Assembly: GCA_950295325.1 (NCBI GenBank)
Contig: OX485806.1
Location: forward strand, 44,263,169 to 44,327,168
Length of the DNA: 64,000 bases
From: Polytrichum commune
Lineage: Eukaryota; Streptophyta; Polytrichopsida; Polytrichales; Polytrichaceae
Direction of reading: 5' to 3'
The notes beneath the pieces were generated by a model. That model saw only the letters and a program-made list of their open reading frames with translations. It had not been told where the DNA came from and did not search any database. Position numbers and translations under genes: made by a program. This document shows, in pieces, positions 1 through 64,000 of the stretch (its first letter is position 1; each line of letters starts with the position of its first letter).

Positions 1-1276
1 CAAATCTGTGAGAGGTTTGTTGGCTCTGTCTGTAGGACAAAGACTATGCATCAACTTCTCTGTTTCAATAGCAAATTTCCTAACCACTTTGCATTCACAC
101 TTGAATGTTACTTGTTCCCGTTATTTTTTGTCCAATTTATTCAATGTGGATGTTAACTATAGTTATATATATATATATTTAGTCAACCATAGTTGCTCTG
201 AAAAATGTATTGAAAAAAACCTAGTTTATTATAATTATTTTGGCAGTTGTTGATTATTTATTTTTAAACTTTTGGGTGATAAATGAGTAGCTTCAATCCT
301 TGACCCCGCATTTGAGAAGAAGGAGCACAAATTCCAAAAAATGTTTGGATATAGGTATAGTAAATAACCATGGAGTGACATAAGCAAAGTGGACAATTAT
401 AGTTTTAGTCTTTCACAAGAAAGGACAAAGCCTCACGGTTCTACCATTTTCTTGTTACAAATGTGTAATTCATGTGCATAATTCCTTCATAGGTTGTCTA
501 ACCCGTGTGCACCATTCTCTCTTGAGGTGTCTGACCCAATTATTTCTTTGGAGTTGTTTGACTCCAAACACCATACGCTAACATGCTAAATACAACAAAG
601 CATGATTGGTTTTTATTTCGTGTGTAATCCAACATTGAATTTATCAATCCGGGTATATCACAATCGTGCATTTGAAACCAAATTTATTTTGTGAGTGTAG
701 TTTCATAAATCATCAATTGTAGAATTAAAAAAAACCTTCATTTATGATGTGTGCTTAATGAGGATCCCAAACCAAACACCATAAAGACACATATTTAAAG
801 TAGATTGGAATATATCTTCAAATTTTTTTTGAGTTCTCCACAATCAATAGTGGACATAATTAGAAAAACTTGTATATTCTATCAAGAAATAAACATACAT
901 GCATTTTTGATAACAAAAACTACACAAGAGAAAGTTTGATTTTCAGTCCCAAATTTTTTAGTGATGCTTCATCATAGATTTGCTAATGCAACACAAGTTT
1001 CATTGTGTAAATCTAATCGGTAGAAGTTGGAAAACGAACCGAATAACAACCAAATATGTACATACCTTAAATATAGTGGCCGTCGACGGGAGGGAACTCA
1101 GTCGGAAACTTCATGTCTCTAGAGTTAAGGTTCAGAGTTGGAGTACCTCTTTCTGTGGAGCCTGCGACGGACTTCTTGACTTTTAGGGTTTGCTTTGTGG
1201 AGACGGAGGTTTAGGAGGATTGGACACGACAACGTCGCAATCGAGATCGCAGTGGGAGGAGCAGGGAGCAACAACT
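1..1276. other. Upstream flank of the PDAP1-like gene
   Basis: AT-rich intergenic DNA with no recognisable gene. A short (TA)n run lies near 161-178. The 100-200 bases before the start codon at 1277 become GC-rich, as expected of a plant 5' UTR. Short open frames here have no recognisable content. Confidence 0.5.
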
Positions 1277-4200
1277 ATGGGGTCGGGCGCGGGGAGGGGG
1301 AAGTTCAAGGGAAAGCCTACAGGGCGGCGCCATTTCTCCACGCCGGAAGAGATGGGTACGTGTGCGAAATGCTGAGTGGTGTAGGTCAGTTCCTGTGAGC
1401 CGGTTTTGTCGGCCCTGGTTATGTGCCAGTGCATTTTGTAGTGCATCGCAGATTTCGTCGATTTTGTTGATCCTTCTGCAACGGGCATACTGTTTCATTG
1501 TTTCTACCTTTTCTCTGGATTAATCTTGGTGGGATTTCATCTGGCATTGAGCATATGGGCTCGGTACTGTGGTTGGCGTCAAGGATGCGGCGACACTTTG
1601 ACTCAATTGAGTGGGACTGTGGTGGCCTCACTTTTCGATGAGTAGGAGGACTTGGAGTGTGTTATTGTACTATGGATGAGAGTACAACTTTTACTGTGTA
1701 TTTCAGCCTCTTGAGATGAAATTGACTCTTAGAGCTGGTTTAGTGTACTCCTAAGCAGATGCTTCTGACCCTGTGGCAAGTCGAAGGGGGTAGTTTCACG
1801 TTACTTGCTTTTATGTTCATGCTAATGTTAATTTCGGTGAATAGAAATTCATGAGAAGTGTGGGGGGATTTTAGCGTGTGCCCGTAAATTTTGTGAGGAT
1901 GCACGCAGAAGGACTGTAAAGCCTTTCGGGGAATCCACATGAGCACATTTCTCTGGAGCTGCAATTGGGCTTGTGTACTTAATTTTGGGATTTGGATGTT
2001 CTGCTTCTTTTCTCTAAGATACTTAATAATTTTTTCTGGGGGTCTACAGCTGCCGGCACCTCTACGAAACCTCGAAGCTTTAAGAGGGTAAGTTTCTGCT
2101 ACTGTGCTCCTTTACTTCTCCTTGTGGTTGGATGTTGTGGTGAGATGATGGCTTTGTCTGTGCCTTATTAGTGTTGTTGAGGGGATGATCTGCATCTTAA
2201 TGTCTTTCAACCCTATGTCTCAATTCTCAATTCTCCCTGTTTTTGAACTGATGTAATGCTACTCTGTACTCAGTCCTCTAATTAGAACTGTCTTTCGCTT
2301 ACAAATAATTATGGCGAATCTGCAATTGTGTCAGTTTGTCGGTTCAGCCCGACTTGGGTTCTGAGTCTAGCTTGCATCAATAACTTTCTTACTTTGCTGA
2401 GGCTTACAATTGTTTTCTGGATAATATTTATGCACAGTGCATTAGTTTTTAAAGTCCAATTGCCTCATTCTTAAGTGAGTTGTGAGTGGAAAGTTTTGGA
2501 GATATTGATAACCTTTTATGGGTATTTTGCAGAACCCTGAGGATGAGGAAAATGAGGAGGCGGAGGATGAGTCTGAGGAGGAGTCTGAAGCGGAGGAAAG
2601 CATGGTTAGTTGAACAGTGCTCGTCCATGTTCTAGGTGTAGAGCGTGAGAGATATTATACAAATCATGTAGGTCTTGCAAGCGAAGTGTTATATTTTCCA
2701 CGATTATTGGTATTTTAGGCCACGATTATCTAATTGGGTCACTGGCTTGTATGATGTTTGTCAGATGTGTAAGAAATCACCTTGTCCCAATCAATAATGG
2801 TGCCTAAATTAGCACTGGGTCTATTTTAGGAGATTTCTCTGGATCATACACATTTCAGTATTGCAATTTAATTGAGGCTGCTATGAAGAGCAGTTCTCAG
2901 TTACCAAGTCTAGATTGAGATATGAATCTAGTGAAGAGTTTTGGTTTGACGAATGCTAATGTTGGGTAGTTATCAATACTCCAACAAGAAGAAGAAAAGG
3001 CTTTATCAAGAGGTGAGTGGTCCAAGATAGAGATTTGGTACCCACATTGGTAGTATGTACTTAGGTGTTCTCAGCTATACAGAAAGGAAATGATTGACCT
3101 TTAAAATTACATACTCCTGCAAATAGAAGTGGTTAGCTAGCTTAAATCTGGAAGATTCTCTAGTTTCTGGTCATCAAGGCTAAAACCTTTGTACTTCTCA
3201 CGGTGGGTTGTAAAAGTTTATTGCACAGCAGTAAACAAGGTTCAAGTTCCTTAGTGTTGCGGTTTATTAAAAGGGCTGAAGTTTATGAGTACTTCCCTTT
3301 TACAGAAGAAAAAGGGAACTCAAGGAGTGATTCAGATTGAAAATCCCAACCTTGCTAAAGCCAAGAATGTGAAAGCCAAAGATGTTGATGTAAGCTTCCT
3401 CCACCTTGATATGCAATAAGTTCTGCCTTTTTTAAAGAGCACCTCTATTTCCTGCAAGATCTGTTACATTTATGAATTTTCAGTAAAATGTTTCTTCTAT
3501 ATGGTATAATGATTGACATAGCTTTTCTGGTTTCAGATGGACAGGCCTGCTGAACTTTCCAGACGAGAGAGGTACCACCCATCTGTTTAATAGTTGTGAA
3601 TATGGTTTGTTACAAGCTTATTAGTTTTGAGTGCCATCGTCCAGCATATAGGGTCAAGGACGTGTGCTTCAGTATATGTACTGTTGTAATGGAGTCTGGA
3701 GGTTCTTTGGTTTGGAGGTGTAGGGAAGATGGAGCACTGAGTTGCAAGGATTGAAGTGCAGGGAGGAACTTGAGAAACAAAGGGCACATGAACGGTACCT
3801 CAAATTGCAGGAGCAAGGCAAAACTGAGCAATCAAAGAAAGATCTAGGTCAGTCGTGCTCATTTCTGTCTGAAAGGTGAGATTGTTTACACATTTTAAAT
3901 TACTGTAATTTGTGTAATTTTGTTGGAAATATGTTCTTAATGTTGGGTTTGGCATCCAGAACGTCTGGCCCTGATTAGACAGCAACGGTTGGAGGCTGCC
4001 AAAAAGCGGGAGGAGGAAAAAGCTGGTGAGTATTCCGCATCTACTTCACATTCTGTTCTTTGCAGTCACCGACTACGTTCCCAGTATGGGACACCAATGA
4101 GTTGAGGGTACCAGTAAATGGTGTAGTTGTATGGTATGGGGTGCAAGTGAGGCTGCATGTGGCTACTGTGATCAACTACTTTTGGATCAGCTTCCTTGTG

Positions 4201-4338
4201 TCAATGCTATTTGAAATCGCTCCAGTGTTTAGGTTCAGACTTTCATTTAACAAGTTGCAAGACTTTATTTCCTTAATTTCTGTGTGGGTGATTATCCATG
4301 CAGCTAAGGATGCAAAGAAGGTGGAGGCCCGCAAGTAG
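1277..4338 (+). CDS. PDAP1: PDAP1-like 28 kDa heat- and acid-stable phosphoprotein, 8 exons
   Basis: A complete spliced gene. Coding exons are 1277-1355, 2050-2087, 2533-2604, 3306-3389, 3537-3571, 3762-3847, 3960-4025 and 4304-4338. All introns are GT-AG, the phases join without a stop, and the product is 164 residues. The N-terminus is basic (GRGKFKGKPTGRRHFSTPEEM), an acidic Glu-rich stretch fills exon 3, and the family signature IQIENPN is in exon 4. The C-terminus is a long charged helix containing ELSRREREELEKQ-like, RYLKLQEQGKTEQ and RLALIRQQR segments, ending KVEARK. PDAP1 proteins are small, highly charged phosphoproteins; the animal member was described as associated with PDGF, and the plant role is poorly known. 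The start at 1277 is chosen because it gives the conserved basic N-terminus. No defect is seen, and this is the only clearly intact host gene here. Exon calls are by eye from family conservation and splice consensus. Confidence 0.93.
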
Positions 4339-5303
4339 GATTGCCAGAGCAAATCTACATTAGCAAGGCAGAGTATTCAAGTAGTATGTTCTCAGAATCT
4401 AATTGCAGAATTTCTTGGCTGCCTATGGTCGTTTGGAGGGATGGGCTTTGTCCCTCGGAGGAAATTGGTGTCATCACTATTGTCAGGTGGCTTGCAGTTC
4501 TGAATTCTGATTATCTTCATTGCCTTGGTACCAGGCAGTTATTCTGGTTCACACTACCACTTCCTCTACTTTGTAAATTGGTGTTATTATCATTTCTTCA
4601 AAGTCTGAAATCTGAGGTTCTTAAATAGGTATCTTATATCTGCTCTCAGTGTGTAATATCTGACATCTCATGGTAGCATTTGTGTATTGCTGCGGAGAAA
4701 GTAGTGCCAAATGTTTTTGTCCAGCTATTTGTTCAGTCTTGATTTGTTTGTTTTCCAACATGGCTGCTTGATAATGGGCACAGATTCAGGGTCCGTATGG
4801 GATAGCAGTCAAATGTGTAATGATATGTAATTTTGGCTATTTATTGTGTTCTATGGATTGGTTGATGTATCTTGCTGGAGTATATTTGAAGTAAACAGGT
4901 TTAGTTATAACTGAAGTGCAATGCTATGAATGTACTTCGTAATTAATTTGGATGTAATGGGAATTCTTTGCACCATTAAGTTAATTATTGTTCCAGTGAG
5001 ACCTCCAACTGAAGGTCCTGAAATGACTGGCGTCCAGGACAGATTTGAAATTCGAGTTGTTTCATGAAGTAACTGAGTTAATTGTCATCTCATAACATGA
5101 GTCAGCTGATGAGCTGTGTTCAGCTACCCTGACCTCAGATTCAGTCTGAAGCACTGGAATTCTGGCATCTGGAGGCTTTATTCTTGAATCTACTTCGGGG
5201 CCTTGAACACAACTCATCAACTGAGCAATGTTATGCCCTTGAACTCCTTAAGCTCTCACTCTACCTTTCGTACCAAACATTGTGTCCACAAGCCCCAAGA
5301 AGA
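4339..5303 (+). other. 3' UTR/flank of the PDAP1-like gene, duplicated elsewhere in the window
   Basis: Non-coding DNA after the stop codon, likely including the 3' UTR. From about 4467 to 5303 it matches 51632-52437 in inverted orientation along its whole length. Open frames such as 4341-4628 and 5184-5426 are not recognisable proteins, although the first resembles a frame in the inverted copy because the DNA is duplicated. Confidence 0.7.
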
Positions 5304-7834
5304 AAACAGTCTCCTTCTAAAAGTATACTTTGGATAAACCATGAGAAATCGCAGTTGCTGGGAATTCCAACAAGTCGTTTATTTGGCAGTACTTATTATC
5401 CTGTTTTTATGTGTTCACTGCCCTAGGATATATTCATCCAAATATAGTGCATTCTATATGCAATTTACAAGCCCAAGGAGGTAAGACATGGTAGAATAGT
5501 GCTTCACCACTTAAGGTAGGTGAGGTTAGTTTGGACACCTATTATTGGCTCCTATTTGGCATTACAAGTGCTCTAATTTGGTAAGTGAGTACACATGGTG
5601 ATTTGGTTGCAGTCTTGATGATGTTTGGATTAGTCAAGCCTTTGCGAAAGTCAAACTCCACCCACCATCCTCCATAATTAGGAGTGCTACCATCGAGCTA
5701 TGACAAAGTTGATTCTTGTGCGCTAGGTGGGCAAATCAGGAGGTGGCATGCGGTTGTGAAGGGGAGGGTACACATTGGAAAATGCCGGTTTCGAAATGGA
5801 GTTCGGTAAGCTAAGATAAAATAATTTTTGCCTTCACATGTGTCTGACTTCGAGGAGCTGGGCTAACCTTTTTTTTTCCAACTCTGATGAAGACGGCATT
5901 TTTGCAAGGTTTAAAACCTTTCTTTTCTATTGGAGTCGGAAATAGATGGCTTTAGCCAATGAAAGAGGGACGAACCTTGAAACCCAACTCGAAGTTAGGC
6001 ACATGTTGAGGCCAAAATTCTTTTACCTTGGCTTATCAAACTTTGTTTTGAAACCAACATTTTTGAAAATGTGTGGCCTCCCCTCGAGGTGCCGACCAAC
6101 TTGTATTGTGGGTATTCTACAAAGAAAAGCCAATTTGGCAACATTTTATCTACTTTAGAGACATGACACAACTACTTTAGAGACATTAAACCACTTTAGA
6201 GACATGACACAACCAATATCGCGAAGGTGACTAACCAAAATATCATCAAGGCTGTGGAAATATTTTAACCCAAGGAACTGGGAAATATTTTAACCCTTGT
6301 CTAACTTTGAGGAGATGGGTTTCAAGGTAGGGCCTCTTTTCCTTGCATTAAACTTGGTTTTCATTGGTAACTGACTTGTGTAAGATTTGCTATTGATATC
6401 GTCCATTTACACTACATTGAACAATAAAAGAATTCCCCCTTATAACACCAAATTAAGTAGGGGATCTTCGATTTTGAAACCTAGATCAACACCTTCCTCA
6501 AATTCTTTAGTCTTGATTGCTAACTTGCTCACGCTTCTAGTGCTCAAATCTTTCGGTTGGATGACTCCACAAAGTTGGAGGTGTGCTCATTAGCCTCATC
6601 TACCTTATGGAATTATGTAAGTTACTGTGTAATGAGGTAGTTGAGGTTAATATGGAACCACCTTTGTTAGCTCATATTTAGTAACCAAGTAAACGGAGTG
6701 GTTAACTCAAAATCTCCACACCCATTGGCCCTGACTGGAACCACAAACACGGGGATTCTAATGTTAGATTTTTTTTGGGTATCCATTACCTAAAACTCAA
6801 ATTTTTGTTGCCCTCTACATGTTACTTAATTGTCTTTGCCCATTGCCCAAAACTAGATTACTTGCTTTGCAAAGAGAGCTTCAATTCCAACAACGACTCC
6901 ATCCACCAAAGCACCCAACTATGAACCAACCTTCAATTCTCACAAAACTCCACCTACATTCGAAGACATCTACACAAAATTGTTAGGCATCTAACATTCT
7001 AGAGCTAATTGTGAGAATAATCGAATAATCAACATGATAAAACACAAACAACTAAGAAATTAAAGTAAAGATTGTTGGAAGTTGTCAATTTTTTCTAACA
7101 TTGCGTTTTTATTCTTTCTTTGTATAATTGTCTTTTTGATGTGGTTGCAATTGATATGTAACCAAAGATACTAGAGGAATACCACAAGAACATATCAAGT
7201 ACAAAAGCAAGTCACAATCAATGTCAAATGAGGGGTCATGGTCACCTCCTTGAGCTTTTACACATCACAACCCTCAAATTTGAGTGTCTTATATTTTTTT
7301 AACAAATAATTCCTCAACTCACACGTGAGGAGATTCACCTCTGTTGTCCAAATTGCGCCTCTTTTCACATTCTTGCTCGCAATGAATATCATCCACTTCA
7401 ATTGGATTTATCTTTGTATTGAAGGAATAGTGTGTGAGCATGAATTATAGGAGAAGATGTAGCATAATGTGTGGGAGGTGAGTGTGGAAGTGGATTAGTT
7501 GGGATGCTTGTATCGAATGTGGTGGGGAGTACCATATTTGGCTCAAACAATCATTTCTTCAGTTTGGGAGGTTCCTCATCTCACCGTAAAGTGAGGTACT
7601 CACATGCTATAGGATCCGCTTTGGCATCGATGTTGATACTAAAAAATTGTTGTGCGGTAGTGTTTTGCAAAATTTGTTGCTTGAGCCATCTCCAACCCTA
7701 GGGAATAAACTCTTCATATCATATACAAACTAACGTGAGTTTAAGAAGGGGTATTATTGAGGCATTAGTGTACATAATTTTTTTAAAAGGTATTAAATTT
7801 TATGAAATAAAGGTAGATGTATAAAAAGGGGCAC
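5304..7834. other. Unassigned intergenic DNA
   Basis: No gene or mobile element was recognised. A small tandem repeat of about 22 bp (three copies containing ACTTTAGAGACAT) occurs at 6151-6214. Open frames are short and unlike known proteins. Confidence 0.4.
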
Positions 7835-8123
7835 TGTTGCAATCCTTGCTAATTTTTCTTAACCATCTTAACCATTTTCATTTCTAGCAAGAATCACGAG
7901 CGCTAACCCTTTGCATTCCACCATGCTAATGGTTAGCTCCTCCTACCTGGGACCTTATAGTTCATAAGAGGGGAACTAACCTTTCTACTTTGCTTTCGGG
8001 ACTCATCCCTTAATTGATAACCAATTCTTAGATGTTGATCATCGCATTGCCGGAGCAACACTACAACAACCTAAACCATATTAAGCAACTATGCCCTCAC
8101 ATTGGGCCAAAACCCATGGAGGT

Positions 8124-9107
8124 TGTCGCGCACCTCTCCATGAGGAGTGCCCAAAACACCATGGGCACAAGGGGGACCCCAGAGTGACACCCGGGACTTG
8201 TGGCGCCGTAGGTGAAGGCCCAAGTGATCCTAGTGTGGGTGAGGGGCCCGGGCGTTGGGAACGCCTCCCACCCACGGAGACTAGGAGGCATGAGGGTAAG
8301 GCCATGAGCTATGCGTAGCTCATGGCGGGATGATTCTAGAATGCTCAAGATCACCTCAATCGGAGGTGTGAGCTAGGAGTTATGGCAATTTGAGTGGGGC
8401 GCTGTCCCAGGACAGCGCCCTGGTACAGCAGTGCCTGGGAGTGATTCCCGGGACTGCCAAGGTTTAAACAAGCATTACTTCCTCAATACCTGGCCGAATG
8501 AGGCAAGTGAGGAGTCCATCGGCATTTACGTGAAGCGTAGATGAAGATGGAGTGGTTGGTTGTTGGCTCCAGACATCATACAAGGAAGTTACGATGGTCT
8601 GAAGCTGCTGGGGGCTTCTAGGCCCAGCAGCTAAGGGAAAGTGTCTACTTGGCCCCAACTCTTGGTAGAGAGACAAGAGGTTTCTTGACGGTGGGGTAGG
8701 GGCCCTGCGTAGAGTCCTAGAGGATTATATGGGTGGGGTAGAGGCCCTATATGGTGTGGCCTCACCCACCCGAGGCCGAACGGCACAACCTCCATGGGCT
8801 TTGGCCCAATGTGAGGCCATAGTTGCCTAGTATGGTTCGGGTTGTTGTAGTGTTGCTCCGGCAATGCGATGATCAACATAAGATTGGACTTCCATGGATG
8901 AAAGTCCACATCCAAGGATTGGTTACTGATTAAGGGGTGAGTCCCGAAAGCAAAGTAGGAGGGTTGGTTCCCCTCCTATGAACTATAAGGTCCAGGGTAG
9001 GAGGAGCTAACCATTAGCATGGCGGTATGCGAAGGTTTAGCACTCGTAACCTTTGTTAGAAATGGAAATTGGCAAGATAGTTAAGGGGACTAACAAGGGT
9101 TGCGACA
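8124..9107 (+). mobile_element. Solo LTR of family A, nested in an older family A LTR
   Basis: A 984-bp sequence beginning TGTCGCGCACC and ending GGGTTGCGACA, so it has LTR-type TG/CA termini. It is flanked by GAGGT (8119-8123) and GAGGC (9108-9112), a 5-bp target duplication with one mismatch. The host DNA on both sides is another family A LTR in the opposite orientation. It has no coding capacity of its own; short frames in it recur in every copy only because the LTR is repeated. Confidence 0.88.
8398..8419. repeat. Hairpin palindrome inside the family A LTR
   Basis: The arms GGCGCTGTCC and GGACAGCGCC are perfectly complementary over 10 bp with a 2-base loop. The same hairpin, with small changes, is present in the other LTR copies (for example near 55230, 58120 and 59452). 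It is followed by a second imperfect inverted repeat (CTGGGAGTGATTCCCGG). It may be an RNA structure near the transcript end or a regulatory site; the sequence does not tell which. Confidence 0.7.
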
Positions 9108-9443
9108 GAGGCCGTGCCGTCGGCCTCGGGTGGGTGAGGCCACACCACCCCACCCATATAAGCCTCTAGGTTCATATTGCCATATCTCGTAGTTCACACC
9201 TCCGATGAAGGTATTCTTGAGCATTCTAGTATCTACACGCCATAAGCTACGCATAGCTTATGGCCTTACCCTTGTGCCTCCTAGTCTCCATGGGTGAGAG
9301 GCGTTCTCAACGCTCGGGGCCCTTACCCACACTAGGATCACTTGGGCCCTCTCATCAACAATGCCACAAGTCCCGGGTGTCACTCCGGGGTCCCCTTTGT
9401 GCCCATGGTGTTTCGGGCACTCCTCATGGAGAGGTGCATGACA

Positions 9444-12400
9444 AATGCTCAAGTTTAGAGAAAAATTGAGAATAGGTGTGTAAAAAAGTCCACTTCACAT
9501 TTTCATCCATTATTTTCATATGTTATAATCCTCAATGACTACCTTGTTAGGGTTTGCATTTGGGTTCTAGGTTTTTACAAACTAAAGGATCTTGGAGTTT
9601 TCATAAGCTCCCTTATCTTTTCTCTCTAGATTGTGGCATAGTTATTGTGTTCTTATCTTTGTTTTTTGATACAATCGTTGAATTACATGGTATGGATGAA
9701 AAACATTCAATGACTTTCTTTTTGGGATGTGAACGTGGATTTTATAAATAACATTTAGTTTTTTTTAAGTCATAATGTATAGTTTGTATATGTACTAGAG
9801 GCATTTATTACATAAAATTGAAAAACTTAGTATAAATACATAAGTCCATTTTTTAGCATGCCGTTAGTACATATAAATTTTTTTTTCTTTATAAACCTCT
9901 CATATGGAGGGTGTTTAATTTCATAATGCCCATGCATGTCATTTAGGTCTCCAATGAAGCGTCCACCCCCTAGGTGACCAACGAAGCTTGAGTCTGTTCA
10001 CATGCGGCATGCTCTCTCGTCGTCTGTTAGCCAATTCATCCTTAGTTTTTTGGGTACTTGGTGGCCACTAAATTGGTGGTGTGCTTGCTTGCCGATTTGG
10101 AAGCTCCCTGCGCGATGTAGGCTTCGGAAACTCGTTCTTCAAAGTTCAATCCTCTTGTCCACCTAGCGCATCCACAAACCTCTTCGTCTTGAGTGATTCG
10201 GGAGTTGTCATTGAATCATTGCGAGGCTCCGCCCAATGTGGTACCTCCCCTTAAATTTGCCAACAATGCTCATATCCATAATCAACTTCTTTAGGATATT
10301 TTCAATTGATACATATGTTACAAATCACGAATTACATCCACCTCACTTGTCCCACTCACTTTGAGAGTCTTAACATTTAGGTAGATTCCGTCAAACTTGG
10401 ATACATTGTGCTTGATGCTCCCCCATTTTGTCTCCAAGCTTCCTGTTGTTTGTTTTGCAATTGTTCTAGGCCGCTTATTATTCCAAACATCTTGTACTCT
10501 AACCAAAAAAATCCCTCTTTTGTTGGTTGAAGTGATTGGATCTTTGTGAATTAACTAGGTATGATCTAACCAACAATATCTCTCCTACTACAACATAATT
10601 CTTCCCCTTAGATTGCCACAATGTAGCTAAAGTCATGGTGAAGTTGCTAGTCCTTTTGTTGTTGCCAGATTTGCAACTCTCTCCATATGCCTAGTAGGTG
10701 CCATGTAGACAATCTTGTATCACCTTTGCGTTGTTGGGTGATGGAGCGGTGCAAACTGTGGTGACGGGACAAATAAAGGCGGGTCTGCTACTTGGGCAAA
10801 ATTTAAGGAAAACATGAGAATCGAGGGCGGGGTCAACTAAGACTTGGAGTTGCCGACCCGAAGTTGGTAGTGGGGCCTGCAACTAGAAATAAAACGGTCA
10901 AAGCTATTGCTACATAGCCATTTGGACCAATTCTCGAGGAGATCCATTGCAACCAACTTATCAGCTGACCAATATAGATGCTCTTATACCAAACCACTAC
11001 GTCAAGTATGGTTGGCATTGTGCCATAATGGAAGGAGAATTTGGTGTATCTTAGGATCACTACCAAACGGTGTTAACTAGGAACCGTGATTTGGAGCCTA
11101 ACCATCAGTAGATGCTTACAACCATTTCAATATAAGTGAACCAAAATAAGACATTGTTGTAGCCATAGAAGAATGCATTATTGAAGGTTATCAATATAAG
11201 CAATCAAATGCTAAAAGTGGGTACTGAAAGAGGATCTATTAAAATAGATAAAAAAAATTCTTCCAATTAATAGTTTTATATAATAATTTTGAAGTTGGTA
11301 CAAGTAAAATTTTAGACATTTGTGAGCCATCTAAATCACTTGCAATTGAAGTTGAGGCTTGCTGCCTAGTTTAAGAAAGAAATTAACTGTTAGAAATGAG
11401 ATTAATATTGATTAATTAATATTGTTAGATGGTTAGATAATACTTGAAGACCCGACACGGCATTACGCAGATGGAGGCATATGCGAATGAAGATGTGTGT
11501 GGATGATGGTATGTGGGGATGAAAACGAAGGCCATTGGATCAAGAGGGTTGCGAATGAAGATCGTTGAATTTATAGATTTAGAAGAAGGATAGGTAGTGT
11601 GAAGTCGACCATACATGCTAACCAAAAGACTTAAGTACGGCTAGATCTACAACCAAAAAGCCTTGTGATTGGAATGATAGTCCACCTATCCGTCCAAATT
11701 TATGGGTTGTTGCTTCGATTGGAGTAGCAATTGTTACCACAACATTATTATGAATAAACTAAATGAATTAGGTACGCACTTACTACACTAGATATATATT
11801 CAATATCGTGGTATTATATGTCACTATGGTAACTCTTTTAATGACAATTTTTATAAATAAGTGTACGAAAATTATCATGTACAAATTTAAATTTGGATGT
11901 AACATGCCAATTATTGAGACAAAATGTGGTACATTTTACATCCTAACATTTATATAATGATATTTTATCATGGATGGTTTAATTTTGGATGTTAATCACT
12001 TACTGTATGAAAATCATCGCAAAATTGGAAGTCTATAATGTTCAATTGTTTTTTCAAGGAATGACAAATTTTAGGTTTACATTTGGTGTTGGTGACATTG
12101 TACGAGCGGTTTACAATTAGTATTGAGCTACACAAATAGAATAGGTGATACCAAATATAATATTTTTTTGTAGCTTCATCATCTTTGATATGCAAGAACT
12201 CAAAATACTACATAAAATCATCAAAGTCGGCATAGCAATTGAACATAGTTTTAGTATGGTAGTTGTTAAATTTCCACCTATAAATAGACATATTAGGAAA
12301 TGCCCATCCATGCTACATGGGGTTAGTGCACAATATCACCTTGCTTAATATTATTTTCTAGTAAATGCAATAGTCACAATATTTCATTCGTACAGTGTTA

Positions 12401-12787
12401 CATGGAAACAATGGAACAATGTTGTAGAGCAATAGTGTTTTGTGTTCCCAAAATTTCCTTAAATGTTTGTAATGATAAGCAACAAGGTGAGTGTGTCTTT
12501 AGATATTCCTAAAAAATGGAAAACTTTAATATACACCCGACTTCTAAGTTGGAAATTGAATACGTTGTATAACACTTTGATCAATCAAGGTTAGCTTGGA
12601 ATTATTGGAATCAATAGGAAATAAGATTGCACAACCATAGACACCTATACAAATGCATATGAACAATGTTTGGAGTAAGATGGTCTCATTCTTTCTTTGC
12701 TTTGTTTTTTATTGCTTTTTTTCTTTTCATTGGTTCACACAAACAAATGGGATAACTTGTATCCCTCTTCGGACTAATATGGTAGCC
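9444..12787. other. Unassigned AT-rich DNA
   Basis: I see no recognisable gene, RNA or element termini in this 3.3-kb stretch. It lies between the nested LTRs and the copia fragment and may include the decayed 3' end of that copia element. No polypurine tract or LTR could be made out. Confidence 0.4.
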
Positions 12788-13886
12788 TTATTCTATTTTT
12801 TTTATTAATATATTTCTATTGACTACAAGCAATTTAATGCTACTCACACTTTGCAAGTAGTCAAAGGTTTCTAAACCCATTGCGTTTGGTAATGTTTGAT
12901 GCCTATCATTTGCAAGTGGTTTAATTAGCACGTCTGCTATCATATCTTCCGTAAGATAATATTTCAAACATATCTCTTGGTTTTCTAATTTGTCTTTAAT
13001 GAAGTGATATTGTACATTGATATATTTGGTCCAAGAATAGTGTGTAGGATTCTTTGCAAGTGGCTTGTATCGTTGATTATCACACATGATGAATGTCGGT
13101 CTTTCTTCCACATATCCCACATCCGCCAAAAATTGCCTAAGCCAAACCGCTTCCTTAGTACAATGGCTAGTAGCCATGTACTCTGCCTTTGTCGTAGACA
13201 ATGAAATGGTTGCTTGTTTCTTGCATTTCCACAAAATGACTCCAACTCCAACAAAATATACGTACCCCGTGGTGGATCGCCGATCGTTTGCATATCCCGC
13301 CAAATCCGCATCGCAAAATCCTCTTAAAACAATATCCTTGCCTCTGAGGCATAATTTGAAGTCCAAAATGCCTTTCAAATACCTTATGATACATTTTACG
13401 GCTATCCAATGCGGTGGACCGACCTTCGTCATGAATTGGCTCACCGTACTTACTGCAAATGCAATATCGGCCCTCGTGACCACCATTGCATACATAAGAG
13501 ATCCTACTCCGGCTTTGCATGGAACACTTTCCATTTCCCTTTGCACATTCACAAATTCCTCATCTGAAAGTTTTAATAATTTAGAATTCACAAAGTTCCA
13601 ACAAATTTGCATTCTTCCATATTAAAACGCTTGAGGATCTTTTTGATGTAGCTCCTTTGGTTCATAGTAATGGTACGGGCTACTCTATTCCTTTCAAATT
13701 CCACTCCTAGGTAGTAATGCAATTTCTCGAGATCACTCATCTCAAATTCCTTCTTGAGCTCCGATTTGAGCCACTTCAATTAGGTTACATTGTTTGCTAA
13801 TATGATCAAATCATCCACGTAGAGGATTGCCACCAACAAATATTCACTTGTTTGTTTGACTATAACGAATGATCCGCTTGGCTCCT
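12788..13886 (-). pseudogene. Ty1/copia reverse transcriptase-RNase H fragment
   Basis: On the minus strand from about 13886 the translation shows the reverse transcriptase active site YVDDLIILANN (near 13800-13830). After an in-frame stop it continues with SDLEKLHYYLGVEF, then after a frameshift near 13600 the RNase H part: GSLMYAMVVTRADIAFAVS, FCDADLAGYANDRRSTTGYV, SLSTTKAEYMA and the tail TEDMIADVLIKPLANDRHQ. These are classic Ty1/copia signatures in the right order, ending at a natural stop at 12788. Gag, integrase and most of RT are missing. The 5' boundary at about 13886 is abrupt, so this is a truncated, inactive remnant. The RNase H half (274 residues) is still open, suggesting moderate age. 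Confidence 0.93.
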
Positions 13887-15162
13887 ACAAAAACCCTCGT
13901 TAATGAAGAATGAGTCGATATGGTGGTAGCACTCGGGACGACACTCCTATGTGAGCGGTGAGCGGAGAGCGGAGAGGAAGTAAAAATAATAAACTTTATA
14001 GACCAAATTTAGAAATGTTTTCTAAAATCGAATATTCTCAGAATATTCTAATATATTCCAAAATAGTAAAAATTGGACCTATTTCCGTAGAATGTATAGG
14101 TCCTAAAATTTTAAAAAACCTTGAATTTGAAATGGTCTCATTAAGTTTGGAAACCGTGAAGTGCTTGAATGATAGGATAATTATAATATAATACATAAAT
14201 ACATGATTAAAACCAAGGATGATCCCAAGAAATAATAAATGAAAATGATTTTTTTGAGATTGGTATAATTGAAGAATGAGTCAATCAAAATACAAAGGGC
14301 AACCAACTTGTTTCGTTTTTATTCCATGACTTTTCTCTTTGTCCTATATGTGAATCAACTCTAGAGCTTGGACTGCAACAATTATCGTTTGTGGTTGAAT
14401 AGATTATAAATTACACTCATACCCAACATGATTGTAGATACACTTGCACACAATGGGAGATGAGAGAAATATGTTTGCTGGCCTAGAATGGGAGAAGGAA
14501 ATTAGAAGTCTAGGAGATCCCCATGTTCCCTTTAATCAATCGCCGGAACATGACATAGGTGCTGCAAATTGATGTAGTGATGACTACGAGCTGACTCCAT
14601 TTTCGCAGTCCACACAAGCATGAAGGTGGAGGATGCAGGAGGAGCAGAAACGATCTGCCAAAAATTATAAGAGGCGGGCGGATGTGCCGGAGAAGGATGT
14701 TGATTTGGATGAAGACAAATTGATCGAAACGGAGGAGGAGGTGAAGGTGATAGGCGAATTTTCAAAGTCTTTGTCGTTTCGCGAGAGGATGAGAAGATTA
14801 TCGCTGCATTGTTGTCCACTGAAGGATCAAATGAGGGATAAAATGGTTTTATACGTTGATTTGCTTCGACCGGGTCCACCTTCATAAAAAATGGACGATG
14901 AGATGAAGTCTGAATCATCCAGGAGGTTTGCAAAACGGAAATAGAGTTGATAGACATAGGAAACACCTACAAATTGAACATGTGGTGTTCAACCGGGAGA
15001 GAAACACATGGCACAATTGAATATTGTAATTACAATATCTTGAAGGGAGTAAAAATAATTCATGAGATTATATTTATTATAGCAAACAATTATGAATTCA
15101 CAAGAGGTCCAAAAATGGACACATCTATCAGGGCACAATATAGTGCTAGGCTGAGAGGAATT
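13887..15162. other. Unassigned DNA with one charged small ORF
   Basis: Between the copia remnant and the MULE gene. A plus-strand frame at 14633-14887 (84 residues) is rich in Lys and Glu (EKDVDLDEDKLIETEEE) but matches no family I know. It may be an exon of an accessory element protein or chance. No terminal inverted repeat of the MULE could be identified by eye. Confidence 0.35.
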
Positions 15163-18100
15163 CTAGGAAGTAGATTGTATCAAGAGGCCCCCTTCTAGGA
15201 TGAGTTTGACCTCATTGAAGCTAAATTTCGGGGCGTGAATGAACAAGTCAACTTCGGGGTCTGCATTAGAGACCTTAACAAAGATGAAGTAGAGGTGCTT
15301 GCAATGCATGAACGAATTTCGTTTGCGGCCAAACTTTGATATCATATCCTTGAAGGCCAGGCAATTACATTCGGGCAGGGAACTCATTGTGAGTTGGTAA
15401 ATAGATTGTGTAGGTGCAGGTTTGGACTGCAATATGATCACGCAACCAAATTCAGGGCGTGGAATCATGATGACCTTCAATATGGTCCCGTCCATAGCTC
15501 GTGCAGATGCGACCATTTGCAGTTGTTTTGTTGATGGTGCAGTGGCAGACCGTCTCGTAGTTATGGATTTCTTGGAAGAAAGATAAGAGTCTGGGTTGGC
15601 AGGAACGTCCATTCCGGAGAGGTCGAGGGGAGGAGCCGATGTATTGAAGAGGCGAGTGGGTATGATGCGCTCTTTCTGCGGGAGCTGAAAGCCGACATTT
15701 TCAAGCTTGAGGATCTCCGGACGAGTAAGGTTGGTACCAAGTTTGACAGGCCACATAGGAGGGATCGGAGGTCGTTCTTGGTCAGTAGAGAATTTGTCGA
15801 CCCACTTGCGTTGTGAACCTTTGACACAACGCTCAATGTCGTTAGGGAAAAAAAAAAACTTCTCGATTTTAGGTGTTGTGAATTTGTAATAGTTCCAAAC
15901 TCCAAGATATGTTGGTGCAGGGGTGCTCTTGGAGTTGGAGACGATTTTGGCAATGCATTTCTTCTTGGTGACAGCATGCATGGCCCAACACGCCTTGGAG
16001 GAATTGTAAGGAACGCGAGAAATATGTTAGAGGTTCTCGTCCACTTTGGATTCTTGTACAGCAGTGACACGGCCAAAATCCAAACCAGTAGGAAGGGGTG
16101 GTGGAACCTCGATCACGGTCGTGGAGAACTCCTCGACGATGGTAGGCAAAGGTGAAGCATGAGATCTTGTGGGTCTCTGAGCAACACGAGGGCGAGAGAA
16201 GTTGACGGTGTCGGGGTGGTGGGTTTCATTGTCAACTCCAATGGGGGTGTCGGACTTGCGTTTCTGTGAGCCGAATACCTCGGCACCCTCGAGGTTGGGA
16301 CTACAAATACAGAATTCGTCCCCGCCTTCGAAGTCCATGAGAACCTTTTGCAGAACAGTGGGGTCACCAGTACGTTGAGCGCATCGAAGCTTGAGTTCTT
16401 CTTTGCTAGGGCCATTGCCCCCAACGCCACCCTTTAGAAATTGATGGTACGCCACGACTTGGAGGAAGGCTCGAATGTAGTCATCCACAGTGGCCACGTA
16501 TAGATCGCCACCCTTGTTGCCGGACGCTTGAAGCCATTTGTTGTGAATGGATTCGGCAAGGTTGCAATTGGGCATTTGTGCGAATTCCTCGGCGGTTATG
16601 ATTTTTTCCTGCAAAATGGAATGACACTGTAAGGAATAAGCAAAGCTTGGAAAAAAAAGATAAAACAAAAAAGATAAAACAAAACAAATGCACCAATTCC
16701 ATGAAGCCACCCCATTGTCGATATCGAAAGTGCCTAAAGGCCAGCCAAAGTTGAAGGTGTTTCAGCCCCTCCTCGGATGTGCAGTCAGACGAAGCCCACC
16801 AGGCCTTGATGGCGAGGTACCTCATCCATGCCTCAAGCATAGAGGATGCATCGCGATATTGGAGGCAGAGACGCTTGTGTTGGTCTTGCAAGTCGTGCTT
16901 GATATAGAGTTTGGTGTGTTTATCCAAAGACTGGGTCCAATGGAAGTAGCAGGTTCTCTCGCGCCCATCGATGGGAACCTTTGGATCTCTAGACCTGTAG
17001 ACAATCCTGACATCATTCCAATTGGCTTGCGCACTATCTGCCATGAATCCTTTGAAGTGAGACTTGGGAATTCCATGCCTAGCCATGACGTGGTTGAGGT
17101 TGTGCCAGAAAAACACTTGAGCATCCATGTCCTCGGATTGAAAGTCGCAGCAAACGATGGTCATGATGCGTTGGTAGGTTCCGTCGTATACGTGGCAGGC
17201 CATGGTGGTCCACTTGGCGACGCGTTTGACATGGTCGGATATGATCCAAGCATGCTCGAGATCCCCGCCAAGTTGCATGCGCCTAACCAAGTCGACCCCA
17301 CTACTAGGGCCGATTTCGGACATCTTGAAAACAAAAACTTTGTCTGTCTCGTCACCTTGGCCCGAGAATTGATTCCGCTGGACATAGGTCCAAGTGCTAA
17401 CACCTCTAAGCTTGGCGATGCCATCCATAACTCCTAACCTATGTAAGTATTTGAAGGTGGTAACATTGTTTTGGAGGTGGGGGGAATTCAACTCTTTGCA
17501 ACGATAAAAAATGGGCTCAAGTTCTTCCAAAGAAAGAAGTTGATGAGGATCACTATCATTGCGGAGGAGGAACTCACCTACATGTCCTTGCTGGCTTCAA
17601 AGATGATTTTGCTATGAGTGGTTTGGGGCGTTCGCTCGACGTGCTCCTCGATGAGGGCGTCGATGGGTTTGCGGCTATCTCTGCAATTGCCAACCTTGAC
17701 GGGGTGACGATGGTTGCCCAAATGAATGAAGGCACGATGAGTGATGTCATTGTCGTGGACGTAGAGGATTTTGGCGTGACATGGTGCAATGCATTTGGGA
17801 GGCTCCTTACAGATACGGCACATTAGAGTGGATCCCAAAGGCAAGGGTCCACCAACGGGGAAGGGCTCCTTGGTGAATCCGTCGAAATCAATATCATTGA
17901 CCGGGGAGGTCTGATGAGCACATTGTAGGTAATCGCACTAAGGATTTTGGCACTGGAGGTGGCCAACGCAAGTGGAGGAGCGAAAAACAAGGCCCATGTC
18001 ATTGGTGATATTGGTGGTCTTGGTCCAAACATGGTCGTCATAGCGTTTGTCCATGCCGTCCATGGATTGGGCCTTCGTATAAGAGGAAGAGACACCAAGT

Positions 18101-18900
18101 GGGGGTAGGACAAACATAAGATCACCATCAAAGCGAGGGGGGAGGAAATTCACCTTTTCAATTCGCAAGGTGTTATAATCTAGCTTCTTGAGGATGTTTT
18201 CCCTATCGGGCATGGAAACAAGAGTACAGAGACATTGAAGAATTGAAAGGGTGGGTTTGGGAGGGGATGGGGGAAGAGGTCACATGGGATCAAGGCGAAC
18301 AAGAGGGGGGGGGGGTCACGGAGGGGGGACCGAGGCGGGACGAAGATGGCTCGACCCTAAGAGTGGAATGAACGGGCTCATCACCATCAGATGAATCAGA
18401 ATGATGTATGACAGTATGAATACCAAGTTCAATCTTGAAACGAACGGCGGGAGGGGTGTTGAAAGTGGAAGCGGACAAATAAGGAGGGGTACTGATCTCG
18501 GTGGAAACGTGTGGCCGAGATTCAGGCAGTCCGTAGACTCTGTATTTACCTTCGGCAAGTTTCCACACAGATGATCCGTTGTCGGCAAGAATGGGATTCA
18601 CACCCATGGTCAAGGACAACAAAAATGTAAGGGGATCAAAAATCTCGCGTTCGACCCAGATTGAACCAGCCTGCAAGAAGAACCTGATACTAAGGTGGAA
18701 GGAAGAGACATGTGCAAATCTGTAATTTGCATCTATAGGAAAGAGGATGGGCACTCCGAAGCCATTGGCACGGAGCTCCGCCATCTCTGACAAAGAAGGC
18801 ACAGAAGATGAGGAAGCCATAGAGATATATACGGAATAGATGAAGGGTGCCAAAAAGAAACGGGGAACGTCTGTCAGAAAGTGGAAAACCCTAAACATGA
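15163..18900 (-). pseudogene. MULE-type (Mutator-like) transposase with SWIM zinc finger, decayed
   Basis: Read right to left: an N-terminal exon (about 18819-18290, MASSSSVPSLSEMAEL...); a zinc-binding region (18213-17578) with CRICKEPPKCIAPCHAKI and HLGNHRHPVKVGNCRDS; then the catalytic part (17530-16690). That part has ACHVYDGTYQRIMTI (first Asp), KGFMADSAQANWNDV (second Asp) and RTCYFHWTQSL (C-x2-H), the MULE transposase pattern. An apparent GT-AG intron at about 16611-16697 leads to NCNLAESIHNKWLQASGNK and a SWIM-type C-x-C...C-x-H finger (PECNCLAF ... FMHCKHLYF, near 15310-15370). DDE transposases of this class cut and paste DNA. Lesions seen: nonsense at 17938-17940 (QNP*CDY), a one-base frameshift near 17577, and nonsense (TAA) at 16027-16029. 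An 11-G run at 18305-18315 makes the N-terminal frame uncertain. Otherwise the reading is well preserved, so an active relative may exist. Confidence 0.85.
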
Positions 18901-19116
18901 ATTACATATTGAGAAGAATGCAAGCTCACTCACTTTCCAATGTGTGAGTTTGATGTTGTGAGGTGTGGAAAGGAAATAAAACGATTTGGTCTGAATTGCT
19001 CGAGGCCTGAACATATGAAGGAAATAGGCAATTCACAACCTCCGATAGCATAACCATCAAAGAAGAAGAAGAGGAGGCGATGGTCTACACATTACACAGA
19101 TAAGAAAAGGAAGACA

Positions 19117-20007
19117 ATGAGGACACAAAAGATACAGTCAACGAATGCGCCAATCGAGGGCCGTGGGATGCCTGAGGATTTGAGCCAAAACAACAAGTAC
19201 CTAAATCCTAAACCTTCGTGGAGGCTAGACTGTGAGATTCGGCCTTTTCTTTTATCACCGATTGTAGAAGAGGCGGACGGAAGTAGAGTACAGACAATGG
19301 AAGAAATGGAGGAGTTGGGAAATGACAGCATCCAAGAGGACTCACGCGAAGAGACGAACTCTACAAGTGTTGTATGTATTCTTCGGGTTCTCCATATATT
19401 CAGTTGTCTGAGCACATAATTAAAATGGTGGAACAGATTGAACTGTGAAACAACTATCTCTTAAATATTATGGTTTGTCATCATTGTTATAAACATTGTT
19501 ATCTCTTAAATATAGGAGGATGGGGGGAGTGGAAAGAGTGAAAATAGCTACGAAGAAGAAGACAACGTGGAGGTAGCACAACAAATTGAGAAGGCGTTAG
19601 AAGAGCTAGGACCGCTGTTGGGACAGCCAACGATTCAAAGAAGAGAAAAAATGAAGGCGTCCAAGAGGAAAGCGGCAGAGGAAGATCTGAAATCAAATTT
19701 GTTGGGAGGCCGCGGGAGAGCTGAAGGAGGAGGTCCGGAGCACCAAACCCTAAATGTGGATATTGTGACCCTTGCTTCAAGATTTCTGCGAAGCAAGGCG
19801 GGCGGAACACAAGAGACATCGAGGCGAGGGCGTGGCCGCGGGAGAGGAAAGGCGCAGGTTAACCTCGGTGACACGAGGAGCACTCCAATAACGCCAACTG
19901 AGGACAAGACCTCGGAAGATAGTGGCGCGGATATTGGGGCTTCAGTGGATGGCATACTCCAAATTCTGGTAAGGTGTCGGGCTCTCGGCAATGCTATGTT
20001 GGTTTAG
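19117..20007 (+). CDS. Possible two-exon gene of unknown function, acidic then RG-rich
   Basis: Two open stretches can be joined by a plausible GT-AG intron: 19117 to about 19371 (ending ...EETNSTS) and from about 19516 (EDGGSGKSENSYEEEDN...) to the stop at 20005-20007. The predicted product has a Glu-rich middle (VEEADGS, EEMEELGN), a basic KASKRKAAEED patch and an SRRGRGRGRGKAQV motif resembling an AT-hook or RGG nucleic-acid-binding tail. I recognise no family. It lies head-to-head with the MULE transposase (18.9 kb) and ends just before the satellite-like array, so it could be an accessory ORF of the MULE element or a captured gene fragment. Coding status is uncertain. Confidence 0.4.
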
Positions 20008-20027
20008 AAATGTGCATAATGAGAGGT

Positions 20028-22541
20028 TGGGGGAAGGAGGCCTCGAATCTGAGGCCTCCATTTGGCCGAGGGTTATTGTTTTTGTAAAGGTAAAAGACTA
20101 GTCTACATGACTATGGCTATCGGCCTTGGTATGTTTAGGATAAGTGAATCAGGTGAGGTAAAGGAAGAGGCCTTGGATCCGAGGCCTCCTGTTGGCCGAC
20201 GATTTTGCTTTATAAAACTACCTGTTGGCCGAAGATTTTGCTTTGTATTACCTTGATTTCTCAAACTACATGGAATGTCCACTTGAGTTGCTCTCGGCCT
20301 TGTCTTGATTTGGGTTTAGTGAGTATGTGAGAGGTAGGGTTTCGAGTTGAAGAGAGGATTTTTGAGTTCTCAAACTACATGGAATGTTCACTTGGGTTGC
20401 TCTCGGCCTTGTCTTGCTTTGGGTTAAATGAGCATGTAAGAGGTAGGGTTTACGGTTGAAGCGAGGGCTGTTGAGTTCTCAAACTACATGGACTATTCAC
20501 TTGGGTTGCTCAGGGCCTTGTTTTGATATCTCAAGTCACTATGTGAGAGGAAGGGTTTTAAGTTCACGAGAGGCCTCTTTTGTTTGTAAGTTTGTGCTTG
20601 AAAATTCAAAATGTTCTGTGCACATTTGTTTGCTCTCGGCCATTTCTGGATTTCCTAAGGGCACATGTACGAGCTAGGGGAAGAGGCCTTGGATCCAAGG
20701 CCACTTTTGTTTGTAAGTTTGTGCTTGAAATTTCAGAATGTTATGTGCACATTTGTTTGCTCTCGGCCATTTCAGGATTTCCTAAGCGCACATGCAGGAG
20801 ATAGGGGAAGAGGCCTCGGATCCGAGGCCTCTTTTGTTTGTAAGTTTGTGCTTGAAATTTGAGAATGTTATGTGCACATTTGTTTGCTCTCGGCCATTTC
20901 TGGATTTCCTAAGGGCACATGTACGATATAGGAGAAGAAGCTCGGATCCAAGGCCTCTTTTGTTTCTTGATTTGGGATTGAAAATTTCAGAATGTTATGT
21001 GCACATTTGTTTGCTCTCGGCCATTTTTGGATTTCCTAAGGGCACATGTACGAGCTAGGGGAACAAACCTCGGATTTGAGGCCTCTTTTGTTTGTTGATT
21101 TGAGTTTGAGAATTTCAGAATGTTATTTGTACATTTCTTTGCTCTCGGCCATTTCGGGATTTCCTAAGGGCACATGTACAAACTAGGGGAAGAGGCCTCA
21201 GATCCGATGCCTCTTTTGTTTGTAAGTTTCTGCTTTAAGTTTTAGAATGTTATGTGCACATTTGTTTGCTCTCGGCCATTTCAGGATTTCCTAAGGGCAC
21301 ATGCAGGAGATAGGGGAAGAGGCCTCGGATCCGAGGCCTCTTTTGTTTGTTGGTATGAGTTTGAAAATTTTGGAATGTTATTTGTACATTTGTTTGCTCT
21401 CGGCCATTTCAGGATTTCCTAAGGGCACATGTATGAGCTACGGGAAGAGGCCTCGGATCCGAGGCCTCTTTTGTTTGTTAATTTGGGATTGAAAATTTCA
21501 GAATGTTATGTGCACATTTGTTTGCTCTCGGCCATTTCAAGATTTCCTAAGGGCACATGTACGAGCTAGGGGAAGATGCCTTGGATCCGAGGCCTCTTTT
21601 ATTTGTTGATTTGGGATTGAAAATTTCAGAATGTTATGTGCACATTTGTTTGCTCTCGGCCATTTCAAGATTTCCTAAGGGCACATGTACGAGCTAGGGG
21701 AAGATGCCTTGGATCCGAGGCCTCTTTTATTTGTTGATTTGGGATTGAAAATTTCAGAATGTTATGTGCACATTTGTTTGCTCTCGGCCATTTTTGGATT
21801 TCCTAAGGGCACATGTACGAGCTAGGGGAAGAGGCCTCGGATCCAAGGCCTCTTTTGTTTGTAAGTTTGTGCTTGAAATTTGAGAATGTTATGTGCACAC
21901 TTGTTTGCTCTCGGCCATTTTCGGATTTCCTAAGGGCACATGTACGAGCTAGGGGAAGAGGCCTCGGATCCGAGGCCTCTTTTGTTTGTAAGTTTGTGCT
22001 TGAAATTTGAGAATGTTATGTGCACATTTGTTTGCTCTCGGCCATTTTTGGATTTCCTTATGGCACATGTACGAGCTAGGGGAAGAGGCCTCGGATCCGC
22101 GGCCTGATTTGTTTATTGATTTGGGATTGAAAATTTCAGAATGTTATGTGCGCATGTGTTTGCTCTCGGCCATTTTTGAATTTCCTAAGGGCACATGTAC
22201 GAGCTAGGGGAAGAGGCCTCGGATCCGAGGCCTCTTTTGTTTGTTGATTTGCGATTCAAAATTTCAGAATGTTATGTGCACATTTGTTTGCTCTCGGCCA
22301 TTTTTGGATTTCCTAAGGGCACATGTACGAGCTAGGGGAAGAGGCCTCGGATCCGAGGCCTCTTTTGTTTGTAAGTTTGTGCTTGAAATTTGAGAATGTT
22401 ATGTGCACATTTTTTTGGTCTCGGCCATTTTTGGATATCCTAAGGGCACGTGTACGAGCTAGGGGAAGAGGCCTCGGATCTGCGGCCTCTTTCGTTTGTT
22501 GATTTGGGATTGAAAATTTTAGAATGTTATGTGCACATTTG
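20028..22541 (+). repeat. Satellite-like tandem array, about 127-bp unit with GGATCC palindrome (block 1)
   Basis: From about 20634 to 22541 there are 15 units with a period of 127-128 bp, measured from successive TCTCGGCC positions (20634, 20761, 20888, 21015, 21143 ... 22419). Two unit types are mixed. One reads GTAAGTTTGTGCTTGAAATTTGAG (127 bp, quoted in part) and the other GTTGATTTGGGATTGAAAA (128 bp). Each carries the perfect palindrome GGCCTCGGATCCGAGGCC followed by TTTTGTTTGT, and a conserved ATGTTATGTGCACATTTG. The left edge (20028-20630) has more divergent units with a period near 109 bp. Open frames across it repeat the same peptide and are artefacts. Confidence 0.95.
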
Positions 22542-24771
22542 AGGGCCACCTTCAACCTTCCAGCCTCAGACGGTGTAACCCGCTGTTGAACCGGTTTACA
22601 TGGAAGTTACTCCCACCAAAATTAGATCTTCTCTCTAAGTCTCGTGAAGGTGTTTGCATTCTTTTGTGTCTCAATCCCGTAACATATAGTTCCAATGTAC
22701 TTATAAATTCTCTAGGAGTAGTTGATCTAAGTTCACAAGTTTATGTTCCCCGAAAGCGTCCTTAACCAGAAACACGTAAATGCATTCTCAATATCTCTTA
22801 ATAAATTTCTAATGAATTCTTAATGTGTAAGTGCCTTTAGAACTCAAGATAATGTTTCCTCAAAAGTGTAATGTCACGGTTAAGTGTTACGAGGGAAAAC
22901 GCTCCTATACAATATCTTTCATGGTTGAAAACATTCACAATCCTATTTATCCATTCAAGTTCTTATAACATATCTCTCGTTCCTTTCAAGTCTTCAAGCA
23001 TCTTGCCCAACTTCTCTATAAGGCAAGCACACTCCCTCGCTAAGGCAAAACAACCTAATTCATAGAATGTTCTTCATTTTACTCTCTTAGAATATTTTAT
23101 CATTCCCGTAAGTCTAATAACTTCTAGGATCACTCCCCATTATTTCATGGTTCGAATGTCCATTCAATTATCTCAATCCAAGTCACGCTATCCAATTTAC
23201 GCAAGCATATACCCTTGCTAAATTAGATCTCTCGGGTGCCTATTTGGTTATGTTTACGGCCGTGAATTAAATCCTTAGTTCATCCACCTCAAATTCCCTT
23301 TCTCATGTTCAAAATCTAACCTCAAGGAAGAATAATATCTCTCAAATTCCTTAGGGCATCTCACAAAGATATGGCTTAAGTAATCCCTTCATGTATCCCT
23401 CAATTCCTTACTCATTGCCCCTTAAGTTATTCTTAGATTGATATGAGGTAAATGTTCGATATGAGGTCTTGATATAAAGGTATGGTGTGGCGGTACATTG
23501 ATTTGCCTAATTGACGAATCCTCTCCCTCTTATGATTATGCTCCTACGTCATGCGGAGATGTCATTCCAACAACTCAAGTTCGAATGATGGTTAGGTATG
23601 TAGACAATGTAATATCCTTTTTAAGCTTAAGTGTAATTACATTCATCAATCAATTTCCAATCATGTTACATATAAGTTACTTCTCTTAATCGTTTCCTTC
23701 GGTGAATTTGTGTCCACTTTCCTAAGGTCCTTGAAGTTCCCGCAACTCCAAAATCATGTGGCCTCCTCGGTAATTTTAGTTTATTTTCTAAGTCTTTAAT
23801 CGTCCCGCGTCGGCACGGAAATCCCAACCTCGCCCGCTTGAGTAATAATACTTGGCGAGTTCGATTCGTTGCCGCGGTTGATTGTATTGTTTCCACGAAC
23901 GTTCTTAAGTCCGAATGCCCTTCGGTGCCTCACGTCTCGGATTAATTCTCTAATTCCTAAGCTAATTAATCACCATAGGTGCCTCACGTCTCAACAAAGT
24001 CCGAGTTCGGACACTCATGCCTCACGTCTCAACAATAGTCCGAGTTCGGACGCTCAATCCTCACGTCTCAACAAAGTCCGAGGTCCGGACACTCATGTAT
24101 AATATTCGGGATGAAATGAAGTGTATTAGGGCCCTCTAGTGGCCTCCTTATATAGTCTCACAAATCTACGTTTCCCTAGAATTTTTGTAAATGTTAGCTC
24201 GGCTAATTTTAGCACTGAATCTAATTATAGCAGAGTTTAAATGTCTTAATTCATAGAGTTTAAATCTAAATAGTCCAACATGTACTATCCATGTACATAA
24301 CTTTTCCTATCACCCTAGTTGGAATTTCATTCATCCTAATTCTATTTAACATGTGCTCCTAAACGGAAATAGGACCGCGCCTCTACGCTTCTCAAAATGG
24401 TCCTATTTACATTTACTGTCCGAGGCTCAAACCAGTTCGTCTCCACTTCCGTTCGGCCGACCCGAACCGGCTTGCTAACTTTAGAGGCCGATGGCCGTCC
24501 TCGTCCTCAAATGGCCCCGTTTCCACCGTCCATTTAGTTCCCTCTCCTGTTGGTCCCTCAGGCTTTCGGCCGCTTGGCTCTCGGGCTGGGTCCTCTCTTT
24601 GCTGGTCCCGCAGCTCCTGGCCTGGTCCCTTACGCTGGTCCCTCAGTCCTGGCGCGTATTTGCTGGTTTCTCCTCAGCTCCTTCACCGAGCTCTCACCCC
24701 CTTCACTGGTTGCTCAAACTCCTCGTCTTCCTCGCATCGCTTCCTTCTGGTGTGATGAGGATGCCTCTACA
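22542..24771. mobile_element. 2.2-kb unidentified insert in the tandem array
   Basis: Array sequence stops at ...CACATTTG (22541) and resumes with CTCGGCC at 24772. The intervening 2230 bp is unrelated to the array and has no protein I recognise. It contains short repeats at 23927-24098 and a TATA-like CCTTATATAG near 24150. Clear TG/CA or inverted termini and a short target duplication were not found, so its class is unknown. It could be an unusual LTR, a Helitron-like capture or inserted filler DNA. Confidence 0.6.
23927..24098 (+). repeat. Short tandem repeats with TCCGAGTTCGGAC palindrome
   Basis: Four successive copies of a unit near 38 bp share CCTCACGTCTCAACAA and a core TCCGAGTTCGGAC or a variant, which is itself an inverted repeat. 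The first copy is partial. It lies within the 2.2-kb insert. Confidence 0.75.
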
Positions 24772-25842
24772 CTCGGCCATTTTTGGATATCCTAAGGGCA
24801 CGTGTACGAGCTAGGGGAAGAGGCCTCGGATCCGCGGCCTCTTTCGTTTGTTGATTTGGGATTGAAAATTTTAGAATGTTATGTGCACATTTGTTTGCTC
24901 TCGGCCATTTTTGGATTTCATAAGGGCACATGTACGAGGTAGGGGAAGAGGCCTCGGATCCGCGGCGTCTTTTGTTTGTTGATTTGGGCTTCAAAATTTC
25001 AGAATGTTATGTGTAGATTTGTTTGCTCTCGGCCATTTCTGGATTTCCTAAAGGCACATGTACGAGCTAGGAGAAGAGGCCTCGGATCCGAGGCCTCTTT
25101 TGTTTGTAAGTTTGTGCTTGAAATTTGAGAATGTTATGTGCACATTTGTTTGCTCTTGGCCATTTTTGGATTTCCTAAGGGCACATGCACAAGCTAGGGG
25201 AGGAGGCCTCGGATCCGAGGCCTCTTTTGTTTGTATGTTTGTGTTTGAAATTTGAGAATGTTATGTGCACATTTGTTTGCTTTCGGCCATTTTTGGATTT
25301 CCTAAGGGCACATGTACGAGCTACGGGGAAAGGCCTCGGAAACGCGGCCTCTTTTCTTTGTTGATTTGGGATTCAAAATTTCAGAATGTTATGTGCACAT
25401 TTGTTTGCTCTCGGCCATTTTTGGATTTCCTAAGAGCACATGTACGAGCTAGGGGAAGAGGCCTCGGAACCGCGGCTTGTTTTGTTTGTTGATTTGGGAT
25501 TGAAAATTTCAGAATGTTATTTGCACATTTGTTTGTTCCTCGGCCATTTTTGGAATTCATAAGGGCACATGTACGAGCTAGGGGAGAAGGCCTCGGATCT
25601 GAGGCCTCTTTTGTTTGTTGATTTGTGATTCAAAATTTCATAATGTTATGTGCACATTTGTTTGCTCTCGGCTATTTTTGGATTTCTTAAGGGCACATGT
25701 ACGAGCTAGGGGAAGAGGCCTCGGATCCGAGGCCTTTTTTGTTTGTAAGTTTGTGCTTGAAATTTGAGAATGTTATGTGCACATTTGTTTGCTCTCGGCC
25801 ATTTCTCAATTTCCTAAGGGCACATGTACGACCTAGGGGAAG
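24772..25842 (+). repeat. Tandem array, block 2
   Basis: About eight and a half further 127-bp-type units of the same family, with the same palindrome (some copies mutated to GGATCCGCGGCC or GGAACCGCGGC). The first unit here shares private variants with the last unit before the insert (GATATCC, GCACGTGTACG, CTTTCG, ATTTTAGAATG). The block ends at the 8-bp target site of the next insertion. Confidence 0.93.
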
Positions 25843-26472
25843 CACGGGTAGATCACTCTAAGTCATTTTTGTGCACCACGTGCGGGTGGGGATTTTTGTT
25901 TTGGGGCTATTTACCTTCAAGGGCTGAATTAAAGCCTCCCTATAATTACTTAAATTTCAAAAATGGCCCATTTGTTTACACCCTTCCATTACTTATATTG
26001 TCCAAGTCACTGCAATTTTTTGTACTCTATATTCATTTTAAGTAATAAAAGCTAATCTACTTCCTAACGCAATTGACGAGTGTTGAGGGAAAGCATGGAA
26101 ACAAAGAAGGGTGCAAACATTAATAGCATTGAAACAAAGTTATGAAGAAAACACATAGGAGACCATAGCAAAGTAATACCATTGCAAACACTATTATGAT
26201 AAAAACACATAGGAGATGCTAGCACAAATACCACATACGACATGCCAGCAACATACCTTCTAGGATCCTTATCTTCAGCCCCTATATTAATTTTACAAAT
26301 AAATAATGGCCCACGTTTTATGTCCATCTAACTTACTTATAATGGGATTGTCTACATTTAATGGCCCCTTCATTATTTGGAATTCCTTTATAATTTTTAT
26401 TTCAAATCATTTTAATCCTCTCTATATTATGCCGCACGTCGTTTTTAAAATGCACTAAGTGATCTACCCGTG
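25843..26472. mobile_element. Non-autonomous DNA transposon, hAT-like (8-bp target duplication)
   Basis: A 630-bp element with terminal inverted repeats of about 40 bp. The left end begins CACGGGTAGATCACT, and the right end reads the same in reverse complement before diverging to TAGTGCATTTT. It is flanked on both sides by AGGGGAAG (25835-25842 and 26473-26480), a perfect 8-bp target duplication of array sequence. An 8-bp duplication is typical of hAT elements. The terminus CACGGG is not the most common hAT end, so the superfamily is tentative. There is no transposase, so it must be mobilised in trans. Confidence 0.85.
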
Positions 26473-26779
26473 AGGGGAAGAGGGCTCGAATCGGAGGCCT
26501 TTTTTGTTTGTATGTTTATGCTTGAAATTTGAGAATGTTATGTGCACATTTGTTTGCTCTCGGCCATTTTTGGATTTCCTAAGGGCACATGTAGGAGCTA
26601 GGGGAAGATACCTCGGATCCGAGGCCTTTTTTGTTTGTAAGTTTGTGCTTTAAATTTGAGAATGTTATGTGCACATTTGTTTGCTCTCGACCATTTCTGG
26701 ATTTCCTAAGGGCATATGTATGAGATAGGGGAAGAGGCTCGGATCCAAGGCCTCTTTTGTTTGTTGATTTGGGATTGAA
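26473..26779 (+). repeat. Tandem array, block 3 (right edge)
   Basis: Two and a half units of the 127-bp family, diverged (TCGAATCGGAGGCC, GGCTCGGATCCAAGG). The array ends at GATTTGGGATTGAA (about 26779), where a coding-like frame begins at once. The array edge therefore coincides with truncation of the following gene remnant. Confidence 0.9.
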
Positions 26780-28247
26780 GGCACCAAACGGAAAGGGCTG
26801 AGCAAAGAATATCGCCACGCAAGCCTCTTCCCACATTGTCACTCGGTCTACTTCAAGGACCCCTACTCAGCCACCCACCTTCCTATAGAGTTCATCTTGT
26901 ATGCCGTCCATTTCTCCATCTGCTGCTCCTTTGGTACTATCTCAGCTTTTCGTCCACAAACTATTGCTATTCTTTCTCACAGTGGCATTTCTCTTCTTTC
27001 TTTGCCACGGAAGAAGAAGGCGGCGCTCTTGGATATGAGTGCCACCTCTTTGAAGTCGCCTACTTCACTTGTCCTAATAAAAAATATGAAAATAATGCAA
27101 CTCATGCTGCATTCTGAGCTTGCAGGAAGTCCCCTCCCAACGTATACCCGCATCTAGGAGTTCATCGCCAAGATTTGTATTTTTCCCTTCGTCATTTTTC
27201 AGGCTCCTTTCCTTTTGGTTTGCTCCTCTTTTTCCTTGCTCTTGTTTTCTCATGAAGTTTTAATTGCAGGTTGGGGCAGGTCGTTCCCGTGTGAACACCT
27301 TGACTACAACTCACAAGGGCCTCGATTTGCTCTTCGCAGACATTCCCGAGAATTTGCCGGTGCCCAACATCTCCACCAATGTTCCTGCTTGGAACAAGCT
27401 CCATGAATCATATTGTGAGTGTTTTTTGCATTTGCGAAATATAACCTCTATGATCATGGTGTCCTTGTCATTGCCCATTGTGCGAGTGCCACTGTTTCTA
27501 GGATTGTTTTCGATTGGGCACACACTTATGATTTCTACGTCGGTGAAGAGTGGTTTGGTATGAATGATTTGGACCTCCAATCCCTTGTGGTCCCCTTTGG
27601 AGTGCTAAGGAACTCTCTGTCTCTTACTACGCTTATGTATTGTGTTTTATTTCACTTCTTCCGAGTCTTATGAAATTGTTTTAATTTTCTCAGACTTGGA
27701 AATTCAGTATCAAGGTTCTTGTTTGTATTAACTCTATTCTCAGGGTGCGTAAGGAGGCCATGCAAGAATATGGTTACAACCTCCAGCGAGATGGATGGTT
27801 GAATGCCTTTACTGATGAGAAGAGCCAGGCGATGCGCACTGATGGGATATCTTGGAGAGGTGCTCGTGAAAAGCATCATGTTTTCTTCTCTATCCTCCTT
27901 GCTACTCTCACAGACAAGAATGATGTTATTATGGATTGGCAGTGTGATGTAGGTACGCATTCTCTTTCAGCATCATTCTTATTTTGAATTTTCCGTTATT
28001 TTTTGCTTCACTAGTTTTCATACTAACATTTTCCTTTTTTTGCTTTAGGTGGTTCGATTACAGCATGTTGCTCACTTGAGCGGCATATTGTGGCCCTTGA
28101 GAATGACCCCATCATTTTCAATGCAATCTTATTTCCCATGTGCGATCCCCAGCCTGCGCGTACTCCCCGCTTAGTTGCTTAAATTTGCTAGACATAGAGG
28201 CCGAGGAGGGCGACGATAGTGATAGTCATGGTAGTGCACGTAGTTAA
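26780..28247 (+). pseudogene. Beta-class (N6-adenine/N4-cytosine-like) DNA methyltransferase remnant
   Basis: Spliced and partly broken. A frame open from 26780 (HLPIEFILYAVHF...) is truncated on its left by the array. From about 27271 the translation gives GLDLLFADIPENLPV, at the place of a DPPY catalytic motif IV (here DIPE). After a frameshift in a T6 run (27422-27427) comes NLYDHGVLVIAHCAS...EEWFGMNDLDLQS. After a likely intron (about 27607-27754) comes NLQRDGWLNAFTDE, then SWRGAREKHHVFFSILL and DVIMDWQCDV. A GT-AG intron (27954-28048) joins this to GGSITACCSLERHIVALEND, followed by PIIFNAIL. This last part is motif I (usual form D-F-G-S-G-T-T...R...E.D). Motif IV before motif I is the beta-class order. 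A stop occurs at 28180, and another frame gives an acidic tail to 28247. Key residues are altered (DIPE for DPPY, WQCDVGGS for PFAGSGTT), so activity is doubtful. No host context; probably from a mobile element. Confidence 0.55.
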
Positions 28248-28309
28248 TTACGCCTTGTGCATTTAGAAACTCTATCCCATATGTATTGTTTTTTTTAAAT
28301 ATTTTCTAA

Positions 28310-28970
28310 GTTCATGCACCACATGAACCATATTAACCTTCGCCATGCACCACATTGAAGACTGAGGCATCACCCTCTCGTCTCCAACACGACACAATGA
28401 CTAGGGAATTATCCTCTACAACGGATAACGACAAAAATAATTACTAAAATTCTTCCTTAATTAATTATCAAATTCACTTTAAAGAATGTCATAACTTGAG
28501 CTATTCGTGCTCCCCCTGTAAGTTAGCACTCACCCTCGACCGTGATTCAACTTGACTTCAACCCTTGCAATTATCAAATGACAACTTCTAACTCTAGAAC
28601 ATTGAATGCACAACACCCCAACTTGGAAACTTACCCCAGAATGAGTGTCAAAATTGAATCTTCCTAAAATTAATTATCCCTCTAAAATTTAGTGAACAAG
28701 TAGTTGCACTATTAATGTGATATCCTTATGCCATCCCAAGAAGATTTAGGACATTACCTCAAGCCGCGCTCATTCCTCAAGAAAAAAATACCCAAATGAA
28801 ATTGCAATTCATTCCAAAGAAAGAAGTGAAATCCAACTAACTTAGCCAATGACAAAAATCAAAACCCAAATGAGGTACCTCGCCTCAAGTGCTCCTTCCT
28901 CACCTTCAAGTTTGTGCCTCCAATATTCGATTTCCTAATCCCGCTTCACTCCCGGCGGACGCACCATTTA
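28310..28970 (-). mobile_element. Family B leader with primer binding site, truncated
   Basis: Minus-strand continuation of the LTR that begins at 28971. It starts with the same primer-binding-site sequence as the other family B copies and matches the leaders at 34010-34840 (minus) and 62122-62760 (plus), for example GACTGAGGCATCACC. It stops near 28310, next to the methyltransferase remnant, so gag and pol of this copy are lost. Confidence 0.8.
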
Positions 28971-31200
28971 TGTAAGCCCTAAACCTCCACCCTTGTGCGT
29001 CGTAGTCCAGGTAAATGTCTAGGGCCCACATGCATTCAATTAATTTCCTCTAGCCATGTGATACGATATCCCATGCTTCAACAATGTAAACTACAAACAC
29101 ACCAACCTTTATTCAAAGATACCCGGTGACAAGTATTTAGAAATACTCTCTCCCAAGTGATCCACATTTGCACACCACGGCTCACTTTATCACTTAAGTC
29201 AATGCCTACCTCACCATTTTAGTATTGTTTGAATGGCCTTTAAGCAATGCCACAATTGTGATGATTACACAATGCCAAGTACCCTACTTAAACTATCTTC
29301 TAATCAAGTAGTTCCTAAATCCACACTTGAGATCTAACCTACCCCTCAAAATCTCAAGCCCACATCCCCTAATCTGCTTAAATCCCACTTCCCTTGACCC
29401 CCTGTAAGTGCCCCCGATCGGCAGTCACCTCCTTGCACGAGCAGTTACCCCTTCGGTCAAGACAGGGTGGCCTACACCCGGAAACTCCTCATTTTCCCCA
29501 CTTGGTGGCCGCCTGATCTCCTAGCTCCCAGCATTGCTTGCCTTCCTGATTCAACCGGCTACTGCGGCTGAGGATTGGCCAATGCCGTAAATCCTTCCCT
29601 CACATCCAGCCCACTCACACCAGGGTCGTTCACTTCAGTATGTGCTGGCTTCCTAACCTTCCTCAAAGTCGCAGCTGCCCTCCAAGCGTTCTTGCCGGGC
29701 TACATTCATCATTCAATTTTTTCCTGCAGATCCGATTTGAGAGCGCAGCCTCTTGAATCTTTCCTGAACAACCATCATCGTTCCACCTCCAGAAATGTGG
29801 TTGGACACCCCCGCAGTAGTACTCACTCGAAAACTCGGATCAAAATGAGAGGATGAAATTAGCTTGCGGCAATGGCAGTTCATTCGCTTGCCGAAATGCC
29901 ACAGTGTGGTACTTTTGGGCCACCCCCTTTCGAGGGAGCCTAAAAGTATCACACAAGCCCTTCGGTGAAGGTGGCCTGCATTTGCAGGCACCCAAGCCGA
30001 ACCCGGATGATAGGTGTATAACGTGAGTAGTTAGATTTTTAAGGGAGATTAAATATGCGTCGTAGTACCTCCGGAGGTTAGGCCTTAGTTTTTTACTAGT
30101 GTGGCTTTAAACTCCACTAACCAATTTCATATCTAGTTCTAACCTTAACTTACAACCTATTCTACGCGCAGACGCACCAGCCTTGAAACCAAGGCAATCC
30201 TAATTTGTGAATTGGGATGGTTCTGATACACCCAACCGGGTGTGACTCATACCACCCCAACTCAACGAACGGAATAACGACAATTTGATGGACCATTCAA
30301 TTCTTCCTATTTCTTTATTTAGTTCTATTTAGTTTTCTAAGCGGGGGAACTTGGCCTAAGTCCCACCCTTCACACAAATTCCTTCTTAATTACTTACTTT
30401 TGTTTGCACGTCCTAACTTACTACATTAACATATTAGGCATCACCCCTTACCTCGGGTCTCTTGCCAACAAGGGTTTACGATTTATTTTGTATGTTTTGA
30501 TTGTTAAATGTGTTTACACTGGATAGACCACGAAATGCAACTCAATGGGACCAGGGTGACGGGCGACCTGTAGGTTCAACCTGTTGCGCAATCTTCATAA
30601 ATTGGGGCCATTACTCCCAATCTATGGGGCCAACAACATAATAGTGGATTCGCGGGTCATTAACCCCACCTTTCCACCAACAACATTCAGAGTGGTCGTG
30701 TCGGTGATTAATCCGACTTACCACACACGAAACTTGCTAATAAATGAAGCTACTACCACAAAACATACCAAGGGCCCCGAAAACAATGGAATTGGGTACT
30801 CCCTTGGCGGTCAAGTGGTCAAGCCACTTGACCTTACGAGATAGGTTAGTGGGTTTAGAGATGCGTACCTTAGCCGTGCTCCCTCCAATCCTAAATGGAA
30901 GGCTTAAGGTTAGTTAATTTACCTCAATTTTCCTCGGTTGATTTGGGCTTGATGTAGGCCGAGCCGCTACCTCCTTCCTTGCTCCACTTTCCGAGCGTCG
31001 ACCTTGCCTCCTTCTTTGTAACTAGTTTGGTAGTAAGCGTACCTTAGTTAACAATTAAAATATAAAGTGTTATTCTGCCCTGTAATTTAATCCTAAGCAT
31101 AATATTTATACTTAGTGCACCAAATTATCTTTCCAATGATCTAAAAATCACTCTAATCGGATAAGAAATGCAAAAGTTATGAGGGTTGGAAGTGTGAGGT

Positions 31201-31910
31201 CGATTCAACCGACCCTTCCAACCCACCTATCTACCTTCTAACTTCAAGAATTCATAGCACATTCCTTACTACTTGGATCTAGGCTTTCCTTATACCATTG
31301 GAAAGCTATGAACAAGCTCTAACTAGAAAAATTATGACATCAGCAGGTTAAGCTAATAGAAATTCAGCAGACTCCTTGTAACACAGCAGTCAATCAAGAA
31401 GGCTTAAACTATGTATCTCGCCTTCAACAATTCATATCTAATTCAAATCTTAGTCAAATCAAACGTTCTATATGACCCGGGAGAGATATTAAAAAGATGT
31501 ATTTGATAAAAATATGTGATTAGAAAGGTAAGCCGAAGTGAACCCAGCAGGTCCTCTGTAATGCAGCAGTCAACCAAAAGTTCTCAAACTATGTGTCCCA
31601 TCTTTCACAATTCATATCTAATTCAAATCATGCTCAAATCAAATGTTCTAAGCCATTTTGGAAAGCTACACAAAAGTTCTACTTGGGAAAAATATAATTT
31701 CTTGGAATTAAAATTCCTATTGGGCTCGCAGGTCTGATCCAGCAGCCGCTACCCACAAGACCACCCAGTTTTTCTACTCCATCTTTGAAAATCCATAACT
31801 AATTGTCATCTCAACCAAATCACAAATGGGAAACGGCTATGGATAGCTATATGAAATCTCTCTAAGAGAAAAATGATAAGTATCTTGTTCTAGCTTTTGA
31901 ACTAAGCCTT
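31201..31910 (+). repeat. Four 180-bp tandem repeats inside family C
   Basis: Successive units start about 180 bp apart. The shared core AATTCATATCTAATTCAAATC or a variant falls at about 31248, 31428, 31608 and 31788, followed by GAAAGCTA-type and CAGCAG-containing segments. The minus-strand copy 2 shows the same spacing (cores near 39727 and 39907). The units have diverged from each other but keep their length, so the repetition predates the two insertions. Confidence 0.8.
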
Positions 31911-32480
31911 CAGGGCATTGGCAGATGAGGTCTATAATGCCTCTACTCAAAACTCTACCATCCAACCTACCTCTACAAAAGAAGGAATAATTTTGTTGGT
32001 GTGTTAATAAACACACAACCTAACTAGGAGAGAGAGAGTAGAGGAGGTTCTCAAGCCTTTCTTTTAGACCATTGAGAATACATGCTAAAGGATTTTTTCC
32101 TAACTACATTGAAGCAGGGCTTCGCCCAAAAACTAGAGAAAGAGAGAGAGCTACAAGGTGGAAGGAGGGGTTTTTAAACCCTCTCACAAAAGGGTTGGAC
32201 CCCTCTTCCACCGGATCCATTTTTCAAACCCTTTCCCGAAATTTTGGCTCGGGGGTTTTCCCGGTTGAGGTTGCCACCCTCTCGCCGAGGTGGCTCCGAC
32301 AAAAAACCTTTAGAAATCTTTCTAATTTTTCCGCCATCGAGTTGGCAAGGGGGCAAGTGGGCAAGTATCCCCCTTGCTCTCTTTCTTTTTTGTCTTCAAA
32401 ATTCTTCACGCCGATTTTATCTTCTTACGTAAAACACCTCCAATAGTTTTGTGTGCCTCACACTAACTAATAAACTAACA

Positions 32481-32546
32481 CTTGCTTAACTAGCATCTAC
32501 TAACATTTGCTTAATAACTAGCATCTACTAATATTTGCTTAGCTAG
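32481..32546 (+). repeat. Short variable-number repeat (CTAGCATCTACTAA) in family C
   Basis: Units containing CTAGCATCTACTAA and ATTTGCTTA are repeated two to three times here, about four times in copy 2 (38760-38875) and about once in copy 3 (near 42655-42680). Copy number therefore differs between family members. Confidence 0.75.
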
Positions 32547-33226
32547 TTGTTTTTACTAGCTAGCACATTTTTTCTACTTTGCTATCTTCTAGCACTACTT
32601 AGTTTCATTTTGACCTTCCTTCTTCTAGGCTAAATGCTAAATGAACTAATTTTTCCTAAATTTCCTATCAATTCTAACTTTTAATGCTAACATTCTAACT
32701 AAAAGTGATCCCGCAGAGTGGTGGACCACTCAAAGGGTTCACACACAGTCAAAGCAAGAGAGAAAGACAAAAAATGACAATTCGGTGTAGTCAATTGAAT
32801 ACAATGCTTGTGAGCACAACGATTCAAAGTTTTTGCTGGCCTTGTACTACTGATGTCATGGCATCGGCTCAGTGCTCGGTTTTGGGTACCTTATCCAAAG
32901 TCAAACCCCCACCCCTTTCCTAAACTAACCATACTTGAGCCTTAATCAAACAATAACCCTAGCCTGGGCCTTTACTTGCAAAGCCTTAAGCCAAAATTTA
33001 AATCCCTTAACTTTAAGCCTCCTTCTCCCACAATTAAATCCTTAACACCCCCCTTCGAACTTAATGCTCTAACATACTTCCTAATCTAATGTCTAACTTC
33101 AAATGCAAGTTTTAAACTATGCTTCACTTTTTTAATCCTTTTAAATATTTAAACAACCATCAAAATCCGAGTTTTTGACAGCTTCCAAGGGTAAGGAGCG
33201 CATGTGGGCACCAATTTGGGCTCACA

Positions 33227-34840
33227 ATCCTAATGCCGAAATCTTTTCTTCCCTTCCTTGCTTCAATGAGGCCAATGCCCGCAAAGCCGTGCTTTGGCGA
33301 CTTCCGGCCTAAATTCATTCAAAAACTCCCTTTGCAATTGCTCCCATTTTCTAAAATCTCCCTCGGCATGGTCTTTATACCACTCATAAGCCTCACCCTC
33401 TAGAGTGGTAGGGAACCAAACCAACGAATGTCCTGGATTAGTTACAAGAGAACTAGCCAACCTCTCAATGTACCTCTCCATGTGCCTAGATGGATCCTCA
33501 TCTTTAGTTCCATAAAACTTAGGGAGATGAGATGGCATGTCCACCGCTGCTAAATTTTGTAGAACCACAATTGGTAGACCTCTCGGTCTAACCAATGGAT
33601 CAATGGGATCAACTAGTGGTATGGGCGGGTCTCCACCTCCCTCCTGAGCCATGGTGACTGGTGTATCCACTCCTATGTTCCTATCAATTTCTATTGAAAT
33701 ATCTTCCCTAAGTGTATTAGTCTCTGATGATATCTCGTCACCCAACTTAGAAGGAGTTGCCTCGTTTTGAAGTTGAGCCTCTACTTCTACTGTTCCTAAC
33801 AATGGGCTAACACTAGGCTCCACATTCAAACAACTTTCTAATCTAACTCCAACTTCTTCCATAACTTCACTAACCCTAGATAATATTTTCTTACGTGTAA
33901 ATTTGTGTACTCCTAATTCCAACCTTGGTTTTTGAGATCGAGTCTTACCTTGCATTCCCCGAGGAATCGATCAACCCTCGCTTGACCAAACATACCCCTT
34001 GCTACCTTCATTCATTAATGTTTTTACTTTTCTTGGTGTTATTTAAAATTCAGGAGGTGAGGAAAGAGAACCTGCAAGCCCACTTCAGTGAAAAATCCCA
34101 AACATGGGATAAGCATGTTCATGCCAATTCTTAGTCAAGCCGGAGAATCATCTCTGCATTCTTCCTTAAATTGGCACTCATCACAATACCAATAGTGAGG
34201 GGCTGACCTTCGTCATGCACCACATTAAAGACTGAGGCATCACCCTCTCGTCTCCAATATAATGCGATGACTAGAGAATTACCCTCTACAACGGATAATG
34301 ATAAAGACAAGTACTAAAATCCTTCCTTAATTAATTAGCAATTTCACTTTGAAGAATGTCATACTTCAAGCAATTCGTTTCCCCCTGCACGTTAGCATTT
34401 ACCCTCGATCGTGACTCAATGTGACATCAACATAACAACTTTAAACTAAAAATTCTAATTTAAAACATCAAATACAAAATCCCCTAACTTGGAGACTCAC
34501 CCAAAGGTGAGTGTCAAAGTTGACTCTTCCTAGATTTAATTATCCCTCTAAGATTTAGTGAACTAATGCTTGTAAGATTAATGTTATGTCCTTATGCCAT
34601 TCTCAAGAAAGTTTAGGAAATTACCTTAAGCCATGCTCCTTCCTCAAAACAAAATGCATAAATGAAAATGCAATTCATTCCAAAGAAAGAATTGAAATAC
34701 CACTAATCTTATAAACACAAAAATTCAAAACCAATGTGAAACACTTACCACGCACCAAGTGTTCCTTCCTCTCTTTCAAGTGTGTGCCTCCAAGTCTTGA
34801 TCCTTTAATCTCGCTTCACTCCCGGCGGACGCACCATTTA
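33227..34840 (-). pseudogene. Family B leader and gag, cut by an LTR insertion
   Basis: Minus strand. After the primer binding site (34823-34840) comes a leader of about 0.9 kb. An open gag frame runs from 33955 to 33263 (230 residues). The retrotransposon-gag region shows MPSHLPKFYGTKDEDPSRHM, SLVWFPTTLEGEAYEWYKD and LQREFLNEFRPEV, the capsid-like domain common to plant Ty3/gypsy Gag. It assembles the particle that carries element RNA. The frame shifts after FRPEVAKA, and the gene is interrupted at 33227 by another family B LTR, so the C-terminal half and pol are absent. The same Gag is seen in plus orientation at 63221-63877. Confidence 0.9.
34823..34840 (-). promoter_or_regulatory. Primer binding site of family B
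   Basis: On the minus strand, four bases after the LTR end at 34841, the sequence TGGTGCGTCCGCCGGGA appears. It is complementary to a tRNA-like 3' end finishing in GGACGCACCA. The same sequence follows the LTRs at 28971 and 62121. I could not assign the tRNA with confidence. Confidence 0.75.
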
Positions 34841-37640
34841 TGTGATGCCTAAACCCTCACCCTTATGCGTCGTAGTCCGGATGAGGGCTTCAAGCTTCAC
34901 ATATACTTAATTTAAATCATGTGGCCCAACTCACGCATTGTTCATGAGTCCCTATATGAATGTCGATTCCCCGATTTTATTTAAACTATACCACAGATAG
35001 CATTAAGAAAATGCCCTTGACCTTATCTCTTCTCACCACAACCCATCACTAATTCCGTCTTTAGTGCCACATTAATCCTCCACGTTCACCCAAATCCCTA
35101 ATTCAAATGAAGCTAAGTTAGGGTAAAGGCATTATCCTTGAGATCTGTGAGGCCTAAACCCCCACCCTTATGCGTCGTAATCCGGGTGGGAGCCTAAGGC
35201 TCGCATATACTCGATTGACGTTGCTCAACCCTCTAGCACCGTGTCAATAACAACTACCACCCTTCAGCGCCTTAGTTCTGATGGGGGCTCTTTGTTGATT
35301 CCCAAACACCAACCCACTACCAATGTCGTACCAATGATGTTTCAACACACACTTCTTTATTTAAGTACCGAAAGGCCAACAGTATTAATGAAATACTGTT
35401 GAGCGTCCCGGTCAATCAACACACCATTCCCTACATATAACATGTCCAACCCTCACCTTCCTTCTACCCCCCTCCCTAACTATTTGTAACTAAATCACCT
35501 AGCATCTACCCCTAATGCCTTAATGCGCTAACCCCTTCGTTTTACGCTTACAACCATGGGTGCGCAACCCAGTGACCTTCCCTTAGAGCCCCCTTAGATG
35601 CTCTCAGTCTCCCAACTCCGCAGCTGATTGCACGCTGTTCATTTTTGAGACGAGCCCGTCACGGCCAACTGCCTTCGTGGTCAGCTCTCAGGCTCCCTAG
35701 CTTCAACTCCAGGTTGCAGCCTCGGTGCCACTACCCGTATCCATCCAGCCAGCACCCTCCTCTACCATCTCCTTGCTGGGTTTCTTCCCCCAACCTCAAT
35801 CCCGCCGCTCCTAGCTCCGACTACCAACTTCGGCATTGATCGCAGAGAGGTGGAAGGGAAACTCAACCAACCTAGGACTCAAGGCTGAGTCCAGGACCAC
35901 CCACGGTCATCCTTGCGAAATTCAGCAATGTGCCATGCTGAATTGCCCCCTATCTCTCAGCTCATGATAAATTTCTTTACCTGAATTGTGAATCCTTCCT
36001 CCCCCTATCAGCCCATCCTTGTTGTTTCCTTCTTCTCCAGTCCGAGAACAGTGCACTGCTCGGCTATCCACACTTACTTCCCCCTTCCTTGGTTCACATT
36101 TTGAGCTTGAATGTGGGAAGGGTTGATCCCTCTTGCTACTGCATTGTCCTCCCCTCGAGCGCCCTCACTTGTTGGTCCATCATACAGGTTGGATTAGCTG
36201 CCTCCCGCTTGAATCACTTTTGTCGTCCCCATCGCCCTACTGCCAGCACTCTCTCCTTCTCCTCCAGTGCAGATGCCGCTCTCCCTCTCGTTGCCGCTCC
36301 TTTCCACACTCGAACCACAGTCCCCGCCTTCGAAATTCACTAGGGTGGCCTCTAGCCAGCCCCCCCCCCTAAAATGGGCATCAACGATCCTCCCACCAAC
36401 TCTAAAACCCCCCTTACTGCCTTGCCATTTCTAGCCCGGCCTAAAGAATTTCAAGCTACCTAGCTAACCACAAAATCAACTCATCCAATCTCATAATCAA
36501 CACCACCCCCATAGCCTAAAACAAACACTACCTAGCCTTACTTGGCCAATAACCCGATTCTTAACTTAAACTCAACCCCCTTAACACCCTAATTAAATTA
36601 ACATAATACCAACGGGTTCCCAACCCGTAAAGTACCATCCTGTAAGCCTTAACTACATCCTATTACAAGTTCACGGTTACACTCTGTTTAAGTTTTATAA
36701 TAATTGATAACAATTCAAAATCTAAGTTCTAATGTTATCAAGAGTTTAGCAACAAATGTGGGCTCAACTTTGGGCTCACAAGATCCCTCTAGTTTGCCAC
36801 CTTAATGGCCTACTCCCACTTCAACCTCCTTACTCACTTTCCTACACTACTACTAACAACCCAGCCTAGCATCCCTTCTTCGTGAACCCCCTAACCAACC
36901 AGCTACTCCGGCCTCTCCTAGCTTCGGTTCACCACAGACTTAACCCCCAGATCTGTGTGAGAGCTCCCGGCAGTTGCCTTGGTTGACAACAATTCAACCC
37001 AACCAGCAATGTAACCAGCTGCCCTCACAACCTTGATTTGGTCGACCGTCTTAGCTGAGCCTTTCAGCTCAATGTGCTGCCAGTTGCAGGCCCAGTCTCG
37101 AGGCACCTGTTTGAGATTGGCCTCAGCCTCCTGGCCCTTGAATCGTGAAACATCAGACTGATGCAAATGCACCAGCTTCCAATCGACTCCCTCTGCCTGC
37201 ATCCCACCTGGCACTCAGCCGAGAGTGCTCCCAGTTCAATCAATTAGATTTTTTCTGATCCAGGTCCTCCCCTGTTCCTGGCCCATCACTCCTGAATGCG
37301 CACCCAAATCCAGCCTCCTGATCAAATAACCACCGCCCATTATAAAGCACAGCAAGTAATTGAGTTGAGCAAACCCCGTGCAACTACGGAATTAGAACCT
37401 AATGACGACTCCGACCAACTTTCCTTGGAAACCGAGGTTGAGCATTGTTTCCCCTGTTCTTTGTCAATTTTCCCTTTTGGCTGTGAACACTAACCTCTGA
37501 TTACTAGTCCGCTCAAATTCAACCTCAGCTGCTACCCAAATTTACACGATTCTGGCTCAGCTAGCAGCCCTTAGATCCTTGAACAACTTCACTTCACCAA
37601 TTGAAGGATTCCACCCAACAGCATGATGTTTTCTTTGCCC
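34841..37640 (-). mobile_element. Outer family B LTR, interrupted; upper boundary not resolved
   Basis: The 3' end of this minus-strand LTR (CATCACA at 34841) abuts the primer binding site. Its body runs 34841-35145 and continues from 36786 after a nested solo LTR. The expected start (GGGCTCACA read on plus) was not found before the TCCGG-rich DNA that begins around 37640, so the far end is probably lost or interrupted. Frames such as 35645-35839 and 36089-36343 are not recognisable proteins. Confidence 0.65.
35146..36780 (-). mobile_element. Solo LTR of family B with perfect target duplication
   Basis: 1635 bp. Minus-strand start TGTGAGCCCAAAG at 36780 and end GGCCTCACA at 35146. It is flanked by AGATC on both sides (35141-35145 and 36781-36785). 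The host DNA is another family B LTR in the same orientation. Recombination between the two LTRs of a full element would leave exactly this. Confidence 0.9.
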
Positions 37641-38554
37641 CTTCCGATTTCCGTCCTACTGCAGAGCAGCTGCAACTACGCTTTTATGCCCGAACCCGAA
37701 TGTCGTTGTGGGAGCACACGAACACCAAAAGTTTTGGATAGGTGTTTTTCAATGCCTAATCCGGTCTGTCGGGATGATCCGAGTATCGTCCAGGGATTCT
37801 GTGAAGTGCAGGATGTTAGGGACGCGCTTTTCCGGCTTGAAAGTCGACCACCGGCCGGATTGGCTTTCCGGATCCGGATAGTCCTTTGGAAGTCTTTATT
37901 CCAAGACTTGCCTTCCGGAATGAACCTCTATAATTAAGTCTTACTCCTACATGCATCTTTCCTCAATACCTATCTACCTACTGCCTACCTCCATTGATGA
38001 TTGGGTTCATCCGGTGAAGACGTCCCTATATGGTCAGAATCCGGATTTCTCTCACAACCAGTCTGGATCGGCCTAATCTTTCTTGGCAGGTCACACAGAG
38101 AATCCGGATGGTTCCCGGAACTACAACGACAGAAAGGTTAAGATTTGGCTGGAGATATGTTAATCCGGGATAACTAGGCGATCCGTGCCACTTTCCGGAT
38201 TACCCCGCCCAAAGACTGTGAGACCTCTTCAGAAGGTTGGATGGCGTAAGTCCGGCACCTCCCTGATCTTACCCAGTCCTAACGATGGCTATCTCACATG
38301 GATGTTACCCAGGCATCCGGAATAATGAGGTTTCCTTCCCACTACACACCGGAAATGACCTTCCAGACCGGTTTCTCTCCTCCTTCCGACACACCGATCC
38401 GGCTACAACGAACTTAGGCTCTACTACATCTGAAATAACTAGGCGATCCGTACCACTTTTCGGATTGCCCCGCCCAGGATCCGTGAGACCTCTTCAGAAG
38501 ATTGGATGGCGTAAGTTCGGCACCTCCCTGATCTTATCTAGTCCTAACGACGTC
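37640..38554. repeat. TCCGG-rich DNA with a 265-bp tandem duplication
   Basis: The words TCCGGA and TCCGGAT recur through this stretch. A 265-bp unit beginning ATAACTAGGCGATCCGT at 38170 repeats at 38435. The second copy is split by the family C insertion and resumes at 41275 (ATCTCACATAGGCGTTACC versus ATCTCACATGGATGTTACC in copy 1). It may be part of another LTR family, but no coding sequence was recognised. Confidence 0.7.
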
Positions 38555-41274
38555 TGTGAACCCTTTGAGTGGTCCACCACTCCGCGGGATCACTTTTAAT
38601 TAGAATGTTAGCATTAAAAGTTAGAATTGATGGGGAATTTAGGGAAAATTAGTTCATTTAGCATTTAGCCTAGAAGAAGGAAGGTCAAAATGAAACTAAG
38701 TAGTGCTAGAAGATAGCAAACTAGAAAAAATATGCTAGCTAGTAAAAACAACTAACTAAGAAAATATTAGTAGATGCTAGCTATTAAGCAAATATTAGTA
38801 GATGCTAGCTGAGCAAATATTAGTAGATGCTAGCTATTAAATAAATGTTAGTAGATGCTAGCTAAGCAAGTGTTAGTTTATGAGTTAGTATGAGGCACAC
38901 AAGACTATTGGAGGTGTTTTGCGTAAGAAGACAAAATCGGCTTGAAAACTTTTGAAGACAAAAAAGAAAGAAAACAAGGGGGCTACTTGCCCACTTGCCC
39001 CCTTGCCAACTCGATGGCGAAAAATTAGAAAGATTTCCAGGTTTCCCGTTGGAGCCACCTCGGCGAGAGGGTGGTAACCTCAACCGGGAAAACCCTCAAA
39101 CCAAAATTTCGGGAAATGGTTCAAAAAATAGAGCCAGTGGCGGAGGGGTCCAACTCTTTTTTGAGAGGGTTTAAAAACCCCTCCTTCCACTTTGTAGGAA
39201 CTTTCTCTTCCTCTAATGCTTGGGCGAAGCCCTGTGTCAATGTAGTTAGGAAAAAATCCTTTAGCATGCATTCTCAATGGCCTAAAAGAAAGGCTTGAGA
39301 AACTCCTCTACTCTCTCTTAGTTAGAATGTGTGTTTATTAACACACCAAAAAAATTATTCCTTCCTTTTGGTAGATGTAGGTTGGATTGTAGAGTTTTGA
39401 GTGGAGGCATTGTAGACCTCATCTGCCAATGCCCTGAAGGCTTAGTTCAGAAGCTAGAACAAAATACTTATTATATTTATCTTAGAGAGATTTCCTATAG
39501 CTAACCAGAGCCGTTTCCCATTTGTGATTTGGTTAAGATGACAATTAGTTATGGATTTTCAAAGATGGAGTAGAAAAACTGGGTGGTCTTGTAGGTAGCG
39601 GCTGCTGGATCAGAATTGCAAGCCCAATAGGAATTTTAATTCTAAGAGTTTATATTTTTCTCAAGTAAAACATTTGTCTAACTTTCTAAAATTGCTTAGA
39701 ACATTTGATTTCAGCATGATTTGAATTAGATATGAATTGTGGAAGACGGGACACATAGTTTGAGAACACTTGGTTGACTGTTGTATTACAGAGGATCATT
39801 TGGGTTCATTTCGGCTTAACTTTCTAATTACATATTTTTTATCAAATACATATTTTTAATATCTCCACAAGGTCATATAGAACGTTTGATTTGAATAAGA
39901 TTTGAATTAGATATGAATTGTTGAAGGCGAGATACATAGTTTAAGCCTTCTTGATTGGCTGATGTGTTACAAGGAGTGTGTTGAACTTTTATTAGCTTAA
40001 CCTCCTGATGTCATAATTTTCCTAGTTAGACCTTGTTCATAGCTTCCCAATGGTATAAGGAAATCCTAGATCCAAGTAGTAAAGAATGTGCTATAAAGTT
40101 TTGAAGTTAGAAGTTAGATAGGTGGGTTGGAAGGGTCGGTTGAATCGACCTCACACTTCCAACCTTCATAACTTTTGCATTTCTTATTCGATTAAAGTGA
40201 TTTTTAGATCATTGGAATGATAATTAAGTGCACTAAATATAAATATTATGTTTAGGATTAAATTACAGTGTAGAATAAATACTTTATATTTTAATTGTTA
40301 ACTAAGGTACGCTTACTACCAAACTAGTTACAAAGAAGGAGGCAAGGTCGACGCTCAGGAAGTGGAGCAAGGAAGGAGGTAGCGGCTCGGCCTACATCAA
40401 GCCCAAATCAACCAAGGAGAATTGAGGTAATTTAACTAACCTTAAACCTTCCATTTAGGGTTGGAGGGAGCGCGGCTAAGGTATGCATCTCTAAACCCAC
40501 TCACCTATCTCGTAAGGTCAAGTGGCTTAACCACTTGACCGCCAAGGGAATACCCAACTCCATTGTTTTCGGGCCCCTTGGTATGTTTTGTGGTAGTAGC
40601 TTCATTTATTAACAAGTTTCGTATGTGGTAAATCGGATTAATCACCGACATAACCACTCTTAATGTTGTTGGTGGAAAAGTGGGATTAATGACCCGCGAA
40701 TCCACTATTATGTTGTTGGGCCCATAGATTGGGAGTAATGGTCCCAATTTATGAAGATTACGCAACAGGTTGAACCTACAGGTCGCCCGTCACCCTGGTC
40801 CCATTGAGTTGCATTTCGTGGTCTATCCAATGTAAACACATTTAACAATCAAAACATACAAAATAAATCGTAATCTTTTGTTGGCAAGAGACCCGAATCG
40901 GAAACTTAACTCGGTAGAGTGATACCACCCTTCGAACCATTGATGTTTCAATGGGTTTGAGATGTTACTCAACCTTCAAAGGACCTGCACGAGGCCTTAG
41001 ATGGTTCCAGGGTAAGGGGTGTACCAACCAGGTAAGGGGTGATGCCTAATATGTGAATGTTAGTGGAGTTAGAGCCACACTAGTAAAAAACTAAGGCCCA
41101 ACCTCCAGAAGTACTACAACGCATATTTAATCTCCCTTAAAAATCTAAATACTCACGTTATACACCTATCATCCGGGTTCGGCTTGGACACCTACAAGTG
41201 CAGGCCACCTTCACCGAAGGGCTTGTGTAATACTTTTAGGCTCCCTCGAAAGGGGTTGGCCCAAAAGTACCACA
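38555..41274 (-). mobile_element. Family C element, copy 2
   Basis: 2720 bp, a minus-orientation homologue of 29905-32743. Its ends on plus are TGTGAACCCTTT (38555) and AAAAGTACCACA (41274). The flanks ACGTC (38550-38554) and ACGGC (41275-41279) are a 5-bp duplication with one mismatch. It is inserted in the second unit of the 265-bp tandem duplication. No gag or pol. Together with copy 1 it forms a 2.7-kb inverted repeat with arms about 5.8 kb apart. Confidence 0.87.
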
Positions 41275-42057
41275 ACGGCTATCTCACATAGGCGTTACCC
41301 AGACATCCGGAATAATGAGGTTTCCTTCCCACTACACTCAGAAATGATCCATAGTACAGTAGTCGGATCCGATCCGGGTTTCATCCCCTTTGTCCTATCC
41401 GTACTTCCTACTCATTCATTCCCTCTAGATCTGCAACGTTCTCCTAACAGTCCGTGCACAAAACAAGTCAGAATAGATGGAGAATTAGAGCTTTATTGAG
41501 TAGGGAGCAACAACATTGGAGAAGAAAACCCTTCTCAAGCTCCTTATTCAGCCTTAAGTAGAGGCCACAATCCCTAACTACTGGTGGCGGCCCAGGTGGC
41601 CGTCCAAAAAACCCCAAGCAGCGAGAAATCCGGAAACGTGTCCTTCGCGGAATTTCCGGATCTCGATCCGCTTTTCGCACTGACAAAAACTTGAATTTAC
41701 AGTTTTGTCAAAACCTCAAAAGGGGATTCCTAACCTCTGCCTACCTAATTCTGAACTATCTACAGCTAATCTAGCTAAGCCTAATCATAAGTGGTGCGAT
41801 GCTTCTTCGAAGCCGTCCCTTCCTTGGATTGACTCGCGGGCCCGCTGATGGCGGAAGAGCCTCCCCCGGGGGTTAAAAGTAGTCGCTCCTGCAGCCTTGT
41901 AAATACCCTCCTCATGTTTGGGGAGGGGGCGACCGTTCTTCAAAATCGGCTAGCTCATGAGGGATGAAGTTGCTCTGACTATCATTTGGGATAGGAAGGA
42001 ATGGAGCTAAACAACTTGTGTTTGCCCTATTGTTATCAATAAACCTCGTGTCTTGGG
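41275..42057. other. Continuation of TCCGG-rich DNA
   Basis: To about 41345 this is the rest of the split 265-bp unit. The remainder, including GAAATCCGGAAACG and CTCCCCCGGGGG near 41865, holds no recognised gene. A minus-strand frame at 41468-41686 is unlike any known family. Confidence 0.45.
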
Positions 42058-42886
42058 TTTGTTCTAGCTTCTGAACTAAGCCTTCAGGGCATTGACAGAT
42101 GAGGTCTACAATGCCTCCACTCAAAATTCTATAATCCAACCTACATCTACCAAAAGGAAGGAATAATTTTTTTGGTGTGTTAATAAACACATATTCTAAC
42201 TAGGAGAGAGAGTAGAGGAGTTTCTCAAGCCTTTCTTTTAGGCCAGTGAGAATGCATGCTAAAGGATTTTTTCCTAACTACATTGAAGCAGGGCTTCGCC
42301 CAAGCATTAGAGGAAGAGAGAGTTCCTACAAAGTGGAAGGAGGGGTTTTTAAACCCTCTCAAAAAAAAGTTGGACCCCTCCGCCACCGGCTCCATTTTTT
42401 TAACATTTTTCCCGAAATTTTGGCTCGGGGATTTTCCCGGTTGAGGTTGCCACCCTCTCGCCGAGGTGGCTCCGACGGGAAACCTAGAAATCTTTCTAAT
42501 TTTTTGCCATCGAGTTAGCAAGGGGGCAAGTGGGCAAATAGCCCCCTTGCCATTTTCTTTTTTTCGTCAAAAGTCTTTAAGTCGATTTCATCTTCTTACG
42601 CAAAACACCTTCAATAGTCTTGTGTGCCTCACACTAACTAATAAACTAACATTTCCTTAGCTAGCATTTACTAACTTAAATTTTAGCTAGTTGTTTTTAC
42701 TAGCTAGCATATTTTTTCTACTTTGCTATCTTCTAACACTACTTAGTTTCATTTTGACCTTCTTTTTTCTAGGCTAAATGCTAAATGAACTAATTTTCTC
42801 TAAATTCCCTATCAATTCTAACTTTTAATGCTAACATTCTAACTAAAAGTGATCCCGCGGAGGGGTGGACCACTGAAAGGGTTCAC
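42058..42886 (+). mobile_element. Family C element, 3' fragment (copy 3)
   Basis: Matches about the last 830 bp of copy 1, from TGTTCTAGCTT to AAAGGGTTCA. The 5' two thirds are absent and the last bases (CACA) are changed to CACC, so no target duplication can be read. Confidence 0.82.
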
Positions 42887-43422
42887 CTATGTCGGCCATC
42901 AGGGGAGCTACTTGTTCGAGCGCTACGAACACCAGCTCATGCTCGCACGCCAATCCTGGGTACACGGTCACCTGCATGCACACAACCACTTACACATATA
43001 TTTTTGTTTTATTTTTGTTATTATTATTATTACTTGCACTTTTATCCTTTCAAAGATGTGAAGAGGAGAGAGAAAAGAAGAAGATAGTACTATATTAAAG
43101 CCAAAAAACACTTCAAAGCCGCCACACTCCCCCACCGGACTGGGTTTGTGTCTATCTAGGACACCCCCTCCGCCTTGAGGGAGCAACTTGGAGCTATAGA
43201 AGGAAAAACTTTCAACCCGCCTTTTTCCTCTTTAGAGAGAGTTCGGACTACAAGAGCAATTCCCAGGCGCTGAAGAAAGAAGGTCCCCCTCCTGGTTTCC
43301 TTCAAACAATGACCACGGAGGGCCGACCTCTAACCTAACACCTATTGCAGGAATTGGAAACCCTCTGCTTTTGCTTTGGGTGTAAAGGTATCACCTCGCA
43401 TTTAATCCGTTAGTCGCACCTG
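42887..43422 (-). mobile_element. 3' end of a Ty3/gypsy element (family E): polypurine tract and LTR start
   Basis: Downstream (minus strand) of the integrase tail. Near 43167-43177 the minus strand reads GGCGGAGGGGG followed by TGTCCTAGATAGACAC, consistent with a polypurine tract and the first bases of a 3' LTR, which is then lost. A (TTA)n-type run lies at 43015-43035. Inference from position; no second LTR is available to compare. Confidence 0.45.
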
Positions 43423-43915
43423 TCACACGTTATACAACTTACACTGACCCTTGTTAGTTCGCGTAGGAAAATATGTGCCATCAAGTGTAGCCAATTGAAC
43501 CGAATTATTGTCATACATGTTCGTGACCCAAAAGAAGCCCAACCACAAGACGTCAAACTTCCTTGGGAACTCCAGTTTCCTCGCATCTTGGAGCATTACC
43601 AACCTCCCGGGTTGCAAAGTTCTGACCTTGTGTCGTTTGTCGAAGACGGCCTTGCGCCTCCGTTGCATCGCCTCGAGATGTTGCACACTAGCTCGTCATC
43701 GCTCACTAAGACTCTCTAACATTAGCAACCTATCTGATAGTGACTCGGCTACCGTAAGTTTTGAATCAACTGCAATTCGCAAAGAAGGGATCTCCAACTC
43801 AATCAGGAGCACTGCTTTAATCCCGTATACAAGGGCAAACAACGTTTGGTTGGTTAGGCTTTTATACCAATCATTTGGCAGCGAGGGATATGACGCGAAA
43901 TCATGGCCTACCTAA
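43423..43915 (-). pseudogene. Ty3/gypsy integrase C-terminal part (family E)
   Basis: Minus-strand frames give NQTLFALVYGIKAVLLIELE (the end of the integrase core), then MQRRRKAVFDKRHKVRTL and QPGRLVMLQDARKLEFPRKF, followed by NSVQLATLDGTYFPTRTNKG, the C-terminal DNA-binding part typical of plant gypsy integrases. The stop is at 43423. At 43915 the sequence jumps directly to protease-side DNA, so RT, RNase H and the integrase catalytic core have been deleted. Confidence 0.88.
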
Positions 43916-44884
43916 ATTCCGGTAGAGGTGTTCTTGAAATGCAAGGATGGAAGAATATCTTCTTTGAGCATGTGGTCTTCTAGGCCTATAGGTTGCGTGC
44001 CATCAATCTCAAAGGAATAAATTGACTCAAGCGGTAGGTGATCGGCTATGAGCGCGAATCCGATGTATCCACGTGACGTGTCTTTGGTGGCGGTGATCGC
44101 ATATACCTGGGTGTGATTGGGAATTTCTTCCGGGTTGAGTTCCATCCATGCTGTGAACTCACCTATGTCCATCCAGCCATAGAGGCCAGGACCCATGTCC
44201 TTTACTGGGCCTAGATGGGTCTTAGTGCCCAATGTTTGGTTGGCTAAGTCTACCAAAACTATGTTGGGTTCTGGCTTCGACTTGGGCATGTCGGATTCCG
44301 TGAATTCTGTCGAAGGCTTACGGAGTGCAATTTTTGTCGTTGTTCTGTTGTGAGGGGGCCCAAATGTTATTTGGGAGGTACTCGTAGGCCACTCGGTTGT
44401 GGCATTTGCTCTCCGAAGCTAGTCTCTTCCTAAAAGTATCGGATAACTTTTGGATGTTACAGGGAGCCTCAAAACTTGAAACGTGATCGTATAGACTTCT
44501 CCCCCGACTTTCATCAAGCAATCTTTTACCTGTCCAAGGGGGGTGACTTGTCTTTGGTCCGTGACATTGATAACAAAGGGTGAAGGGCCAGTGAGCTCAA
44601 GGCCAAGTTTCTCCAACGTTGAGAGTGGCATAATATTGATCCCACTACCCCCATCAACCAAGGTGTGTGGGATTATTTTGTCCATAATCTCAACCTCCAC
44701 CTTGATTGGTCCTTCGTCCCCTAGGGGGGTTTTTTGGACCTCAACTGCGATCGTTGGGATTTTAACCTTCCTAACTTGGGTGGCTCCTTCCTTGAATTCC
44801 TTTCTTAAGGCGGGAGCTACTTGAATTAGTTGTGCCAAAGAAATGTTGGCTCGTAGGCTACAAAGGTCTGACCAAAGGTCGTAT
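43912..44884 (-). pseudogene. Gag-pol spacer and aspartic protease of a Ty3/gypsy element (family E)
   Basis: From 44884 on the minus strand: YDLWSDLCSLRANISLAQLI, then VAPALRKEFKEGATQ, then a retropepsin-like domain with HTLVDGGSGINIMPLSTLEKL (the D-x-G-S type catalytic site, quoted in part) and VTSKSYPILLGRD. A frameshift leads to 44521-44318, and a further open stretch (44289-43912, 125 residues) has no recognised domain. The protease would process Gag-Pol in the particle. The reading frame is broken and the enzymatic part of pol is missing. Confidence 0.82.
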
Positions 44885-44959
44885 TCCTTGACTTTGCTCT
44901 CGGCCTTGGTATGCTTTGTGTAGGTGAATATGTGAGATGTACAGGAGGAGGCCTCAGAT
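44885..44959 (+). repeat. Stray fragment of the 127-bp array family
   Basis: The sequence GCTCTCGGCCTTGGTATG, then GTAGGTGAATATGTGAG and GAGGAGGCCTCAGATCC, resembles the divergent left-edge units of the array (about 20126-20190). It sits exactly between the family E protease and a family A LTR that has lost its last bases, so the array family is dispersed and its ends coincide with rearrangement points. Confidence 0.7.
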
Positions 44960-45927
44960 CCCTTGCTAGTCCCCTTAAAAATCTTGCCAATTTCCATTTC
45001 TAGCAAAGGTTACAAGTGCTAACCCTTCGCATTCCGCCATGCTAATGGTTAGCTCCTCCTACCCCGGACCTTATAGTTCATAGGAGGGAACCAACCCTCC
45101 TACTTTGCTTTCGGGACTCACCCCTTAATCGGTAACCCATTTCTACGATATGGACTTCCATCCATGGAAGTCCACTCCTGTGTTGATCATCGCGTTGCCG
45201 GAGCAACATTACAACAACCCGAAGCGTACTAGGCAACTATGGCCTCACATTGGGCCAAAGCCCATGGAGGCCGTGCCGTTTGGCCTCGGGTGGGTGAGGC
45301 CACACCACCTCACCCATATAAGCCTCTAGGACTCTACGCGGGGCCCCTACCCCACCATCAAGAGACCTTTTGTCTCTCTACCAAGAGTGGGGGCCAAATA
45401 GACATTTTCCATTAGGCGCTGGGCCTAGAAGCCCCCAGCAGCTTCAGACCATCATAACTTCCTTGTATGATGTCGGATGCTAACAAAAAAAACCACTCCA
45501 TCCTCATCTACGCTTCACGTACATGCCGATGGACTCCTCACTTGCCCCATTCGGGCAAGTCTTGGGGAAGTTATGCCTGTTTAAACCTTGGCAGTCCCGG
45601 GAATCACTCCCAGGGCACTGCTGTACCAGGGCGCTGTCCCAGGACAACGCCCCACTCAAATGGCCATAACTCCTAGCTCACACCTCCGATTGAGGTGTTC
45701 TTGAGCGTTCTAGAATCACCACGCCATGACCTACGCATAGCTTATGGCCTTGCCCTTGTGCCTCCTAGTCTCTGTGGGTGGGAGGCGTTCCCAACGCCCG
45801 GGGCTCTCACCCACACTAGGATCACTTGGGCCCTCTCACCAACGGCGCCACAAGTCCCGGGTGTCACTCCGGGGTCCCCCTTGTGCCCATGGTGTTTTGG
45901 GCACTCCTCATGGAGAGGTGCGCAACA
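44960..45927 (-). mobile_element. Family A 3' LTR of a chromovirus element
   Basis: Minus strand from TGTTGCGCACCTCTCC at 45927 to CTAGCAAGGG at 44960; the terminal TTGCGACA is missing. Immediately upstream on the minus strand lies AGTGGGGGTGAG (45928-45939), a polypurine tract. This makes it the 3' LTR of the integrase-chromodomain element at 46735-49440 and links all family A solo LTRs to that element type. Confidence 0.85.
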
Positions 45928-46735
45928 CTCACCCCCACTAAACGGAGTCGATGCCCTCAACGACTATACTCGTAGTCGGCACACCAATTCTCAAGTTGCC
46001 ATCCTCTATGGTTCGGCATTGTGTTTACCTTAGGGCGTAACCTTCACAATGCATCTTCAACTTTGGCATAGTCCCAAAGGTGTCGTTCCTAGGTGGTCCA
46101 TTAGCGACCTTGGATCTCTCCTCCAAGGACCTAACCTACACTAGACCCACCTACTTTGGGACTCATTTGGGTTGCCCCTCCTTTGGGGCCTCCCCCGTTA
46201 GGCTCCACTAGCCTAACATGACACATCTAGGCGAGACCTCAACGCTTCCACTAAGTTGTCTCGGTTGCAACTCCGAGATGGCTTTTCATTGTTAAGCCAC
46301 GCCTCGATCGCACGGGGGTGATGCCAAGTCCCGCCTGACTTGGTTCCCACTTTGCTCTTTGGAGACATGGGTTCATGACTCCCATGCGCCAACTCTCGTT
46401 AGCTCGCAGGTAGCACTTTTATGAGCACACGCCATCACCTTGTCCCCGCCCGGACAAGCCCACAACTAAGAAGTTTCTTGGTTTTATCCACGGCCCCTCC
46501 AAGCCATGGCCCCCAATTACTCGGCTTACCCAACCTAGTTTGGCATATCTATTCCCCCTCTTCCATTAACCATGCACAAGTACAAGACTAGGACCTCATA
46601 TCATATTTTTCTCTTTGCACCACTAAAGTTTGGACTTTATTCCCTCAAGCCAAAGAATAAGTACATGTTGTGGAGTAATTAGCCTCAAAGCTAAGTGTGC
46701 TACTAGCGTCTCTCCCCCACTAAAGGAGATTGATG
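45928..46735 (-). other. Untranslated stretch between pol and the 3' LTR, with two polypurine tracts
   Basis: About 0.8 kb without coding sequence. Both ends carry related sequences on the minus strand: GACATCAATCTCCTTTAGTG followed by GGGGAGAG (about 46712-46740), and a related ATCGACTCCGTTTAGTG followed by GGGGTGAG at 45928-45950 next to the LTR. The first may be the original pol end and the second a duplicated copy. Confidence 0.6.
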
Positions 46736-46739
46736 TCCT

Positions 46740-47340
46740 CATCAATGCCTACGCTTCATTTTATTGGAATGTCTAGCCTTAGTTTCTTCAAAGTGCTTTA
46801 CCAATTCCTTGGCGTTCATCATGTCTCTTGCCGCTACCCAAACGGCTTCTTTCTATCCTCACCATTTCACCAAATACTCCTTTGTACATTTTCTTTCCTT
46901 TTTACTTGGGTTTCCTACACTTGAAGATGCCCTCCTACCTCATGTTCCAAATGACGTCCACAAGGTCGAGAGGTGGCCTAATCACTTGCTTGTGATCGGG
47001 CCACAAGGTGTCGTCCTTAAATGGCTTTAGGAATGAGACATGAAAGGTCGGATGCACTTTGATCTCGGGCAATAATTCCAACTTATAGATGTCCTTGAAC
47101 ATTTGTTCCACAATGGAAAACGGAGCTCCAATTTTGGACATGAACTTTGGAGTGAGGCCTTCCGGCTAAGTGAAGTTGTTCACATTCAACAACACCTTTT
47201 TGCCCACCTCATTTTCCACTTTGCATCTTCCGGCATTGACTTGCACTATGTAGTACCTTCGGGCTTTCTCCACCAACAACTTGGTCATCTCCAAGACTTG
47301 TTTACCATCCTTGGCCAAGTCCTCACCATCTTGGTTGAAC
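46740..47340 (-). pseudogene. Integrase C-terminus and chromodomain of the chromovirus
   Basis: Minus-strand frames read YKLELLPEIKVHPTFHVSFL followed by KPFKDDTLWPD, the post-core integrase tail. Near 46780-46900 come KEYLVKW and, after two stop codons, KEAVWVAARDMMNAKELV. The latter is the chromodomain end typical of plant chromoviruses, which targets integration to modified chromatin. Several stops mean it is non-functional. Confidence 0.85.
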
Positions 47341-47999
47341 TATAGTGTTGAATGTGCCCCCTCGAGAGCTAGGTTAATAGGTTGGAGCGCAATTACTCCA
47401 TAAGCCACCACGAAAGACAACCCCTTGGTCGCCAAGTGCGTGGCTACATTAAATCTAAACTCCACTCGACTCACATAGTTCGCCCAATCTCCTTGGTCCG
47501 CCCCCACCAAGTTCCTCAAGTATTGCTTCAAGACTCCATTCACACGCTCCATTTTCCCATCCATTTGGGAATGGAAGGCCATGCTAATCCTTAGTTTCAT
47601 TCCGACCTCCTTAGAGAAGTGCATTGAAAATGCACTTGTGAACTTTGGATCTTGATCCCACACAATCACTCTTGGCAACCCGTGGTGCCTCAACCATCCT
47701 TTGAGAAAAGGCTATGCGGTCTCCAACGCGGTGGCGGTTCCCACAATCGGCACCATGTGTGCCAACTTGGCAAACCGCTCTACCATCAACAAGATGGCAT
47801 CATACCCATGTGACTCTGGCAAACTTGTGATCAAGTCCATGTACATACAATGCCATGGCCCCGGCGGGATAGGCAACGGTTGCAAGAAACCGCCTAGCTT
47901 TTGGTAAGAGGTTTGGTTTACTTGGCACTTCATCCAAGCCTTCACAAAGTGGGCTATATCTTCCTTTATGCACCGCCAATGGTACCTCCTTGACACCAT
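47340..47999 (-). pseudogene. Integrase core of the chromovirus
   Basis: Two minus-strand frames (47999-47712 and 47693-47340) form one domain split by a stop near 47710. Seen are the altered zinc region (WMKCQVNQTSYQK, where the first Cys of the CxxC is Trp), the first catalytic Asp in HCMYMDLITSLPESHGYDA, the second in VIVWDQDPKFTSAFSMHF and the Glu in MDGKMERVNGVLKQYLRNL. The DDE order and the final LATKGLSFVVAYGVIAL match Ty3/gypsy integrase. The catalytic triad is kept despite the stop. Confidence 0.92.
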
Positions 48000-49440
48000 T
48001 CTATGGCGGTTTTTTCTTTCTCCTCTACGGCCGACAATAGGACTATCTTATTCCTCCTTCAAAACTGATAGCCTCAACTTGCCTTGTGGCACATACACCC
48101 AACTTTGCTTGCACTTGAACAATCCGTCCACCAACTTAACCTCTTTGAGCACCATGCTCTTGCGAAGCTCACCTAAAAGTTTTTGTGCTTTGGGGTACTT
48201 AATTTATCCCTCCCGTATCTTGCATCACAAGTTTCCTTCGCCGGCACACATTAGCCACAAGGTTTGGATGGTTCTCATTGCTTGGAACTCTTCCCCTCTA
48301 CTTAACGCATCCGGCACCACATTTCCACAGTCCGGTTTGTGGATGAAATCCACCTTCATAAGCGCCAAACTATCATGCCACCGCAATGACTTGGCGCTCA
48401 CTTGCGCTTGTATGTCAAAATTCTTTTAGGACACATTGTCCATGTAAACCTTTGCTTTGTGCGACCCCAAATAGTGTCGTCACATCTTCAAACAATGCAC
48501 TATGGCAAAGAAATTCTTTGTCATGAGTTGGTTGTTTTCTTTGACAACCATCGAGCTTCATACCCCCATATGCAATGGCCATCCATCTTACATCAACAAT
48601 CCGCCATTGGCAAAGTTACTGTCTCCCCTATGCACCTCAAGAGGTTTGTCAAACTCCGCAAACTTGAGCACGGGGCAAAGAGAACTTGGTCTTAAGCTCC
48701 CCAAAGACTTGGTGACAAGCATCATCCCACTTTTGGGATAGCCATTTCTTTCACAAGTCGCACAAGGTCGGATAACCATCAAGCTTTATGCTCCCATATG
48801 CAATGGTCATCCATCTTGAATGAACATCAGCAAATGGCAAAGTCACTCGCCCCCGTATGCGCCTCAAAAGGTTTGTCAAGCTCCGCGAACTTGAACACAG
48901 GTGGCAAAGAGAACTTCATCTTAAGCTCCCCAAAGACTTGGGGACAATGCTCATCCCACTTTTGGGATAGCCCTCTCTTTCACAAGTCGCACAAGGTTCG
49001 ACAACCATTAAGCTTAATGCTCCTATATGCAATGGACATCCATCTTGGATCAACATCCGCCAATGGTAAAGTCCTTCGCCTCCATGTGCATCTCAAAATG
49101 CCTATGAAAACCCAGAAACTTAACCACATCTTGTGAAGAGAACTTGCTCTTGAGCTCCCCAAATGCTTGGTGACAAGGCTCATCCCACTCTTGGGATAGC
49201 CTTTTTTTTCAACAAGTTGACTAAGGTCCTAGCAACCTTAGAAAAACCTTGAATGAAGTGTTGGTAGTAGTTGGTTAGGCCAACAAATGACCTAAGCCTT
49301 TTTCTTGAGTCAAGGGCCAATTATCCTCTTGGATTGCCTTGACATTTTTCATGTTCATCCACCAACTTCCTTTGTCACCACATACCTCAAGAACTCAATC
49401 TCTCGTTGAGCAAAGTTGTTTTTCACTCCTTGGCGGTAAC
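48000..49440 (-). pseudogene. Reverse transcriptase end and RNase H of the chromovirus, with internal triplication
   Basis: Minus strand from 49440: NNFAQREIEFLRYVVTKEVG and, about 140 bp on, LRSFVGLTNYYQHFIQGFSK, the RT thumb/connection. The segment with the PVLKFAEFDKPLEVHRG-type RNase H start and the DGHCIWE-type end then occurs three times (about 49200-49026, 49026-48797 and 48797-48569), each about 228 bp. Remaining RNase H to the integrase link is present but full of stops (for example near 48300-48450). RNase H removes the RNA strand during reverse transcription; the triplication would not leave a functional fold. Confidence 0.82.
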
Positions 49441-51631
49441 TTTTTGAGCAACAGAAGGAGATCTCCAAAGCAAAGAAGGTAAAGGTACAAGATGACTAAG
49501 ATGGACAAGTAGACAAAGGGCAAGGGAGATTAACCTTCGACAAGTAGGAGTTCAACAAAGGGGAATACCATTGATCCGGCTGGTAAGTGGGATTCGATTA
49601 AGGGTAGCAGAGGGAAGTTGAGGGTGATTTAAATGACGGAAAAGGGAGAAGAAGGAAAGAAACAGGTGGAAAAAAATAGATAGATGGTGAGGTTGATGAA
49701 GGGTGTTTAAGCTAGATTGGATTAAGATTTCATTCCCTCTTGCATGATAGTTGGTGGGAGTATGGGTGTCGCTGGGTTGTTGTTGTAGTTGTGTTGCATT
49801 CCTTGCATCCTGATTGTGTTTTGGGGGGTTGTCAGTCGAACCAGGTGCATGGGGCGGCCTGGGTGAATCGGCGGATGGGCAATGGGACATAGAGTCTCCT
49901 TGCGGAGGAAGGACACAACAATGTCATGGTGAACCGACAATGTGCGAGAACGTGGTGTCGCTAAAGGGCGGAAGTTATGGGTGCGGTAGCTGCAGTCAGA
50001 GGAGCAGGGACTTGGGAAGGACCTACATTTGTGGCCGGATGGGGCACCCATCGCCGCCACTTCCTTCTTCGCCGTAGATGTATCACGGGCATATGCATAA
50101 TAAGGTGGCGGGAAATGAGACAGTTTGAACTGGAGTGGTGAGGGAGCAATGGGCATTGAACACCGCTCCTGTGAAGTGGCATGAAACCTTCCATCCGTGA
50201 ACCTTGCATCAAACCATAGAGATTCGGGGAGGTTGAATGAGATCCAGCGATGCCGTTGAACCAAAAGGGAGGCCAAAGATCTTCCTCATCCTCATCAGGT
50301 TGGAGTCGCAGGAGGAATACATTTAGCTAAGCTTGTTGAGGAAGTAACAAGTTGTAGAACTTTGCCACAGGGTTGCTCCAACTGCGGAGAAAGGAAGGAT
50401 GTCAATGTCAGCAAGGTTGTGCGGAGGTCGAGGCTACCCAGTAGGGGGTTTCAGGGTAGTGATAACGCAACACTAGGAGAGGAAGGCAGAAGGATGATCG
50501 TTCTAGCAATGGTCGACATTGGCGGCACTTGCGGTTGTAGGTGCGGAAGAAGAAATAGTGTGTCATGTGGAGTGTGGGTTAATCTTTGGGGTGGCAGATG
50601 CACTGCTAATTTACTCAAATTAAGGAGCATGGGCAAAAGTGTCATCGTCGCAAGATTAAACCAGTGTTGAGGAAGGAGCAGGGAATGTGTTGGGTTCTTC
50701 TGTGGAGTCATTGGAGTTGCATGAGTGCCCAATGATTGGCGAACCGGGCACGGAAGAGGAAGAGGAAGGGTGTATTGGTTTCTTTCGAGCGTTTGGAGTC
50801 TTCAACACAGGTATGCTTGCAGTTGAAGAGACCGAGCAAAGTGTGCGGCTAGGAGAATAGCCCAAGTGGGTACATTTTGTGGATGAAGAACCTCCAGGTC
50901 TTGGGAGGCCTCTCGGTTGGAGCGCTAATGGGTTAACCAGCCCCACTATGGATTCAACCTCCTGTCAAAATTCAACGTTTAGGCAGTGGGCAACGAGGCG
51001 TTGAAGTGGGTTAGTTTTAGTAACCTTGCATTTTTTACCTGTTCTGAAAGTGTCGGCAATGTGTGTGAGCCCCGCATTGGCAACATGGAGCAGCGTTGGG
51101 GATGGCCCTGTCGTGAAGCATGTTGGAGGAGCTTGATAGATAGTCTTGTTCGAGTTTCCAATAGAGCTTAAAGTTGTGTTATCATTAACATTGGCACCTA
51201 AGTTGAGGGGAATTTAGGTAGAGCCGCAGATGGGTAGAAGTTAGTGCATGTGGTAAGGGAGGAGAGCTAAGATGGAAGAGCGGCTGGTAAAGCTATCAAG
51301 GAGGGTTGACAACATTTGTGCAGTTGTGATGGTCACGTAGGATAGATGGAGAAGAACTATCACCGCAAGCAAGAGGGTCATGTAATTAGGACTAGGAATA
51401 GAGGCATGGCAAGTTGCAAATATATTGGTGTGTGGCTCAAGCATTTAAGAATGCTTGAACAATTTTCCTTTAAATTTAATACAAAGGTGTTATTCACACC
51501 ACTCCTCTTTCAATCAAATGGAGCAAAGGTGCATGTCAGAATCATAACCAAGGTTGTGTGAAGGAGGATTCTCCACCCGGATTAGGACGCATTCAAAGTG
51601 GGTTGATGATTCTTGCTCACAATTTCCTTCT
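49441..51631. other. Unassigned region with moderately long open frames
   Basis: Several frames of 90-184 residues exist on both strands (49722-50276 minus, 50362-50670 plus, 50656-50946 minus). They are Pro/Ser-rich or of mixed composition and match no family I recognise. The opposing frames overlap, so at most one strand is real. It lies between the RT end of the chromovirus and the inverted copy of the PDAP1-gene flank. Confidence 0.35.
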
Positions 51632-52437
51632 TAGGGTTTGTGGACACAATGTTTGGTACGAAAGGTAGAGTGAGAGCTTAAGAAGTTCAAGGGCATAACA
51701 TTGCTTAGTTGATGAATTGTGTTCAAGGCCCCAAAGTAGATTCAAGAATAAAGCCTCCGGATGCTAGAATTCTAATGCTTCAAACTGAATATGAAGTCAG
51801 GGTAGATAAACACAACTCATCAGCTGACTCATGTTATGGGATGACAATTAACTCAATTACTTCATAAAACAACTCAAATTTCAAATCTATTATGGACGCC
51901 AGTCATTTTAGGACCTTCAGTAAGAGGTCTCACTAGAACAATAATTAACTTAATGGTGCAAACAATTCCCATTACATCCAAACTAATTACAAATTATAAT
52001 CATTGCATTGCATTTCAGTTATAACTAAACATGTTTATTTTAAATTTACTCGAGCAAGATACATCAATCAATCTATAACACACAATAAATATCCAAAATT
52101 ACATATCATTATACATTCCACTGCTATCCCACACGGACCTTGAATCTGTGCCCATTATCAAAAAGCCATGTTGGCTATCAAAAACCCTAAACATTTGGCA
52201 CTACCCTCTCCGCAACAATATGAAAATGCTACCATGAGATGTCTGATATTACACTGAGAGTAGATATAAGATACCTATATAAGAATCTCAGATTTACAAC
52301 TTTGAAAAAATGATAATGACACCAATTTACAAAGTAGAGGAAGTGGTAGTGTGAACCAAAATAACTGCATGGTACCAAGGCAATGAAGATAATCATAATT
52401 TAACATTGCAAGCCACCTGAAAATAGTGATGACCTTA
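51632..52437 (-). repeat. Inverted copy of the PDAP1-gene 3' flank
   Basis: Reverse complement of about 4467-5303, recognisable throughout: ACCAAACATTGTGTCCACAA matches at one end and TCATCACTATT(T/G)TCAGG with TGGCTTGCA at the other. The copy is 806 bp against 837 bp in the original. Homology does not extend into the coding exons or beyond about 5303. There are many substitutions and small indels, so this is not an assembly duplicate. Confidence 0.88.
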
Positions 52438-53237
52438 TGAGAAATTAAGGTATTTGGATTTCGGAAGAGGCAAGTATCGCAAGGAAAGTTTGCAGGAGTA
52501 TCCGAGAACACGCGGAGGGCGTGGGATTGCGGTAAATTTGAGGTCGGTTTATTCTTCCACCACATTGGATTAGGGAGAGGTGCTTGGCATAAGAGGTTGA
52601 TTTGATTTTCTTTTGGTTAAAAAGAAAAGAAATTTAGGCGATGAAATTTAAGCCATCACACACTTAAATTTTTTAGGTACAAGTTGTGGGTGTCATGATT
52701 CATTTAGGAAAATTTAAATGGGATTGCCGAGGGATTGCCACTAAAAATTACTTGGCACATAGAATCACCATGTAATTGTTAAGGTCGAATTGTGTTTAGC
52801 AACACAGACTCCGGAGATTGTTGTGAGAACGAGTTTTTATGTTATTAAGGGAAGATGAAGAATGTGCTTATGTGCCAATTTTTTCATGGCAACAAGGATA
52901 TCTTACGCTTGACCACCAACCACAACCAAGTGCCCGTTATACGCGGTCCATTTGATTTGGTGGTGGTTGTAGGTGCAGGTTGTCTTTCACATTTTGACAT
53001 TTTATTTTGATTCCGTATTAGTATAGGTTTTTGGCTCTAGTAACCAAACCCATTGTGGGTCTATTGTAACAACTCGGAGCCAATATTATTGTTCTCCATC
53101 TCCAAGGGCATTGGAAGATTGATCTTCTTCCCTCTCGGATGTTGAACCAGTCGTAAGACCCGACAAGGCTTTTCAGCCTACTTCGGCATGGGGAATTGCA
53201 TTCGGTCTCATGTTCTTCAAGTGGGGACCTTTGACGA
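52438..53237. other. Unassigned DNA and possible leader of the MTase-bearing element
   Basis: No recognised coding sequence from 52438 to about 53000. From about 53040, sequence such as CTATTGTAACAACTCGGAGCC precedes the gag-like frames and may be leader, but no LTR or primer binding site was found. Confidence 0.4.
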
Positions 53238-54950
53238 TATGAAGGAGGAGACGCAACGACGAATCCAAGACTGATTTTACAGTCGAGCTGGGATCATTTC
53301 CCTACAATATTGGAAAATTTGGTTTAGGACGTGAATGCAGGAGAAACATCAACGTAATACTAATTTTAATGATTGGTATGCGTTTAAGCTTTTGCCCTAG
53401 AATTTTGAGCATGAGACATTCCAAATTTATGAACAATGGACAAATGCTCATTGGATGAAGTTTGCCAGGTGGAGCAGTATTGGGAGATGCTGATAGAATT
53501 GTTTTCTGCATTAAAAAAGGGCATAACTATCAGTTCATTGGTCGCTCCTGTGGTGAAGACAGAGCAAACAAAGGGTGTCTTTGTAGTAGATGTGGATAGG
53601 TGTTACCTAGGTGGCATAGCTTCTGTAGGAAATCCGCCAGATTTTGATCTTCTACATGAATATAACTTCATTTGCAAGAGGAATATGGAGGTTTCCGTCG
53701 GGATCAAATGCAACGGATCCAAGATTTTAGGCGGCAGAATGACGACATGTCTCGTATCATATACACAAGATTGGAGAGATTTGCCAAGGAATCTAGAGGT
53801 GTTTTTGCAGAGAGCCAATTAATGAAGGTTTTTTTTTGTCAAAAATTGAGAAACGCCTCATTGACTTAGTGTTGCCCATGATCATCATGGATTATGATGG
53901 GTGGACGACACTTGTAGAGGCATTCGCCATTGTGAAACAGTGTGATTGTGCCTTGTGTCAATTCAATGCCATTGATTTGTTGTCCTTGCTAGTGGATTCT
54001 TGCAAATTTTGAAAGACTTCGGTTGTGACTACAAGATTGGTAAAGGCAGAAGACAAGACTTTGTATTATTGGGCTTGTGGACAGTGGAACCATCCTAAGA
54101 ATAATTTTCTTTCAAAGCAAAAGCAGGTTGACACCGCGAATCATCCAAAGCGGAAGCTAGTTGTTTCCGCTAACAATTCAATGAAGAAGGCCGATAAACA
54201 TTTACCAAAGCAGTTGAAGTGTTCATTGTGGGCAGAACAATCACGCGGTGAAAACTTGCTTCGTTCTCCATTAAAAAAATGCATTTTTTTGAGTGGGAAA
54301 AGACGTTGGAGGCAAAGCTTGGCACCTTGGAGGTGAGGTTCAAGAATTTGGTGTCAATTGGCCAAATATTGGAATCACCAGCTCCACCCGGAGCTAAGGC
54401 TAGGTCGTCGACTCTCGATAACTATATATTTGAGGCTTCGGGGGAGGTGATGAGTTGGTAGTTGTAACACGTGTTTTTATATTCAATCTTAAGATATCTT
54501 TGACCACAAAGGAGGCTGTTGAGACCATTTGGGCTCGTGACAATGGTCCCGTGGATCAAATTGGTTAGGCGCATCTGCCATTGCCTTTTGGAATGGTAGA
54601 TGTTGTCCAATATATCAATGGCCAAAATTCGAGCATGGAAGATTCAAATCCGTCGATTGACATGGTGCACACACCTTTGTTTACAATATTGGAGTGGTCG
54701 TCACCCGGCATCCAAATGGTTAAATTGTTCTACTTAGTAGGTAGGATTTTGGAAGGCAAGGCATCCTTGTCTTCATTCATTGTGGCTTAAGCCACTGCAA
54801 ACCTCCCTGCCATTGAGGATCTTGAAGAAACAACCAAACAACGAGTGAGGCTTGTGGCGGAGGCCATTGCATCTTTTGATGCACACACTTTAGACGACAA
54901 AGGGCCGACCACATCTAACAACTCATCCAAATCCGCGGGGGTAGCTTATT
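53238..54950 (+). pseudogene. Gag region of the methyltransferase-bearing retroelement (family D)
   Basis: Reading moves between frames. Seen are a start-like MKEETQRRIQD (53240); a WYAFKLLP...HETFQIYEQWTN stretch; a Cys/His-rich module (about 53540-53635, C...GCLCSRCG...PRWHSFC); and RIIYTRLERFAKESRGVFA. Then come LIDLVLPMIIMDYDGWTTLV and a degenerate zinc knuckle KTLYYWACGQWNHPKNNFLS (usual form C-x2-C-x4-H-x4-C, with one Cys lost). Next is a heptad-like LEAKLGTLEVRFKNL and, near 54590, VVQYINGQNSS from the protease-side region. Gag packages element RNA. Stops and frameshifts show great age. The region is interrupted at 54951 by a family A LTR and continues in register at 55929. Confidence 0.72.
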
Positions 54951-55923
54951 TGTCGCGCACCTCTCCATGAGGAGTGCCCGAAAGACCATGGGCACAAAGG
55001 GGACCCCGGAGTGACACCCGAGACTTGTGGCGCCGTTGGTGAGAGGGTCCAAGTGATCCTAGTGTGGGTGAGGGCCCCGGGCGTTGGGAACGCCTCCCAC
55101 CCACCAAGACTAGGAGGCACGAGGCTAAGGCCATAAGCTATGCGTAGCTTATGGTGTGGTGATTTTATAAAGCTCAACAACACCTCAATCGGAGGCGTGA
55201 GCTAGGAGTTATGGAAATTTGAGTGGGGCGTTGTCCTGGGACAGCGCCCTGGTACAGCAGTGCCTGGGAGTGATTCCCAGCACTTCCAAGGTTTAAACAG
55301 GCATAACTTCATCAATAATTGCTTGAATGGAGCAAGTGAGGAGTCCATCAGCATCTACGTGAAGCGTAGATGAAGATGAAGTGGTTGGTTGTTAGCATCC
55401 AACATCATACAAGGAAGTTATGATGGTCTGAAGCTTTTGGGAGCTTCTAGGCTCAGCGGCTAAGGGAAAATGTCTACTTGGCCCAACTCTTGGCAGAGAG
55501 ACAAAAGGTTTCTTCACGGTGGGGTAGGGGCCCCGCGTAAAGTCGTAGAGGCTTATATGGGCGAGGTGGTGTGGCCTCACCCACCCGAGGCCGAACGGCA
55601 CGGCCTCTATGGGCATTGGCCCAATGTGAGGCCATAGTTGCCTAGTACGCTTCGGGTTGTTGTAGTGTTGCTCCGGCAACGCGATGATCAACATAGGATT
55701 GGACTTCCATGGATGAAAGTCCACATGGAAGAAATGGGTTACTGATTAAGGGGTGAGTCCCGAAAGCAAAGTAGGAGGTTTGGTTCCCCTCGTATGAACT
55801 ATAAGGTCCGGGGTAGGAGGAGCTAACCATTAGCATGGCGGAATGTGAAGGGTTACCACTCGTAACCTTTGCTAGAAATGAAAATTGGCAAGATTGTCAA
55901 GGGAGTTAGCAAGGGTTGTGACA
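54951..55923 (+). mobile_element. Solo LTR of family A (copy in the family D element, first)
   Basis: 973 bp, TGTCGCGCACC to GGGTTGTGACA. It is flanked by TTATT on both sides (54946-54950 and 55924-55928), a perfect 5-bp target duplication. It contains a TATA-like CTTATATGGG near 55551 and the GGCGCTGTCC hairpin type near 55228. The host element reads on across the insertion. Confidence 0.93.
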
Positions 55924-55928
55924 TTATT

Positions 55929-56741
55929 TGTCGAATATAACTGCTAGAGATATTTGTGAGTGCTGCGACATTCGACTCGGCATCATGTGTATGGTGAATG
56001 ATACGGACATTTTGGTGGTCAGTCATGCTGGGGGCAATGCTATTTGGGTTGCACCCCAATGTATGATGATGAACTCGGGTTTGCAACCAGTTATGATCGG
56101 CAAAAAACTTGCCCAGGAATTACGGTTGATGGCCAATGAGTTGGTTTTTTGCCCCTTTATCATCGTCATCTCTATTGGCCAAGTGGAGCGGACCACTGGT
56201 TACATTCGGTAGCCACTACAGTTATGCTACCGCGTGAAGCCTGAAGATCCACCCACATCTTTTTTCTTAGGTGTGCGGTGACAAATATGACCAATTATGA
56301 TATTTAAGTTGGTCAGTAAGCACTCTATCCCTTGGGTTTTGGTTTGGACAACTGGACTGAAGAAACTTATATCCGACCTGGTTGGTCGGCTGGAGACGAC
56401 CATAAAGAATTTACTCTTGTGGCATTTGTGGCGACTGTGACCATAGCACCTTTATCCATGGTTTTTGGATGTGGTGTTATTGTGGATATATTGTCATATG
56501 TTTTCGTATTATTGGAGGAGTCATTGGCATTCATGAGAAATGTTGAGGATCAACGGGAGATGTCACCTCAAGGTGCATTGGTGCATTATTCCAAAGATCA
56601 TCTTCTTCCATGGCGCAATTTTGCCGACCTATTCCAAAGGTGTAAGGACATTGTCTTCTCTCTCGGTTCTATAACACCAGTGATCTGTGGTACCTCATCG
56701 GCGTTGGCACGTACTATCTCATGGCGTCCGCCAGACAAGGG
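55929..56741 (+). pseudogene. Protease-like and spacer region of the family D element
   Basis: About 55990-56212 encodes NSGLQPVMIGKKLAQELRL, resembling an aspartic-protease active site of the D-S-G-A type with the Asp changed to Asn, followed by FCPFIIVISIGQVERTTGY. After stops and shifts, 56332-56740 encodes LGFGLDNWTEETYIRPGWSA and TIAPLSMVFGCGVIVDIL, ending SWRPPDKG. A one-base frameshift at about 56740 leads directly into the methyltransferase motif I. The function of the spacer is unknown. Its conservation of readable protein suggests a real polyprotein portion. Confidence 0.68.
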
Positions 56742-57844
56742 ATTCCTTTGGTGGAACTGTTTGGAGGCATCGAAACAAGATTGGCAGCCGCGTTGGAGGC
56801 TGGCCTCAGGGTTTGCAAATATGTATGTGTGGATGACAGTCAGGTGTCCACCTGTGTGGCTCGTCACCATATCCATTAGTTGATGGTATTGCACCCATAG
56901 CTACTACATCCAACTGCCATTTGTGAGTCTTTTGCAAGCCTCCCTCGTGATGATACACTTATCAGCGAGGCATGCTTACAAAAATTGGGTCCCGTGGATT
57001 TGGAGATAGCGGAATGGCCCTGCTAGGGCCACTCACGTGCTAGAGCGGGCCGAGGGTTAGGGGATCCCAGATCTAGTTTTTTTGGGGACCTCATCCGACC
57101 TATGTAATGGTGGTATGCCTACCAACCTTCCACTGCAAGGTACATATTCGAGAATGTACCTCTGCTGGGAGATTCTTGAGACAAGGTGTTGAAAGGCAAA
57201 CATTATATCTGTCAACACCTTGGTGATCCCATTTTTGTGGATGCTACGAGCTTTGGTTCTTATTCCCACCAACCTCGGTGGCTTTGGACCAACCTCGCAG
57301 CGCTATCCATTTTAACTGCAACATTTTCTGCAGTGTCTCCACCTTTTAATCAAGAGGTGGATGCCATTTTGGATCCACACTAGACCCCTTTGTTGGTTGT
57401 CAAGATTATTTACCCTTGTTGGCAATGGTCAACAAAGTGAGGGCACCACGGAGGGTCTTTTCCACCTTTATGACTTTCCCACAGTCATTTGCATTTTGTG
57501 ATCACGGGTCTGGCATGGTGTGGGATGATCACACCAATAGCCATACCGAACCATTGGTTGATGAACAGGAACGTGCCATGGGATTCCGCACGGGCACCAT
57601 AGCAGCTCCTGGCATGTCTGAGAGCCAACGACGCTTTATGTTGGACCAAGCCATGGATCTTAATATCATGGTGTGGAATCTTGGTTTATGCCTTGCATTG
57701 CAACAACATCATGGTGACCAATTGTTGTCTCAAGGGACAGAGGATTCTGGTCAGGGAGCACATCAATCCACATTCATGAAGGAGGAAATTAACGCCATGG
57801 TTGGAGAGACCAAACGAATCTCTCAATTCGAGCAACAAGTAATG
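56742..57844 (+). pseudogene. C5-cytosine DNA methyltransferase domain of the family D retroelement
   Basis: Motifs of C5-DNA methyltransferases occur in the normal order. Motif I is VELFGGIETRLAAALEAG (about 56751-56804, the AdoMet-binding F-G-G-x-x-T). Next is a CVDDSQV acidic strand. Motif IV is WPC at 57013-57023, where the catalytic Cys is kept but the following Gln is a TAG stop, then GHSRARAGRGLGDPRSS. Motif VI is YIFENVPLLGDS (57141-57176), with ENV. Motif VIII-like is SYSHQPRWLWTNLA (57260-57300). Motifs IX-X are ERAMGFRTGTIAAPG...MDLNIMVW in the open frame from 57416. The enzyme would methylate cytosine in DNA. Many stops look like C-to-T changes (CAG to TAG, CGA to TGA). It sits between the protease region and RT of one element, so it is a pol-linked domain, not a host gene. 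The frame ends in the next LTR. Confidence 0.85.
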
Positions 57845-58816
57845 TGTCGCGCACCTCTCCATGAGGAGTGCCCAAAACATCATGGGCACAAGAAGGACCC
57901 CGGAGTGACACCCGGGACTTGTGGCGCCGTTGGTGAGAGGGCCCAAATGATCCTAGTGTGGGTGAGGGCCCCGGGCGTTGGGAACGCCTCCCACCCAAAA
58001 CGACTAGGAGGCACGAAGGTTAGGCCATTAGCTATGCGTAGCTTATGGCGCATACATTTCATAATGCTCAAGAACACCTCAATCCGAGGTGTGAGCTAGG
58101 AGTTATGGCAATTTGAGTGGGGCGCTGTCCCAGGACAACGCCCTGGTACAACAGTGCCTGGGAGTGATTCCCAGGACTGCCAAGGTTCGAACAGGCATAA
58201 CTTCCTCAATACTTTCTAGAATGAGGTAAGTTAGGAGTCCATCGGCATCTACGTGAAGCGTAAATGAAGATGGAGTGGTTGTTTGTTGCATCAGACATCA
58301 TACAAGGAAGTTATGATGGTCTGAAGCTTTTGGGAGCTTCTAGGCTCAGCGGCTAAGGGAAAATGTCTACTTGGCCCCAACTCTTGGTAGAAAGACAAGA
58401 GTTTTCTTCACGGTGGGGTAGGGGCCCGGCGTAGAGTCCTAGAGGTTTATATGGGTGAGGTGGTGTGGCCTCACCCACCCGAGGCCGAACGGCACGGCTT
58501 CCATGGGCATTGGCCCAATGTGAGGCCATAGTTGCCTAGTACGCTTCGGGTTGTTGTAATGTTGCTCCGGCAACGCGATGATCAACATAGGATTGGACTT
58601 CCATGAATGGAAGTCCACATCTAAGGATTGGTTACTAATTAAGGGGTGAGTCCCAAAAGCAAAGTAGGAGGGTTGGTTCCCCTCGTATGAACTTAAAGGT
58701 CTGGGGTAGGAGGAGCTAACCATTAGCATGGCGGAATGTGAAGGGTTAGCGCTCGTAACCTTTGCTAGAAATGAAAATCGGCTAGATTGTTAAGGGGGCT
58801 AGCAAGGGTTGCGACA
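57845..58816 (+). mobile_element. Solo LTR of family A (second)
   Basis: 972 bp, TGTCGCGCACC to GGTTGCGACA, flanked by TAATG on both sides (57840-57844 and 58817-58821). It interrupts the end of the methyltransferase region in the same orientation as its neighbours. Confidence 0.94.
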
Positions 58817-58821
58817 TAATG

Positions 58822-59174
58822 AAGGAGCTTTGAGCTGAACGGGTTTATACTGCTTTGGCTTGTTCGCCTCCGGTGGTGGCTTCATCATCACATATTGGTG
58901 GCAATGAAGGAAAACCAGATTCTATTGGTGGCAATGAGGTTGGGGACATGGTTAATGTCCCTTCCTCTTAGTAGTGGTTAGAGTTTGTACCAGCATTAGG
59001 TGTCTGCATTAGAAAGGGAGACCATAGAGTTTGATGATTTGCCATTGGAATTTGGCCCTCATCTCACTTGTGCTGAGGCAGGAAAGGTATGAGTGTTCAT
59101 TTGCTTGTACTATAGGTGTTCTATTTTTAACCTTCAAGATCTTGAAGGCTGTAAGGAAAACTCATCTACATTCA
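58822..59174 (+). pseudogene. Methyltransferase-to-RT linker of the family D element
   Basis: Degenerate coding sequence with readable pieces: SPPVVASSSHIGGNEG, then DLPLEFGPHLT-like residues around 59035 and NLQDLEG near 59135. It joins, across the third LTR, to the RT start at 60149. No domain is recognised. Confidence 0.55.
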
Positions 59175-60148
59175 TGTCGTGCACCTCTCCATGAGGAGTG
59201 CCCGAAACACCATGGGCACAAGGGGGACCCCGGAGTGACACCCGGGACTTGTGGCGCCGTCGGTGAGAGGGCCCAAGTGATCCTAGTGTGGGTGAGGGCC
59301 CCGGGCGTTGGGAACGCCTCCCACCCACGAAGACTAGGAGGCGCAAGGGTAAGGCCATGAGTTATGCGTAGCTCATGGCGTGGTGATTCTAGAAAGCTCA
59401 AGAACACCTCAATCGGAGGTGTGAGCTAGGAGTTATGGCCATTTGAGTGGGGCGCTGTCCCGGGACAGCGCCCTGGTACAGCAATGCCTGGGAGTGATTC
59501 CCGGGACTGCCAAGGTTCAAACAGGCATAACTTGCTCAAGACTTGCTCAAATGGGGCAAGTGAGGGGTCCATCGGCATCTACGTGAAGCGTAGATGAGGA
59601 TGGAGTGGTTGTTTGTTATGATCAGACATCATACAAGGAAGTTATGATGGTCTGAAGCTGCTGAGGGGTTCTAGGCCCAGCAGCTAAAGGAAAATGTCCA
59701 CTTGGCCCCAACTCTTGGTAGAGAGACAAGAGGTTGGTTGACGGTGGGGTAGGGGCCCCGCGTGAAGTCCTAGAGGCTTATATGGGTGAGGTGGTGTGGC
59801 CTCACCCACCCGAGGCCGAACGGCAAGGCCTCGATGGGCTTTGGCCCATTGTGAGGCCATAGTTGCCTAGTATGGTTCGGGTTGTTGTAGTGTTGCTCCG
59901 GCAACGCGATGATCAACATAGGATTGGACTTCCATGGATGGAAGTCCACATTGGGGAAATGGGTTACCGATTAAGGGATGAGTCCCGAAAGCAAAGTAAG
60001 AGGGTTGGTTCCCTCCTATGAGCTATATGGTCCGGGGTAGGAGGAGCTAACCATTAGCATGGCGGAATGCGAAGGGTTAGCGCTCGTAACCTTTGCTAGA
60101 ATTGAAAATTGGCAAGATTGTCAAGGGGGGCTAGCAAGGGTTGCGACA
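59175..60148 (+). mobile_element. Solo LTR of family A (third)
   Basis: 974 bp, TGTCGTGCACC to GGTTGCGACA, flanked by ATTCA on both sides (59170-59174 and 60149-60153). Same orientation as the two preceding copies. The host reading (…SSTFIQ / LKDDHP…) continues across it. Confidence 0.94.
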
Positions 60149-60422
60149 ATTCAGCTGAAGGACGACCATCCTATTTTTGGTAGACCTTACATGCTTAGTG
60201 TTTTCGAAAGGATTGGTGTCTAAGTTTGTTGCCAAGAGTTCTTGGCAGCAAGGCTTATTGAACTCTCCAACGGGAATATGCTTGTGCTATGGTTATGCCA
60301 TCGAAGGAGGATATCTTTGGCAATTGGACGGAAAACGGATGTGCGAGGATTATCATCCAGTTAACTACAAGACCAAATCATATTGATATCCCATGCCAAT
60401 CTTGGAGGAGTTGTTTGATGCC
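60149..60422 (+). pseudogene. Start of Ty3/gypsy-type reverse transcriptase (family D), truncated
   Basis: Right after the third LTR the translation gives QLKDDHPIFGRPY, then in overlapping frames VSKFVAKSS, VMPSKEDIFGNWTENG and a CEDYHPVN-type motif with KSYWYPMPI-like and LEELFDA residues. This matches the first RT motifs of Ty3/gypsy elements (the ...VPKKDG.WR.CVDYR.LN... region). It stops at 60422 where a family B LTR begins, so the rest of RT, RNase H and integrase are missing. It proves that the methyltransferase domain lies upstream of a gypsy-type RT. Confidence 0.8.
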
Positions 60423-60681
60423 TGTGAGCCAAAAATGGTGCCCCACATGTGTTCATAACCCTTTGAAACTATTAAAAGTTATGTTTTGATGTTTTATGAT
60501 TATTCACAAAAATATAAAAAGAGTGAGGCTTGAGTGAAGTTATGTTTAGACCTTAGGTTGATTAGAAGTTTAGCGGTGTGAAGAAAATTCCTTAGTTAGG
60601 TGAGCATAGTGTGTGGTGAACCAAGGATGGCTCCTTGAGTTAAATGTTTGAATTAGGATCTATGTTGTTGGTTTAAGAGTT

Positions 60682-60861
60682 GAAGGCTTAAATGATAGGA
60701 TGAGAGCCTACAAAGTAGGAAAAAAATCAAAAGGTTTATCTTGAGCCTTGGGGGTGCTTACCTACTCCCTTGAAGGCTTAAAGGATAGGATGAGAGCCTA
60801 CAAAGTAGGAAATGATCAAAAGGTTTATCTTGAGCCTTGGGAGTGCTCACCTACTCCCTTT
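60682..60861 (+). repeat. 90-bp direct duplication upstream of the LTR TATA box
   Basis: Two adjacent copies (60682-60771 and 60772-60861) start GAAGGCTTAAA and end CCTACTCCCTT with only a few differences. Position just upstream of the TATA box suggests duplicated promoter elements in U3. Confidence 0.88.
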
Positions 60862-60869
60862 CACCTCAC

Positions 60870-60877
60870 TATATAAT
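60870..60877 (+). promoter_or_regulatory. TATA box of the family B LTR
   Basis: TATATAAT followed by CCTCACTCTCCCCTCTCC, a pyrimidine-rich initiator-like stretch. Placement inside the LTR after a duplicated segment fits the U3/R boundary. Confidence 0.7.
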
Positions 60878-61096
60878 CCTCACTCTCCCCTCTCCCTCTT
60901 CCTCTTTCTTTTGTGCTCCTTGGCACCCCACGTGTTATGAATGTGGGTGTGTGGGAAGCAAGAAAGGAGCACGTGTGTGTGCAAGGTCTCAAGGTGAAGA
61001 ACCAAGACTAATTAGCCTTGAAGTTAGTTAACACTTGTTAGGAATAGTCTTTGGTTTCAGGCATTTAGAGTTTAGCTCGTTGTGTTATAATAGAGA

Positions 61097-61530
61097 GTAG
61101 AGAGCTGTGATAGTAGAGAGCTGGGTGTATCCACAGCTGTGATATTAGGAAGCTGCGTATATCCAAAACTTTGATATTAGGGAGTTGTGTGTACCCGCAG
61201 CAGCTGGGTGTATCCACAGCTGTGATAGTAGAGAGTTGGGTGTATTCACAGCTGTGATATTAGGGAGCTGGGTGTATCCATAGCTGTGATAGTAGAGAGG
61301 TGGGTGTATCCACAACTGTGATATTAAGGAGGTGGGTGTATCCACAGCTGTGATAGTAGAGAGTTGGGTGTATCCACAACTGTGATATTAGGGAGCTGGG
61401 TGTATCCACAACTGTGATAGTAAAGAGTTGGGTGTATCCACAGCTGTGATATTAGGGAGCTGGGTGTATCCACAGCTGTGATAGTAGAGAGTTGGGTGTA
61501 TCCACAGCTGTGACATTAGGGGGGTTGGGT
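61097..61530 (+). repeat. 32-bp minisatellite in the family B LTR
   Basis: About 13 copies of a unit including CAGCTGTGATA(G/T)TAG and GAG(C/T)TGGGTGTATCCA. Two versions, GATAGTAGAGAG and GATATTAGGGAG, largely alternate, giving a 64-bp higher-order period. The other family B LTRs in this window (28971-33226, 35146-36780) do not show it. Confidence 0.92.
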
Positions 61531-62125
61531 TAAACTAGCGTAGGGGTTTAGTTGATAGCTGGGATTAGTGCAGTGGCTTTGAGGTTGTCACCAAGGTGGC
61601 GTTAAGCGTGGAGTCGATATTAACGGTGAAGTTGACGTCAAGCGGGGAGTCGACATCGACTTGGAGTTGGCACCAAGTTGCTAGGTTGGTCATCACCTCA
61701 TGGATTCTACAAGGCCAAGTTCTTCCACAGTTAGAATCTTAAGAGGAATGTTGGCAATGGTAGGCATGGCTAAACCATGACGTTGAGACTTGATTTGGCT
61801 AAAGGTGTGCTCGCACATGATTGCTAACATTAGCGAGGTGTTGTTGCCTCAAGTGATGTGGGAAACTGAAGAGAATCACCAAGTGAATGAAAACCATAAA
61901 AAGAGGTTGGAGTAAGGGTAGTGAGATAGTCACTTTCACTTGCACTCACAAGAATGAGTAAGAAGAAGTACACATGTGACTAGTAAAGGGGAATTAATAA
62001 ATTACTTGGGCGGAAGATCCAAGTTGGATTTTGTGTTTCTTTAATTGTCATTACAAGAGATGTGATTTTCAAAAACATCACCTGGACTAGGACGCTTAAG
62101 GGTGGCGGGTTTGGCCTCACATAAA

Positions 62126-62143
62126 TGGTGCGTCCGCCGGGAG
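62126..62143 (+). promoter_or_regulatory. Primer binding site of family B
   Basis: TGGTGCGTCCGCCGGGAG, four bases after the LTR end. It is complementary to a tRNA 3' terminus ending GGACGCACCA. Identical in position and nearly identical in sequence to the minus-strand copies at 28970 and 34840. Confidence 0.78.
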
Positions 62144-63220
62144 CAAAGCGGAAACTAGAAGCAAGACTTGGAGGCAACTAGAAGATTTGGAAGGCGATTA
62201 GGAGGACTTGGAGTTGGACACGAGTATGGAAGGTGCGCTCGAGGGAGGTAAGTATTTCGTGTTTAAATTTTGATTGGATAGTATAGTTGTTTTGGAATGA
62301 ATTGCATTTGATTCATGCAAATTCATTTATGGATGGAATGCGGCTAAGGTATATGTTAAACTCTCTTGGGATGGCATAACAAGATCACAATAATAGGATT
62401 CGAATTAGTTTACTAAGAGTTAGAGGGATAATCAAATTTTAGGAAATCCAACTTTGACATTCACCTCGGGGTGAGTGTCTAAGTTCTTGAACTAGGGATT
62501 GTTACTTTTGAATTACAATTGCTAGGGTGGTTATTGTGTTGTATCAATCACAGTCGAGTGCAAGTGCTAACTTACAAGAGGAATCGAATTGCTTGAGGTA
62601 AGCATATTCTTCAAAGTGAGAAGACTAATTAATTAAGGAAAGATTTTCGTACTCGTGTTTGTCGTTATCCGTTGTAGAGGGTAATTCCTGAATCATAGCA
62701 TCATGTTGAGGACAAGAGGGTGATGCCTCGGTCCTTAATGTGGTGCATGACAAAGGTCAGCCCCTCACTCTCGGTATCGTGGTTAGTGTCAATTCAAGGA
62801 GTGGCACGGAGGTGATTCTCCGGCTTGACTAAGAATTGACACGAACATGCCTATCCCTTGTTTGGGATTTTTCACTTCAGTGGGCTTGCAGGATCTCTTT
62901 CCTCACCTCCATAATTTATAAGTCAAACCAAGGGAAGTCGGTGAGGAGTGTGTTTGGTCAAGTAAGGGTTGATCGATTCTTTATGGAATGCAAGGTAAAC
63001 TCGATCCCAAAAACCAAGTTTGACATTAGGATTAGAAAGACCTAGACGTAGGAGGACATCATCTGGAATAAGCGAAGGATTAGAAGAAGTGGATGGTAGA
63101 ATATAAAGTTATTTGAACGTTGAGCCTAAATCATTGTTAGATACATTAGAATCGGAGGTTTAACTTGAGGAACATGTTATCCCTTCCAAGTTGAGTGGTG
63201 AAACTTCATAAAAAAATAAC
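62144..63220 (+). mobile_element. Family B leader and decayed gag N-terminus
   Basis: Matches the minus-strand leader 34840-33960 (for example CCTTAATGTGGTGCATGAC). From about 62986 a frame MECKVNSIPKTK corresponds to the start of the gag at 33955 (MQGKTRSQKPR), but it is broken by several stops before 63221. Confidence 0.78.
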
Positions 63221-64000
63221 GTGCTTGGGGAAGAAATTCCAATAAACGTTGATAGGGGGTTACAGGGGAGCGCACCGGCCACCATGGATCATGATCGAGG
63301 GACGGATCCACCACCCATACCTCCTATGCCACCCATTGATCCATTGGTTAGGCCGAGAGGCTTACCAATCGTGGTTCCACAAAACTTACAAGCGGTGGAC
63401 ATGCCTTCCCACCTCCCTAAGTTTTATGGAACTAAGGATGAGGATCCTTCTAGGCATATGGAGAGGTACATGGAAAGGTTAGCTAGCTCATTCGTGACTA
63501 ATCCGGGGTATTGGCTAGTATGGTTCCCCACCACTTTAGAGGGGGAGGCTTATGAGTGGTATAGGGATCATGCCGAGGGACATTTTAGAGGATGAGACCA
63601 ATTACAAAGGGAATTCTTGAATGAGTTCCGTCCAGAGGTTGGTCAAAGCACGGCGTTGAGGGCATTGGCTTCGATCAAGCAAGGTCGGGAAGAGGAAATT
63701 TTGGCCTACATTAGGAGGTTTGATTTAGTGTGTACACGATTTGTGGGAACCATGCTAAGTGATGACACACTAAGGCAATTCTTTCTTCAAGGATTCTTTA
63801 AGTCGGAACAATTAGGGGAGTTCTTGAGAGAAATCCTCACACATTGGCAGATGCCAAGCGGGCGGCTAGACAAATAGAGAGTTTGGATAAAGATCACGAG
63901 AGATTGTGGAGAAGGGAAGATGAATTGATACCTCAATTCATTCCCATTCGACCTAGGGTGGTCACGGGAGAACCGGTCAAGTATGAGAGCCAAGTTCCTT
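63221..64000 (+). pseudogene. Family B gag (capsid region), continues past the window end
   Basis: MPSHLPKFYGTKDEDPSRHM, LVWFPTTLEGEAYEWYRD, FLNEFRPEVGQSTALRALAS and LAYIRRFDLVCTRFVGTMLS followed by TLRQFFLQGFF form the retrotransposon Gag domain. One nonsense codon (TGA where a Trp is expected) lies at 63593-63595, and a frameshift near 63838 leads to ADAKRAARQIESLDKD and FIPIRPRV in another frame. Gag forms the particle shell. Compared with the copy at 33955-33263 it retains the full C-terminal part. Confidence 0.9.

Follow-up and report, generated by a model that had tools for sequence, protein, structure and literature searches.

A dead Ty3/gypsy copy with a DNMT3-like methyltransferase belongs to a large, recently active retroelement family in Polytrichum commune

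The stretch of DNA analysed here (64,000 nucleotides, hereafter the window) holds one dead member of a Ty3/gypsy family that is large, was active recently and carries its own C5-cytosine methyltransferase (MTase). Taken as a whole, it is probable that this dead copy comes from a recently active family whose members make the MTase at a Gag-like dose through a leaky stop codon, methylate their own cDNA and bias their landing by means of a PHD finger.

Architecture of the window copy and of an open relative

A profile search of bacterial and archaeal contigs (45 pattern matches) yielded a single relative, L001 (CADCWO010000201.1, 9285 bp), and a scan of viral contigs gave 84 pattern matches with no relative among them. 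L001, a retroelement of plant type, is deposited under a cyanobacterial metagenome bin, and its sequence content suggests that the label reflects a eukaryotic contaminant. The contig ends share a 127 bp repeat, as in a circular assembly. In L001 the contig end truncates the start of ORF1, which a TAG separates from an ORF2 in the same frame. Pfam detected DNA_methylase in ORF1, and RVT_1, RNase H (RH), H2C2, rve and a PHD finger in ORF2; Asp_protease_2 in ORF1 (E 8e-4) lies under Pfam's cut-off. The Pol order PR-RT-RH-IN with an rve integrase is that of Ty3/gypsy elements.

Comparison of L001 with the window by tblastn recovered gag, protease (PR), linker, MTase and the start of the reverse transcriptase (RT) in this order over 53063-60425, and the same search against 20 letter shuffles of the window gave zero matches. 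The region is a decayed Ty3/gypsy copy comprising gag, protease, C5-cytosine methyltransferase and RT start, which bears out the claim of the initial annotation that an MTase lies inside a gypsy-like element between a protease-like region and an RT start. Its features are as follows.

53063..54950, plus strand: gag-like region that has decayed and is spread over several frames (28-62% identity in tblastn with gag and ORF1 of L001)
54951..55923, no strand given: solo LTR 1, 973 bp, later insertion (target duplication TTATT)
55925..56236, plus strand: retropepsin-like protease region (45% identity to L001 ORF1 474-577, the part with the sub-threshold Asp_protease_2 match)
56266..56745, plus strand: protease-MTase linker (47% identity to L001 ORF1 588-747)
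56736..57763, plus strand: DNMT3-like C5-cytosine methyltransferase domain, decayed (sequence matches and reading of frames)
57845..58816, no strand given: solo LTR 2, 972 bp, later insertion (target duplication TAATG)
58817..59174, plus strand: ORF1 end, ORF1/ORF2 stop site and ORF2 start (59003-59155) (L001 comparison)
59175..60148, no strand given: solo LTR 3, 974 bp, later insertion (target duplication ATTCA)
60149..60425, plus strand: N-terminal part of gypsy RT, then cut short (56-86% identity to L001 ORF2 56-160; match drawn from 60113)

The three inserts (972-974 bp) coincide with gaps in the L001-window alignment and are each flanked by a perfect 5-bp target duplication. They are solo LTRs of another family that landed in the old copy, just as the three later LTR insertions had been read from the letters. 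The RT similarity stops at about 60425.

Elsewhere in the window, open gag-like frames at 63212-63877 apparently belong to another gypsy element near the window end (judged by eye), and weak integrase/RT-side matches to L001 ORF2 at 47427-49299 on the minus strand (27-38% identity) mark a further gypsy element. Tandem arrays with a 127-128-bp unit occupy 20570-22541, 24772-25842 and 26473-26764, two of them also with a 255-bp period. An Rfam search returned no match.

The methyltransferase domain is DNMT3-like

Three-frame reading of 56640-57850 revealed the motif I region, the catalytic Cys, ENV and the motif VIII region, followed by motifs IX-X in another frame. The first frame runs from 56736 to about 57389 with six stops and a second one continues to 57763, which requires at least one frameshift. 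The motifs are thus readable in order across two frames, as had been proposed. The catalytic Cys codon (57021-57023) is directly followed by a TAG (57024-57026).

Searched against the PDB, the first piece of the domain (with X at stops) matched DNMT3A and DNMT3B (E 1.1e-5), and the piece matched 20 proteins of the protein database at 55-69% identity (best E 3.4e-90). Its own match to Pfam PF00145 is weak (E 0.16), and ten single open frames taken from the window yielded neither an MTase nor a retroelement match in Pfam. PF00145 was detected in four of six relatives tested (E 5.7e-11 to 7.7e-13); P0012 and P0017, both of which lack the N-terminal half of the domain, gave no match to it. Similarity to C5-methyltransferases, on which the initial annotation had staked its reading, is therefore significant in the PDB, in the protein database and in Pfam for the relatives.

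The window MTase is DNMT3-like, with DNMT3A/3B as the best PDB match by sequence and, for the intact relative L001, by predicted fold. The fold alignments of the L001 domain to DNMT3A and DNMT3B have about 18-26% identity, and DRM and CMT chains are absent among the matches listed (best 50), an absence that excludes neither type. The motif order I-IV-VI-VIII-IX-X is non-rearranged, a trait shared with DNMT3A and DNMT3B, and is not the rearranged order of the DRM type. Rearranged motifs of the DRM type are a plant feature, and the host DRM-like gene L058 in the window's genome has them. PCN is the catalytic motif of the DNMT3 family and is seen in the matched DNMT3A, whereas type A elements (defined below) have PCQ and type B elements mostly ECQ. 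Compared to DNMT3, the element also differs in its accessory domains, as neither ADD nor PWWP is among the Pfam matches of L001 at E up to 0.1.

A DNMT3A fragment, used to look for a DNMT3 gene of the host itself, retrieved element copies as top matches, and the one exon-like match examined is a DRM-like gene, so that a host DNMT3 is neither found nor excluded. A bacterial or phage origin of the MTase was considered and rejected: phage enzymes are 27-32% identical over part of the domain (10 listed of 174 records), and the three that were put in the tree described below fall outside the element MTases.

A large family with open copies in the same genome

Two MTase-query searches of the 408-Mb genome gave at least 222 distinct scored copies in two subfamilies; since only the best candidates were scored, these counts are minimum values and come from a sample biased towards good copies. 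The L001 MTase query scored 117 copies of 581 candidates, and the P0002 query, which is near the window copy, scored 136 of 565, with 31 places common to both tables. Among the P0002-query rows, 118 have 73-87% identity (subfamily 2) and 18 have 63-64% (subfamily 1). The window copy belongs to subfamily 2; its MTase (first frame) shares 68-69% identity with P0001/P0002, 54% with L001 and 51% with subfamily 1.

In all 30 best-scoring copies fetched, the MTase lies between the PR/linker upstream and the RT downstream, which places MTase and RT in one element rather than never together, the outcome that would have told against the initial annotation. The same arrangement bears on whether the locus arose by chance similarity, or as a chimera in which a host MTase fragment came to lie beside an unrelated gypsy fragment. 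The weak Pfam match of the window piece might suggest so, but the same domain order recurs in L001 and in 30 of 30 own copies, gag-PR-MTase occurs in named Marchantia proteins, and shuffled sequence gives no matches; this reading is refuted.

A full-length ORF1 without a stop is present in 25 of the at least 222 scored copies, namely in 15 of 117 rows with a 1386-codon frame and in 10 of 118 subfamily 2 rows with 1360-1372 codons. Ten copies were picked for a long open ORF1: four have full-length ORF1 and ORF2, with an ORF2 of 1047 codons as in L001, in a fifth, ORF2 is full and the ORF1 frame lacks 30 codons at its start, and ORF2 is broken in the other five. The proposed genome-wide search for intact relatives thus found open copies in the very same genome. 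The initial description as a fossil holds for the decayed window copy but not for its family, which has open, young copies there.

The scored copies are unevenly distributed. The region G000:C4 41-59 Mb, which includes the window at 44.3 Mb and spans 18 Mb of 408 Mb, holds 27 of the 118 scored subfamily 2 copies and only 4 of the 104 other scored copies. Stops in the MTase are found in 17 of those 27 copies vs 35 of the 91 subfamily 2 copies elsewhere. The region is a block rich in old copies, with perhaps low recombination or sex linkage.

Split repeats and integration

Comparison of the 5' and 3' pieces of open copies showed that the 5' end carries a repeat A1 (about 437 nt) and that the series B1 (110 nt), GC, A2 and B2 makes up the 3' end. 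The full layout of an open copy is A1-ORF1(gag-PR-DNMT3-like MTase)-UAG.CARYYA-ORF2(RT-RH-IN-PHD)-B1-GC-A2-B2. In place of the two ordinary full-length LTRs of a Ty3/gypsy element, seven of ten copies have these split repeats, running from A1 to B2 within a 4-bp target duplication, the short kind left by DDE integration. One of the ten terminates at B1, likewise flanked by a 4-bp target duplication, and two are without a recognisable 3' end. The copy that ends at B1 and lacks A2-B2 (L033/L034, G000:C2:22.81 Mb) represents a second integrated form.

In the seven copies, A1 and A2 differ by 0-2 mismatches (gap-counted identity 99.3-99.8% in six and 94.6% in one), and this near-identity indicates that the insertions are young. 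L001 has one junction in which similar flanks surround the palindrome GACAGCTGTC; since the 11-letter pattern alone appears in 24 of 200 shuffles, the argument for the L001 junction rests on the flanks, compared by eye.

DIRS/PAT elements likewise have split direct repeats, in the layout A1-ORFs-B1-A2-B2. However, DIRS elements use a tyrosine recombinase, and none is among the Pfam matches of L001, whereas the present elements have a DDE integrase (rve, H2C2) and target duplications.

A conserved leaky stop context between ORF1 and ORF2

An in-frame UAG-CARYYA separates the gag-side from the pol-side ORF at 35 of 36 sites inspected, the remaining one being not readable. UAG-CAR-YYA is a read-through context of the tobamovirus type. 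L001 and 29 of 30 subfamily 1 loci have TAG CAA TCA, and the remaining locus has TAG CAA CCA; four of five subfamily 2 loci have TAG CAA TTA or TAG CAG TTA, and L054 gave no match. Variation after the UAG is confined to the R and Y positions, although the independent cases are few (L001, subfamily 1 and subfamily 2, three in all), because the 30 loci are close mutual copies. Given this conserved context, read-through from Gag-PR-MTase into RT-IN-PHD is likely. In the window copy the stop site (near 58969-58980) has decayed and departs from UAG-CARYYA.

The PHD finger behind the integrase

ORF2 of L001 has a PHD finger behind the integrase (Pfam E 4.3e-10), and both ORF2 ends printed from own-genome copies show it as well. 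No chromodomain was detected in L001 by Pfam at E up to 0.1, so the PHD finger stands where chromoviruses have a chromodomain. Its nearest solved relatives include the PHD fingers of CHD4, PHF12, UHRF1, KMT2, KDM5A/B and PHF21A among others, and many of these read the N-terminal tail of histone H3. The ADD domain of DNMT3 reads unmodified H3K4, and a parallel between the element's PHD finger and this reading would be attractive. A gypsy element with a chromatin-reader domain joined to its integrase is described for RLG1 of Physcomitrium, a chromovirus (as given in the available text of PMC7466625).

Two element types and the origin of the methyltransferase

The relatives fall into two types. 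Type A (gag-PR-MTase) is represented by five Marchantia polymorpha proteins and one protein of Calypogeia fissa, the latter with no gag or PR match. With such liverwort hosts and the plant-type DRM-like gene, the sequences themselves would point to a bryophyte, perhaps a moss, as bearer of the window. Type B (RT-RH-MTase-IN-PHD) has Monoraphidium neglectum as its sole named algal host, and one type B match is filed under a bacterial bin. Domain assignment of 119 fetched proteins gave RT-RH-MT-IN-PHD in one frame in 46, the MTase alone of these domains in 48 (type A ORF1s and fragments), and other or partial orders in 25, including P0044 with MT-RT-RH-IN.

All 30 type A rows that have a letter at this position, and all 35 type B rows, retain the catalytic Cys. 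The residue preceding it varies in type B (n=35; E in 21, P in 8 and S in 6). The short protein P0009, which the length filter left outside the 31 type A rows, has N in place of the Cys. Along with the Cys, nearly all rows of both types also keep the Glu of ENV and the arginines of motif VIII.

A tree was calculated from 73 rows: 31 of type A (28 database proteins above the length limit, L001 and two own copies), 35 of type B (the selection was capped at 35 and Monoraphidium is not among them), P0044, P0052 and, as five outgroups, three phage enzymes, DNMT3A and the DRM-like gene of the host. Support for the split between the element MTases and these outgroups is 100/99, in a tree whose outgroup is small and has long branches that the program flagged. 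Types A and B are each set off by a branch (95/94 and 100/100), with P0044 and P0052 unplaced.

One capture with later relocation of the enzyme is the simpler reading of these sequences, though not proven. Separate capture of the A and B enzymes from host DNMT3 genes, which we regard as unlikely, would fit their different positions within the element, and it has a precedent in Klebsormidium vs dinoflagellates (PMC5890265, by its description); the tree, moreover, includes no plant or algal host DNMT3. It agrees less well with the clustering of A and B MTases against the outgroups (100/99) and with the same kind of PHD finger at the end of most type B proteins and of the examined type A ORF2s. 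Tentatively, and at somewhat less than even odds, we propose that a single gypsy-type lineage of green plants (liverworts, the window's genome and green algae) has long kept a DNMT3-like writer and a PHD reader, that many of its members make the writer at a Gag-like dose via a leaky stop, and that they mark their own cDNA before reader-guided integration.

Selection and the putative role of the methyltransferase

Among young copies, pN/pS is 0.43 for the MTase, 0.28 for the RT, 0.57 for PR plus linker and 1.05 for the ORF1 tail; between the L001 and own-genome MTases, dN is 0.22 and dS 2.9. These ratios indicate that the MTase is under purifying selection, weaker than that on the RT. Such selection, along with the Cys, Glu and arginines kept in both types, argues against a domain that is now structural or nucleic-acid binding and needs methylation no longer, a quite improbable reading to which the varying residue before the Cys in type B and the Cys-less P0009 lend themselves.

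According to the preferred reading, translation would yield mostly a Gag-PR-MTase product, and leaky reading of the UAG would extend a minority of it with RT-IN-PHD. The MTase would thus be made at a Gag-like dose and could be packed into the particle, where it most likely methylates new cDNA de novo, so that the copy would carry its mark before it enters the genome; the PHD finger that follows the integrase may then read the histone H3 tail and bias the landing site. The CG activity of the DIRS-borne dinoflagellate enzyme in PMC5890265 speaks for this reading, and the lack of DNA methylation by the LINE-borne one in yeast and the PCQ motif in place of PCN speak against it. The Gag-like dose is not universal, because the type B MTase is part of Pol.

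At CG sites, C/T differences between copies occur 1.7 times more often than at CHH sites, and because other changes of C at CG are raised almost as much (1.5 times), the copies bear no specific methylation trace. This would suit an enzyme that targets RNA or host DNA rather than its own cDNA, for example for silencing competitors or limiting the element's own harm; RNA methylation by LINE-borne DNMTs and a benefit from slower transposition are both raised in PMC5890265, as far as its available text goes. We hold such targets to be doubtful and retain self-methylation of cDNA as the preferred reading.

Relation to known elements and implications

DNMT3-bearing gypsy elements are already known as a kind, since KnitGypsy-Dnmt3 of the streptophyte alga Klebsormidium nitens was published in 2018 (de Mendoza et al., PMC5890265); the Klebsormidium and dinoflagellate elements described there are the rare algal and dinoflagellate precedents that the initial annotation had named. 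By that description, KnitGypsy-Dnmt3 shares with the present elements a gypsy-type Pol, a non-rearranged DNMT3-type MTase within an element ORF, the absence of introns, purifying selection and, from the legend of its Fig. 4, DIRS-like repeats, so that the elements found here have the defining traits of its group (a DNMT3-type MTase in a gypsy polyprotein plus DIRS-like repeats). None of our matches was identified as a Klebsormidium sequence. Again by description, the present elements are set apart by their hosts (another plant genome, liverworts and a green alga), by the PHD finger, UAG-CARYYA and the 4-bp target duplications, and by the position of the MTase, upstream of the stop in type A and between RH and IN in type B; the main text of PMC5890265 has no word beginning "PHD", "read-through" or "split".

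The dinoflagellate elements likewise carry their own DNMT but have DIRS or LINE machinery instead. In the account of PMC5890265, SymbioDIRS-Dnmt3 was shown to perform CG methylation, SymbioLINE-Dnmt gave no DNA methylation when tested in yeast, and the charophyte acquisition of a DNMT is called independent by the authors. DNMT3s in LTR Copia and DIRS elements of streptophytes and dinoflagellates are mentioned, as reported, in PMC12344493 (2025). In the open-licence literature searched, insofar as its text was available, only these two papers concern DNMT-bearing retroelements, and no report was found of land-plant or chlorophyte members, a PHD finger, a leaky stop or two enzyme positions. To judge from the sequences, elements with a possible ability to mark their own DNA seem to be more widely distributed than the published case from the green lineage would imply.

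The five Marchantia proteins found here carry DNMT3-like domains, whereas a 2018 Marchantia paper lists five methyltransferases and has, in the text available, no word beginning DNMT (PMC5784723); plant methylome surveys may therefore have overlooked such enzymes. More generally, this is a transposon lineage that keeps its own de novo type methyltransferase together with a chromatin reader. Host genomes silence transposons by DNA methylation; young copies with open frames and hosts known by name, Marchantia among them, now allow a test of whether self-methylation helps or harms the transposon.
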